From the IMG/VR virus record IMGVR_UViG_3300046507_000065, positions 1-42,837 of that record: a stretch of DNA of 42,837 nucleotides; one strand, written 5' to 3'. Source of the DNA: a virus. Numbering within the stretch: the stretch's first letter is position 1; the number at the start of each line of letters is the position of its first letter. Positions 1-42,837 of this stretch are shown here, in pieces. The notes beneath the pieces were generated by a model. The model saw nothing but the letters and a program-made list of their open reading frames with translations, was not told where the DNA came from and made no database searches. Made by a program: the position numbers and the translations under genes.

Positions 1-153
1 CAGAGGCTTGCCGTCCGCGAACCGGAGTAGGCCCTTGACCACGTCGGTACCCTGCGGCTGGAGCAGGATCGGCACTGGGTAGGCGCGGCCCCGGAAGTCG
101 AGGTTGTGGGGGAAGTAGAACCGATCCTCGTCCTTGAACCGATCAACCACGTC
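1..153. repeat. Terminal redundancy of the contig (copy 1)
   Basis: Bases 1-153 match bases 42685-42837 with one difference: G at 27 versus T at 42711, which gives Leu versus Ile in the polymerase reading frame. Both copies lie inside the polymerase gene and joining them keeps the frame exactly. It is therefore best read as the overlap of a circularly assembled map, not as biological phage ends. Confidence 0.93.
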
Positions 154-1260
154 CATGAGGTCCTTCTGACCCTTCCGGCCCAGCGTCATGGCGTAGTTGG
201 CGTTGTACACGTCACGCGCCTTCCAGCGCCACTCTCGTGCCGCCTGCGGGTTCGTGTCGATGTCGTGGGGTTTGTCCGGTAGGGCTTTGTCGTTCATGCT
301 GACGAGCCCTGCCAAGCCCGAGCCGATACCGATGAGGTGCTTCATGACCGCCAGCACCGGCTTGTTGATCTGCCACGGCGTGTTCTGGATGGCGTTGAGG
401 CCCTCGTAGACGACGGTGAGGTCGGCCTTCTGGAGCAACTCGCGATGCTCTGGTCTGGACTTCCTGACGAGCGGAATCGGACGTATGGCGTTCGAGAAGT
501 ACCCGCCCCCTGATAAGGCCTCCCACGGCTTCGGCTGGATCAGCGTTGGCATGAAGAACTGTGCCAACTCGGAGCCCCGGATGACTGAGGCCTCGACCCA
601 CTTGGCCGTCTTCTCGGTCAGTTGGATGAGGAGTTGATCGGCGTGCGCCTCCTTGTTCGCGCTGTTGGCCGCTGAGACCACCTCGGCTAGGCCGGTGCAG
701 TCGCAGAACAGTTCGATCATCTTGACCCCGAGGTGGATCTTGTCGCCAGCGGACCAGCGATCCCACGGGACTTCGTACTTGCCCATGGCGTAGGCCAGAA
801 CGATCCGCTTATGCGCGTCGGTCGCCCCGTCCTTCCGCAGGCGATCCTCGACCAGCCGGAACTGGTTGCCGTTCTCCCGCTCGAACTTACAGAAGCGGGC
901 CTCGTCTTCGATGCCGGAAGCGATCTGCTTTGCGAGGTGCGTGAGCGGGACCGCCTTCTTACCGATGGCCTTGTTGAGGATCACCCGCGAGACGATGATG
1001 GCGACCGCCGCATGGTTCATGTCTTTCACCAGTCGGGCCGCGACCGCCTTTGGTCCCGGCTTACCGGCGTAGATGCTATCGACGAAGGACTTGATGCTCT
1101 CCGACAGCGGGGCGATTGCCCCCCTTACGAGGAAGCTACCGGCGTCAGTCTGACCGGCGCGGTCCCCCTCGACGTTCTTGGTGTAGCCGGACAGGAACCT
1201 CTCGGTCCCTAGGCCAGCCATGGTGATCTCCAGTTCTATCTGGCGTTCGTATGGTGTCAT
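1..1260 (-). CDS. Phage DNA-dependent RNA polymerase, N-terminal part (cut by window edge)
   Basis: This is the first 420 codons of a single-subunit T7-type RNA polymerase, which transcribes the middle and late phage genes from phage-specific promoters. The ATG at 1260 overlaps the TGA of the preceding 86-aa gene (ATGA), indicating translational coupling. The frame stays open to base 1 and continues at 42684, giving 821 residues in all, slightly shorter than the 883 of T7. The N-terminal domain is poorly conserved in this family. The end of this segment includes the NLDFRGRAYP motif, which lies just before the palm. The gene sits directly downstream of the integrase/antirepressor region. Confidence 0.93.
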   Translation of the reverse strand, partial: MTPYERQIELEITMAGLGTERFLSGYTKNVEGDRAGQTDAGSFLVRGAIAPLSESIKSFVDSIYAGKPGPKAVAARLVKDMNHAAVAIIVSRVILNKAIGKKAVPLTHLAKQIASGIEDEARFCKFERENGNQFRLVEDRLRKDGATDAHKRIVLAYAMGKYEVPWDRWSAGDKIHLGVKMIELFCDCTGLAEVVSAANSANKEAHADQLLIQLTEKTAKWVEASVIRGSELAQFFMPTLIQPKPWEALSGGGYFSNAIRPIPLVRKSRPEHRELLQKADLTVVYEGLNAIQNTPWQINKPVLAVMKHLIGIGSGLAGLVSMNDKALPDKPHDIDTNPQAAREWRWKARDVYNANYAMTLGRKGQKDLMDVVDRFKDEDRFYFPHNLDFRGRAYPVPILLQPQGTDVVKGLLRFADGKPL

Positions 1261-1517
1261 GGGTACTCCCTTGGTGGATTGGCGTCGAGGTAGGCCTTGC
1301 ACGCGTCGAAGCTCATGAGCATCCGGTCGATCCACTCCTCGCACTTGGCTTCACTGTTGCGAACCACAGGGGCCTCCTCGTTGTAATGGATGACGCTGCC
1401 CGTAGGTATCATCGTGGTCTCCGTCGCCGGGACCCAGCGCTTGGTCTTGTGTTCAAACTCCTCGACGTACCAATAGAGGGACGTCTTGGTGCAGATGCGG
1501 TAGCGGGGGCGCGTCAT
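1257..1517 (-). CDS. Small protein upstream of the RNA polymerase
   Basis: This is an 86-residue hydrophilic protein with no family I recognise. The ATG at 1517 has a strong AAGGAG ribosome site six bases upstream, and the stop overlaps the polymerase start (ATGA), so the two genes are coupled. A class B promoter-like motif lies 24 bases upstream (1541-1551). The tryptophan- and tyrosine-rich N-terminal half is followed by a probable helix with two cysteines. The larger frame extending to 1712 runs into the antirepressor gene and lacks a ribosome site. Confidence 0.75.
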   Translation of the reverse strand: MTRPRYRICTKTSLYWYVEEFEHKTKRWVPATETTMIPTGSVIHYNEEAPVVRNSEAKCEEWIDRMLMSFDACKAYLDANPPREYP

Positions 1518-1540
1518 TCGTACTCCTTGTTGCGGTGACT

Positions 1541-1551
1541 GCGATAGTGCA
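1541..1551 (-). promoter_or_regulatory. Class B promoter-like motif before the polymerase operon
   Basis: The minus strand reads TGCACTATCGC followed by AG, just upstream of the 86-aa gene and the RNA polymerase. CACTA is shared with T7-type promoters. The flanking CTGC/GCAG half-dyad leaves a repressor operator as an alternative. Autoactivation of the polymerase operon is inference. Confidence 0.5.
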
Positions 1552-1560
1552 GGTAATCGA

Positions 1561-2292
1561 TTAAGCGGCGACGGGAACGTCGATCTGATTAGGGAGGCGT
1601 GCCCAGGCTGCACCAAAGTTAACACCCTTGGACTTACCGTAGAGGTAGTGAAGGGCGACATCACGACCGGCGCGGTTGACGACCATGGTCTGCTGCACCC
1701 TCCCGCTCGCATCTTTCATGGGGCGAAGTGCGAGGCTACCCGCAGGGGCGTTTGCGCGGACGAACGCACCCACATAGCTGGCGACACGCTCTGCGCGGAT
1801 ACCACCCATGACACCAATATCCATCAGCTTGTACCACAGGCCATCGTCGGCCAGCGTGGCCCGTACCTTACGCCCCATCACAGCAATCGCCTTCCTGAAG
1901 AACTCCTCCTGAGAGATCGCGCCGGTCGCCACATGCTCTTCGCCTTGGATGTACCCGCCGTCTTTACGGATGGCAGGGAGGACGATCTCGGTGACCCAGT
2001 TCTGGAAGACCTTGGCCTCGGGCTTGTCTGAGCGCAGGACCAGTTTGTAAAGCCCGCCTTCACTGATCAAGCGCTGGGAGCGGCGACCACTCTGTATTGA
2101 ATACAGAATGCTCTGCTCAACATCTAGCCGCGCCACCGCGTAGCCGTGTGACTGCTGGGGGAGACCAATGGCATAGCACACGTCCATGGCTGAGAACCAC
2201 GGCTGACCGTCGATCTCTACGGTGCGGACTTCATTCTCCCGGAACTTGAACAGGGAAACTGCGGATGCGGAGGCATTTGTGGATTTGCTCAT
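1561..2292 (-). CDS. BRO-N family phage antirepressor
   Basis: This is a 243-residue protein. Residues about 10-115 match the BRO-N/antirepressor N-terminal fold: FKF near the start, IDGQPWFSAMDVCYAIGL, then SEGGLYKLVLRSDKPEAK and FQNWVTEIVLPAIRKDGGY. These are hallmarks of phage antirepressors of the P22 Ant/BRO type. The C-terminal half (about 120-243) is not one I recognise and probably carries the specific function. Antirepressors bind DNA or the prophage repressor and favour induction. The gene lies between the integrase and the RNA polymerase, where it could gate polymerase expression. The start at 2292 has only a weak ribosome site. Confidence 0.88.
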   Translation of the reverse strand: MSKSTNASASAVSLFKFRENEVRTVEIDGQPWFSAMDVCYAIGLPQQSHGYAVARLDVEQSILYSIQSGRRSQRLISEGGLYKLVLRSDKPEAKVFQNWVTEIVLPAIRKDGGYIQGEEHVATGAISQEEFFRKAIAVMGRKVRATLADDGLWYKLMDIGVMGGIRAERVASYVGAFVRANAPAGSLALRPMKDASGRVQQTMVVNRAGRDVALHYLYGKSKGVNFGAAWARLPNQIDVPVAA

Positions 2293-2324
2293 ATTTGCTC
2301 ATCTTTTTGCACAGAGGGGAAAAG

Positions 2325-2366
2325 TGAGACAATCGGCTGCACTATCGCGGATAACCGATTGTCTCA
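2325..2366. repeat. 12-bp perfect inverted repeat enclosing a class B motif
   Basis: The arms TGAGACAATCGG (2325-2336) and CCGATTGTCTCA (2355-2366) are exact inverses around an 18-base loop containing TGCACTATCGC on the plus strand (2338-2348). It is located just upstream of the antirepressor. It could be a repressor operator, a transcription terminator for the integrase message, or an integrase/excisionase site. Confidence 0.85.
2338..2348 (+). promoter_or_regulatory. Class B motif on the plus strand, copy 1
   Basis: TGCACTATCGC is in the opposite orientation to all genes and sits inside the 12-bp inverted repeat. If it is a promoter, it would fire antisense toward the integrase and MarR genes. 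Confidence 0.4.
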
Positions 2367-2376
2367 TCAAGGAGAG

Positions 2377-2468
2377 CCACCACTAGGCTGATATTAAAGG
2401 CGTTTTTGCAATGAATGCACTATCGCGAGGGTCGATGACAAGATTGGTCATCTTCTTCCTAGTGGTGG
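2377..2468. repeat. 11-bp inverted repeat flanking the second class B motif
   Basis: CCACCACTAGG (2377-2387) and CCTAGTGGTGG (2458-2468) are exact inverses separated by 70 bases. Between them lie the second plus-strand TGCACTATCGC (2416-2426) and a GATGAC/GTCATC hairpin (2434-2452). Confidence 0.8.
2416..2426 (+). promoter_or_regulatory. Class B motif on the plus strand, copy 2
   Basis: This is a second TGCACTATCGC, 78 bases from the first and in the same orientation, pointing at the 3' end of the integrase gene. Confidence 0.4.
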
Positions 2469-2611
2469 ATGCTGCGGTTAAGTTGTTGAAAAGGCCTCAT
2501 TATTTAGTAAGTCAGCCTTATTCATTTTTGTCGCATCAGGGCGATTTATGCGCCCCTTTGTCTCATGATTTGATCATCAACCGCAATGATAAAATCAGGA
2601 TCTTACGGATC

Positions 2612-3619
2612 TTATGCCGCCTCGAAGGCGCGGAGGTTGTCCGCGAGGTGTTCAGGCGCGAGGTGCGCGTAGATCATCGTCGTCTCGACGCTGGCGTGGC
2701 CGAGGAACTTCGAGACGCTGAAGATCGGCACGTTGGCCTGGACCTGCCATGACGCGCATGTGTGGCGGCATGTGTACCAGACGGTGTCGTCCAGATGAGG
2801 CAGAGCAAGACGCAGGTCGCACCAGACATCGTGGCCGATCTGGCCGTAGAGGTCGAACCACGGCCCTTCGAGACCGAGATTGTGCTGACGCTTGATCGCG
2901 GCCTGCGCCCTCGCCGTGAGCGGGATGACGCGGGTCTTGCCGGTCTTGGTAGTCTCGCCCACCAAGGTCATGCGCCCCTCGGTGATGTGCTTCCAAGTCA
3001 GCCCCGAGGCTTCGCCCCAAGGACGTGCCCCGGTGTCGCACAGGAAGATGAAGAAGTCGCGCCAGCGGTTCATCTTCTTCTCTTCGAAGTACTCGATGAT
3101 CTCGAAGTACTCGTCACGGGTGAAGAACCGCTTGTTGCCTTCAGGCTCCCGGTGGTACGGCAGCGTGGGCATGTCGAACTTGGAGTGCTTCGCCACCACG
3201 CGGATGGTGGAGGTGTAGCGGTTCAGCGTCTTCGCGCAAACCTCGCGGGTCTCCCTGAGGTACTTCAGGAAGGCGAAGAGGTTGTCCTTCGACAGGGCCT
3301 CGCTGATCGGCGTATCCTTGCCCGCCCAAGCCACGAACACCCCGGAGTTGACCCTCGGGATGTGCGGTGCCTTCTTGGTGATCCAGTGTTCGTTGTAGCA
3401 GTTGTCCACTGCCTGCCCGATGGTGAGTTCGGTCGAGACCACCTTCTTCGGGGTAACGACCTTCTCTTCGCCGGGGATCGGGAGGCCGCGCTTGACGGCG
3501 TGACGGACATCCGCCTCCCACCCCTCGGCCTCTGCGTAGGAGGAGAAGGACTTCAGGTACGGGTGCCCGTCGATCCTGAACTTCGCCTGATGTGAATTGC
3601 CTCTGGTAATGACTGACAT
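2612..3619 (-). CDS. int: Tyrosine recombinase (phage integrase)
   Basis: This is a 335-residue integrase that would catalyse site-specific insertion and excision of the phage genome. It has an N-terminal arm-binding-like segment (1-60), a core-binding SAM-like domain (about 65-150) and a catalytic domain (about 165-320). Catalytic residues can be read: Arg199 (DTGARPWGE), a beta-hairpin Lys near 225-228, Arg285 in YTCRHTCASW, His308 in FLGHAS and the nucleophile Tyr317 in TTMIYAHL. The usual HxxR histidine is Tyr282. The ATG at 3619 follows AGGGG at good spacing. It lies 27 bases downstream of the MarR-type gene, probably in one transcript. An intact integrase is unusual in a T7-like phage. 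Confidence 0.95.
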   Translation of the reverse strand: MSVITRGNSHQAKFRIDGHPYLKSFSSYAEAEGWEADVRHAVKRGLPIPGEEKVVTPKKVVSTELTIGQAVDNCYNEHWITKKAPHIPRVNSGVFVAWAGKDTPISEALSKDNLFAFLKYLRETREVCAKTLNRYTSTIRVVAKHSKFDMPTLPYHREPEGNKRFFTRDEYFEIIEYFEEKKMNRWRDFFIFLCDTGARPWGEASGLTWKHITEGRMTLVGETTKTGKTRVIPLTARAQAAIKRQHNLGLEGPWFDLYGQIGHDVWCDLRLALPHLDDTVWYTCRHTCASWQVQANVPIFSVSKFLGHASVETTMIYAHLAPEHLADNLRAFEAA

Positions 3620-3646
3620 TCAAAACCCCTGTTGGTTGTGGAGACG

Positions 3647-3994
3647 CTACGCGAGCGCCTCCAAGGATTGCCAGACCCGCTGCCCCTTGGGCGTCAGGTT
3701 TACGCGCTTGTGTCTTCGGTCCATCGCGTCTTCCGTTGCGACGACGACATCGAGCCCGAGCATCCCCTTGCGGTGGTACTTGCTGAGGGCTGCGACGTTT
3801 CGCGAAACCGAAGAAGCGGGGTGGCCGATCATTGCCGCGATCTCGGTGATCGTGCAATTCGGTTTACCGGCAACAGCGATGAAGATAGCCATCTGCTGGG
3901 CCTGCATTTCGGGGTTGAGCTTACGGAACTCTTCCACAATTGCGGTGAGCTTCCGTGCTGCTCTAACTGTCTCTGCTGTGAGAGTGTTCAACAT
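3647..3994 (-). CDS. MarR-type winged-helix regulator, candidate lysogeny repressor
   Basis: This is a 115-residue DNA-binding protein. A helix-turn-helix spans about residues 48-72 (ITEIAAMIGHPASSVSRNVAAL). A wing follows with DRRHKRVNLTPKGQRVW, the typical MarR wing and final helix. MarR proteins dimerise through their terminal helices; here both are short, so this is a compact version. The ATG at 3994 has AGGGAAG seven bases upstream. It sits immediately before the integrase and after an operator-rich region at 4368-4467. Position and fold make it the best candidate for the prophage repressor, though it could also be an integrase activator. Confidence 0.85.
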   Translation of the reverse strand: MLNTLTAETVRAARKLTAIVEEFRKLNPEMQAQQMAIFIAVAGKPNCTITEIAAMIGHPASSVSRNVAALSKYHRKGMLGLDVVVATEDAMDRRHKRVNLTPKGQRVWQSLEALA

Positions 3995-4082
3995 GCGTGT
4001 CTTCCCTGTCTTGAGTTAATGGTTGACCCATTGGCAGTTGCCCACGTGCAGTCTTCTACAGTTTCGCGATTATTGCAAGAGG

Positions 4083-4271
4083 CTAACTAAAGCGCTCCTG
4101 CAACAGTTGTACGGCGAACAATGGACTGCTTCCGTCGTTGGGTTTGATGATGTCGAGACCCCGCTCTTTCGACTGGGAAATAAGCCAGTCCGTGTCTACG
4201 ACGTAGTCGAACATAAGAGCCGCACCTTCAGGATCGGTCTCTTCAAAATAGGCTTGAGCGGTTGCGAACAA
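4083..4271 (-). CDS. Possible small protein with TTG start, upstream of the MarR-type gene
   Basis: This is a possible 62-residue acidic, helical protein. Its TTG at 4271 is preceded by AGGAAA at reasonable spacing. The frame is open further upstream to a GTG at 4364 that has no ribosome site, and an internal ATG would give about 43 residues. The sequence has the mixed hydrophobic/charged pattern of a real protein but matches nothing I know. An excisionase- or Cro-like role is possible from its position only. Confidence 0.4.
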   Translation of the reverse strand: MFATAQAYFEETDPEGAALMFDYVVDTDWLISQSKERGLDIIKPNDGSSPLFAVQLLQERFS

Positions 4272-4367
4272 GATAATTAGTTTCCTCGTTATATGCGGGG
4301 CTGCATCTACCGGGACCCTCCGGCAGGAAGGCCCAATAAAGTCAATTTGTAGGCACGTCCACACAAA

Positions 4368-4377
4368 TAGTTAACTA
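4368..4377. promoter_or_regulatory. TAGTTAACTA palindrome, candidate operator
   Basis: TAGTTAACTA is a perfect palindrome and continues as a near-palindrome (AA before, TT after, one mismatch each side). It lies upstream of the small protein and MarR genes. MarR-family operators are often AT-rich palindromes of this kind. Autoregulation is inference. Confidence 0.4.
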
Positions 4378-4390
4378 ATTGTATGGAGTG

Positions 4391-4437
4391 CGTACGGATT
4401 TGGATTAGACCTTAGTCGTACGTCTGGGGTACGTACG
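4391..4437. repeat. Cluster of three CGTACG palindromes
   Basis: CGTACG occurs at 4391-4396, 4417-4422 and 4432-4437, three times in 47 bases. The adjacent 4450-4467 forms the hairpin GACGTT-cacgta-AACGTC directly after the stop of the last early gene. Together they look like an operator or terminator region at the junction of the early and lysogeny modules. Confidence 0.5.
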
Positions 4438-4467
4438 TCACCAGCCAGTGACGTTCACGTAAACGTC

Positions 4468-5010
4468 CTACACATCAAGGGTGTAGCGAGCGTATCGCTG
4501 GCCGGTGTGATCGACGTGGAAGGACCGGAGGATGCGGTGCCCAAGCTGCTTCAACTCGGAGATCCGCTTCGGCAGATCGCGGCAGCGCAGGACACCCTGG
4601 GCCTCGATAGCGGTGACGTTGCCCTTCTTGCGGAGCATGTCGAGGACTTGGGTCAACATCGGTGCCGTGGGTTCGACCGCCTTGGCCGGGATGACCGGCT
4701 TGAACTTGGCCTTCGGTACGGCCTTCTCACCGAGGAACTCGTCCAGCGATAGCTGAACCGTGGTGGAGACCGAGACGATCTCTCGCTGCGAGATCCACCA
4801 GAAGGTCGGCTCCTGTCCTTCCTTCAACAGCCCGAGCAATGCCGCCTCTGCGTACAGATCGTCTGTCGGGCCAGTTGACAGCCAGCCCAGACCGTCGTCG
4901 CGGAGGATGACCGCGTCACCCCAGCGGCAATTGATGTCAACGACGGTGCCGCTGATGTTGTCGTAGTTGAGCGTGACGTGCTTACCGATGAGGTTTTTGT
5001 AGTTCGTCAT
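4468..5010 (-). CDS. Early protein with C-terminal helix-turn-helix domain
   Basis: This is a 180-residue protein and the last gene of the early operon. The N-terminal half (1-80) is a beta-rich, SH3-like or KOW-like segment beginning KNLIGKHVTLNYDNISGTVVDI. After a basic, proline/alanine-rich linker (about 95-115), residues about 118-178 form a winged-helix domain: LTQVLDMLRKKGNVTAIEAQ, then RISELKQLGHRI and GQRYARYTL. This resembles the small phage HTH family that begins with a similar leucine-rich helix (Pfam HTH_39 type). A DNA-binding regulator is likely; its target is unknown. AGGG lies nine bases before the ATG. Confidence 0.8.
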   Translation of the reverse strand: MTNYKNLIGKHVTLNYDNISGTVVDINCRWGDAVILRDDGLGWLSTGPTDDLYAEAALLGLLKEGQEPTFWWISQREIVSVSTTVQLSLDEFLGEKAVPKAKFKPVIPAKAVEPTAPMLTQVLDMLRKKGNVTAIEAQGVLRCRDLPKRISELKQLGHRILRSFHVDHTGQRYARYTLDV

Positions 5011-5038
5011 GTTGTGTGCCCTTTCGTGGCTTGGTGGA

Positions 5039-5191
5039 TCAGTTGAAGGAGACGCCCGAGGCTGCGGCCCCGGTGATGTGGTAGGCGTTGTTCTTGACCA
5101 TGGCCGCAGCCGGTGAAGGCAGACGGACGTGTTCGAGGTGGGCGACTGCCGCGATGCGGGCGGCTACGAGCTTGGGGTGGTTCAGATGCAC
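5039..5191 (-). CDS. Small early protein, GTG start
   Basis: This is a 50-residue protein starting at a GTG that overlaps the end of the preceding micro-membrane protein. It has an alanine-rich helix (KLVAARIAAVAHLEHV) and a short C-terminal tail. The longer open frame upstream has no credible start because three well-spaced genes occupy that DNA. I do not recognise the family. Confidence 0.45.
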   Translation of the reverse strand: MHLNHPKLVAARIAAVAHLEHVRLPSPAAAMVKNNAYHITGAAASGVSFN

Positions 5192-5301
5192 GGCGAGTTG
5201 TCCTTGAAAGCGAGGGTGAGGATGATGGAACCGAGGGTGACCGAGGCAGCGGCCCCGGCCCACACGAGTAGCTGCATGGTGGCTAGCGCCGCTTCCAGCA
5301 T
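5182..5301 (-). CDS. Micro-membrane protein (39 aa), early
   Basis: This is a 39-residue peptide with one predicted transmembrane helix (LLVWAGAAASVTLGSIILTL). The ATG at 5301 lies inside the end of the previous gene and the stop overlaps the next start. It is the third of three consecutive single-span peptides. Its role is unknown; small early membrane peptides of phages may affect the host envelope or superinfection. Confidence 0.55.
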   Translation of the reverse strand: MLEAALATMQLLVWAGAAASVTLGSIILTLAFKDNSPCI

Positions 5302-5423
5302 TCGAGGCCCCCCATGATGAGTTGCTGCGTGACGAACAGGCAGACTGCGATGAGGGCGAGGGTCAGGGCCGAGAGACAGGCCATTGCGAGGAGCGGGATG
5401 ACGGTGTCGGCAATATCAGCCAT
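5283..5423 (-). CDS. Micro-membrane protein (46 aa), early
   Basis: This is a 46-residue peptide with a long hydrophobic span (VIPLLAMACLSALTLALIAV and on) followed by a basic tail ending CWKRR. The ATG at 5423 overlaps the previous stop and its own stop overlaps the next gene. The hydrophobic helix with positive C-terminus suggests an N-out or C-in inner-membrane peptide. The family is not recognised. Confidence 0.55.
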   Translation of the reverse strand: MADIADTVIPLLAMACLSALTLALIAVCLFVTQQLIMGGLECWKRR

Positions 5424-5514
5424 TGGTGAGCGCCTTTACTTGGAGCCAGAGGAAGCCGACGACGAGGAAGGTCAGCCAGATGTGCCATGAGGCGGCGAGT
5501 TCGTGGATGGTCAT
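5416..5514 (-). CDS. Micro-membrane protein (32 aa), early
   Basis: This is a 32-residue peptide with a tryptophan-rich transmembrane helix (WHIWLTFLVVGFLWLQV). The ATG at 5514 overlaps the TGA of the preceding gene (ATGA), and its end overlaps the next start at 5423. It is the first of three adjacent single-span peptides. Function unknown. Confidence 0.55.
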   Translation of the reverse strand: MTIHELAASWHIWLTFLVVGFLWLQVKALTNG

Positions 5515-5735
5515 TCGGGTTCCTCAGTTTGGAGCCACGTCTTGTGGACGCTGTACGCCTTTGGGTTGATGCGGGATTGGTGATGCAGACGTGCTGCCTC
5601 CTCCGTATCAAAGCAGTAGGTATGCACGGCGGCATGGAAGCGGACCTTGTGCGGGGCCTCATAGGGCCACCACGCGTCCTGATCGATCAGGTAGGTGAGG
5701 ACCCATATGGGCTTCCTCATGTGCAGCTTGGTCAT
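5511..5735 (-). CDS. Hypothetical early protein (74 aa)
   Basis: This is a 74-residue protein rich in aromatic residues and histidine (DAWWPYEAPHKVRFHAAVHTY). GGAGG lies eight bases before the ATG at 5735. The ATG overlaps the previous stop as TGATG and the stop overlaps the next gene as ATGA. It looks like a small soluble phage accessory protein. No family is recognised. Confidence 0.65.
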   Translation of the reverse strand: MTKLHMRKPIWVLTYLIDQDAWWPYEAPHKVRFHAAVHTYCFDTEEAARLHHQSRINPKAYSVHKTWLQTEEPE

Positions 5736-5863
5736 CAGCCACACCTCCAGCAGGAGAAGGCCACGCGGTGACCGCAGTTGACGCACTGGTCGTAGCCGGT
5801 CATCCCGCTCTCATCCCAGACGGCGCGGAACGAGTGTCGTCCAAACTTGCAGAGCCAGTACAT
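5735..5863 (-). CDS. Small zinc-ribbon protein (42 aa)
   Basis: This is a 42-residue protein with two CxxC pairs near its end (CVNCGHRVAFSCWRCG), typical of a zinc ribbon or zinc knuckle. The ATG at 5863 follows AAAGG. It overlaps the end of the preceding gene by 64 bases in another frame, more than is usual here. Such small zinc proteins of phages often bind host proteins or nucleic acid; the target is unknown. Confidence 0.65.
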   Translation of the reverse strand: MYWLCKFGRHSFRAVWDESGMTGYDQCVNCGHRVAFSCWRCG

Positions 5864-6018
5864 GCTGCGGCCTTTCGTTCTGCGAGGATCGCCTTGACGT
5901 CCTTGATGTTGTGGAGATGCGCCTTGCGCCACAGTGGGTCAGGCGTGGTGTCTGCGGCCCACTCAAGACGCCCGAGTTGGTACTCGAGGTCTTTGGTTTT
6001 CATGGACCGCCAAGTCAT
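5800..6018 (-). CDS. Hypothetical early protein (72 aa)
   Basis: This is a 72-residue charged, helical protein. The ATG at 6018 has GAGGAGG eight bases upstream and overlaps the previous stop (ATGA). A second ATG five codons later is possible. The last 20 or so residues lie over the zinc-ribbon gene and look less protein-like, so the true end could differ if an indel is present. Confidence 0.6.
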   Translation of the reverse strand: MTWRSMKTKDLEYQLGRLEWAADTTPDPLWRKAHLHNIKDVKAILAERKAAACTGSASLDDTRSAPSGMRAG

Positions 6019-6278
6019 GCTGCGGCCTCCTCGCGGGTGTGCCAGACGGGCGGCTCGTAGCGGATCGGCGCATGGGGGTCCGCGAAGGGTACCCACCAGT
6101 AGCCGATGTCGATGATGTCGATCACAGGCGGCGTAGGTTGACCGAAGTGGTCCCGGTACTCGCTCAGGTCCCACCCGTGGATGACGTGGGAGCCGTATCG
6201 CTCCAGCCCTATGTTCTCCCCGGTGACTGGGTTGCAGAAGAACTTCTTGGCGTTGCTGGTGATGATGATGTTACGCAT
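6015..6278 (-). CDS. Hypothetical early protein (87 aa)
   Basis: This is an 87-residue acidic protein with many aromatics and prolines (DIIDIGYWWVPFADPHAPI). AAGGAGG precedes the ATG at 6278. It overlaps its neighbours at both ends. No family is recognised; a soluble host-interacting protein is the likely class. Confidence 0.65.
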   Translation of the reverse strand: MRNIIITSNAKKFFCNPVTGENIGLERYGSHVIHGWDLSEYRDHFGQPTPPVIDIIDIGYWWVPFADPHAPIRYEPPVWHTREEAAA

Positions 6279-6432
6279 CGGCGCTGCCCTCCTTAGGCAC
6301 GAAGCAATCGATGATCTCGTAGTTCCAGAAGTCGTGCCGGATGGCGTAGTCCCACGCCTCCTTGTAGGTGGCGAACGGGCCGGTGAAGTCGAAGCCCGCG
6401 TTGATGCTTCCGGTCATGATGAGGTAGTTCAT
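6271..6432 (-). CDS. Hypothetical early protein (53 aa)
   Basis: This is a 53-residue protein (MNYLIMTGSINAGFDFTGPF at its start) rich in Tyr, Trp and Phe. The ATG at 6432 overlaps the preceding TGA, and the stop lies inside the next gene's ribosome site and start. It shares a small aromatic alpha/beta look with the following two genes (FATYKEAWDYAI here; SEAFTIARAL and SRKAAILTARLL in those), which may be diverged relatives. Confidence 0.6.
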   Translation of the reverse strand: MNYLIMTGSINAGFDFTGPFATYKEAWDYAIRHDFWNYEIIDCFVPKEGSADA

Positions 6433-6626
6433 CAGAGGTTCCCCTCCTTGTACTCGACAATGCCACTGGGTCCGGCGAGAGCCCTTGCGATGGTGAACGC
6501 CTCGGACCTGTCGTAGACGCGGGGCACGTAGATGTACGGAGAGCCGTGGAGATCCTCCCGTAAGATGTGAAGCTCCGCGACGGCCCCGTTCGTGCGGAGG
6601 ACGGTGTAGCGTGGATATTGGCTCAT
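6432..6626 (-). CDS. Hypothetical early protein (64 aa)
   Basis: This is a 64-residue protein with the pattern Y-x-V-LRTNG...YVPRVYDRSEAFTIARALAG followed by a short strand. This is similar in outline to the next gene upstream (KSRKAAILTARLLAGRAGKVEI), suggesting tandem paralogues. The ATG at 6626 overlaps the previous stop. Function unknown. Confidence 0.6.
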   Translation of the reverse strand: MSQYPRYTVLRTNGAVAELHILREDLHGSPYIYVPRVYDRSEAFTIARALAGPSGIVEYKEGNL

Positions 6627-6784
6627 CGGATCTCGACCTTTCCGGCTCGACCGGCCAGAAGGCGTGCGGTCAAGATTGCTGCTTTGCGTGACTTGTGTTC
6701 CCCGATTGGCGTGTGCCAGCCGGGAGCTACGTGGGTGATGGCCCAGCGGCCTGTGGTGGCCTTGGTGACGATGTAGAGGCTCAT
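6623..6784 (-). CDS. Hypothetical early protein (53 aa)
   Basis: This is a 53-residue basic protein, strand-strand-helix-strand in outline (LYIVTKATTGRWAITHVAPG, then a helix, then GKVEIR). It resembles the adjacent 64-aa protein in order and in the ARxLAGxxGxVE ending. ATGA overlaps are present on both sides. Confidence 0.6.
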   Translation of the reverse strand: MSLYIVTKATTGRWAITHVAPGWHTPIGEHKSRKAAILTARLLAGRAGKVEIR

Positions 6785-7011
6785 GGCGACACCGAGCGGG
6801 CATAGGTGCGCAGCGTGGCCATGTAGCCCCGGTAATCGCGGGAGCCACGGGCGTTGCCCAGCCAAGCGACCACGGTGGATGCGCGACCCTGGCCGAGGAA
6901 GCGGCCTCGTGGCCCATCGGGACCAGCGGTCACCCACTGGCCTACCGGGAGAGCGGCGCGGGCCTCGTCGTCGAGCGCCCAGATGTCGAGGGTTGGGGCG
7001 TAGCGGCTCAT
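6781..7011 (-). CDS. Hypothetical early protein (76 aa)
   Basis: This is a 76-residue protein rich in Arg, Gly and Ala (WVTAGPDGPRGRFLGQGRAS), coupled by overlaps to both neighbours. Family not recognised. Confidence 0.6.
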   Translation of the reverse strand: MSRYAPTLDIWALDDEARAALPVGQWVTAGPDGPRGRFLGQGRASTVVAWLGNARGSRDYRGYMATLRTYARSVSP

Positions 7012-7346
7012 AGGTCACGTCCTTTCAGGATGCTGTCTGCCATGGCGCGAGGTTCGGGGAGATCGTCGTAGCTCCCTGTTTCAGGGTCCCATTCGACGCG
7101 GTTGATCAGGGACGGGATGAACTCCCAGTCGTAGGGCGTGACCACGTCCATCTCGTCCAAGGTCATGGTGGCCCAGACCTGACAGGCATAGACGGCCAGC
7201 GTGGCGGCTTCAGTGCGCATGGCACAGGTCCCGTAGTTCCCCCAGGCATCATCAAGCAATGGGAGTGTCACGCGGCGTTCCAGCATGTCCTCCCAGATGG
7301 CGCATGCGGTTTCCATGTGGTCGAGGGTGTAGATTGCGTGGTCCAT
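7008..7346 (-). CDS. Hypothetical early protein (112 aa)
   Basis: This is a 112-residue acidic protein, mainly helical, with several Met, Trp and Cys residues. GGAGG is seven bases before the ATG at 7346. The ATG at 7352 overlaps the previous stop but is only one base from GGAGG, so 7346 is preferred. Family not recognised. Confidence 0.65.
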   Translation of the reverse strand: MDHAIYTLDHMETACAIWEDMLERRVTLPLLDDAWGNYGTCAMRTEAATLAVYACQVWATMTLDEMDVVTPYDWEFIPSLINRVEWDPETGSYDDLPEPRAMADSILKGRDL

Positions 7347-7348
7347 GG

Positions 7349-7555
7349 TCATGCCTCCACCAGCTTGAGGTCGAAGACGTTCGGGAAGTACTCGCCGGTT
7401 CCGTCCTCATCCATGTCCCACTTGACCCAGACGCGGTTCCAGCCCGTGGTAGGCCAGCCGGTGACCGTGGCCACCTCGCCCCTGAATGACGTGACTTTGT
7501 CGCCCACCTTCACATCGGTGTTGTCGGCGGTGCGGATAAGCTTGTAAGCGGTCAT
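7349..7555 (-). CDS. Small beta-barrel early protein (68 aa)
   Basis: This is a 68-residue protein with a KOW/SH3-like pattern: VKVGDKVTSFRGEVATVTGW, then VWVKWDMDEDG and a final VFDLKLVEA strand. Short domains of this kind are common in phages and usually bind nucleic acid or protein. AAAGGAG is eight bases from the ATG, and a class B motif lies just upstream (7581-7590). Confidence 0.7.
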   Translation of the reverse strand: MTAYKLIRTADNTDVKVGDKVTSFRGEVATVTGWPTTGWNRVWVKWDMDEDGTGEYFPNVFDLKLVEA

Positions 7556-7580
7556 GTGTTCGCTCCTTTGTGCGTTAACT

Positions 7581-7590
7581 GCGATAGTGG
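7581..7590 (-). promoter_or_regulatory. Class B promoter-like motif in the early operon
   Basis: The minus strand reads CCACTATCGCAG, sharing the CACTATCGC core but with C for the first TG. It lies 26 bases upstream of the 68-aa gene, in the short space after the gp88-like gene. Confidence 0.4.
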
Positions 7591-7595
7591 TTGGA

Positions 7596-8393
7596 TCAGC
7601 CGACAACGAAGCCGGACTGATCTTTCTTTGCGGGACCCTTGGCGTAGAGGCCGACGATGACGCCTTGCGGGTCGAGCCAGCGCATGTCGTCGCTGTCCCC
7701 GTCGATCACTTCGCGGCTCTTGACCATGGCGAGCGGATCTAGCTCCCACTGGGCATCCGACAGGTTGGCGGCTATGCGGATCTTTTCATCGCGCAGCGCC
7801 TTGGTGCGGTAGACAACGGCGATGTTCGCGCCGGTCTCGTGGGCGGTCTTAAGGATGGCGTCGGCATAGCGCTCGTCGGCACCCGAGTAGCTCAAGACCA
7901 GCCGGTAGTTGGCCGGAAGCTCGCGATAGAGCCTCTTGTAGATCTTGGTGTAATCGTAGAATTGCACGTCCGGGAAAGCGGCAAAGATGGACGTGAAGCG
8001 CTCACCCTTGTGGATGCAGGGATGCGCGGTTTCCCATTGGATGTCGGACGTGCCATTCAGGCGGACGGCGGGCTTTACACCCTTGCGAGCGCAGTGGCGG
8101 ACGAAGGCGGCTATGTCGCGGACCAGTTCGGCCATGAACGCGGCCCGATCTGCCCAGTAGCGCTGGGTTTTGGCGATGCGACCGATCTGGACGGACTTGA
8201 ACATTCCGCCGTTGCCGGACAGGTTAAGGCATCCTTCGACGCAAGCCGCCGTGCTGGCCATGGCGCAGACATTGAAGCCCGACAGTGTGAAGGGCGCGAG
8301 GTACATTATCGCGGTTAGCCACTTGCCCCCCTTGTCGCCCTTGACGGTCTTAGGGTTGATGCCAGCGGCGATAGTCTTGCTCTTGAAGGCCAT
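7596..8393 (-). CDS. gp88-family phage protein
   Basis: This 265-residue protein is the largest early gene. It matches what I know of the 'gene product 88' family of phages: GINPKTVKGDKGGKWLTAIM, a cysteine cluster around residues 43-55 (CAMASTAACVEGCLNLSGNG), then HPCIH and a YDYTKIYKR segment, and an AVVYRTK strand. The Cys pattern suggests a metal or iron-sulphur site, and the fold looks like a TIM-barrel radical-type protein, but no reaction is established that I know of. The ATG at 8393 follows AGGAA. Its own class B motif (8415-8425) precedes it. Confidence 0.8.
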   Translation of the reverse strand: MAFKSKTIAAGINPKTVKGDKGGKWLTAIMYLAPFTLSGFNVCAMASTAACVEGCLNLSGNGGMFKSVQIGRIAKTQRYWADRAAFMAELVRDIAAFVRHCARKGVKPAVRLNGTSDIQWETAHPCIHKGERFTSIFAAFPDVQFYDYTKIYKRLYRELPANYRLVLSYSGADERYADAILKTAHETGANIAVVYRTKALRDEKIRIAANLSDAQWELDPLAMVKSREVIDGDSDDMRWLDPQGVIVGLYAKGPAKKDQSGFVVG

Positions 8394-8414
8394 TGTTGCG
8401 TTCCTGCGGTTGGT

Positions 8415-8425
8415 GCGTTAGTGCA
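8415..8425 (-). promoter_or_regulatory. Class B-like motif before the gp88-like gene
   Basis: The minus strand reads TGCACTAACGC, one base from the TGCACTATCGC consensus, followed by ACC. It lies about 20 bases upstream of the gene start and downstream of the hairpin at 8446-8463. Confidence 0.35.
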
Positions 8426-8445
8426 CGCGGTTGGACATAATAAGA

Positions 8446-8463
8446 CCGTGGTTACGCCCACGG
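8446..8463 (-). terminator. Weak hairpin terminator between early mini-operons
   Basis: The minus strand has CCGTGG-gcgtaa-CCACGG followed by TCTTATTAT. It lies between the 77-aa gene stop and the gp88-like gene. The stem is short and the T-rich tract interrupted, so it may be an attenuator or mRNA-processing hairpin. Confidence 0.3.
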
Positions 8464-8473
8464 CCCGATATGC

Positions 8474-8707
8474 TCACCTAAAGCGTTTGCGGTTATGCCC
8501 CTCAGCGATTGACGCGGCCATTACGCGGCAATATTCGTCCCGGCTTGCGCTGCCTAGGTTTGGCGCTGGAAACGTGGCGCTGTGGATGCATAGATCGTTG
8601 CAACTCACGCTCTCGTAGTAGTGGCCATTCCCCTCGTCCCAAAGGCGAGCGTGGTAGTAGAGACCGTCAAGGCGGATCTTATGTTCGGAGACTTGGAAGG
8701 CGCTCAT
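8474..8707 (-). CDS. Hypothetical early protein (77 aa)
   Basis: This is a 77-residue protein starting MSAFQVSEHKIRLDGLYYHA, with alternating strands, then RDEYCRVMAASIAEGHNRKR helix. AAGGGG precedes the ATG. It may bind nucleic acid through the basic C-terminus. Family unknown. Confidence 0.6.
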   Translation of the reverse strand: MSAFQVSEHKIRLDGLYYHARLWDEGNGHYYESVSCNDLCIHSATFPAPNLGSASRDEYCRVMAASIAEGHNRKRFR

Positions 8708-8778
8708 GCGCGGTTCCCCTTATGGTTTGCGTTGGTGACAATGATTGCTGCGGCGACCGTGACGATTGCGGTTATCAT
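8704..8778 (-). CDS. Possible micro-membrane peptide (24 aa)
   Basis: This is a 24-residue peptide (MITAIVTVAAAIIVTNANHK at its start) with one hydrophobic helix. The ATG at 8778 overlaps the previous TGA, and its stop overlaps the next ATG. The neat coupling on both sides supports it. The ribosome site is poor. Confidence 0.4.
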   Translation of the reverse strand: MITAIVTVAAAIIVTNANHKGNRA

Positions 8779-9014
8779 GGAAGCTTCGCCTGTCCATCGA
8801 AGCATGCGGCAGCGCCTAGGTAGTCGCGGCGTTGCTGATACGTGTAGCCGTCGCGCTTGTTCATCGACACGGCGGATACCATGCGGCGGATGATAGGCGC
8901 GGTAGCCCTAGTGCAGAAACTCCCGTCTACGCGGCACCATCCCTTGCCGTGGTTCACGGCCTTGCCTTCGCCTCTTGCTTCGAGTTGCATGGCGCGAGTG
9001 ATTTTGTTGCTCAT
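8775..9014 (-). CDS. Hypothetical early protein (79 aa)
   Basis: This is a 79-residue basic protein with Cys-containing strands (GKGWCRVDGSFCTRA) and a helical C-terminus. The ATG at 9014 overlaps the previous TGA. The longer upstream frame lies over the first early gene and is rejected. Family unknown. Confidence 0.6.
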   Translation of the reverse strand: MSNKITRAMQLEARGEGKAVNHGKGWCRVDGSFCTRATAPIIRRMVSAVSMNKRDGYTYQQRRDYLGAAACFDGQAKLP

Positions 9015-9214
9015 GCCGCCAACTCCGAGATGAGGTAATCGTTGACCGTGGCCGTGATTTCCGCCTCCCAATGCTTGCGGGCCATTTCGATGGTAAAGGC
9101 ATCCGCGCCTGTGGCTATGCAAGCGGCCATCATGTGCTTGTCTAGGTAGCGTACCAGCTTGACCGCGTTCTTGAATGTGGGCTGGTCTTCGTAGGCGTCG
9201 ATTAGCTTGCGCAT
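9011..9214 (-). CDS. First early protein (67 aa)
   Basis: This is a 67-residue helical protein (MRKLIDAYEDQPTFKNAVKL at its start), first in the early operon after the long non-coding block. GGGAG lies about nine bases upstream of the ATG. In T7 this position is taken by anti-host-defence or host-takeover proteins (genes 0.3 to 0.7), but there is no resemblance to them. Function unknown. Confidence 0.6.
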   Translation of the reverse strand: MRKLIDAYEDQPTFKNAVKLVRYLDKHMMAACIATGADAFTIEMARKHWEAEITATVNDYLISELAA

Positions 9215-9635
9215 TTTGCGTTGCTCCCGGTTAGAATTAGTTGCATCCTAGTCGCCTATTGCGCGGCTTAGATGTAACCAATTCGCACGGTTGCCCTTGC
9301 TTCTATGGTGAAGGGCACCCTCAATACCAATGCTTGATAGGGTCGGTTATGAGACCGTTTAGGCGTCTATCGTCGCCTACTAGCTCTTGTCCCGGTATCC
9401 ACCGTGGCCATCTTTGGCTAGCTACGCGTTTTGTTCGTGGGGTGGCGTCTAACCCCTATTCATTGCCATTCGCGGCTATCAAAAAACCGAGTGAGCATTT
9501 TATCCAGTTGCCCGCTCCTTTGCGTTGTGGCCCGTAGGCCGCTCCGCGTCTTGTTGTGCTTGCCGTTTCACCCCCTTCCGTGTCCCGCCCCGTTGGGCAG
9601 TTCGTTTCTGTGATTTGAGTTATCGGGCAATCGCT

Positions 9636-9646
9636 GCGATAGTGCA
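9636..9646 (-). promoter_or_regulatory. Class B promoter-like motif at the head of the early region
   Basis: The minus strand reads AATAATGCTTGCACTATCGC. The AATA five bases before TGCACTA mirrors the class A layout. It is placed like T7 phi-OL, left of the early genes. A weak host-type reading is also possible: TTGCAC, 17 bases, GATAAC. Confidence 0.45.
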
Positions 9647-9873
9647 AGCATTATTTTCGATCTAAGGCCAACAATCGTGTAAACCCTTGATTTCGTTCAT
9701 GTCTTTTTGCATCGGAAAAACCACAGATACCCGCTTTGCCGCGCCTTCCTCGCATGTGCACGCGTGATGTGCGGGCAATTCCCCTCGTTTCGGAGCGCTG
9801 CGGAGCGCCTTTGCGCCGGTCGGGCAATCGCCGGACAGGCCGGACCCGCGTACCTGGCAAACGCTAGTATGCT

Positions 9874-9972
9874 AATGATCACCTAGGTTGACCATGAGTG
9901 CACCAATGATCAGTAAGGCATATCATTAGGGCAGCAATGATTAGCATGCCAATGATCACCTAGGCTGACCAT
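9874..9972. repeat. 22-bp direct repeat with AATGAT(C/T) array
   Basis: A 22-bp unit beginning AATGATCACCTAGG occurs at 9874-9895 and 9951-9972 with one mismatch, 77 bases apart. Between them are further AATGATC (9905) and AATGATT (9936) units and an ATGCTAAT/ATTAGCAT inverted pair (9869-9876 and 9940-9947). Confidence 0.8.
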
Positions 9973-10025
9973 AAGCCGGACAGACCATATGCCCGCTAAT
10001 CGTAAGGGAAGCTTAGCAGCCTCTC

Positions 10026-10114
10026 GCGCACGTCACGCATGCGCAGCGCACGTCACACGCACGTAGGCCCGAGTGCACCCGAGTGCACCCACGTATGCCC
10101 GAGTGCACCCACGT
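10026..10114. repeat. GC-rich GAGTGCACCC / GCGCACGTCAC repeat array
   Basis: CCCGAGTGCACCC occurs at 10068-10080, 10078-10090 and 10098-10110. GCGCACGTCAC occurs at 10026-10036 and 10046-10056. ACGT recurs at 10030, 10050, 10061, 10091 and 10111, close to multiples of ten bases. Confidence 0.75.
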
Positions 10115-10407
10115 CACGCGTACGCACACATCGATCGCGAGGCATGCGAGTGCGAGCATTTGCCCGATGTGCCCGCATTTGCCCGTCAAACCTAGGCAAA
10201 CGAGCGCCGATCAGATGTACCATCTTGTGAAGGCCCTTGTAATCATTGGGTTTTCCGCCGTCTGCGACGATCTATGCGACGATCTGCCTCGCGTAATGCG
10301 CGGGTGACGCGTGCCTGGGCGCGAGCGGGGGTGCACGGGGGGGCGGTCTGTGGTCTACCCTTCTTCATGCCACCCAAAAAGTTTGCGGTAAAAACATAGC
10401 CGCCTCC

Positions 10408-10465
10408 CCTCAGAGCCACTGAGGTTGACCCTGGTCGTGTCCAGTGGGCTTCAGTGGCTCTGAGG
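10408..10465. repeat. 15-bp perfect inverted repeat (large hairpin)
   Basis: CCTCAGAGCCACTGA (10408-10422) is the exact inverse of 10451-10465. Inner bases can extend the stem (CTGG/CCAG). On the minus strand it is followed at a distance by GTTTTT. It lies downstream of the terminase gene and could be the late terminator or a packaging/processing structure. Confidence 0.85.
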
Positions 10466-10510
10466 TGGTACCTTAGAAGGGGTTCCCTTACGGGTAGTAC
10501 CCCTCACTCG

Positions 10511-10620
10511 GGTAGGACTTGGGTCCACCCATGCCTATCAGGTAGGACTAGGGTCTCCCCTCCATCCCTCTCGGGTAGGACCTAGGTGTGACCTAGGTGT
10601 CTACCTAGGTATACCTAAGT
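10511..10620. repeat. GGTAGGAC direct repeats and phased ACCTAGGT array
   Basis: GGTAGGAC occurs at 10511, 10541 and 10574. ACCTAGGT, itself a palindrome, starts at 10580, 10591 and 10603, with a variant ACCTAAGT at 10613, so spacings are 11, 12 and 10 bases, about one helical turn. T7 carries short repeat arrays beside its terminal repeats; this is a plausible counterpart. Confidence 0.8.
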
Positions 10621-10638
10621 AAGCATAGAGGGACCCTA

Positions 10639-10656
10639 GCTAGTGCAGTACCTATT
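10639..10656 (-). promoter_or_regulatory. Class A phage promoter, after the terminase
   Basis: The minus strand reads AATAGGTACTGCACTAGC, identical to the copies at 32327-32344 and 41425-41442. It is followed by TAGGG. TAGGT and CACTA also occur in the SP6 promoter. Its place downstream of the terminase mirrors T7 phi-OR. The preceding CCCCTAGAGGGG forms a short hairpin. Confidence 0.7.
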
Positions 10657-10687
10657 CCCCTAGAGGGGGACTGGGGTGGCACTGGGG

Positions 10688-12388
10688 TTAGAACCAACGA
10701 GGGGCAGAGCCCCGAGAGCCGTCACCAAAGTCGTCAAGGAACTTGTCTAGCTCCCTCTGGAGGGCATCCTCCTTCAGGTTAGCAGCCGAGGTGGCATCAT
10801 TCCGAGAGAGGAACTCGACCCAGTAGGCGACAGCCCCGGCCAGTGCGTCAACACGGTCGTCCTTGGCCAGAGAGCCCCGCTGAGCGGTTATCCGGGTCAA
10901 CTGGTACATGAGGCGCATATAGGTCTGCTCCTCCTTGCTGTAGCGCTCTGTGGACGTGTAGTCCCATTCGATGACAGCCTCGTCCACGATGAGCCGGTGC
11001 TGGTTCATGATCGGTTCGAGGGTGTCGATGATGCGGACTTCCTTCTGGTTCTTGGCCCACTCGCTGTCCTCGATCTCGACCCTGTAGGAGGTCATGCTCT
11101 CGTTGCGGAGGAGCTGCGCGAACATACCGTCACCGAAGTTGGGCTCAACGATGATCTTGTTGACCTTCTGCTTCTTGGCGCACAGGAGGATCTCCTTGAG
11201 GACGGTGATGTCGTAGCCCTTGTTGCGGGCGACACCCATGCCGGTGAGGAAGAGGTTGCCGTGGAGGTGCTTGACCACTGCCCAGACGGTTTCGTCACCG
11301 CCGCGACCGGACGGGTCAACGAACATGACGGAGCCTTCGTAGGGGAGAGATTCCTTCTCGTACCACATAGGCCGGTGGTAGCGGTCGCCGGGGAGACCCA
11401 CGGCCTGAAGGTGGTCGAGGACCTGTTCCTTACCCGAGGCCCACGAGAGAGCCGTAGGGGCACGGTTGTTGTCCAGAGGCATCACGATCAGGTCAGAGAG
11501 CTTCAAGGGGAACTTGTCGGCGTCCGAGAGGCTCGTATCCAGCATGAACTGCAAAGCGAAGCCAGAGCGCCCGTATGATAGCTCACGTTCGCTTAGGTCG
11601 GTGTCGGTGAAGCGCTGGGGGTCCGTGGTGAAACCAGAGATGTCGATGCCGTCATCGGTGGCCTTGGCGATGGCCATGGAGAACATCGGGGCGAGCTTGC
11701 TGCCGTACTTGGGTAGCTGCTCCTCGCTGGGGTAGCGTGCAGGCCAGATGCGCATGATGTAGCCGCGATCCGGCAGGACGTTGTAGAGCGACTGTTCGGA
11801 CTGGGGTGTGCCTAGGTAGATGATGCGGCCACCTGGCTTCAGGACGGCGTCGAACTCCTTGACCTTCTCACCGAGCAAGTCGCGCTTGATCTGGGTGTCG
11901 GAGTTGGTCGGAACCTCCACGTCGTCCGCGATCAGGATGTCAGCGCGGCTACCAGCGATCTGCGAGTTGATACCTAGGGACTTGACCGAGGGTGCGTGCG
12001 AGGCGACGGCGGGGCCGACGTCGAAGGCGATCTTCGAGGAGCGCTGATCGGGGCCGGGAATGAGGTGGGCGCACATCGGCATCTCAAGGATGATGCGCAT
12101 GGTGAAGGTCGAGAAGTCATCGGCGCGGTTCTTGGAGGCCGAGATGACGAGGATGTTGAGGTTCGGGTTACGGAGCAGTTGCCAGACCACGAAGGCCGAG
12201 GTGATCCACGATTTGCCAACTCCGCGGAATGCCTCGATCACCGAGCGGCGCGGGCCGTTTTGCAGGAAGTCTGCGATGTCGTACTGAACCGGGGTCGGCA
12301 GCTTTCCGTCGAGGAACTGCTTCCACACGAGGAACAGGAAGTTCTTGAAATTAGAGAGGACTGGGTCGGTAGTCTGTGGTTTGGCCAC
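10688..12388 (-). CDS. terL: Terminase large subunit (T7 gp19-like)
   Basis: This is a 566-residue packaging motor; T7 gp19 has 586. The ATPase domain holds Walker A AFRGVGKS (about 53-60) and Walker B ILIADD followed by VE (151-158). The C-terminal RNase-H-like nuclease starts near VMFVDPSGRGGDETVW. The subunit pumps DNA into the prohead and cuts concatemers. I chose the GTG at 12388 because AGGA precedes it at six bases and the sequence then matches the family; the open frame runs further upstream to 12481 without support. About 120 bases separate it from the small subunit. The gene is the last of the late transcript. Confidence 0.93.
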   Translation of the reverse strand: MAKPQTTDPVLSNFKNFLFLVWKQFLDGKLPTPVQYDIADFLQNGPRRSVIEAFRGVGKSWITSAFVVWQLLRNPNLNILVISASKNRADDFSTFTMRIILEMPMCAHLIPGPDQRSSKIAFDVGPAVASHAPSVKSLGINSQIAGSRADILIADDVEVPTNSDTQIKRDLLGEKVKEFDAVLKPGGRIIYLGTPQSEQSLYNVLPDRGYIMRIWPARYPSEEQLPKYGSKLAPMFSMAIAKATDDGIDISGFTTDPQRFTDTDLSERELSYGRSGFALQFMLDTSLSDADKFPLKLSDLIVMPLDNNRAPTALSWASGKEQVLDHLQAVGLPGDRYHRPMWYEKESLPYEGSVMFVDPSGRGGDETVWAVVKHLHGNLFLTGMGVARNKGYDITVLKEILLCAKKQKVNKIIVEPNFGDGMFAQLLRNESMTSYRVEIEDSEWAKNQKEVRIIDTLEPIMNQHRLIVDEAVIEWDYTSTERYSKEEQTYMRLMYQLTRITAQRGSLAKDDRVDALAGAVAYWVEFLSRNDATSAANLKEDALQRELDKFLDDFGDGSRGSAPRWF

Positions 12389-12509
12389 GAATTTTCCTGA
12401 TAGTGGATGGATCGGGCCACAGGGGCGCTCAAGGACGAGCTTCAGCGACCTAGGATGACCCAAGGGTCCAGAAGTTACCAAAGCTCGTCAGTGAGGCTGT
12501 GTGTGGCGT

Positions 12510-12779
12510 TTAGTTGAGGGTGGGCTCTTCCGCATACTCTTCCCCGCTAAAGGGGAGCATGTCGGCAAGGGTGTTCACCTTCTCGCTGGTGTTCGGGGCG
12601 ATGGTCGTGCCGGTGTCCTTGAGGAACTGCCGGATGACGTTGAAGGTCGCCGCGTCGGGGGTTACCTGTTGGATCTCGCCCTCTTTATCGACAATGGTCT
12701 TGCCCTGCTTGAGGAGCTTGGCCAGTTCGTCTGCGAAGTTGTCGAAGAGGGAGGCGAGCGCCTTACCGTCTGTCTTCAT
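12510..12779 (-). CDS. terS: Terminase small subunit (T7 gp18-like)
   Basis: This is an 89-residue protein, the same length as T7 gp18, helical and acidic, with FNVIRQFLKDTGTTIAP, a pattern common to podophage small terminases. It recognises phage DNA and recruits the large subunit. The ATG at 12779 overlaps the end of the holin gene. Assignment rests on position, length and this segment. Confidence 0.8.
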   Translation of the reverse strand: MKTDGKALASLFDNFADELAKLLKQGKTIVDKEGEIQQVTPDAATFNVIRQFLKDTGTTIAPNTSEKVNTLADMLPFSGEEYAEEPTLN

Positions 12780-12957
12780 TGCGCTTCTTTATCCAGTCTA
12801 CGGTCTTGGACACGATCTGGACGGTGAGCCAGATAGCGCCGAGGATTGGGGTGATCGTCGCGGCCACTTGTGACACCTGAGTTAAACTCGGGAGCCAGAA
12901 TGGGGTCATTACTGCGGTTGTCGCTACGACGGTGGTGTTATGTTCCATGGCGGTCAT
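12763..12957 (-). CDS. Holin, T7 gp17.5-like
   Basis: This is a 64-residue membrane protein. One hydrophobic helix (about 33-52, ITPILGAIWLTVQIVSK) is followed by a basic tail VDWIKKRNEDRR. This matches the layout of T7 gp17.5 (TVVQIGAKVVD...DWKKANKE) in the same genome position, between fibre genes and small terminase. Holins trigger lysis timing by forming membrane lesions. The ATG at 12957 overlaps the preceding TGA; an ATG three codons later is also possible. A second holin candidate exists at 28610-28837. Confidence 0.75.
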   Translation of the reverse strand: MTAMEHNTTVVATTAVMTPFWLPSLTQVSQVAATITPILGAIWLTVQIVSKTVDWIKKRNEDRR

Positions 12958-13448
12958 GCCTGTGTGTCTGCTGCCCATAGCCAAAGAGTATCAAGCTGTT
13001 CGGGTGGGATTTCGAAGAGAGCCGCCATGGTGGTGACGGTCGGGTTAAGTCGGATGAAGCCGGTGCATTCCTCCAGGTCGATGAGCATGTCGTCCTTGAC
13101 GTTGGCATCCGGGACGGCGTTGATCACTTCGAGGACCATGTCCTTGGTGAGGCCGATCTGGCGAGCCGCCTTCCAGAACCTCGGTGGCGAGAGTTCCGGG
13201 AAGTTGGCCCTGAGTTGATCTGCGGTCGGCGGGATGTACGGCTCTGGTTCACCGTACTCCCCGTCAATGATCTCATCCCAGATGGTCTGGCCGTGATCTA
13301 CATGGTCGATGAGCGCGGCTGTGTATGGGACAGGCCCCAGTCGGCGGAAGTGGACGGTGCAGTCAACTGCGGTCTTCTCCGCGTTGGCCCAGCGCATGTC
13401 CGTGACGTTGTCGTGTAGGAAGTCGAACTCGTGGTCTTCCATTTCCAT
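12954..13448 (-). CDS. Probable tail fibre assembly/attachment protein
   Basis: This is a 164-residue acidic protein. Its first third has the outline seen near the ends of many tail proteins and chaperones: VPYTAALIDHVDHGQTIWDE, then IIDGEYGEPEPYIPP. The rest (about 90-164) is helical and not recognised. It follows the two fibre genes directly, so fibre folding or attachment is the likely role. The start could be 13448 or 13442. Confidence 0.6.
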   Translation of the reverse strand: MEMEDHEFDFLHDNVTDMRWANAEKTAVDCTVHFRRLGPVPYTAALIDHVDHGQTIWDEIIDGEYGEPEPYIPPTADQLRANFPELSPPRFWKAARQIGLTKDMVLEVINAVPDANVKDDMLIDLEECTGFIRLNPTVTTMAALFEIPPEQLDTLWLWAADTQA

Positions 13449-13449
13449 T

Positions 13450-14181
13450 TTATGCGTACCTCAAGAATGTCATGATTGTACCTGCCGAAGCGGTTCCTTG
13501 GGCGTACCAAGAGCCAGCGGCTGCGCCGATCTGGGATGAACTATAGGTACCCCCGTGGGAAACGGCGATGCCGCCGTGGGCATTGGTGAAGATGGAACCC
13601 ATGTCCCACGCCCGCATGTTGCGGATGGCGTTCTGGACGTAGCCCCAGCCCTGTGCGCGGTCGTTGGCGTAGGCTGCACCACGGTTCTCGATGTAGTTCG
13701 TGAGCCAGTCACTGCCGTACGCGGTGCCCCAGAGGTTACCGTCAGCACCCATACGCCCGTTACTACCACCCCCGGCCCACACGGTGCCGCTGGCGATCAT
13801 GTCGCCCTGAGTGTAGAGGTTGCCGTTGCGGCTGGCCCTGAGAGCGCGTGTGGAGTTGAACGAGGCACCTACACTGTCCGTGAACAGGATGTAGAAGTCG
13901 GCTGCGTCGTAGTACACAATGGCTTCAGTCGTGCCACTTCTAACCCGTAAGCTGGAGTTACCAATAGCGGTTAGGCCTGGGGTCGTGACGGCACCCGTGA
14001 GGGCACCACCGGCCAGAGGGAGCTTGGCGGCGATGGACGTGTCCTGCGTTGCCTGCAAGGCGTCAACCTGCACCTTCGTGTAGTAGGGCGAGAGATCGAC
14101 CGGAGCAGGCGCTTTGATGTCGCCCTCGAAGGAGGGGGTCTGCCCCACCTCCCCGAGGTTCATGAAGTCTTGGACGTTCAT
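13450..14181 (-). CDS. Second tail fibre protein, receptor-binding part
   Basis: This is a 243-residue protein whose start overlaps the stop of the collagen-like fibre (TAATG). A coiled-coil-like stretch (YTKVQVDALQATQDTSIAAK) leads into PLAGGALTGAVTTPG, a phage fibre repeat signature. The rest is beta-rich, Gly/Ser/Asn/Trp-rich with a terminal SAGTIMTFLRYA typical of fibre ends. It probably forms the distal tip that contacts the host, with the adjacent protein as shaft. Confidence 0.82.
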   Translation of the reverse strand: MNVQDFMNLGEVGQTPSFEGDIKAPAPVDLSPYYTKVQVDALQATQDTSIAAKLPLAGGALTGAVTTPGLTAIGNSSLRVRSGTTEAIVYYDAADFYILFTDSVGASFNSTRALRASRNGNLYTQGDMIASGTVWAGGGSNGRMGADGNLWGTAYGSDWLTNYIENRGAAYANDRAQGWGYVQNAIRNMRAWDMGSIFTNAHGGIAVSHGGTYSSSQIGAAAGSWYAQGTASAGTIMTFLRYA

Positions 14182-15617
14182 TACGACACCCGCTGGATGA
14201 GGGTCAGATAGGAGCCGGTGTTGATCTGTGCCCATGAACCACGGATCGCCCAGCCAGCAGGCGGTGTGGTGGAGGTACTGGAACCGCCAAGGAGCTTGAA
14301 CGAACCAATGGCACCATCGGCAACCGGGAACGAACCAGCGGGACCCTGCGGACCACCAGGACCCTGAGGACCCTGCGCACCACCCGGACCCTGTGCGCCG
14401 GTAGCGCCGGTCGGACCAGCGGGACCAGTGGCACCCGTGTTACCCTGAGGTCCAGTCGGGCCGGTCGGGCCTTGAACGCCAGTGGCACCGGGGGCACCAG
14501 TGGCACCCTTGGAGACCACCATGTCCCATACCGTTGCGTTGAGATCCGGGTCTTGGTTGACGCTGTCGGTCACGGACTTCATGATGAAGGACTGGCCATT
14601 GCGCGAGACGACATCCTTACGGGAGTACGTCGCCACGGCGGACCACGCGCCTCGCCAGTTCATTCCGTTGCCTTCAGGGCCGGTTGCACCAGCGGGGCCT
14701 TGGGAGCCTGTAGCGCCGGTCACGCCAATCGGACCCTGAGGGCCGGTAACGCCAATTGGACCCTGCGGACCTACGACACCCTGAGGACCTTGCGGGCCTT
14801 GGATGCCCTGTGCGCCGATGCCGAAGGAGGCACCAGCGGACCAGTCGCCAGACGTGTTCGTGACCTTGAAGTAGAGCTTCTGGCCGGATGCGTCGAGGTA
14901 GGCGAAGCCCGCAGGCTGCGTGTCGTACGCGGCGCGACCAGCGAGGGTGCCGGTGGCGTCAGCTTCGAAGGCTGGACCTACGGGACCGAGCGGACCCTGA
15001 GGACCCTGCGGGCCGGTGATGCCGGTGATGCCCTGCGGACCCTGCGGACCAACGAGACCCTGAAGGCCGGTCGGGCCTTGAACGCCGGTCGGCCCAATAG
15101 GACCACGGTCACCCACGGGACCCTTGTCGCCCTGAGGACCCTTCGGCATGTCCTGATCCGTGAAGATGCGGAACGCGCCGTTGTTGTCGAAGCCCATGAG
15201 GCGGTTCTTGCGCTCTTCGATGGACGGGAGGACGAGGTTCACTCGACCGGCGTCACTCTCGGGCGCGATGATGGTGGCGGTTGCGATGTAGTTGGCGCTG
15301 TCTTCAGCTTCCTGCGCCACGTACATGGACTGGAGTGCCTGCCGGTTCAGGTCTTCCGCACGGAGCGAGGAGCCTTTGCCGATGGTCGTGAGCGGCTGGG
15401 AGGCCGGGGTAATGCGGGCGATCTTGATCTTCTTGCCGGTGACGATGGGCGCGTTGAAGCGGATCGAGTACGGGCCGGTCCAGATGAAGTTGCCGAATGG
15501 TGCGCCAGAGACAAATACCTTGACGTGGTCGCGATCCAGATACGGGAAGTCAAACGTGTAGTCTACCTGCGTACCATTGCTGTCATAGTACACGTAAGAG
15601 AGGATTTCGATTGTCAT
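14181..15617 (-). CDS. Tail fibre protein with T7-type anchor and collagen-like shaft
   Basis: This is a 478-residue protein. Residues 1-150 match the T7 gp17 N-terminal anchor ([34 protein letters not shown]), which binds the tail. Then come three blocks of Gly-X-Y repeats (about 160-215, 270-320 and 370-430). Between them lie a small beta domain ([20 protein letters not shown]) and a segment resembling a carbohydrate-binding module 5/12 ([20 protein letters not shown]). The C-terminus is a short beta region. T7 gp17 lacks collagen repeats. A terminator separates it from the gp16-like gene. Confidence 0.93.
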
Positions 15618-15640
15618 TGTATTCCTTGTTGAAGGTAAAG

Positions 15641-15660
15641 AAAAAGGCCCCGAAGGGCCT
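15641..15660 (-). terminator. Rho-independent terminator between gp16-like and fibre genes
   Basis: The minus strand has AGGCCC-TTCG-GGGCCT followed by TTTT, a six-base-pair stem closed by the stable UUCG tetraloop. It would reduce fibre expression relative to internal virion proteins, unless read through. Confidence 0.88.
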
Positions 15661-15664
15661 CCAG

Positions 15665-18600
15665 TTAGTCTCCGAAGAGACCGACGAGTTTCTTGCGTGA
15701 TTGTGGGGTTCGCTGGGTTAGACCAGAGATACCGTAGTTGTAACCCTGCATGGCCACGAAGGCGTTGTTGAACGGCAGGATCTTGGTTGCCGTGCGGGCC
15801 TCCTCTTGGGACATGTTGCCACTGAAGATGCCACGGCTTGCGTTGATGGCCCCGCCGATGTCGTCGTAGAGACCGGACGCGGGGTTGCCGAGCAGGAGGT
15901 CGGAAGCCTGACCAGTGGTACGGTTGTACGAGAACTGGGGCTTGTACCCGAGGCGCGGGATTACCGTGTCAACGAGCATTGGTAGGACCGAGGAGACCCC
16001 GGCCTTGGCGAAGCCAGCACCAATGATCTTGTCGGTCTTCAGGCGGTCAGCGAGGAACTTCTTCTTGTCCGAGCGGCCAATGGCCTGTTCTCGAACCTGA
16101 AGCTCGTAGACCATCGCGCCGATTGTCATGGCCAGTCCGGCGTTGCGTGCAGCTTCCCAGTCCCGCATATGCAGGCCCTTGAGCGTCTGCTTGGCGAGCG
16201 AGCCCACCATGAAGGTACGGAACTGCATGAGCGTCTTGGCGATGGGGTGGCCCATCCACATGTACATTGCCCCGATGTCGTTGCGCTGGATCACCTCGTC
16301 GGCCTTGCGGTAGACGGCGCGGCGGAAGGCTTCTGCGGCCTCCTTATCAGCCCACTTGTCGAGCTTCATCCCAACGACCTTGGTGCCATTGCGGGCCACG
16401 ATGTTCCGGTCGCGGAGTTGGGCGAAGACACGCTCCGACATCTCCTTGTCCAGACCGAGGTCGGCCAGACGCTTGACAGAGATCTTACCCCTGCCGTCAG
16501 CCACATGGGCGAACTTCTGGACGATGCTCTTGAAGGCCCAGCGGCGGGAGAGCATGTCGATGCCTTCCATCCCGGAGATCTTCGAGGTCAGCCTGCTCCC
16601 CTTGTCGAGGACTGCGGATAGCTTCTGATCCCAAGTGCCACCTTCCGTACCCTTGATCATGTCGAGCATGTTGTCGTGGTGTTCATTGGCGGTGTAGTGA
16701 CGCCAGTGTTCCAGACCCGCGCCGAAGGTGGCTTCCATGTCGTTACCGAGGGTGTCACTCTTGAAGACCGAGCGGCCCTCTGCGTTGATCACGCGGCGAA
16801 GCGACGGCATCTGCTGGATCGAGGACTTGAGGCCCAAGCTGCCCACGATGTTCCCGAGTTCCGGCAACTGCGCCAGACCGACTTGGTTCATCATGCGGGT
16901 GAAGTTGAACTTGCGGATCATGCGGAGCGCCCAGCCAGCGGTGGTGCTGTCCATATCGTAGCGCTTGGTGCCCGTGATGGTCTCATAGGCGTACAGGAGC
17001 CGCTTGCGGTCTGCCGCCAGTTCAGCCGGGGTTTGGCCACTGGCGACACCCTTCCGGCGCAAGTCACCGTCGAGGAAGTCAATGAAGTCCTTCTTGCTCT
17101 TGAAGCCATCCTTGATGATGGCGTGAGTGGCCTTGCCTTCCTCATCAGCGCCCAGGTTCAGCACCATCTTGGCGCGGGCCATGGCGATGCTGCCTGCACC
17201 CCGGTCGATGTACTTCGAGGCGAGGTACTCGGTGTTCATGTTCAGGAAGTCGCTGATGTTTAGCTCGCCGGGGTGTTCGACACCATTGACGACGGGCTTG
17301 TAGGGCAGCGGGTAGTCCTTGGCGATCAGGGCCTTGTGCTTGAGGTAGCTAGGGCGACCGGCGTCGGATGCCACGCTGTCCCGCTTGGCTTGTAGGTTCT
17401 TCAAGATCTCGTCGGACTGCTTCTGTGACAGACTGCCGTGATCGACCAGAGCCGCCATAGCGTCTTCCATGTCGTCACCAGAGATACGCGCGAGGAAGTC
17501 GTGGTTGTCCACGCCAGCACCACGGGTCCTGATGGAGTTTCGGAAAGCGTCAGAGATGACCTTCAGATCGGCCTCGTCTGCCAGCGGGTTTGCTGCACGG
17601 AACGCGCCTAAGAACAGGTCGTCCATGACTTGCTCACCGAAGTGTTCATGCCCCATGTGGATGCCGTAGGCGTCCCATTCGGTCGGAATGTAGTGGTCGC
17701 TCTCGTTGGTCTTGGCTGCGCCGTCAACAGCCGTAGCGGTGCCACCTTCGCGCTCTAGGGCGTTCTTGTGGAGCTTGAGTTGTTCCTTGGTGATGTCGAT
17801 CCAGTTGTCGCCAGCGACCTTCACTTCCTTGGCGTAGTGGTCGGCGCGGGTGGTGCGCTTGTCGTTGACGTACTTGAACACCTGCTTGTTGAACTCGACC
17901 TTCGAGCCCTTCGTCCGCTCGATCCACTCCTGCGCCTGTGGGCGGTAGACGGTGTGGAACTTGGCTTGGAACTCGTCGTTCAAGAGGCGCTTCTCTTCCG
18001 AGGCGGCGCGTCCGTTGATGGCGGCACCCAGCCTCCCCAGCAGCTTACCCACTGGGGCGGGCATAAAGATGCTACCGAGCAGGCGGGCTGCTGGGTTCTT
18101 GGAGCCGTCGATGCGGGCGGACAGGCCACCGTCCATCCAGCTAAGGGCGTTACGCGCCACGTCGCCGTGTTCGAGCATGTGCATACCATCGGCGTCTTCA
18201 CGCAGGAAGGACTTCGGTTTGTCCACCGCAGCGGCACCAGCGGAGCCCTTGTTGTTCACGGCGGGCCTTGGTTGACCGACGTGGTCCGAGAGCGTGTCCT
18301 TGGTGAGCTTCTGTGCAGCAGCGCCTTCCGCAGCGGTTGCTGGATGGCTGAGCAGGCGACCGACGATAGCGCCCATGCCGCCACCAACCACAGCGCCCAT
18401 CATGACGTCCGCAGCGGAACCATTGGGGTCGTAGGCGTAACGGGCGGCAGACGTGGCGAGACCGGAGGCGCTACCGGCCAGAGCGGCTGACATCATGCGG
18501 CTGACGCGGACACCATACTTGGCTGCGGTGATCTCGGGGGCGACCAGAGAGACACCCGCGTCGATGGCGAGGTTCACGGGGTCGAGGGCCTGATTGACGA

Positions 18601-19396
18601 AGTCGAGGACAGCGCCCGTCATGCCGGAACGAGAGAGGCGCTCCAGTCGGTCACGGTCGGCCTTGGCCTGCTCAAGCTGGTAGTTGTAACCGGCCTCAGA
18701 GGTTGAGCCTGCCATGAAGTGGGCGTAGCGCTCTGGGTCGAGGTTCGCCAGCTTCAGGTCCGCATCGAGCTTGTCTACGGTCGGTGCCCAGTTCGGATCG
18801 ACCTTGTTGTTGGGGTTCGAGTTTAGGATGAAGGCGAGCGTCGTGTTCTGGAACGCGTCCTTCTCCATCTGCCACAGACCGGGGGACTTCGGGAGGTCGG
18901 CGTCTTCAACTCGGGGTGTGTTCGAGTAGCTGGGGTTGACCGGCTGCGCGATCTCGGTCTGAGCGGAGTAAGCGGTGTCTGGAGCCACATAGGTGCCACC
19001 GTACTTGGCCGTGCGTTCGGCTGCGTGTTCCGGGGCTGGGCGTTCCCAGTTGTTCACGAACGAGACTGCGGCGTCCTTGTCGGTTGGCGCGGCCAGGACC
19101 TTCGCCCATGCCTGTGCCTCGGAGCCTTGGTTCTCGTGCATGAAGAAGTCCAACTGCGTGTTGGGGTCGGATACGTCCCTCCCCTTCTCGGCAGCGTAGT
19201 TCTCAAGGTTGACGCGGCGGTCGCCGGTCCACTGGGCGAGACCAAAGCCACCACGGCCAGCCGTAGGGTTCTGTTCGTTGATGCCGGTGTTGAGGCCGCT
19301 CTCGTCAGCGAAGTTCATGGCAACGCCACGGGCGGTATGTGCAGGGACCCCACGCTGGGTGAGGCCCGCTACGACTTGATCTTGTGTGAGCCGCAT
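15665..19396 (-). CDS. Internal virion protein with N-terminal lysozyme (T7 gp16-like)
   Basis: This is a 1243-residue protein, similar in length to T7 gp16 (1318). Residues 1-130 form a phage tail lysozyme domain: [20 protein letters not shown] with catalytic Glu32, then [13 protein letters not shown]. This differs from the lytic transglycosylase of T7 gp16 but has the same task, opening peptidoglycan during DNA entry. The rest is long and helical with Gly/Ala-rich amphipathic stretches, as expected of an ejected core protein that forms the periplasmic conduit with gp14 and gp15. AAGGAGG precedes the ATG. Confidence 0.9.
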
Positions 19397-19413
19397 CGGG
19401 CCTCCTTAGTTGG

Positions 19414-21390
19414 TTACCTCGCGACAGCTTTCTCTTCTGCTGCGCGAACTCGTTTCTCTCTGTCGGCTGCTGCCCCCTTACGGAGGTCATCGACGTGGAA
19501 GATGATCTGGTTGCGATTGTCATCGAGCAGATCGGTCATGTTGGTCTTGTCGATCAGACGGAAGTGGCCACCGGAGTTGCCGTTCACGTTGCCCATCGGG
19601 AAGATCGCGATGTCGTCTGCGGTGATGCCGTGGTCACGGAGCATCTTGGGGTTGGCCTTGGCTGCACCGTCGATGTACGAGCGGACGGCAGGCTGGAAGT
19701 CGTCGTCTGTTGCGAAGCCGTTGACCTTCGGAAGCATGATGCCGTTGTAGATCAGCGAAGAGCGCTGGACCGCGTGTACCGCCATCTCAGCCGCCTTGTC
19801 GTGTGCGGCCCCCTTGGCGATGAAGCTCTTCATCAGGACCTTGACCTTGTTCTCGATGGCACTGGAGTTGGTTGGAGTGTCACCCCAGCTATACCAGTGC
19901 TTGCCCTGCATGATGTCACCCATGGCGTCGTTGATCGCCTGCGTGTCCTCCTGCGTGAGATTGGTGTCGGCCCCTTGTACGGGGTGGTTGAGTTCGGATA
20001 CTGCCGTGAGGGCCTGCTCGTCCGTGTAGCCGGTACCGTCGCCGTTGACCCCGAAGGTCTTCCAAGCGTCGAACACGGCGATAGCGTCAACGTCTTCCTG
20101 CTTACTCACGTACTTCTGAAGCTGGCCCTGGCTGTCGTTCAGGATGGCAACCCCGGTGTTGAGGCGTCGGAGAACATCGGCCTTGAGGGTCGGGTCCTGT
20201 AGCGTGGAACCGGACATCAGCGGGGAGATCCCATTGACGTCGGCCTCCATCCTCGGGTGGTTCCAGCCCTTGCGGTTGAGGTCGGCGTACTCACGCCATA
20301 CCTGCTGGTTCTCATCCTCGTGACGCTGAGCGGCGATGGAGGGGGACATAGCCATGTAGGCCTTGGTGCCAGCCTTCTTGAGGTCGTTCGGGGAGACCGT
20401 GGTCTTCGTGCCGTCGATCTTGGTGTACTCTTGATCGTCCGTGGGGATCGGCTCACGGTTGAGGATGGCAAGCGCCACCTTCGGGCCGAGGCTGTTCTTC
20501 CAGTTCAGTTCCCCTACGAAGTCGATCTGCTTCCGGGCGGCTGCGACACCGTCGTCGGCCCGTCCAGCGAACTTGGTGTTCTGCGTGAACCGGGGATCGG
20601 AGAAGAGCTTGATCGCGAGTTCCGGGTTGGTCTTGACCATGTTCCCGGCGACGGCCATCACGTTCTCGTTGATGTCGTCTTCCTGCTGACCGAGGACGCC
20701 CGAGGTGCCCATCTGGCCACGAGTGGCTTCGATATCCTTGAGGATGCTGTCGGCGTCTAGACCAGCGTTGGTGCCTTTGGTGACCACGTCGGTGAGCAGG
20801 TTGAAGCCAGCGTTGTGCTGAGCGACCACGACCTTCTTGTTGGCGTCATCCAGTAGGTAGCCACGGGTCCAGTCCTTGAGGTCACCCACCTGACGCAGGT
20901 AGGCCGCTGCGCCAACCTTGTCCATGCTGTTGACCTTGTCGCGAAGCTGGGCATCTACCCAAGCTTCTGGAGGGCCATCCTTCGCAGGATCGTACTCCGT
21001 CATGAACTTCTGCTTGGTGGCCTCGGTGTCGAGGACGCCTTCGCGTTGGCCGGTTATGGCGTTGATGCCGTGGATGACCAGCGGGTCCTGAGATGGGTAG
21101 AGCGTGCCGCTTGCGCGGGCCTCCTCGATCTCGGGGTGCGTCATGCCGCCGATCTTGGCCTTCTGAAGTTCGAGGTCGTCTTGGGCCGCTTGCTTCTGCT
21201 TGTAGGCCGAGACTTGCTCGTAGTTGCCCAGCGTGGTGCTGAAGCTGGAGAGCGCCTGCGAGAGGCGATCCAAGTTCTTGTCGATTGGTGCCTGCGCGGG
21301 CTGCGCGAAGGTGTCCACGGGGGACGCCTGCGGCTGTAGCTTGGTGTTGAGTTGGAGGTTCGAGTTAACCTCTACACGTCCGTTTGCCAT
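19414..21390 (-). CDS. Internal virion protein (T7 gp15-like)
   Basis: This is a 658-residue, mainly helical protein in the T7 gene 15 position. It begins with a low-complexity Gln/Pro segment (1-40), then helices with heptads (LSQALSSFSTTLGNYEQVSA) and long charged helices. It is ejected with the neighbouring core proteins to form the DNA-entry channel. The ATG overlaps the preceding stop (TAATG). Identification is by order, length and composition. Confidence 0.82.
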   Translation of the reverse strand: MANGRVEVNSNLQLNTKLQPQASPVDTFAQPAQAPIDKNLDRLSQALSSFSTTLGNYEQVSAYKQKQAAQDDLELQKAKIGGMTHPEIEEARASGTLYPSQDPLVIHGINAITGQREGVLDTEATKQKFMTEYDPAKDGPPEAWVDAQLRDKVNSMDKVGAAAYLRQVGDLKDWTRGYLLDDANKKVVVAQHNAGFNLLTDVVTKGTNAGLDADSILKDIEATRGQMGTSGVLGQQEDDINENVMAVAGNMVKTNPELAIKLFSDPRFTQNTKFAGRADDGVAAARKQIDFVGELNWKNSLGPKVALAILNREPIPTDDQEYTKIDGTKTTVSPNDLKKAGTKAYMAMSPSIAAQRHEDENQQVWREYADLNRKGWNHPRMEADVNGISPLMSGSTLQDPTLKADVLRRLNTGVAILNDSQGQLQKYVSKQEDVDAIAVFDAWKTFGVNGDGTGYTDEQALTAVSELNHPVQGADTNLTQEDTQAINDAMGDIMQGKHWYSWGDTPTNSSAIENKVKVLMKSFIAKGAAHDKAAEMAVHAVQRSSLIYNGIMLPKVNGFATDDDFQPAVRSYIDGAAKANPKMLRDHGITADDIAIFPMGNVNGNSGGHFRLIDKTNMTDLLDDNRNQIIFHVDDLRKGAAADREKRVRAAEEKAVAR

Positions 21391-21926
21391 TAGTTGTACC
21401 CTGTTACGTCCTTCTTGAGCTTACCGTTGTAGGCGTCGAGACCACTGGCAGCGATGCCAATGGCGTACGGTGCGAACGACGGCTTGGCGACCCGCTGGAC
21501 GCTGTTGATGCGACCCTCGGTGTTGGCCTTCACGCCGCTGAGTTGGTCGCGGAGCTGGTTCTGCGTCATCGCGAGGTTCTGCTCGTTCGTACGCTCGAAG
21601 CGGCCCTGCTGGGCGTTGTAGTCTGCGATCAGGCCGTCCACGGTGATACCGGAGACACCTGCCTCACCTGTGGTCGTACGGGCGGTACCACGGGCCTGCG
21701 CGGCGTCACGGTTGGTCTGTTCGAGTTCCTGACCGGCAGCGGCCTTCTCTTGCAGCATGCGCTCCTGAATGGAGGCGTACTGGTCGGTCGCGGCACGGTT
21801 GGCTTCGATGCGGTTATTGTCTGCCAGTGCGTTCTGGGTCTTTGCCTCGGCCTGGGCCCCCATGTAACTGGTGACTTGGCTTGCTGCCCCGATTGCAAAG
21901 GTAGCCAGTGAGATTGGATCACACAT
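21390..21926 (-). CDS. Internal virion protein (T7 gp14-like)
   Basis: This is a 178-residue protein whose start, MCDPISLATFAIGAASQVTS, is the hallmark of podophage gp14 proteins. A hydrophobic N-terminal helix is followed by a long Ala/Gln-rich helix (30-130). gp14 goes to the outer membrane during ejection. AAGGAG precedes the ATG at 21926, which lies in the end of the preceding gene. Confidence 0.88.
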   Translation of the reverse strand: MCDPISLATFAIGAASQVTSYMGAQAEAKTQNALADNNRIEANRAATDQYASIQERMLQEKAAAGQELEQTNRDAAQARGTARTTTGEAGVSGITVDGLIADYNAQQGRFERTNEQNLAMTQNQLRDQLSGVKANTEGRINSVQRVAKPSFAPYAIGIAASGLDAYNGKLKKDVTGYN

Positions 21927-22386
21927 GTGGGCTCCTTAGCTTCACAAATTCGATAAATGGTCTGCGCTCGACGCCGTAGTCGGGGATGACCCGGAGGAGG
22001 CTGAAGCCACAGTGCTTGATGAAAGAGATGTGGGTGGTGTTGCGCTGATCGACGTAGTTCCCGAGGAGCGGGTAATGGTCGTGCAGCATGTCGATCACGG
22101 TCGGCAGGTTCTTCACCATGTACCGGACGTGCTTGAGGAGTTCGTTGGTGCCGAGCATCCAGACTGCGCCACTGGTGGGGGTCCCGGTGATGGGAAGTAG
22201 TCCTATGGCGCACTCCGGTATACCCGAGACAGTCCAGACCCAGACAGGCCCGAGGGCGATTGCGGCGGGTAAGGACACCTCGGGAGCCACGCCGGATGCA
22301 GCTAGGCACTCGGCGCGATCCTCTGGCCTCAAGCGCGGGGCTAGGGCGACCAGGTCGGCCACCGTAGCCTCACGGAAGTTGATCAT
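21919..22386 (-). CDS. gp13-like protein with GNAT-type fold
   Basis: This is a 155-residue protein. It starts MINFREATVADLVALAPRLR, typical of GNAT acetyltransferase-like proteins, and has a VWTVSGIPECAIGLLPITG strand pair and YVDQRNTTHISFIKHCGFSL near the end. In T7-like phages gene 13 lies here and many versions have this fold, aiding virion maturation; catalytic activity is unproven. The ATG overlaps the tail tube B stop. Confidence 0.75.
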   Translation of the reverse strand: MINFREATVADLVALAPRLRPEDRAECLAASGVAPEVSLPAAIALGPVWVWTVSGIPECAIGLLPITGTPTSGAVWMLGTNELLKHVRYMVKNLPTVIDMLHDHYPLLGNYVDQRNTTHISFIKHCGFSLLRVIPDYGVERRPFIEFVKLRSPHV

Positions 22387-24836
22387 TAGACCCTTCTGGT
22401 TCTTGAGGTGAAGTTGGCAATCCACTCCGCAGAGATGATCGAGGACGGGAGGTAGCTGTCGTTGACAAGGTCTACGGTCACACGGTCGTTCTGAGCGAGG
22501 AGTGGGATGGGCAGAATACCATCACCGAGGGCGATGCTGTCTGCGCGGTTGTCGGGATCGCCCATGAGGCGACCACTGGTTTCGTAAGAGCGACTGAGGA
22601 TGCCCTGAAGGGTCACCTCGGCTCTGAGGTAGGCGGTCTTGCCGAAGCGGACCAGCAGCTTGATCAACTGGAGGCGTCCATCGGTGCGAACCGAAGGGGA
22701 ACCAGCCGTGCTGCTCTCGCGGAGGAAGATCGTGCTTAGACGGTACCGGCTCTCGTAGTTCAGGCCCACGTAGATCGGCACGTCACGCAGATCGCCCACA
22801 AGCGTGAAGGACGTCGAGGTGACGTTCAGTGCATGCAGGAGTAGACCGGGGCCAACATTGGTGCCACCAGCGCCACTCACGAGGACGTAGTCGTATCCAG
22901 TCAGGTCAGCGGTGACGGTCGTCCGGTCGAACACAGGATCGTAGGTGCGGCCCGTGGGCGGCAGGACGATGCGATGATCGAGGTTGATCGTGAAGCCGAT
23001 CCCGTCGTCAACGTTGCCAGCTTGGATGTCGATGCTCTCCAGCCAGACCTTGCCCGAGGTCGTCTGGAGCAGGACGTAGAGTTTGCTCTCGATGAACCAG
23101 AAGTCGAAGATCTTGGAGACGTTCGGGAACTCCCAGCGCGACCAGCTTGACTGGACCTTGCTGCGCTCCTGCACGAAGTACTTGTAGACGTACAATCCCC
23201 CGCCACCCTCGTCGGTCTGGACGATCACCACGTCCTCGTGGGTCGAGGCGCGTATCCTGACGATGTCACCACGCAGGTACGTCGGAACGTGACCAGTGAT
23301 GTCAGTGGCGGACCCGAGTTCACTTCCGGGGTCTATGGTGTACTCGCGGACCATGGAGAACTGGCCACGCTTTACCGGGAAGTACATGTTGTCCCCGTTC
23401 ACCACCGGACGGCAGCGGGAGGACATCGAGTACTGGGTCGAGGGCTTGATGTTGACCGTCTTGTTGGTCAGCGTATCGTTGCCTGCGAGCATGGACTGCG
23501 AGTTGTCGGAGCAGAGGATCAGCCGGTCGGCAAAGCCTGTGGCGGATCTCAGGACGGACACATCGGTCTCCGAGGAGGCCACGTCGATTGGGTCGTCATC
23601 CACGTTGGTGGTGGCGGACATCTTCCAGAAGTCGAACGGACCACCGGCACGGCCAAGCACGGCGTTCTCCCCCGAGAGGAAGGTCAGCCGGTTCTTGAAC
23701 CAAGTGATGTCACTGACTGGAGACCCGACGAACGAAGGCTGCGGGCTGGTGATCTCGTCACCGCACTTGCGGCGCTCCCACGCGACAGGACCGAAGGTGA
23801 ATGACCCGTCAGACTGACGCACGAGGGCGTGTGGCATGGTTTCGCCTTGGAAGGCTAGTGGCGTACCCGGCTTCGCGCATTCCACCCAGCGGCCACCTGT
23901 GATGCCCCAGGTCCCATCGTTGGGCGTGAAGCGGACGTAGTAGTCGTCGTAGGCCGTCGTGACGGAACCCTTGACCTTGATTGCCACGCCGGGGAAGGCG
24001 AAGGGCGGTAGGTCGGAGAAGTCCTGCGTCTCGTACTGGATGGCCTTGCAGGCATGCCCGTTGAAGCCGTCCTCTACCGTGACGTGGAACGGGTTGGCTG
24101 AGGTCAGGTAGATGACACCCTTGCCCACCGCGATGCCCATCGAGCCAGCTAGCGTCGTCGTCAGGTTCTTGTCGGAGGTCTTGTAGGTCCAAGCCGTTGT
24201 ACCGTTGACCGTGAGGCCAAGGTTCTGGGTCTCGCCGGTAGCCAGACGCCTAGCGATGTAGGCCGTATCCACGCCAGGGCTCTGCGCACCCGAGGTCCCA
24301 TCAGGGGTCGTGTAGCTGGCCCGTAGGACGCCGTCGATCAGGATGTTGTAGGTCTTGCCGTAGTTACCGGCCATGACGTAGATCATCGCCTCGTAGGGCT
24401 GCGGGGTCTCAAGCGCACCGGGGTCCATCTGGACTGCACGCTGGGTGTTCGTCATGTAGGTGTAGTCGCCAATGGTCGTCGTCCGGTACGGCGGGTCCGC
24501 TGGGGTGCCTGTGTACTGGAGGTACTGAAGACCACCGGGGTAGTTCACTTGCCGCTCGACGCCGTCCAAGGTGAACACGCGGACACCGGCCTTCGACCAG
24601 ATGGTCTCGTAGCGCTCGTTGATGTCCCGGTTGATGGGATGGCAGTGGATCGGGTTCGAGGTGAAGTCGCCCAGTAGCTGGGGACCACGGACGAGCGGCG
24701 GACGCTTGATGAGACCATCCACCACGGTCGAGTGGGCGTTGACCTGAATGTCGCCCTGAGACGCCAACCGCAGGGCCATTGCCTGCTGGCTGACGCCATT
24801 GATGAAGTTCGGGATCGTGCTGGAGATCCGGCTCAT
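22386..24836 (-). CDS. Tail tubular protein B, nozzle (T7 gp12-like)
   Basis: This is an 816-residue beta-rich protein; T7 gp12 has 794. Signature segments are IPNFINGVSQQAMALRLASQ at the start, then TYMTNTQRAVQMDP, FKNRLTFLSGENAVLGRAGG and WKMSATTNVDDDPIDVAS. It forms the tail nozzle below gp11 and anchors fibres. The ATG overlaps the preceding TGA. Confidence 0.95.
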   Translation of the reverse strand: MSRISSTIPNFINGVSQQAMALRLASQGDIQVNAHSTVVDGLIKRPPLVRGPQLLGDFTSNPIHCHPINRDINERYETIWSKAGVRVFTLDGVERQVNYPGGLQYLQYTGTPADPPYRTTTIGDYTYMTNTQRAVQMDPGALETPQPYEAMIYVMAGNYGKTYNILIDGVLRASYTTPDGTSGAQSPGVDTAYIARRLATGETQNLGLTVNGTTAWTYKTSDKNLTTTLAGSMGIAVGKGVIYLTSANPFHVTVEDGFNGHACKAIQYETQDFSDLPPFAFPGVAIKVKGSVTTAYDDYYVRFTPNDGTWGITGGRWVECAKPGTPLAFQGETMPHALVRQSDGSFTFGPVAWERRKCGDEITSPQPSFVGSPVSDITWFKNRLTFLSGENAVLGRAGGPFDFWKMSATTNVDDDPIDVASSETDVSVLRSATGFADRLILCSDNSQSMLAGNDTLTNKTVNIKPSTQYSMSSRCRPVVNGDNMYFPVKRGQFSMVREYTIDPGSELGSATDITGHVPTYLRGDIVRIRASTHEDVVIVQTDEGGGGLYVYKYFVQERSKVQSSWSRWEFPNVSKIFDFWFIESKLYVLLQTTSGKVWLESIDIQAGNVDDGIGFTINLDHRIVLPPTGRTYDPVFDRTTVTADLTGYDYVLVSGAGGTNVGPGLLLHALNVTSTSFTLVGDLRDVPIYVGLNYESRYRLSTIFLRESSTAGSPSVRTDGRLQLIKLLVRFGKTAYLRAEVTLQGILSRSYETSGRLMGDPDNRADSIALGDGILPIPLLAQNDRVTVDLVNDSYLPSSIISAEWIANFTSRTRRV

Positions 24837-25426
24837 CGACGTGCGAGGAGGCCCTGCATGAAGGTGCTGTCGTTCAGCATGTTCGGATCGGTGCTGTCGA
24901 TCTCCGCGTCCATTACCCGCGCGAGGGCGAAGGCCTCATCGGTGGCGGTGTAGGAGTGGACGTAGTTGTCGCTGAAGTACTGGTCTTGGTACTTGCGGGC
25001 CGCTTTGATCGTGGCGTAGTTGGCAACGACGGGCGGAAGCTCCTCGAACGGGAGACCAAGGGTGATCTCCAGTGACACAGGCTTCGTCCAGACGAACGTG
25101 TGGTCGTCCTTGTTGTAGAGCTTGGTGCCACGCTGGACGGCATCGGTGCTGGCATCGTCGCCATCGGTGTCTACCCGGAGCGTGTTGCGGGGCAGGACGA
25201 TGAAGCCGTTCTGATCCGGCGCGATGATGTACTTGCTTTCAGTGTTGAAGCTGAGCCCCTGTGTCTGCACTTCCACGAGGACAGAACGGAGGGTATTGCT
25301 GGCCAAAGACGCGTCGATGATCTGGTTGTCGTCCATCGTGGAGATGGGACTGTTCGCCGTGGTGGCGAGGATCACGTTGATCGCCTCAAGCTCCGTAAGC
25401 GGCGTCAGGCCGTCAAGTGAAGACAT
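24833..25426 (-). CDS. Tail tubular protein A, adaptor (T7 gp11-like)
   Basis: This is a 197-residue protein, the same size as T7 gp11 (196). It begins with LTELEAINVILATTANSPIS and has FVWTKPVSLEITLGLPFEEL followed by a long C-terminal helix ending in a small hydrophobic patch. It joins the portal to the nozzle. AAGGAA lies before the ATG. It follows the capsid terminator. Confidence 0.93.
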   Translation of the reverse strand: MSSLDGLTPLTELEAINVILATTANSPISTMDDNQIIDASLASNTLRSVLVEVQTQGLSFNTESKYIIAPDQNGFIVLPRNTLRVDTDGDDASTDAVQRGTKLYNKDDHTFVWTKPVSLEITLGLPFEELPPVVANYATIKAARKYQDQYFSDNYVHSYTATDEAFALARVMDAEIDSTDPNMLNDSTFMQGLLARR

Positions 25427-25441
25427 AGAGGTTCCTTAAAC

Positions 25442-25478
25442 GAAAAAACGCCGAGGCCCCAATGAAGGAGCCCCGGCT
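25442..25478 (-). terminator. Rho-independent terminator after the capsid gene
   Basis: The minus strand forms an 11-base-pair stem (GCCGGGGCTCC / GGGGCCTCGGC, two G-U pairs, six-base loop) followed by G and six T. The position equals T-phi of T7, just downstream of the major capsid gene. Confidence 0.92.
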
Positions 25479-25485
25479 GGGTAGA

Positions 25486-26409
25486 CTAGAGGATGGACAG
25501 TTCGACTGCCGCTTCCGGGCGAACCGGACCATGGCCCATCGCGTACTTGGCGACGAACAGGGTGCCCTGACGAGCGATCTGGTACTCGCTCTCGGCCTTC
25601 AGATCCATCAGCTTGACCGTACCAACCGCAGAGCGGTGGGTGATCAGACCAGCGGTCTTCGAGAAGTCACCGAGGTACTTGCCCGTAACGATGTTGGTGT
25701 TAGGCAGGTTGGCCGTCTTGACCGGGAGGATCTCCGCGATCATTGCGACGTCGCCGTTTGCGTACGAACCTTCGCCACCCCAGTCCTTGTTGATGACCTT
25801 GGTGTTCTTGACCAAGGCGTAGTACTGGGCAGGCTTCATGTACGAGTAGCGCTCCGTGGACGGAACGAACTTGTCATCGAGCAGAGCAGCGGCGTCGAAG
25901 TGGGCATCGGCGAACAGCGAGCTATCCGTGAGGAAGGCGGCGTTGATCAGCTTGCCACCGCCCTGAAGGCCAGTGACGCGAGCGCCCTGACGGGAAGCGA
26001 GGATGCCGTTGATGGCGACGTTCTTGTCGAACGCCTGTGCAAGCTCTTCACCCATCTGCTTGGTGAACTCGCCACGGACGTCAACATGCAGCTTGGCCTC
26101 TTCGATGTTTGCAATGAACGTCGAGGTCAGGAGCAGATCGTCGATGGTGATCACGACTTCGTTGACCGGGATCGTGCCGCCGAGGACTTCGGTACCCGGA
26201 GTATGGTACGCGGCGTTACCCGAGCGACCCGTGGCGTAGAACGAAGCGGACTTGCCGTTGGCAATCGTGCGGACCTGGTGGCGGTCTACGAACTGCGAGG
26301 TGCGAGCGAAGGCAGTCAGGATTTCGCCGGTCGCGACCTTGAGGAACAGAGCATCTGCTGCGCCTGCGCCATTGGCCTGACCAAGAGGAGAAACAATAGC
26401 GTTAGCCAT
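25486..26409 (-). CDS. Major capsid protein (T7 gp10-like)
   Basis: This is a 307-residue protein with the T7-type capsid layout: an N-terminal arm (NAIVSPLGQANGAGAADALF), a spine helix region around 130-160 (FTKQMGEELAQAFDKNVAIN), and a C-terminal segment with TNIVTGKYLGDFSKTAGLIT and LMDLKAESEYQIARQGTLFV. It builds the HK97-fold icosahedral shell. AAGGAA lies nine bases before the ATG at 26409; the open frame extending to 26541 lies in untranslated leader. A terminator follows at once and no slippage site for a longer form is visible. Confidence 0.95.
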   Translation of the reverse strand: MANAIVSPLGQANGAGAADALFLKVATGEILTAFARTSQFVDRHQVRTIANGKSASFYATGRSGNAAYHTPGTEVLGGTIPVNEVVITIDDLLLTSTFIANIEEAKLHVDVRGEFTKQMGEELAQAFDKNVAINGILASRQGARVTGLQGGGKLINAAFLTDSSLFADAHFDAAALLDDKFVPSTERYSYMKPAQYYALVKNTKVINKDWGGEGSYANGDVAMIAEILPVKTANLPNTNIVTGKYLGDFSKTAGLITHRSAVGTVKLMDLKAESEYQIARQGTLFVAKYAMGHGPVRPEAAVELSIL

Positions 26410-26638
26410 TGGGTAGTGTTCCTTATTGTTGTTCGGAAGGATGTGCGCGGTGCGCGGGTAGTCACCGCCTAGAAGAGGACAGTGTGACTTGCTTCGAACG
26501 AACAGAAGGATTGGTGGGAGAGGCTGGAGTGGAACCAGCACAGCATTAAGCGGGGCGTTTACAGCGCCTTGGTCTCGCCAGTGACGGCTCTCCCTGAGGT
26601 CCCCGGCATGCCTAGGGCAGAGACCGGGGGGTATTTAT
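26410..26638. other. Capsid gene leader region
   Basis: These 229 bases hold no gene. I see no class A or B promoter motif here, unlike T7, where the strongest promoter precedes gene 10. On the minus strand the leader starts with an AT-rich repeat (ATAAATAAATA), then a GC-rich stretch (CCCCCCGGTCTC) and many potential stems (GCCGGGGACCTC region). A structured 5' leader or RNA-processing site is possible. Confidence 0.4.
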
Positions 26639-27385
26639 TTATTTGGAAGCGATCCTCGTCTGACCGACGCGGCCACCCTTGGCAACCTTGACGGTCGGGT
26701 AGCGATCACCCTTCGTGACCTTGGCGGTCGGGTACGGATCGGCCGTCTTGGCTGCTGCCTTGGAGATCCGCGTTGCGGCGGTATCCGGTGGGGCAGACGG
26801 ACCCTGCTGAGGAGCGGCCTTGGGCGTAGACATGGCAACACCACGGCCAGCCGTAGGAGAGCCTGCGCTCTTCTCGAAGGACTGGACGTTATCCTTGAAG
26901 CCTTTCATGGAGGCCTTTACGGCATCGGCCACGAAGCCTTGGATGGTGTTCTTGCCGGGAGCCTCAAGGTTCGCACCCTTCGTGACCTTGCCGGTGGGCG
27001 AGGCTGGAAGGTTCGCTGCCTTGGAGGTCAACGAGCGTGGGCGCTTTGGCTGATCGACCGAGGGCTTGATCACGTCGTCCTTGGTCTTGCGATCCACGAT
27101 GACGGGAGACGGCTTCGGTGTTGCTCTGGATACTCGGGTGGCTGCGGTGTCCGGTGGTGCGTTTGGACCCTTCTGCGTGCCAGCCGGTTGTGAGGCTGGG
27201 CGCGGCGTGGGCGTGGGCGTGGCGGAGGGGCGAGGCGTCGGAACAGGTACGGACTTCGCCGTCTTCGTTGCCGATGCCTTGGCCTTCTCACCCTTGAGCT
27301 TGGTCGAGTAGGACTTGCCGCTCCAAGAGAACGTGGACTTGCCAGCCGTGCGGGCTGCTGAGAATGCTTTACTGAAGCTGGCCAT
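26639..27385 (-). CDS. Basic repeat protein 2, paralogue of the preceding gene
   Basis: This is a 248-residue protein, very rich in Lys, Ala, Pro, Thr and Ser and probably largely unstructured. Residues 1-35 form a small module (FSAARTAGKSTFSWSGKSYS, then TKLKGE) shared with the adjacent gene. Later it has two copies of APPDTAATR(V/I)S (about 75 and 195) and three related (P)TxKVTKG units. The ATG overlaps the preceding stop. The 'WxGKxYxTK' module occurs in other podophage proteins as I recall. Possibly a minor capsid, decoration or DNA-binding protein. Confidence 0.75.
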   Translation of the reverse strand: MASFSKAFSAARTAGKSTFSWSGKSYSTKLKGEKAKASATKTAKSVPVPTPRPSATPTPTPRPASQPAGTQKGPNAPPDTAATRVSRATPKPSPVIVDRKTKDDVIKPSVDQPKRPRSLTSKAANLPASPTGKVTKGANLEAPGKNTIQGFVADAVKASMKGFKDNVQSFEKSAGSPTAGRGVAMSTPKAAPQQGPSAPPDTAATRISKAAAKTADPYPTAKVTKGDRYPTVKVAKGGRVGQTRIASK

Positions 27386-28089
27386 TATGAACTCGGTTTG
27401 TTGGCGCGTTTGGCGGCGGATCTGGACATGGCGGAACCCTTAGCAGCGTACCAGACGCCTTCAGGAACTGGGCCAATCCCGCGTGCCTTCTTCGTGTTCC
27501 TGGCCATACGCGGGGCTGTGCCTGCGGTGATGGGTGCTGGCGTGAATGGGCGGTTCTTGATCTCCGCTGCCTTACGGGCGATAGCAGAAGTTGGACGGGC
27601 GATGCCTACGGCCTTGATAGGCTGCGGTCCCTGCATGGGGGCCTTCTTCTCCGAGGACGAGGTCGTGGATGCCGTCTTGATCGTGGTGTCTTTGCCAGCG
27701 GTCGGTGCGTTGTCCACAGCGGCCTGAAGCGGGTTCGGCTTGCTCTGCGACTGACCGGAGGAGTTCTGGCCGGGACGCGTCGGTGCCTTGAATGCTGCGG
27801 GTGCTGAGGCCTTCTTCGGAGCCGAGGCCTTCTTGGCCGGGGCGGAAGCGCCGTTGGTGTCTTGGGCTGCGACCTTGACGGTGCGGGTGTACGCTTCCTG
27901 CTTACCGTAGATGCGGCTGGAGCCTGTGCCCACGCCGGTCTTCTCGCTCTGATACGGATCTTTGCGCATCGGGGTGGCGACCGTCTTGGTCTCGCCCTTC
28001 AGCTTCGTTGAGTAGGTCTTGCCGTCGTGTGTGACGGTTGGTTCACCGGCCTTGCGAGCGGCGAGTAGCTTGGAACTAAAGGTGGGCAT
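27385..28089 (-). CDS. Basic repeat protein 1
   Basis: This is a 234-residue protein with the same N-terminal module as its neighbour (MPTFSSKLLAARKAGEPTVT, then DGKTYSTKLKGE), followed by low-complexity Ala/Lys/Pro/Ser sequence and a basic end (KARGIGPVPEGVWYAAKGSA). I chose the ATG at 28089 because it aligns with the paralogue; the frame is open to 28134. It overlaps the end of Rz1. Location just before the capsid suggests a virion protein. Function unknown. Confidence 0.72.
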   Translation of the reverse strand: MPTFSSKLLAARKAGEPTVTHDGKTYSTKLKGETKTVATPMRKDPYQSEKTGVGTGSSRIYGKQEAYTRTVKVAAQDTNGASAPAKKASAPKKASAPAAFKAPTRPGQNSSGQSQSKPNPLQAAVDNAPTAGKDTTIKTASTTSSSEKKAPMQGPQPIKAVGIARPTSAIARKAAEIKNRPFTPAPITAGTAPRMARNTKKARGIGPVPEGVWYAAKGSAMSRSAAKRANKPSS

Positions 28090-28366
28090 CGGGGGCACCA
28101 AGGTTATCGTAGAACAGGATGAGGCGTTGGCCACATGCCGTCTTCGTGGTTTCGGATTGCTTGAGCTTCCCGATGAGGGCGATGGTCGCCTTCTTGGTCA
28201 GCGGTCCCTGCGCCGGTCGCGGTACTTCTTGATCGAAGCAGATGCGTAGGTCCGCAGGTAGTTCAGGGTAGACAGGAGGTACGTGCTTAACGCCAAAGCT
28301 GGCGCAGCCGTTCAGTGTCAGCGCCACTAAGGCACTCACGATCAGCATCTTGAAGCGCATCAACAT
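28076..28366 (-). CDS. Rz1: Outer-membrane spanin subunit (Rz1-like lipoprotein)
   Basis: This is a 96-residue lipoprotein with signal MRFKMLIVSALVALTLNGC (lipobox LNGC), then a Pro-containing mature part (VPPVYPELPADL). Its start lies about 80 bases inside the Rz gene in another frame, the classic embedded or overlapped spanin arrangement. With Rz it fuses inner and outer membranes in the last step of lysis. The mature part is longer than lambda Rz1. The start could be 28366 or 28360. Confidence 0.88.
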   Translation of the reverse strand: MLMRFKMLIVSALVALTLNGCASFGVKHVPPVYPELPADLRICFDQEVPRPAQGPLTKKATIALIGKLKQSETTKTACGQRLILFYDNLGAPDAHL

Positions 28367-28613
28367 AGGCGTTCAGTCCATCAATGTCGGAGTTCAATTC
28401 GGTCAGACGTTCGTGGGCCTTGCGGGCCTCTTCGGTGTCTGCGGTGTATGCGGCTTGTTCGGTCTTCCTCAGCGTCTCGGACAGGGCTAGCTGTTCCTTG
28501 ACGACGGAGAGTTCGGCTGCGTGTTTGCTATCGAGACGCCCCTTGCCGTAGATGATCCCGACAATGGCGAGGAGCGCGATGCATGTTGCGATCCATTTAT
28601 AGACAGTTGTCAT
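28287..28613 (-). CDS. Rz: Inner-membrane spanin subunit (Rz-like)
   Basis: This is a 108-residue protein with an N-terminal transmembrane helix (residues 6-24, WIATCIALLAIVGIIYGKG) and a periplasmic coiled coil (30-95), the i-spanin layout. It partners the overlapping Rz1-like lipoprotein. The ATG overlaps the preceding TGA. Confidence 0.88.
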   Translation of the reverse strand: MTTVYKWIATCIALLAIVGIIYGKGRLDSKHAAELSVVKEQLALSETLRKTEQAAYTADTEEARKAHERLTELNSDIDGLNAYVDALQDADRECLSGADTERLRQLWR

Positions 28614-28837
28614 TGGGGCTGCGGTTCCGGTGAATTGGTGTTGGAGAGGGCGGTGCGATAGTCCATGTGACCAATCGTGGTGTAGGCCGTAAACATCGCC
28701 GGGATGAGTACGGTGATCCCTACGGCTGCTGTCTCAAGCTTGAGAGCCAGGGCAGCGCATAGGGTTGACCACGAGAGGACCATAGAGACACCCAACCAGA
28801 GCTTCGAAGTTCTCCGAGTTGAGTGCTTGGTAGGCAT
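28610..28837 (-). CDS. Two-span membrane protein, candidate holin or antiholin
   Basis: This is a 75-residue protein with a basic N-terminus (PTKHSTRRTSK), two hydrophobic helices (about 13-33 and 37-56) and a polar tail ending PEPQPQ. It lies between a lipoprotein and the spanins, next to the endolysin, where a holin is expected. A T7-type holin also exists at 12763-12957, so one may act as antiholin, or this may be the main holin for the M15 endolysin. Confidence 0.65.
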   Translation of the reverse strand: MPTKHSTRRTSKLWLGVSMVLSWSTLCAALALKLETAAVGITVLIPAMFTAYTTIGHMDYRTALSNTNSPEPQPQ

Positions 28838-29007
28838 TAGCGGAACGAGTGTTCCGACTTGGCTTCGTGCGACGGGCTGGAGTGGTCAGCCTTGACTACT
28901 GCCGGATGGCTGTTGTTGCGACCGCTGTCGCTGAACGATGCCTGATTGGCACAGGATGCCACCATTGCCGAAAGGGCGAGGACGGCTACTGCGAGAAACT
29001 TCTTCAT
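28837..29007 (-). CDS. Small lipoprotein in the lysis cassette
   Basis: This is a 56-residue protein with a lipoprotein signal (MKKFLAVAVLALSAMVASC, lipobox VASC) and a short His/Ser-rich mature chain. AAAGG precedes the ATG at 29007. The stop overlaps the next start (TAATG). It could support lysis or exclude superinfecting phages in the prophage state. Family not recognised. Confidence 0.75.
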   Translation of the reverse strand: MKKFLAVAVLALSAMVASCANQASFSDSGRNNSHPAVVKADHSSPSHEAKSEHSFR

Positions 29008-29020
29008 GATGTGACCTTTC

Positions 29021-29422
29021 TTATGCGGGGTACTGCTTGAATGGCAGTTGGTAGTGCGGCCCGTCCTTGAAGGTCTTCCAGTCGCCGCCCCACTCAATGG
29101 GGACTTTCTCGATCTTGGCAGCTTCCTTCACGATGGGTGCGAACTTGTTGTAGACGGCCCAGTCCCAAGAGGGCTGACCGCTGATGATGGGGACCAGATC
29201 GACCGCGTGGGCCAACCCGTCCTTTCCGGGGATGTGCCGGGAGTTCATCGTGGATGAAACGCCTTTGGCCACGTTCTTCTTCTGCTGTGCCACCGAGCGC
29301 GTGCCCTCCATGACCGTGAAGTCGATGGTTGACATGAGTGCTGCTCGCTTGACGACGCGGACGAGATCGGGGTGTACGGCCCCCAGCTTAGAGACGCTGG
29401 GGGCGCTGAGTGTGATCGGCAT
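29021..29422 (-). CDS. M15-family endolysin (L-alanyl-D-glutamate peptidase type)
   Basis: This is a 133-residue peptidase. It shows the zinc-binding pattern of the VanY/M15 family: FTVMEGTRSVAQQKKNVAKG, then SRHIPGKDGLAHAVDLVP (His...Asp), and a final WGGDWKTFKDGPHYQL (Asp/His). It cleaves peptide stems of peptidoglycan at lysis. T7 uses an amidase (gp3.5) that also inhibits its RNA polymerase; no such gene is seen here. No signal peptide, so it needs a holin. The ATG overlaps the scaffold stop (TAATG). Confidence 0.92.
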   Translation of the reverse strand: MPITLSAPSVSKLGAVHPDLVRVVKRAALMSTIDFTVMEGTRSVAQQKKNVAKGVSSTMNSRHIPGKDGLAHAVDLVPIISGQPSWDWAVYNKFAPIVKEAAKIEKVPIEWGGDWKTFKDGPHYQLPFKQYPA

Positions 29423-30222
29423 TAGACGAGGTTCGACCGTCCGAGCTTGGCAGCGACCTGTGCGGTGTACGCGGGGTCTTTGGTGCCGTAGCGCGGATCG
29501 GCCATGGCCTTGGTGACTTCAGCCCACGAGCCAAAGGTCGTAGCTTCGGCGCGGCCAGGCTTGCCACCGAGGAGCGTCTTCGGGGCTTTACCGTAGTAGG
29601 CTTCGTAACGAGAGCGGAGCTTCGAGACACCTTCGACAGCCTTGGTGACGTCGGTGTCACCCATGATGGCGTTGTACTCTTCGATTTCGCCTGCGGTCAG
29701 GCCTGTGGTGGCCCAGAGCAGCATGGCTTCGAGGTTGTCCTTGCCACCGGCTGCGTCGTTCATCTTGTAGTCGATGAGTTCCTGCTGAGCCTGCTGGCCT
29801 GCGATGTAGGCATCTACCGTAGCTTTGGAGAAGCCCATCTCGGCTGCAAGTTCATAGTCGTCGTCGTCAAGCTGGCCGTCGTTCTCTGCGAAGCGTTCGG
29901 TCAGATGGAAGACCAGATCTTCGGCGGTAACCTCGACCTCTTCTTCGTCATCCTCGGACGGCTCTTCGTCGTCTTCGGCAGGCTCTTCGTCTTCGTCCGG
30001 TGTCTCTTCGACTTCATCTTCTGAGGGCTCTTCGACCTCTTCGATGTCTTCCGGGCTGATCTCTTCGACGTCGGCTTCGGTGATGTTGCCCTTCTCCAGC
30101 TTGATGCTGGCTAGGACTTCTTCGGTACTCTCGGGTGCGTTTGCGGCCTCGGCTTCGAGGTTGGCGAGTACCTGATCCTCAGTGGGAACTGATCCTGCGC
30201 CTACGGTTACGCTGTCGGTCAT
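29422..30222 (-). CDS. Scaffolding protein (T7 gp9-like)
   Basis: This is a 266-residue protein with a strongly acidic middle (about 40-100, runs of Glu and Asp) and a basic helical C-terminus, as in T7 gp9, which guides capsid assembly and then leaves. It lies between portal and capsid genes as in T7, though the lysis cassette now separates it from the capsid. Confidence 0.9.
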   Translation of the reverse strand: MTDSVTVGAGSVPTEDQVLANLEAEAANAPESTEEVLASIKLEKGNITEADVEEISPEDIEEVEEPSEDEVEETPDEDEEPAEDDEEPSEDDEEEVEVTAEDLVFHLTERFAENDGQLDDDDYELAAEMGFSKATVDAYIAGQQAQQELIDYKMNDAAGGKDNLEAMLLWATTGLTAGEIEEYNAIMGDTDVTKAVEGVSKLRSRYEAYYGKAPKTLLGGKPGRAEATTFGSWAEVTKAMADPRYGTKDPAYTAQVAAKLGRSNLV

Positions 30223-30311
30223 TCGGCTGGCACGTATACGGTGACCGGCTTAACCGGGGTTGCTTCTGCTGGCTTGGGCTTGACCCGTGTGGTCTTCACT
30301 TCTTCAGTCAT
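30219..30311 (-). CDS. Possible small basic protein (30 aa)
   Basis: This is a 30-residue Lys/Pro/Val peptide. The ATG overlaps the portal stop (TAATG) and the stop overlaps the scaffold start (ATGA), so it fits exactly between two structural genes. It may be a real small protein or a coupling leader for scaffold translation. Confidence 0.45.
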   Translation of the reverse strand: MTEEVKTTRVKPKPAEATPVKPVTVYVPAE

Positions 30312-31906
30312 TACTGTCCTTGTGCTGCTTGGGCTTGCGCTGCTTCGGCGTCTGCCGCTTGCTGCTGTTGATCACGCATACCGCCACCGAGTTGGTTGAC
30401 GGCGTTCGGGGCACCTGCGAGTGCAAGCTGCCTCATGTGTTCTTCCTGCTGGGCCTGCTGGAGTTCTTCGTCAGTACGAACGAGACCACCAGTGTCGATC
30501 CCGAGCGCTGCGCCACGGCGTTTAAAGTACTCGCCGGGGGATACGCGCTCCTTGACCACATCAGGCCCGAAGGTCTGCGCGGCTCCTTGCAGGAAGGTGT
30601 CGAGGTTGGTTAGATCGTTGCCACGACCGAGGGCGTCCAAGCCGGTCACGATGGACGTGCTTGAGATTTCCTTGGGCAACGGGGGTACCTTGCGTACGCT
30701 CTCCATGCGGAGGCCGTAGAGCTTGGCGACAGGCATCTGGAACTCTTCGGACAACAGCGAGTAGATGCCGCCGAGGCCTTGGTCGAGTTCGCTTGCCATG
30801 AACCGAATCTCTTCTGCGGTCACTCGCTCGCCCTGCCGTTGGACAGCGGAGTTGAGGAGGAAGCCGTAGGAGATGCGTTCAGTCAGGGCTTGGATCAGGC
30901 GCTCAGCAACACTGAAGTCAGCCGATTTCTCCATCTGGAGACAGGTGACGTGTTCCTTGGAGCCTTGAGCGAAGCCGCCGTTCTCTAGGGTGGCAAGCTT
31001 CTTGGCCGATGTGGTGGAGTTCGCCGCGATCAGCCAGATGACTTTAGCGGCCTGCATGGTGCCGTCGCGGATTGCTCCGGTCAGGGCGTTAAGTGAGGTC
31101 AGGTCCCCGACGTACTCATCCACGAAGGCGCGACCATAGTCTTCGCCGTCGATGTAGGTGAGCCGCAGCGGGAGCCACGGGTTGGCGTCTACGGGGTATT
31201 CCCCTGCGAAGTCGCCGCCGATCTGAATGTCATCAATCTCCTGCGTGACGACGTACTTGGTAGCGTCCTCGTTCAGGCTGATGCGGGTGTAGACTTCGAT
31301 CTTCGCTTCACGAGCTGATGCCTGTTCTGCGTTAGGTAGACCAGAGCGGATGTCCTGCGGGAGGGCCGTCTTGGCTATCTCTTCCTTGATCACGATGTCG
31401 AGGACGTTACCTGAGGGGTCACGCTGGACGACATAGGACGACAGCTTGAAGCCACGGGGCTTACCCTTCTTCGGGATGAAGAGGAGGTAGTTGCCGGAGA
31501 CAAGAAGCTGGCGGCATGCCTCGAAGGTGATCGGGCGGAACATGCTGGAGTTCATCTCGTTGATGACTGCACGCTCTCGTGCGGACAATGCCTTCTCGAC
31601 CTCACCACGCTTGTCGGTGGACTTGGTCAGAGCGGCGAGCGCGAGGTCGTCAATCTGGTACTTGAAGAACGGGGTGTTTACCGGGAACAGCGTTAGCTGA
31701 AGCTTGGATGCCAGATGGCGGATACCGCGAGCCCCGAGGGACTGGTTGGTGTCGTCCATCTCGGATGCGCCGGTCGTGCCTTCCTTGGGGAACAAGTATG
31801 GGACGGTCAGCTTGGCGTTGCGTTCTGCTCGCGTGATGTAGGAGTTTCGATCCTGGACCAGCGAGTTGTAAAGGGTCTTGGCTGATACTACTGCTTCGTC
31901 AGCCAT
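30311..31906 (-). CDS. Portal / head-tail connector (T7 gp8-like)
   Basis: This is a 531-residue protein; T7 gp8 has 536. Characteristic segments are YITRAERNAKLTVPYLFPKE, LGARGIRHLASKLQLTLFPV and AVQRQGERVTAEEIRFMASE. It forms the dodecameric DNA gate and packaging platform. The C-terminus is Gln/Ala-rich. The ATG overlaps the preceding stop. Confidence 0.96.
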   Translation of the reverse strand: MADEAVVSAKTLYNSLVQDRNSYITRAERNAKLTVPYLFPKEGTTGASEMDDTNQSLGARGIRHLASKLQLTLFPVNTPFFKYQIDDLALAALTKSTDKRGEVEKALSARERAVINEMNSSMFRPITFEACRQLLVSGNYLLFIPKKGKPRGFKLSSYVVQRDPSGNVLDIVIKEEIAKTALPQDIRSGLPNAEQASAREAKIEVYTRISLNEDATKYVVTQEIDDIQIGGDFAGEYPVDANPWLPLRLTYIDGEDYGRAFVDEYVGDLTSLNALTGAIRDGTMQAAKVIWLIAANSTTSAKKLATLENGGFAQGSKEHVTCLQMEKSADFSVAERLIQALTERISYGFLLNSAVQRQGERVTAEEIRFMASELDQGLGGIYSLLSEEFQMPVAKLYGLRMESVRKVPPLPKEISSTSIVTGLDALGRGNDLTNLDTFLQGAAQTFGPDVVKERVSPGEYFKRRGAALGIDTGGLVRTDEELQQAQQEEHMRQLALAGAPNAVNQLGGGMRDQQQQAADAEAAQAQAAQGQ

Positions 31907-32136
31907 TAGATCGGTACGTTAACGCCAATCTGGGGACGGTTAGCTGGACGCTGGTAGTTGTCCGGTAGCGTCAGGGACTTCTTGCCCTTGCGCATGGCAA
32001 TGGCGTTGTACAGGTCGAGTGCCGTTCCTGTAGCGCCAACCTCGTTGAGGGCCGGTGCCGAGGGGCTATCGACCGGAGGCGGCGCTGCCTGAACGGGATC
32101 AGCCTTCTGGATCTTGGGTTGCTTAGGTGGGCACAT
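31906..32136 (-). CDS. Virion protein similar to T7 gp7.3
   Basis: This is a 76-residue protein, Pro/Ala-rich, ending MRKGKKSLTLPDNYQRPANR and then IGVNVPI. T7 gp7.3, a virion tail protein, occupies the same place and ends with a comparable GKKSL...GGGINI motif. The ATG at 32136 follows AGGAAG. It is probably needed for adsorption or tail assembly. Confidence 0.7.
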   Translation of the reverse strand: MCPPKQPKIQKADPVQAAPPPVDSPSAPALNEVGATGTALDLYNAIAMRKGKKSLTLPDNYQRPANRPQIGVNVPI

Positions 32137-32308
32137 TGCTTTCTTCCTGAGTGCGCAGATGCGCCTCAAGGAACCAGACAACTTGTTGCTGGCCGTATAG
32201 GGCACCCACTGCCCTCTCTGAGAGGGTTAATAGATTTGTCGGGATCTCGTCTGGGTAGGCTTCCTTGAGGAACCTAACCAAATCTCTGGGTATGTGAGGG
32301 ATGTCCAT
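32123..32308 (-). CDS. Hypothetical protein upstream of portal genes (61 aa)
   Basis: This is a 61-residue helical protein (IPRDLVRFLKEAYPDEIPTN), the first gene after a class A promoter. Many podophages have such a small gene before the portal. The ribosome site is weak. Function unknown. Confidence 0.65.
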   Translation of the reverse strand: MDIPHIPRDLVRFLKEAYPDEIPTNLLTLSERAVGALYGQQQVVWFLEAHLRTQEESNVPT

Positions 32309-32326
32309 GAGTGATCATCAATCTTG

Positions 32327-32344
32327 CTAGTGCAGTACCTATTA
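32327..32344 (-). promoter_or_regulatory. Class A phage promoter for the structural genes
   Basis: AATAGGTACTGCACTAGC on the minus strand, 19 bases before the first morphogenesis gene. It is identical over 18 bases to copies at 10639 and 41425. Equivalent in place to T7 phi-6.5. Confidence 0.75.
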
Positions 32345-32384
32345 CATGCACCCCCGAGATTACCCCGAGGGTGGATGCTATTTG

Positions 32385-32603
32385 TCACTCAGCTTCGAGC
32401 CGAGCTAGTTCGCGTGTGGCAAAGAAGATGATCTTCTTCATGTCGTAACGCTTGGAGGTGCCGTCCTTGTCGCCGTAGCGATAGCAGGCCTTGAAGATGT
32501 TCCCGAGACCAAACTCCATCTTCTTGAACTCGATGATGTCTTGGAGGTCTTTGGCCCCTTCGGGGATCTTGTAGTAGTCGGTCGAGCCGCCGTCTGATTT
32601 CAC
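32385..32603 (-). CDS. DUF3310-type protein
   Basis: This is a 72-residue protein with the pattern DYYKIPEGAKDLQDIIEFKK, then LGNIFKACYRYGDKDG and a final helix with REL. This is the DUF3310 family, the domain found in T7 gp1.7-type nucleotide kinases and many small phage proteins. A nucleotide-related role is possible but this stand-alone form lacks anything catalytic I can identify. The GTG at 32603 overlaps the exonuclease stop; a GTG at 32621 is an alternative. Confidence 0.75.
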   Translation of the reverse strand: MKSDGGSTDYYKIPEGAKDLQDIIEFKKMEFGLGNIFKACYRYGDKDGTSKRYDMKKIIFFATRELARLEAE

Positions 32604-33349
32604 TGGGCCTGCGGCGTCCACAGGATGGGTTCCTTTCGTTCAAAGTCGTAGTCGGTGTGGTGGAGGATGCGTGCGCAGCGGGCCTGCGTCAGCGCGTAGT
32701 CTTCGTCGAAGCCCTTGCTCTCGTAGGCCGCAACAATGGCTGGCCACCATTCGGCTTCGTTCTCGATGTCGAGCTTGTCAAGGAGCTTGGCTGCGGTCTT
32801 GCCGCCGTACGTCGGGCAACCTGGGTAGCCGTCAGTAGTATCGCCGGATAGCGTCTGGCTCAGCCAGTTGTACCGAGCTTGGACCTCGGTGATCTCGTGC
32901 CAGTCCCCGCCATGGTAGAGGTTGCCGGGGATCGTCTTCAGGTCCTTGTCGGCTGAGACGATGATCTTCTCGCCTTCGATCAGTGACGGATGCGTTGCGA
33001 GGATACCCAGCGTGTCATCAGCCTCGATGCGGTCTTTGACTTTAGCGCCATGGTCTTCGATGAGCCATCGTTTAATCGCAGCAACACCAAGAGGTTTCCT
33101 GCCGCGTCCACCTTTATAGGCTGGAAAAATCTCGTGCCGGAAGGTAAGTCCGCGTGAAAGGCAAAGGACTGCATCAGTGGCTTCTAGCTCCCGTTTGAAA
33201 CTCTCGATGGTTGTCAGGAATGTGTTCTTAACTTCCTTCAGGTCGATTGAGTAGTACCACTCATCGTCTTCGCCTTCGAACTCTTTCATACCCGCAGCAC
33301 AACCAGAAACGACCAGAATGTCGGCGTCGATCAGTAGGGTGCGCTTCAC
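32600..33349 (-). CDS. 5'-3' exonuclease (T7 gp6-like)
   Basis: This is a 249-residue flap/5'-3' exonuclease. Metal-binding acidic residues lie in LLIDADIL, RIEADDTLGIL, IIVSADKDLKTIPG and LSGDTTDGYPGCPTYGGKTA, the last being the helix-hairpin DNA-binding part. It degrades host DNA, removes primers and acts in recombination. The GTG at 33349 overlaps the previous TGA (GTGA); TTG at 33352 is possible. Confidence 0.93.
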   Translation of the reverse strand: MKRTLLIDADILVVSGCAAGMKEFEGEDDEWYYSIDLKEVKNTFLTTIESFKRELEATDAVLCLSRGLTFRHEIFPAYKGGRGRKPLGVAAIKRWLIEDHGAKVKDRIEADDTLGILATHPSLIEGEKIIVSADKDLKTIPGNLYHGGDWHEITEVQARYNWLSQTLSGDTTDGYPGCPTYGGKTAAKLLDKLDIENEAEWWPAIVAAYESKGFDEDYALTQARCARILHHTDYDFERKEPILWTPQAQ

Positions 33350-33516
33350 CAAGTTTCACGCACCAGCGCCGGGATATCCGAGGCGCACTCAATGATCCCG
33401 TAGAGGGAACCGAGGAGCACTGCGGCGACGTAGATGAATGGCGTGATGCCAATGAGGGCCGCACGTCGGACGTACTTGTTCTCGATGTTGGCGATACTCT
33501 TGCGTTTGCGTCTCAT
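33346..33516 (-). CDS. Small membrane protein between polymerase and exonuclease (56 aa)
   Basis: This is a 56-residue protein with a very basic N-terminus (MRRKRKSIANIENKYVRRAA) and one transmembrane helix (about 22-41). AGGAGC lies eight bases before the ATG at 33516, and the stop overlaps the exonuclease start. It occupies the T7 5.5-5.9 position but is unlike those proteins. It might tether replication to the membrane; unproven. Confidence 0.65.
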   Translation of the reverse strand: MRRKRKSIANIENKYVRRAALIGITPFIYVAAVLLGSLYGIIECASDIPALVRETW

Positions 33517-33573
33517 GCGTAGATGCTCCTGATGCCGTAGGTGTTGGTGAGGTTCTCTTCCATTGCGGCCTCG

Positions 33574-33876
33574 TCAGCCTGTGACAACGGTGGAGGAGTG
33601 GAGGGAACGAAGGGTACGTATGGCGTCGTCGGCGTGGAGCTTGAACCACTCCGTCTTACCGAGGCGATGCGAAGCCAACAGGCGATGTACAGCCTGCTCA
33701 CCCAAGCGGCTATCAAAGACAGGTTCGGTATGGGCAAAGGAAAATCTCCTGTATGGGTCAGAGGTGTTGAAGACACGGAGCCGGTCGATTGGGCTACAGG
33801 TCTTGCCGATCTTGCAGAGGTTATTGTGGTCTGGGTGGACGAGTACGTAGAGATACTCGCCCTTAGGCTGTTTCAC
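33574..33876 (-). CDS. T5orf172/MUG113-type GIY-YIG domain protein
   Basis: This is a 100-residue protein with the pattern EYLYVLVHPDHNNLCKIGKT, then RLRVFNTSDP, a late Glu (GEQAVHRLL) and EWFKL. This matches the T5orf172/MUG113 branch of the GIY-YIG nuclease superfamily. The GTG start at 33876 abuts the DNA polymerase stop. It could be a free-standing homing-type endonuclease or a replication accessory. The ribosome site is weak. Confidence 0.8.
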   Translation of the reverse strand: MKQPKGEYLYVLVHPDHNNLCKIGKTCSPIDRLRVFNTSDPYRRFSFAHTEPVFDSRLGEQAVHRLLASHRLGKTEWFKLHADDAIRTLRSLHSSTVVTG

Positions 33877-35856
33877 TTAGTGGGTCTCTCCCCAGTTCTG
33901 GCCGATGTCGTAATTACCCTTGAGCGGGCAGCGGAAGTTGAGTGCATCCCCGGCCAGCTTGATCGCCTCTGTGGCGGTCTTACCAACCAGATCGGAGATG
34001 CCGGGGTCGCAGGAGATCTGCCATTCGTCGTGGATGTTGCCTACGAACTCGTAGTCATCACCGGGGGTTAGCCCGAGTTCCTGAAGGTTCGCGTCAAGGA
34101 TGACGAGTGCCTTCTTCATGATGATCGCCCCGGCAGATTGCAGGAGCGTGTTGAGTGCGGAGTGTGCCGAGCGGATGGGCACGTAGCGCCCGTCGAGGCC
34201 CTTGAGCTTACCAGTGCCTGCCCGAGACTTGCAGGTCTCGACCAAGTGCTTGAGAGCCGGGAAGGCCTTCATCAGCTTGTTGCGAGCAGCTTTGCCAGCA
34301 CCGGCCACCTTCGGGTCAGGACCCCTGACGCCTAGGACGGAGCCGAGGTTGAGGTCGCCGGAACCGTAGAGCATGGCGTAGATCCACGTCTTGGCGGTGT
34401 CACGGTCGCAGCCCAGCGCCTTGGCGTTGAGCGTGTGCATGTCCGTGCCGTCTTCCTTCTTCCCCTCAAGGATGGTCTTGATGTACGCACCCTTGTCCCA
34501 GTTGGCCATGTAGCCAGCGAGGCAACGCAGTTCGAGGGCGTCGGCGTCACAGCCCACGAGAACCTGGCCCTTGTCCGCAGTGAACAGAGCGCGGCACTCA
34601 TGGCCCCACTTTATCTTCCCCGAGGGGACTTGGGCCATGTTGGGTTTGCTGTGCGTCATGCGTGAGGTGACGGTGCCCATGGTGGACACGCGACCGTGGA
34701 TGCGGCCATTCCTGACAGCCTTGAGCCACGCCTCCTTGCCCTCGGATAGCATGCCTGTGAGCTTCGCTATTTCGAGGTACTCGGTGAGGAGCGGAGCCGC
34801 TGGGTACTTGAGGGTACTCAGGACCTCGTCGTCCACCTTGGGATCACCCGAGGGCGTGAAGAGCTTTGGCTCCCAGCCGTAGAGTGTCTTCAGGCGGTTG
34901 GCGATGTCGGGCCGCGAGCCGGGGTTGAATGGCTTCAGGACGACCTTGGTATAGGCCGCGCCTTCCTCGTAGTGTTCCTTGACGGGACCTACGTATGGGG
35001 CGAGTTCCTTGCCGTTCTTCCCGAAGCGCCTCTCGGTGATCGTGATGTCCAGATCAGTGCGCTTGACTGACCGGCTGATCGTCGGCGTCATCACCTTCTC
35101 GTAGCGGAACCACGGAGCGAAGAACTCGGCCAGCTTGGTCTCGATGTCGGACTGAGCCCCACGGAGTTTGCCGTAGAGTTCAGCAGCCGCCTTCTCGTCG
35201 AACGCCCAGCCGTGGGCCTCCTGCCGGGAGATGATCCGCTGGACGTCGTGTTCCAGTTGGATGCTCTCATCGGAGAAGTTCTTCTTCTGCAACTTGTGCA
35301 GGAGTGCAACGGTTACCTCAACGTCTTGCTCGCAGTAGTCCTGCATCTCCTTCGACCATGTGCCCCAGACGTAGGCCGTAAGCTCCGCGCCGGTCAGCCC
35401 GAGCGCCTTGCCTTCAGCCTTACGCATGGCACCGTAGTCGCCCTTCCAGAGACCGAGGCGGTAGCCCCAGCTTTCAAGGCCGTGCTTGCCGAAGTGCTGC
35501 CCCGGTATCCAGTCGCCTTTCTCTGCTTGCCGGAAGTCGGCGTCACGCATGTCGGGGTACATCATGCGGGACATGATGACCGTGTCGAGGATGCGCCCCT
35601 TAGGCTTGAACCACGGGTAGATCTTCTGGATCGCCGGGATGTCGAAGCCTTGGATGTTGTGGCCAGCGATGCACTCGGCGTCCATGAGCATCTTCAATCC
35701 AAACACGATGGTGTGGTAGGGATGCTCTGTCTCAGCGTCGAACGGCCAGCATGACCAGACTTCGCCGCTCTCGATGTCCTTGATGACCAGGGAGTGGACC
35801 TTGGTCATCTCGGGGATCAGGCCGTCACTCTCGATATCAAAGACGAGTGTCTGCAT
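33877..35856 (-). CDS. DNA polymerase, family A with 3'-5' exonuclease (T7 gp5-like)
   Basis: This is a 659-residue replicative polymerase; T7 gp5 has 704. The exonuclease domain has Asp7/Glu9 (VFDIESDG), Asp72 (GFDIPAI) and Asp178 (YCEQDVEVT). Polymerase motif A is VGCDADALELRCLAGYM (Asp437), motif B RDTAKTWIYAMLYGSG (from Arg485) and motif C NIHDEWQI (His609, Asp610). T7 gp5 uses host thioredoxin for processivity; whether this one does is unclear. The start overlaps the stop of a small protein carrying a clamp-binding-like motif. Confidence 0.97.
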   Translation of the reverse strand: MQTLVFDIESDGLIPEMTKVHSLVIKDIESGEVWSCWPFDAETEHPYHTIVFGLKMLMDAECIAGHNIQGFDIPAIQKIYPWFKPKGRILDTVIMSRMMYPDMRDADFRQAEKGDWIPGQHFGKHGLESWGYRLGLWKGDYGAMRKAEGKALGLTGAELTAYVWGTWSKEMQDYCEQDVEVTVALLHKLQKKNFSDESIQLEHDVQRIISRQEAHGWAFDEKAAAELYGKLRGAQSDIETKLAEFFAPWFRYEKVMTPTISRSVKRTDLDITITERRFGKNGKELAPYVGPVKEHYEEGAAYTKVVLKPFNPGSRPDIANRLKTLYGWEPKLFTPSGDPKVDDEVLSTLKYPAAPLLTEYLEIAKLTGMLSEGKEAWLKAVRNGRIHGRVSTMGTVTSRMTHSKPNMAQVPSGKIKWGHECRALFTADKGQVLVGCDADALELRCLAGYMANWDKGAYIKTILEGKKEDGTDMHTLNAKALGCDRDTAKTWIYAMLYGSGDLNLGSVLGVRGPDPKVAGAGKAARNKLMKAFPALKHLVETCKSRAGTGKLKGLDGRYVPIRSAHSALNTLLQSAGAIIMKKALVILDANLQELGLTPGDDYEFVGNIHDEWQISCDPGISDLVGKTATEAIKLAGDALNFRCPLKGNYDIGQNWGETH

Positions 35857-36116
35857 CAGATGAACAGGTCCAACTGGTCGATGTCGGAAACGAAGTCCGT
35901 CTGCTTCTTCAGGCGCAGTTCATCCTGAAGCATCTTGTCGAGCGTGAGGACTTCAGCCTGCGCGGCCTTCAGTGCCCGTTCCAGATCGCCTATCTTCATG
36001 GTCTGCATTACCAGTCCTTGAATGTCCCGCTCCAACTCCTTGACCTTGTTGTAGAACTGCCGGTTGGTTTCCTTCTCGGCGAGGATGATGTCTGCGAGTT
36101 TATCGGCTAGCTTCAT
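35856..36116 (-). CDS. Coiled-coil protein with C-terminal clamp-binding-like motif
   Basis: This is an 86-residue, mostly helical protein (heptad-like KVKELERDIQGLVMQTMK and LERALKAAQAEVLTLDKML). It ends DIDQLDLFI: QLDLF is the canonical bacterial beta-sliding-clamp-binding pentapeptide. GGAGG lies nine bases before the ATG at 36116, and the stop overlaps the DNA polymerase start. Coupling to polymerase suggests a replication role: clamp recruitment or clamp inhibition. This is inference from motif and position. Confidence 0.75.
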   Translation of the reverse strand: MKLADKLADIILAEKETNRQFYNKVKELERDIQGLVMQTMKIGDLERALKAAQAEVLTLDKMLQDELRLKKQTDFVSDIDQLDLFI

Positions 36117-36273
36117 GTGGGGTAACCTCCAGTAGGGCCTGAGCAACCGCAGCCGCCCCCTCGAAGGAGAGGACGATGGTCGCGGTGCGGAAGGACAGGG
36201 TGATGTTGTCGCCGGTACGCTTGACGCGGACGTTGGTGGCTATGGCTTCGTTCGTGTGATCATGGGTTAGAAT
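36100..36273 (-). CDS. Possible 57-aa protein with ATT start
   Basis: The 150-base gap between primase-helicase and the coiled-coil gene is filled by an open frame whose content looks like protein (NVRVKRTGDNITLSFRTATI, then a helix VAQALLEV). It has no ATG/GTG/TTG at its head. The only well-placed start is ATT at 36273, seven bases after GGAG. ATT starts are rare, so this is tentative. Confidence 0.3.
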   Translation of the reverse strand: MLTHDHTNEAIATNVRVKRTGDNITLSFRTATIVLSFEGAAAVAQALLEVTPHEASR

Positions 36274-37961
36274 GGTATGTCTCCGCTTTCATCTTCGAAG
36301 TCCGACACAGCAGGCCGGTTCGACTTCTGTGCCTTGTCGGCGTACGGATCGGAGAGCATCTCAGAGAGACGTCCCGTCTTCCGGTCGTAGGAGAGCCAGC
36401 CAGCTAGGCCAGTCTCGCCGGTCCATCGGCACTTGAGGACACGCAGGGTGGTGATGGCGTTGACCTGATAGGTCTTGCCCATGACCGTGATCTCTTCGAC
36501 AGCTTGCTGATTGCGCTCGATGCCGATGACGGTGTGGGATAGCTGCGCGATGGAGTGGGAACCGCGAAGCTGCGCGAGGGAGACTTCAGCCCCCTGCTCG
36601 TGACCCTTGTCGCCACTGGGGCGCTTCAGGTGTGTGACGAGGAAGATCGTGATGCCGCATTCGAGGGCCAAGGTGGCCAGTGCGGTCATGATGAAGTCTA
36701 TGTTTCGGCGCTCGTCTCCGTCTTCCTGACCAGACACGACGATGCTGAGATGGTCGAGGAAGATACGCTTACAACCGCATCCCTTGGCCAGATACCTAAT
36801 TTTAGCCAAGAGGTTATCGCTGCTGGTAGAACCGAAATGGTCGTACAGGAACACTCGACCACTACCAATCGTCGCTTCGTACGCACGTCGCATCTCCTCT
36901 GCACTAACGAGACTTCTGTCAAGGTGGATGGGTTTGGACAAACGAATGCCCACGAGGCCGAGGGCTGTGCGCTTGATCGGTTCCTCCAGCATCAGGATGC
37001 CGATCTTGTCTTCGGTGGTCCTGAGGATGTGATCGCCTATCTCGCGGATGACTGCGGACTTGCCCATGCCGGAACCTGAGGTCAGGGTAATGACTTCGCC
37101 GTCGCGGCCACCGAGCGTCATCTCGTTGATCTTGCTCCAAGGAAGCGTGAAGCTTTCCTCTTTGTCCTCCTCGGTCATGACGTCCCAGAGATCCACCCCG
37201 TCAACGATGCCGTCCGGTCGAAGGACCTTGGCACCCCAGAGGCAGTCGATGAGCTTCTGCACTTCTCCGTGCATGAGCATCTCGTTGGCGTCCTTACGTG
37301 GCAGGATCGCCGTCTTGCACTTCCCCGGTTCGAAGAGGCCCACGCACTTGTCGGTGGCTTCACGTCCCGGCTCGTCCATGTCGAAGCAGAGGATGACCTC
37401 GTCAAACTTCTGGAGCCATTCGAGGTTCTTCTGCAACGAAGCGTATGCGCCCTGTGCCCCGTTCGGGACGGAGACGACAGGCCACTTGTGGTTCTGCGCC
37501 TTGCTGATGGAGATGGCGTCGATCTCACCCTCGGTGATCACGATCTTCTTCCCGCCGTCACGCCAGAGGTGCATGCCGTACAGGCCTGCGTTCTTCGTGT
37601 CGCCTAGGAACTTGAAGTCCTTGTCCGCCGTGCGCACCTTCTGGGCCACGATCTGCTGTGCAGTGTTTCGGTAGTTGAAAATGCGGACATTCTCGCCGCC
37701 CATCTCGGAGCGTGTGAAGCCCCACTTGGTGGCGCTCTCAAGGTCGATCTTGCGGCTGGCCCAGTCACTGGGTTCGCCAATCGGTAGGAGGCCCTTGGCC
37801 TTGTCACGCGGTGGTGACGTTGTCGTATCTTCCATTCCTTCTCCACGTTCACGGTAGCCACAGCCAAAGCAGTGCGCATGACCGTCGCTATATCGGCCTA
37901 GGTTGTCTCTGGAGCCGCACGATGGGCACGGCTCCTTGCGGACGAACTCGCTCTCTTGCAA
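36267..37961 (-). CDS. Primase-helicase (T7 gp4-like)
   Basis: This is a 564-residue protein; T7 gp4 has 566. The zinc-binding domain has Cys12, Cys15, Cys31 and Cys34. The TOPRIM primase domain has ITEGEIDAI (Glu145) and CFDMDEPG (Asp194, Asp196). The RecA-like helicase has Walker A TSGSGMGKS (294-302) and an acidic C-terminus ending GDIPF, as in T7 where the terminal Phe contacts the polymerase. It unwinds DNA and primes the lagging strand. An internal ATG at 37835 (Met43) has GGAG five bases upstream and would give a helicase form without the zinc domain, as T7 gene 4B. Confidence 0.97.
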   Translation of the reverse strand: MQESEFVRKEPCPSCGSRDNLGRYSDGHAHCFGCGYRERGEGMEDTTTSPPRDKAKGLLPIGEPSDWASRKIDLESATKWGFTRSEMGGENVRIFNYRNTAQQIVAQKVRTADKDFKFLGDTKNAGLYGMHLWRDGGKKIVITEGEIDAISISKAQNHKWPVVSVPNGAQGAYASLQKNLEWLQKFDEVILCFDMDEPGREATDKCVGLFEPGKCKTAILPRKDANEMLMHGEVQKLIDCLWGAKVLRPDGIVDGVDLWDVMTEEDKEESFTLPWSKINEMTLGGRDGEVITLTSGSGMGKSAVIREIGDHILRTTEDKIGILMLEEPIKRTALGLVGIRLSKPIHLDRSLVSAEEMRRAYEATIGSGRVFLYDHFGSTSSDNLLAKIRYLAKGCGCKRIFLDHLSIVVSGQEDGDERRNIDFIMTALATLALECGITIFLVTHLKRPSGDKGHEQGAEVSLAQLRGSHSIAQLSHTVIGIERNQQAVEEITVMGKTYQVNAITTLRVLKCRWTGETGLAGWLSYDRKTGRLSEMLSDPYADKAQKSNRPAVSDFEDESGDIPF

Positions 37962-37964
37962 AGG

Positions 37965-38216
37965 TTAGACGTCCACCCGCACGATCACGGAGTTGTGGGT
38001 CCAGTAGTGGATCAGGGAGCCGTCGAGATGGCCCCGCTCTGGCCTAAAGGTCACCTTGTTGGAGGTGGCCCCGCCATAGTCGATATAGCCGCTATAGTCG
38101 TACATCCCCCGGTAGTAGGGATCACGCATCACATGGTAGGGACGACCGAGGCTCTCCCTGGCGTTCGGGAGCTTGCTGGCGAGTTCCTTCAGTTCGTCTA
38201 TGGTGATCGAGCGCAT
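37965..38216 (-). CDS. Hypothetical protein (83 aa)
   Basis: This is an 83-residue protein, Tyr-rich (RDPYYRGMYDYSGYIDYGGA), with a helical start. GGAG precedes the ATG. It lies between small replication-region genes and the primase-helicase. Family not recognised. Confidence 0.65.
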   Translation of the reverse strand: MRSITIDELKELASKLPNARESLGRPYHVMRDPYYRGMYDYSGYIDYGGATSNKVTFRPERGHLDGSLIHYWTHNSVIVRVDV

Positions 38217-38411
38217 TTACTCTCCGTTCAGTTCGTCGGTGAGGAAGTCGATGAGGTCTTCGGTGTAGGTGAAGGCCCCGTAGGTCGTGCCGAAGGCCCC
38301 CGGCTCCAGGCGGGTGAGTATGAGCCAGCCGCCGTTGTCTGCGGGCTTGACTTCGAAGCCGTCAGCCAGCTTCTTCGATGTGCGTGGTGGGTTCACGGGG
38401 TAGTTCCTCAT
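38217..38411 (-). CDS. Hypothetical protein (64 aa)
   Basis: This is a 64-residue protein with a short basic head and an acidic helical end (TEDLIDFLTDELNGE). The ATG overlaps the preceding TGA. Unknown function. Confidence 0.6.
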   Translation of the reverse strand: MRNYPVNPPRTSKKLADGFEVKPADNGGWLILTRLEPGAFGTTYGAFTYTEDLIDFLTDELNGE

Positions 38412-38635
38412 GCGAGCAACGCAGCCAGACGGGTGGCGATACGCGAGGCGCGGTCAGCGGCCACCATGGCGACATCCTCGGCGGCGTCGTGCTTGGCCCT
38501 CTCGACGGCGTGATAGTCGGCCAGGGCGTTCTCGTGTTTGACGACAGCGTCAAGCTGCTCAAGGGTCTTGGCGAGTGAACCAAGGGCGGCTTCGGTGGTC
38601 GGCTTGCGGAAGTTAGCGATGATGGACTTGATCAT
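38408..38635 (-). CDS. Hypothetical helical protein (75 aa)
   Basis: This is a 75-residue Ala-rich helical protein with a long amphipathic stretch (LAKTLEQLDAVVKHENALAD), probably a coiled coil. AAAGG precedes the ATG at 38635. The longer open frame to 38716 lies within endonuclease I and is rejected. It resembles the small coiled-coil proteins that T7 relatives keep here, but I cannot name it. Confidence 0.65.
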   Translation of the reverse strand: MIKSIIANFRKPTTEAALGSLAKTLEQLDAVVKHENALADYHAVERAKHDAAEDVAMVAADRASRIATRLAALLA

Positions 38636-39054
38636 TGGATGCCTTTCGGAGCTTCGTGCAGCCACGCTGCGGGGATGGTTTTGTCGGAGTAGAGAAAGCC
38701 GTGGGTCTCGCACCACATGCCGTAGGTCGTCTTGGACTGCTTGGAGATACGGGTCCGCGAGTTCGAGAACACGAAGCGGATGTCGAGGGTTGGGTGCTGG
38801 TCTTTGACGAGGATGTGCTTCTGCCTATCCTCGGTCACGAAGCGGCCCTTGGTCTCAACGATGATCCCGTTGGAGAGGAGCTTGAAGTCGGGCGTGTACT
38901 TGGCCTTACGTGCAGGCTTGACGTACTCGATCTTCATCTTCTCGTACTCGAATGGAATGCCCTGCGCCTTGAGGGCATCCGCCGTTTCGTCTTCCAGCCC
39001 AGACCGGAAGCCCTTGAGCTTCGCGGCCTGCGCCTTGGTTGGCTTGCGTGCCAA
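38632..39054 (-). CDS. Endonuclease I, Holliday junction resolvase (T7 gp3-like)
   Basis: This is a 140-residue protein; T7 gp3 has 149. Catalytic residues correspond: Glu21 in FRSGLEDETAD, Asp56 in KYTPDFKL, Glu67 and Lys69 in IIVETKGRF. It cuts branched DNA and helps degrade the host chromosome. The start is an unusual TTG at 39054 with a weak ribosome site, just after the SSB stop, which probably keeps a toxic nuclease low. Confidence 0.94.
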   Translation of the reverse strand: MARKPTKAQAAKLKGFRSGLEDETADALKAQGIPFEYEKMKIEYVKPARKAKYTPDFKLLSNGIIVETKGRFVTEDRQKHILVKDQHPTLDIRFVFSNSRTRISKQSKTTYGMWCETHGFLYSDKTIPAAWLHEAPKGIQ

Positions 39055-39056
39055 GA

Positions 39057-39773
39057 TCAGAAGTCGTCCGAGCCAGCCGGGGTCTTGTCCTCGGTCTTGT
39101 CGTTGGTGCCTTCGTCGTCCGAGCTTTCGTCGTGGAAGTCGTTCGCGGCCTCGTAGCCGTCCTCTTCGTCGAAGCCCATGTCCTTGGCCGAGCGGCCACC
39201 AGCGGAGACCAGTTCGATCACCTGAACACCTTCGAGGAAGCGCGAGATGCCGTACTCGCCATCGGCAGGCTTGAAGTACGGGACGATGTCAGCGGAGATG
39301 CGGACGGTGGAGCCGCCCCAGATAGCCGTGCCCTTCTTGATCGGCTGGAGCTTGGCGTCGATCAACTGCGGATAACGCTTCCATTCCTTACCGGCCTTGG
39401 TGGTGCCCGAGTGACCCATCTTGAACTTGATGATGATCTCGCCGGTCTCGTTCTCTTCCTCGTCGTACTGGATGTTGACGAAGTCGGCCCGCTTGATGCC
39501 GCCGATCTTCTTTCGTGCAGCCACCGGGAGGGCGTCGAACTGGGCCTGTGCCTCAGCCTCGAAGGCATCGAGTGCCGCCGTCATCTTCTTGAGCATGGCT
39601 GCGACAGCCGGATCGCTGGCGACGAAGCGCTGCTGGCAGGAGAACGCGCCGCCCTTGATCGGGTACTGCGTGCTGCCGTAGTCCGGGTTGGCGAGGTCGA
39701 GCTTCGGGAAGACTGCCGGTGCAGCCGGGGTGGTGATGCGGATTGCGAAGGGGTTCTTAGGCTTCTTTGCCAT
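39057..39773 (-). CDS. Single-stranded DNA-binding protein (T7 gp2.5-like)
   Basis: This is a 238-residue protein with an OB-fold-like body (about 15-195) and a strongly acidic C-terminal tail ending GSDDF; T7 gp2.5 (232 aa) also has an acidic tail ending in Phe, which binds polymerase and helicase. Segments such as FVNIQYDEEENETGEIIIKF and KKGTAIWGGSTVRISADIVP fit the phage SSB family. AAAGGA precedes the ATG and a class B motif lies upstream. Confidence 0.88.
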   Translation of the reverse strand: MAKKPKNPFAIRITTPAAPAVFPKLDLANPDYGSTQYPIKGGAFSCQQRFVASDPAVAAMLKKMTAALDAFEAEAQAQFDALPVAARKKIGGIKRADFVNIQYDEEENETGEIIIKFKMGHSGTTKAGKEWKRYPQLIDAKLQPIKKGTAIWGGSTVRISADIVPYFKPADGEYGISRFLEGVQVIELVSAGGRSAKDMGFDEEDGYEAANDFHDESSDDEGTNDKTEDKTPAGSDDF

Positions 39774-39801
39774 GCGTAATGTGTTCCTTTGTGAACTAAG
39801 T

Positions 39802-39812
39802 GCGATAGTGCA
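39802..39812 (-). promoter_or_regulatory. Class B promoter-like motif before the SSB gene
   Basis: The minus strand reads CTTATTCGCTGCACTATCGC, 29 bases upstream of the SSB start. Its 26-base context matches a copy inside the RNA polymerase gene (42278-42303) at 22 positions. Equivalent in place to T7 phi-2.5. Confidence 0.55.
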
Positions 39813-39835
39813 GCGAATAAGACGCAGCTATGGCG

Positions 39836-39979
39836 TCAGGACTGGCGGTACTTGGCTTCGAGGCGCTCGACGTTGTGCCCCTCGTTGCGCAGTTGGATGT
39901 AGAGGTCTACCGGAAGCGACTGGTCGCGCTTCCAGAGGATGATGGCCCGAGCGACGGGCGGCGATACAGGCTCCCTCAT
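39836..39979 (-). CDS. Hypothetical protein (47 aa)
   Basis: This is a 47-residue charged protein (ARAIILWKRDQSLPVDLYIQ) whose ATG overlaps the preceding TGA. It resembles a short helical DNA-binding or regulatory peptide (helix, turn, helix), but is too short to place. Confidence 0.55.
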   Translation of the reverse strand: MREPVSPPVARAIILWKRDQSLPVDLYIQLRNEGHNVERLEAKYRQS

Positions 39980-40833
39980 TTAACGAAGACCACGTCGATG
40001 TACTCGGTGCCCCCGTGGACCTTGTCGACCTTCTGGTGGATGCCGTAGTGCTTCTTGACGTAGTCCTCGACCAAGCCGTTGATGACCGAGGTCGGGATAT
40101 ACAGACCCATTATAGGCGGGGTTGTCGGGGGTGCCGCCTTGGTGGTCGTCGTCTGGAGAGCCAGGGCCGCGAGAGAACTGTTCTTCGGGTCGCTCTTCGG
40201 GTTCCAGAGGGTCTTCTTTGGGAACTCAGGCGGGTGCTTAGAGAACTCCTCAGCCGCTGCCCACAGCTTGAAGCGACTGGAGTGGGCAGTGACGGTGACT
40301 TCGCCGCGACCTTCAACCCTGATGTAGTCGAAGCCGTGGGTGCTGTAGGCGTCAATCACCTTGTAGATGCCGCGAGCCGTCAGCTTGTCTTCGTAGAGGG
40401 CGTTGTTGAGGCAGGTGACGTAGTCGCCCTTGTTGAAGTTCGGCTTGACCTCCAGCGTGAAGCGCCATGCGTACGGAGCGGCCCACGACCCATCGTCGTC
40501 GGAGATTGCGACACAATCAGAGAAGTTCTGATCTTTCAGGACCTCGTAGGTCTTACCCTTGGTCAGGGCGTAGTCCATCGACGTGGTGTCGGTCAGAACG
40601 ATGCGGTCGCCTTTTTTGAACTTCGCGTCCTTGGCCAACGCGAAGCGGTAGAAGAAGCCGGAAGTTTTAGTCCCGCGATCATCCTTGATGCGGACGCAGT
40701 CACCTTCTGGGGTGATAGAAAGAACCTCGTAGGTCTTACCCACGGTAAGGTGGTGTATGCTCCCGTACTTCTCGTTGCCGGGGCGGTTAAGGAAAACAAC
40801 TTTGTCGCCAGCTTTGAAGGTCGTCTTCGTCAA
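39976..40833 (-). CDS. Protein with three tandem SH3/KOW-like repeats
   Basis: This is a 285-residue protein. Three repeats of about 60 residues each start FKAGDKVVF, FKKGDRIVL and FNKGDYVTC, continue LTVGKTYEV, LTKGKTYEV and LTARGIYKV, and end with a RF(A/T/K)L strand; they cover about 5-190. A Pro/Thr-rich linker follows and then a C-terminal segment with VEDYVKKHYGIHQKVDKVHG. Such barrels bind nucleic acid or protein. It is one of the first genes behind the promoters that follow the RNA polymerase. Function unknown. Confidence 0.75.
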   Translation of the reverse strand: MTKTTFKAGDKVVFLNRPGNEKYGSIHHLTVGKTYEVLSITPEGDCVRIKDDRGTKTSGFFYRFALAKDAKFKKGDRIVLTDTTSMDYALTKGKTYEVLKDQNFSDCVAISDDDGSWAAPYAWRFTLEVKPNFNKGDYVTCLNNALYEDKLTARGIYKVIDAYSTHGFDYIRVEGRGEVTVTAHSSRFKLWAAAEEFSKHPPEFPKKTLWNPKSDPKNSSLAALALQTTTTKAAPPTTPPIMGLYIPTSVINGLVEDYVKKHYGIHQKVDKVHGGTEYIDVVFVK

Positions 40834-41102
40834 ATCATCTCTCCTTGGATGTAGTCTTGGATTGCAGTGAACTCGGTGCGCTTGCCGTCCTGGCCTGCGA
40901 TGAGATTTTTCGTTGCGGCGAAGACTTCCTGAGGAGGAATGTCGAGGGCCTCGGCTAATTCGAGGAACACCGCCGCTGCGCCCATGACCTGAATTTCAGG
41001 GGTGTAGTCCTGAAGGCCGTTGAGCGTCATCATGACCGCCGCCGCTACTTCGCGAGGACGGGCAAGGTTGATCTTGTCTCGGTTGAGCCTAAGCCGGGGC
41101 AT
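40830..41102 (-). CDS. Hypothetical protein (90 aa)
   Basis: This is a 90-residue helical protein (INLARPREVAAAVMMTLNGL and a further ALDIPPQEVFAATKNLI). GGGAGG precedes the ATG and the stop overlaps the next start. It resembles small helical accessory proteins seen in many phages; no precise family. Confidence 0.65.
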   Translation of the reverse strand: MPRLRLNRDKINLARPREVAAAVMMTLNGLQDYTPEIQVMGAAAVFLELAEALDIPPQEVFAATKNLIAGQDGKRTEFTAIQDYIQGEMI

Positions 41103-41196
41103 GAGGGCCTCCCGAGAGATTGTCGTAGATTGTGACGGCCAGCAGGAGGACCAGCAGGATGTCGATGGACAGGATCGCGTAGTGTATCTCCGTCAT
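41089..41196 (-). CDS. Micro-membrane protein (35 aa)
   Basis: This is a 35-residue peptide with one hydrophobic helix (YAILSIDILLVLLLAVTIYD). The ATG overlaps the previous TGA (ATGA) and its end overlaps the next gene, whose ribosome site it contains. Function unknown. Confidence 0.55.
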   Translation of the reverse strand: MTEIHYAILSIDILLVLLLAVTIYDNLSGGPHAPA

Positions 41197-41393
41197 GCTG
41201 ACACCTTTCGGAGATCCCGGTTGCGCTGCATGGCGTCCCGGCTGAAGTAACGCTCAGACTTAAGGCCTTCGATCAAAGCCTTGCGAGCTTCGTATCGCTG
41301 GTCCTTACTGAGGTCGTTCATGGTGAGGCTTACGTCGCCTACCGTGAGACTGTTGTGAGCAGCCCCAAACCTTAGGGTAATCTTATGTTTCAT
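41193..41393 (-). CDS. Hypothetical protein (66 aa), first gene after the RNA polymerase promoters
   Basis: This is a 66-residue basic protein: a beta N-terminus (KHKITLRFGAAHNSLTVGDV) and a helical C-terminus rich in Arg. It is the first gene behind the tandem class B and class A motifs, so would be expressed early in the middle phase. It sits where T7 keeps gp1.1 and host-takeover genes. Confidence 0.65.
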   Translation of the reverse strand: MKHKITLRFGAAHNSLTVGDVSLTMNDLSKDQRYEARKALIEGLKSERYFSRDAMQRNRDLRKVSA

Positions 41394-41424
41394 TGTTAGG
41401 TTACCTTTCGTGAAATCGAAATGA

Positions 41425-41442
41425 GCTAGTGCAGTACCTATT
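41425..41442 (-). promoter_or_regulatory. Class A phage promoter after the RNA polymerase gene
   Basis: AATAGGTACTGCACTAGC on the minus strand, about 30 bases before the next gene and in tandem with a class B motif. The layout recalls T7 phi-1.1A and phi-1.1B directly behind gene 1. Confidence 0.75.
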
Positions 41443-41462
41443 CGGTCACCATCGCATTATCA

Positions 41463-41473
41463 GCGATAGTGCA
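41463..41473 (-). promoter_or_regulatory. Class B motif directly after the RNA polymerase gene
   Basis: The minus strand reads TGCACTATCGCTGATAATG, starting six bases after the polymerase stop codon. The GATAAT right after the motif resembles the GATAAC after the plus-strand copy at 2338. First of two tandem promoter-like sites. Confidence 0.5.
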
Positions 41474-41478
41474 CGGGT

Positions 41479-42837
41479 TCAGGCAAAGAAATAACGGGAG
41501 TTCAGCACCTCCTTTATATCGAGCGTCCCCATGGACGGCCTCGGTTCGAGTTCGATGTCGGTTAGGTCGAGCATGTCGAGGAAGCCGTTGAGGACATCGC
41601 CCTCGTACATCCCGACAAACTCAGAGCGGAGCGCGTTGGCCAGCGCAGTCGCGTCACATGCGTGGGTGCCATAGCTGTCGTGGATCATGGCGAAGTGCTT
41701 GATCCCATCCTTACTAAGACGGTGGACGGTCAGGAACAGAGCCGCCGCGTCGAGACTATGGACGAAGTTTGGGCTGACCGAGGTTGCCTGCTTCGAGGCG
41801 TTGAGGTCGTCAGTCTCTTCGTAGATGGCCGGTCGGATGACGGTACCATGGAGCTTGGTCTTGACCTGACGCTGCTTCATGTTCCGTATTTCCTGATGGG
41901 CGACGAAGCCTGACGGAGTTCGCCATGACAGCGATCTGTTCTCCTTCGAGAGCGTCCGAGCCACACCCTGTAGCCAGTCCATGGCCTGTCGGGCTGCGAC
42001 GACGACGTCCCCGATGCTGTCCCAGACGGTCATGCTGAGGTAGCCGGTAGCCTTCTTCAGTTCCTCCCCGAAGTTCTGCTCCTGCCCCTCCTTGATGCGC
42101 GTATCGACCGCCTCCTGCACGTACTTGAGACACGAGCGTGGTGTTCCACCGTAGGGTAGGACCATGACCGGCCTCTTGGTGATCTTCCGGTTGAGGCCAA
42201 ACTGCGTCCACCCGTATGCCCAGCGCTGCCGGTCGTGGGGTGTCGGCTGTCCTTCCTTCTGGAAAGGATCATCCTCTGCGGTAGTGCACGCAATAAGACG
42301 CAGTTTCTCCGTGGCAACGTCCGCAACACGCTGGTAGATGTCCTGCGGTTCTTCGCTGTCGATCAGGTTCACGGCACGGCCCCCGATTGGATCGCGGAGC
42401 ATGGCCGAGAAGTGCTGGAGCCCATTGCAGGAACCGTCGAGCGCCACGGCGAGGTGCGACACGAACCCCTCGGTGAACCTGTTGGCCCACTCGAAGCAGA
42501 ACGCGAGGAAGCACCACGGGTTGTCCGCGTTTGCCCACCAGCGGAACCCGAGAGGGTCTAGGGCGACCGCTTGGATCATGCGCCAGTGCTGTTCCACCCA
42601 ATCGCGCCTGGCCGTGAACGAGACCTTGTCCACCCCGAAGCAGTTCGCCCCGTGGATGGCCAGCCAGTACTCGCCGTCCTCGCCCAGAGGCTTGCCGTCC
42701 GCGAACCGGATTAGGCCCTTGACCACGTCGGTACCCTGCGGCTGGAGCAGGATCGGCACTGGGTAGGCGCGGCCCCGGAAGTCGAGGTTGTGGGGGAAGT
42801 AGAACCGATCCTCGTCCTTGAACCGATCAACCACGTC
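41479..42837 (-). CDS. Phage DNA-dependent RNA polymerase, C-terminal part (cut by window edge)
   Basis: This segment carries the palm, fingers and specificity regions. Catalytic Asp in ALDGSCNGLQHFSAMLRD (about residue 503 of the joined protein; T7 Asp537), Lys and Tyr in KITKRPVMVLPYGG (about 590 and 598; T7 Lys631, Tyr639), and the second Asp in MIHDSYGT (about 756; T7 Asp812). The C-terminus ends YFFA; T7 ends FAFA. The frame is continuous with 1-1260 across the contig joint. At 42711 it codes Ile where the other copy has Leu. Confidence 0.97.
   Translation of the reverse strand, partial: DVVDRFKDEDRFYFPHNLDFRGRAYPVPILLQPQGTDVVKGLIRFADGKPLGEDGEYWLAIHGANCFGVDKVSFTARRDWVEQHWRMIQAVALDPLGFRWWANADNPWCFLAFCFEWANRFTEGFVSHLAVALDGSCNGLQHFSAMLRDPIGGRAVNLIDSEEPQDIYQRVADVATEKLRLIACTTAEDDPFQKEGQPTPHDRQRWAYGWTQFGLNRKITKRPVMVLPYGGTPRSCLKYVQEAVDTRIKEGQEQNFGEELKKATGYLSMTVWDSIGDVVVAARQAMDWLQGVARTLSKENRSLSWRTPSGFVAHQEIRNMKQRQVKTKLHGTVIRPAIYEETDDLNASKQATSVSPNFVHSLDAAALFLTVHRLSKDGIKHFAMIHDSYGTHACDATALANALRSEFVGMYEGDVLNGFLDMLDLTDIELEPRPSMGTLDIKEVLNSRYFFA
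42278..42288 (-). promoter_or_regulatory. Class B-like motif inside the RNA polymerase gene
   Basis: The minus strand reads TGCACTACCGC, preceded by GTCTTATTGCG. Over 26 bases it agrees at 22 positions with the site before the SSB gene (39802-39827). It lies in coding sequence on the coding strand, so it could drive an internal transcript or be a recombination relic. Confidence 0.35.
42685..42837. repeat. Terminal redundancy of the contig (copy 2)
   Basis: Matches bases 1-153 except at 42711 (T here, G at 27). Confidence 0.93.

Follow-up and report, generated by a model that had tools for sequence, protein, structure and literature searches.

How does a phage built around a self-amplifying RNA polymerase stay dormant? 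The question is raised by positions 1257-5010 of the window, by which we mean the whole 42,837-nucleotide stretch that was analysed (IMG/VR record IMGVR_UViG_3300046507_000065). The record holds a self-closing, T7-like genome of 42.7 kb, whose ends overlap within the RNA polymerase gene by 153 bp that differ at one position (42685-42837 repeats 1-153); this is an assembly overlap, and the true ends of the virion DNA, with any direct terminal repeats, are not readable from this record. The genome encodes DNA polymerase, primase-helicase, exonuclease, SSB, portal, capsid, tail, internal virion and terminase proteins in T7 order, as well as the single-subunit T7-type RNA polymerase that marks Autographiviridae-type phages. 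A MarR-type regulator, an intact integrase, a Bro-N protein and the RNA polymerase, which an initial annotation had named, are all there, encoded on the minus strand and arranged as it stated (Table 1), and the MarR-like gene adjoins the tyrosine integrase upstream of the polymerase, as in the MarR-integrase module. We put at roughly 75% the probability that 1257-5010 serves a temperate T7-like phage as its module for integration and lysogeny control, working through the operon, attP and MarR in the manner proposed below. The gene set for integration and dormancy in a T7 relative is largely familiar; what is added here is an attP position that would cut the polymerase gene from the early genes, and a set of candidate repressor sites.

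Table 1. Features of the module and of related sites elsewhere in the window.
Feature	Position	Strand	Remarks
Winged-helix HTH_39 protein	4468-5010	-	Pfam HTH_39 9e-11; upstream member of early operon
93-aa protein	4083-4364	-	conserved; always adjoins MarR in the clade
MarR-fold regulator, 115 aa	3647-3994	-	Pfam MarR_2 28.0 bits, cut-off 27
Tyrosine integrase, 335 aa	2612-3619	-	PHROG 1 integrase 2e-42; no stop
attP region between integrase and Bro-N	2293-2611	-	44% G+C vs 60% for the record
Probable attP core AAGATGACCAATC	2442-2454	-	column equivalent of the BK376 13-bp core CAGATTTAGGTTC
Bro-N domain protein, 243 aa	1561-2292	-	Pfam Bro-N 65.8 bits, cut-off 25.6
Small ORF, 86 aa	1257-1517	-	directly before RNA polymerase
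RNA polymerase, N-terminal part	1-1251	-	runs on across the record ends at 41479-42837
RNA polymerase, C-terminal part	41479-42837	-	Pfam RNA_pol 7e-108
Class A site AATAGGTACTGCACTAGC, copy 1 of 3	41425-41442	-	candidate phage RNA polymerase promoter
Class A site, copy 2 of 3	32326-32343	-	candidate phage RNA polymerase promoter
Class A site, copy 3 of 3	10639-10656	-	candidate phage RNA polymerase promoter
Candidate operator CACTATCGC	1541-1549	-	upstream of small ORF and RNA polymerase
Candidate operator CACTATCGC in attP	2340-2348	+	antisense to genes; 48 bases before Bro-N start
Candidate operator CACTATCGC in attP	2418-2426	+	same alignment columns conserved in relatives' attP
Candidate operator CACTATCGC	7581-7589	-	before an early gene
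Candidate operator CACTATCGC	9636-9644	-	early region
Candidate operator CACTATCGC	39802-39810	-	before ssDNA-binding protein gene
Candidate operator CACTATCGC	41463-41471	-	directly after RNA polymerase stop; 29-30 bases before first class A site

The early operon runs from the HTH_39 protein through the 93-aa protein, MarR, the integrase, attP and a cargo of Bro-N and the small ORF to the RNA polymerase; scans of 1200-6000 for sigma-70 promoters and terminators returned matches at shuffle level. Both the clade and Mesorhizobium phage Lo5R7ANS conserve the HTH_39 protein, and the 93-aa protein, which had no match in Pfam, PHROG or NCBIfam, is 44-59% identical in relatives (tblastn). The winged-helix MarR fold of the regulator is indicated both by its Pfam score and by structural alignment of its AlphaFold model, which superposes on DNA-bound E. 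coli MarR with a Z of 12.5 and 1.4 Å over 77 residues. This protein is 56-67% identical across clade members and is probably the lysogeny repressor. MarR-type regulators lie beside integrases in dozens of phage records, and their adjacency is a published hallmark of temperate T7-like phages (PMC10134795). A MarR protein in place of a CI-type repressor had been thought an uncommon switch; it is not new, because it is already the described switch of the temperate T7-like phage LUZ100, of Pasto and of pelagiphages.

The integrase has the catalytic residues R199, K225, R285, H308 and Y317; the first H of its HxxR motif is Y throughout the clade, the integrated prophage of Rhizobium sp. BK376 included. 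It is about 40-41% identical to the integrases of this prophage and of the IMG/VR proviruses of the clade; a single-protein search of viral contigs for integrase relatives found none. In BK376 both hybrid ends can be read: tRNA-Leu(UAG) is interrupted within its anticodon loop by integration at a 13-bp core, the same site is uninterrupted in 11 related genomes, and the prophage carries a replacement tRNA-Leu(UAG) that is the only intact UAG leucine tRNA found. This suggests that tRNA-Leu genes beside these integrases replace the host gene broken by integration, as an alternative to imprecise excision. Three provirus records (G001, G301 and G305) end at the integrase stop and begin just before the RNA polymerase. 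The window attP contains arm-like repeats (TGAGACAA/TGGGAAAA) and aligns nearly gap-free around the core to attP of BK376 and of five related records (L022-L025 and L027); its probable core overlaps an inverted repeat, GATGAC-7-GTCATC, at 2434-2452. Relatives have attP between integrase and RNA polymerase, and the aligned attP suggests the same for the window phage, in which case integration would separate the polymerase from the early operon.

The proposed search for a prophage form with hybrid ends thus succeeded for near relatives, with both ends in BK376, and not for the window phage itself. A search of 297 Hyphomicrobiales genomes with its integrase gave no close prophage of it, nor did a genome-contig scan with the MarR alignment, which matched only BK376 and Hoeflea alexandrii, and two core patterns used to look for its attB gave only scattered matches, in unrelated genes or at about the chance rate. 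Because its integrase shares only about 41% identity with the one in BK376 and the core differs, we infer its integration target from the relatives only; these also indicate that its host order is probably Hyphomicrobiales. A tRNA-Tyr gene at 26512-26594 was rejected as a replacement tRNA, the attP core being unlike its anticodon loop and the gene lying far from attP. With near relatives that are prophages with hybrid ends, and an integrase intact in 10 of 10 aligned clade members, the sequence evidence supports the initial annotation in treating this as a temperate-type T7-like phage.

These features can be assembled into a proposed switch. On infection, host RNA polymerase would transcribe from the early operon across attP into the phage polymerase gene, and the phage enzyme would then start the lytic programme from class A promoters. 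For dormancy, the integrase would recombine at attP, as it does in relatives, and since attP lies between the integrase and RNA polymerase genes these would come to stand at opposite ends of the prophage; the polymerase would then be out of reach of the early promoters, and MarR on the CACTATCGC sites at the early genes, the polymerase gene flanks and attP would keep the rest silent. That one MarR operator set over these three places couples repression to integration, with attP placement switching the polymerase off, is a tentative proposal to which we give somewhat less than even odds. None of the genes examined was recognised as a separate excisionase, and MarR bound in attP could also fill this gap as directionality factor. 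The position of attP hints at a simple physical switch, and the CACTATCGC element offers short, testable targets for MarR.

The sites themselves fall into two kinds. Class A sites occur in the clade genomes compared as three near-identical copies per genome, in matching places and with a sequence that varies between genomes, and as candidates they behave as promoters should. Seven copies of the CACTATCGC element stand in the genome where 0.28 are expected. Each is intergenic or at the start of a gene; they lie in the early region and next to the RNA polymerase gene, and attP holds two of them. In G001 and G301 the copy after the RNA polymerase stop has the same spacing to the first class A site, and related sites seldom occur outside the early region, the two sides of the polymerase gene and the end with the integrase. 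In LUZ100, two sites resembling CACTATCGC lie in the stretch from integrase to RNA polymerase; the scanned fragments of Lo5R7ANS, Pasto and the Limnohabitans phage gave no copy. MarR is the proposed repressor in LUZ100 and its relatives, and we found no description of an operator set for it in the published accounts consulted. MarR-family proteins bind palindromic operators as dimers; for the regulator here, CACTATCGC is the best candidate operator. Of two stretches suggested earlier for regulator binding, 2293-2611 holds two copies and is also attP, while 4368-4467 holds none. A DnaA-box reading, prompted by TATCCAC in some relatives, was dropped because the conserved part, CACTATCGCAA, goes beyond the DnaA consensus.

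The CACTATCGC elements might instead be phage RNA polymerase promoters, the two attP copies driving antisense transcripts over integrase and MarR. CACTAT does match T7 promoter positions -7 to -2, several copies have an upstream TAAT-like tetranucleotide, and sense copies precede start codons. This is nonetheless unlikely, as the element is nearly absent from some 26-30 kb of middle and late genes in three clade genomes (one weak coding match, in G301), a like element occurs in LUZ100, whose mapped promoters have another sequence, and it is the class A sites that fit promoter expectations. The whole-genome distribution and the LUZ100 comparison led us to rank the promoter reading below the operator reading.

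The initial annotation had also proposed that a repressor/antirepressor pair controls polymerase production. The cargo protein has the Bro-N domain of Bro-N antirepressors and so resembles phage antirepressors (a sequence search against solved structures gave no match), and it is encoded between two candidate operator groups, directly before the RNA polymerase operon. Against a pairing with MarR, Bro-N is absent from all relatives with the same MarR, integrase and polymerase, which keep MarR without it, and the sole resemblance is a weak match to its C-terminal part in L027 (21%). The slot between attP and RNA polymerase is variable, with different cargo in each relative, such as a restriction-methylation pair in Lo5R7ANS and a phrog_1843 protein in L024; the small ORF recurs at 92% identity in L027, there placed between attP and another gene. 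We therefore consider it improbable that Bro-N and MarR together set RNA polymerase production. Bro-N would rather be accessory cargo at the attL end, outside the conserved switch, where it may tune induction.

Less probable still is that the phage integrates without stable lysogeny, the module being a transient integration device as in T7-like cyanophages. Those phages do integrate, yet no stable lysogens have been found, and they have the same set of MarR, integrase, attP directly after the integrase, and tRNA-Leu (PMC8776855). Whole relatives, however, are present in the genomes of sequenced isolates, namely BK376 and, in IMG, the isolate records G001 and G301, and BK376 appears dependent on its prophage tRNA. 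A decaying remnant in a now strictly lytic phage would accord with a free self-closing contig for which the searches gave no prophage form, but is very improbable given an open integrase with conserved catalytic residues, a conserved attP and the degree of MarR identity across the clade.

The lysogeny module favoured here has counterparts at several distances. The T7-like cyanophages P-SSP7 and S-TIP37 and pelagiphage HTVC019P are distant in sequence from the window phage, although P-SSP7 and HTVC019P also match its MarR; in the cyanophages, attP matches the first half of tRNA-Leu over 39 bp (PMC8776855). MarR adjoins integrase ahead of RNA polymerase in LUZ100, Lo5R7ANS, the Limnohabitans phage and Pasto. 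The MarR of Pseudomonas phage LUZ100 is 48.5% identical to that of the window, but LUZ100 infects Pseudomonas, its slot lacks Bro-N, its tRNA-Leu precedes the integrase and its mapped phage promoters are different; its authors could not isolate stable lysogens (PMC10134795). Lo5R7ANS (Mesorhizobium phage vB_MloP_Lo5R7ANS, Pairvirus) has the same order of GP88, HTH_39, 93-aa-like protein, MarR, integrase, cargo and RNA polymerase, and its RNA polymerase is 53% identical to that of G001, a near relative of the window phage; it differs in its integrase (29-30% identical) and in a cargo of restriction enzyme, methyltransferase, tRNA-Leu and RtcB where the window has Bro-N. Closest are the same-clade BK376 prophage and G001, G301 and G305 (RNA polymerase 70-74%, capsid 87-92% and MarR about 61-67% identical), which share the layout and, where readable, the attP design; they differ in an integrase of about 40% identity and the lack of Bro-N, and BK376 also in a core and replacement tRNA of the tRNA-Leu(UAG) type.

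The window spans 42,837 bases. Its first and last 153 bases overlap with one mismatch, within the RNA polymerase gene, so the contig is self-closing, with a length of about 42.7 kb. Nearly all genes lie on the minus strand, among them every gene named in the initial annotation, whose calls were right, and a T7 set is encoded elsewhere (SSB, primase-helicase, DNA polymerase, exonuclease, portal, scaffold, capsid, tail proteins, internal virion protein and terminase). The proposal that this phage is temperate is well supported through its relatives, which include a prophage in Rhizobium sp. BK376 and several proviruses. The comparisons contribute three things: a tRNA replacement seen at prophage ends, an attP position that splits the early operon, and a directly testable set of candidate operators.

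Features of the window, including class B sites (candidate MarR operators)
Feature	Position	Strand	Remark
HTH_39 protein	5010-4468	minus	
93-aa protein	4364-4083	minus	conserved, family unassigned
MarR-like protein	3994-3647	minus	
Tyrosine integrase	3619-2612	minus	
Gap, 319 bases	2611-2293		attP region
Core position	2454-2442		AAGATGACCAATC
Bro-N protein	2292-1561	minus	
Small ORF	1517-1257	minus	
RNA polymerase	from 1251	minus	
Gene product 88 homologue (PF17338)	7596-8393	minus	early region
tRNA-Tyr(GUA)	26512-26594	minus	encoded CCA; just before major capsid gene
Class B	9644, 7589		before early genes
Class B	1549		before ORF preceding polymerase
Class B	41471		after polymerase
Class B	39810		before SSB gene
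Class B	2340, 2418	opposite	in attP

Scanning viral contigs for the polymerase recovered a close clade (L021-L029) with about 70-74% identity across the C-terminal half of that protein; six members have capsids at 87-92% identity, and three members are, apparently, isolate records by their names. One of these three, L029 (G306), is the BK376 prophage itself, because the sequence before its polymerase is identical. The Gene product 88 homologue is 60-73% identical over the clade and Mesorhizobium phage Lo5R7ANS. The tRNA-Tyr is absent at the six closest capsid loci; elsewhere, a tRNA-Asn precedes the capsid gene of Pseudomonas phage LUZ100, and a tRNA-Ile lies within the 3.9-kb capsid locus of the more distant G002.

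In BK376 the hybrid ends of an integrated phage are present: contig 7 carries the integrase end and contig 1 the polymerase end. The native tRNA-Leu(UAG) is split, with bases 1-41 at 36520-36560 of contig 1 and bases 29-85 at 275966-276022 of contig 7, and within the anticodon loop the two parts overlap by exactly 13 bases, CAGATTTAGGTTC. The same stretch is uninterrupted in 11 related genomes (92-95% identity), and the tRNA is intact in all six of these that were checked. Within the prophage, adjoining attR, lies another tRNA-Leu(UAG) that shares 80% identity with the host copy; no other intact leucine tRNA with this anticodon was found in the draft genome. The host gene is thus broken on integration, and a substitute comes with the phage. 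L022, L023 and L025, relatives from metagenomes, likewise have tRNA-Leu(UAG) and then the core. The integrase-side tRNA-Leu of LUZ100 has been explained as possibly recruited through imprecise excision (PMC10134795), but BK376 is better explained by substitution for the gene that was disrupted. In the provirus records G001, G301 and G305, which are cut at gene borders, integrase and RNA polymerase again occupy opposite ends.

The attP region of the window aligns to those of its relatives, almost gaplessly near the core, where its own sequence stands in place of that of BK376. Repeats of the TGAGACAA type occupy the positions of the relatives' TGGGAAAA, a pattern expected of integrase arm sites, which they may represent. 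Because the core differs and no tRNA adjoins it, this phage probably integrates at a different site from the BK376 prophage; two core patterns yielded no conserved host locus for its attB. The integrase has an open reading frame and its catalytic residues, and shares 37-42% identity with most integrases of the clade (49% with that of clade member L027), a divergence consistent with a changed target. The first histidine of HxxR is a tyrosine in the whole clade, the demonstrably integrated prophage included.

From the operon order and the layout of BK376 and the proviruses, we infer a consequence of this attP position. In an infecting genome the early operon would read via MarR, integrase and attP into the RNA polymerase. 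In the prophage it would stop at attR, with the polymerase at attL behind host DNA, such that integration alone would remove the host RNA polymerase's route to the phage polymerase gene. A scan of the gap flagged no terminator-like site on its minus strand. An attP after the integrase is known in T7-like cyanophages (PMC8776855); in the literature consulted we found no discussion of its separating polymerase from early operon.

The genome also carries two repeated elements. Class A, AATAGGTACTGCACTAGC, a candidate phage RNA polymerase promoter, has three copies, all on the gene strand and one directly after the polymerase. G001 and G301 each have three copies at matching places with sequences of their own (TTAGGTACACCCCTAGCT and ATAGGTTGACCAATAGCT), and a similar block follows the polymerase in 10 of 10 genomes inspected; this constancy within genomes and drift between them is as expected of promoters co-evolving with a phage polymerase. 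Class B, CACTATCGC, has seven copies where 0.28 would be expected (300 simulations gave two at most), but other 9-mers are equally frequent and the count alone is not an argument. What matters is position: all seven copies lie between genes or at gene starts. G001 and G301 have 10 similar sites each against fewer than one in shuffles, partly by construction, as the matrix was built from these two genomes and the window; nearly all lie in the early region, near the polymerase or at the integrase end. In LUZ100, an independent check, the best two sites (scores 18.0 and 15.5) both fall in the 331 bases that separate integrase from RNA polymerase, a score of at least 18 being reached in 2% of 150 shuffles, and its mapped phage promoters differ from these sites. 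Of what LUZ100 shares with the clade here, the MarR protein is the clearest; a weaker HTH_39 match lies at another place. Distribution, LUZ100 sites and shared protein together make class B, on sequence grounds, the best candidate for the MarR operator. Counting against this, the fragments scanned from Lo5R7ANS, Pasto and a Limnohabitans phage gave no class B hit. The block after the polymerase (41463-41471 region and relatives) is a palindrome, followed about 30 bases later by the class A site. Its arms appear to co-vary (for example CACTGTTGC-7-GCAACTGTG in L021, CACTATCGC-7-GCGATGGTG in the window), and it could also act as an RNA hairpin.

The antirepressor pairing of Bro-N with MarR, suggested from the Bro-N domain name, did not extend to relatives. 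Bro-N is absent between attP and polymerase in the module-bearing relatives examined; L027 weakly matches its C-terminal part only, and there the small ORF is 92% identical, yet the order differs. Cargo in this slot varies by phage (restriction-modification genes, a phrog_1843 protein, putative membrane proteins), and the most fitting view of Bro-N is as attL-end cargo that may have a regulatory role but does not belong to a conserved switch.

The MarR assignment holds at three levels: the protein exceeds the Pfam cut-off, its alignment profile matches a PDB MarR sequence, and its structural model aligns with operator-bound E. coli MarR (Z 12.5, 1.4 A over 77 residues). The 93-aa protein directly precedes MarR throughout the clade, and weakly likewise in Lo5R7ANS; it is possibly a partner of the regulator. 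Further MarR-integrase pairs occur in Hyphomicrobiales genomes (L017 and L018, on G269 contig 16 and G021 contig 1; MarR 38-40% identical), G021 with a tRNA-Leu(UAA) beside the integrase. Hoeflea alexandrii (L013) encodes a 45% identical MarR homologue, but its genome gave no match to T7-type RNA polymerase; the homologue may mark a remnant or a different element. MarR homologues are also found in many pelagiphages and cyanophages, and MarR, integrase and RNA polymerase stand in the same order in the cultured phages Lo5R7ANS, LUZ100, Pasto and the Limnohabitans phage. A MarR regulator instead of CI, initially considered an uncommon switch, is the known arrangement of temperate T7-like phages.
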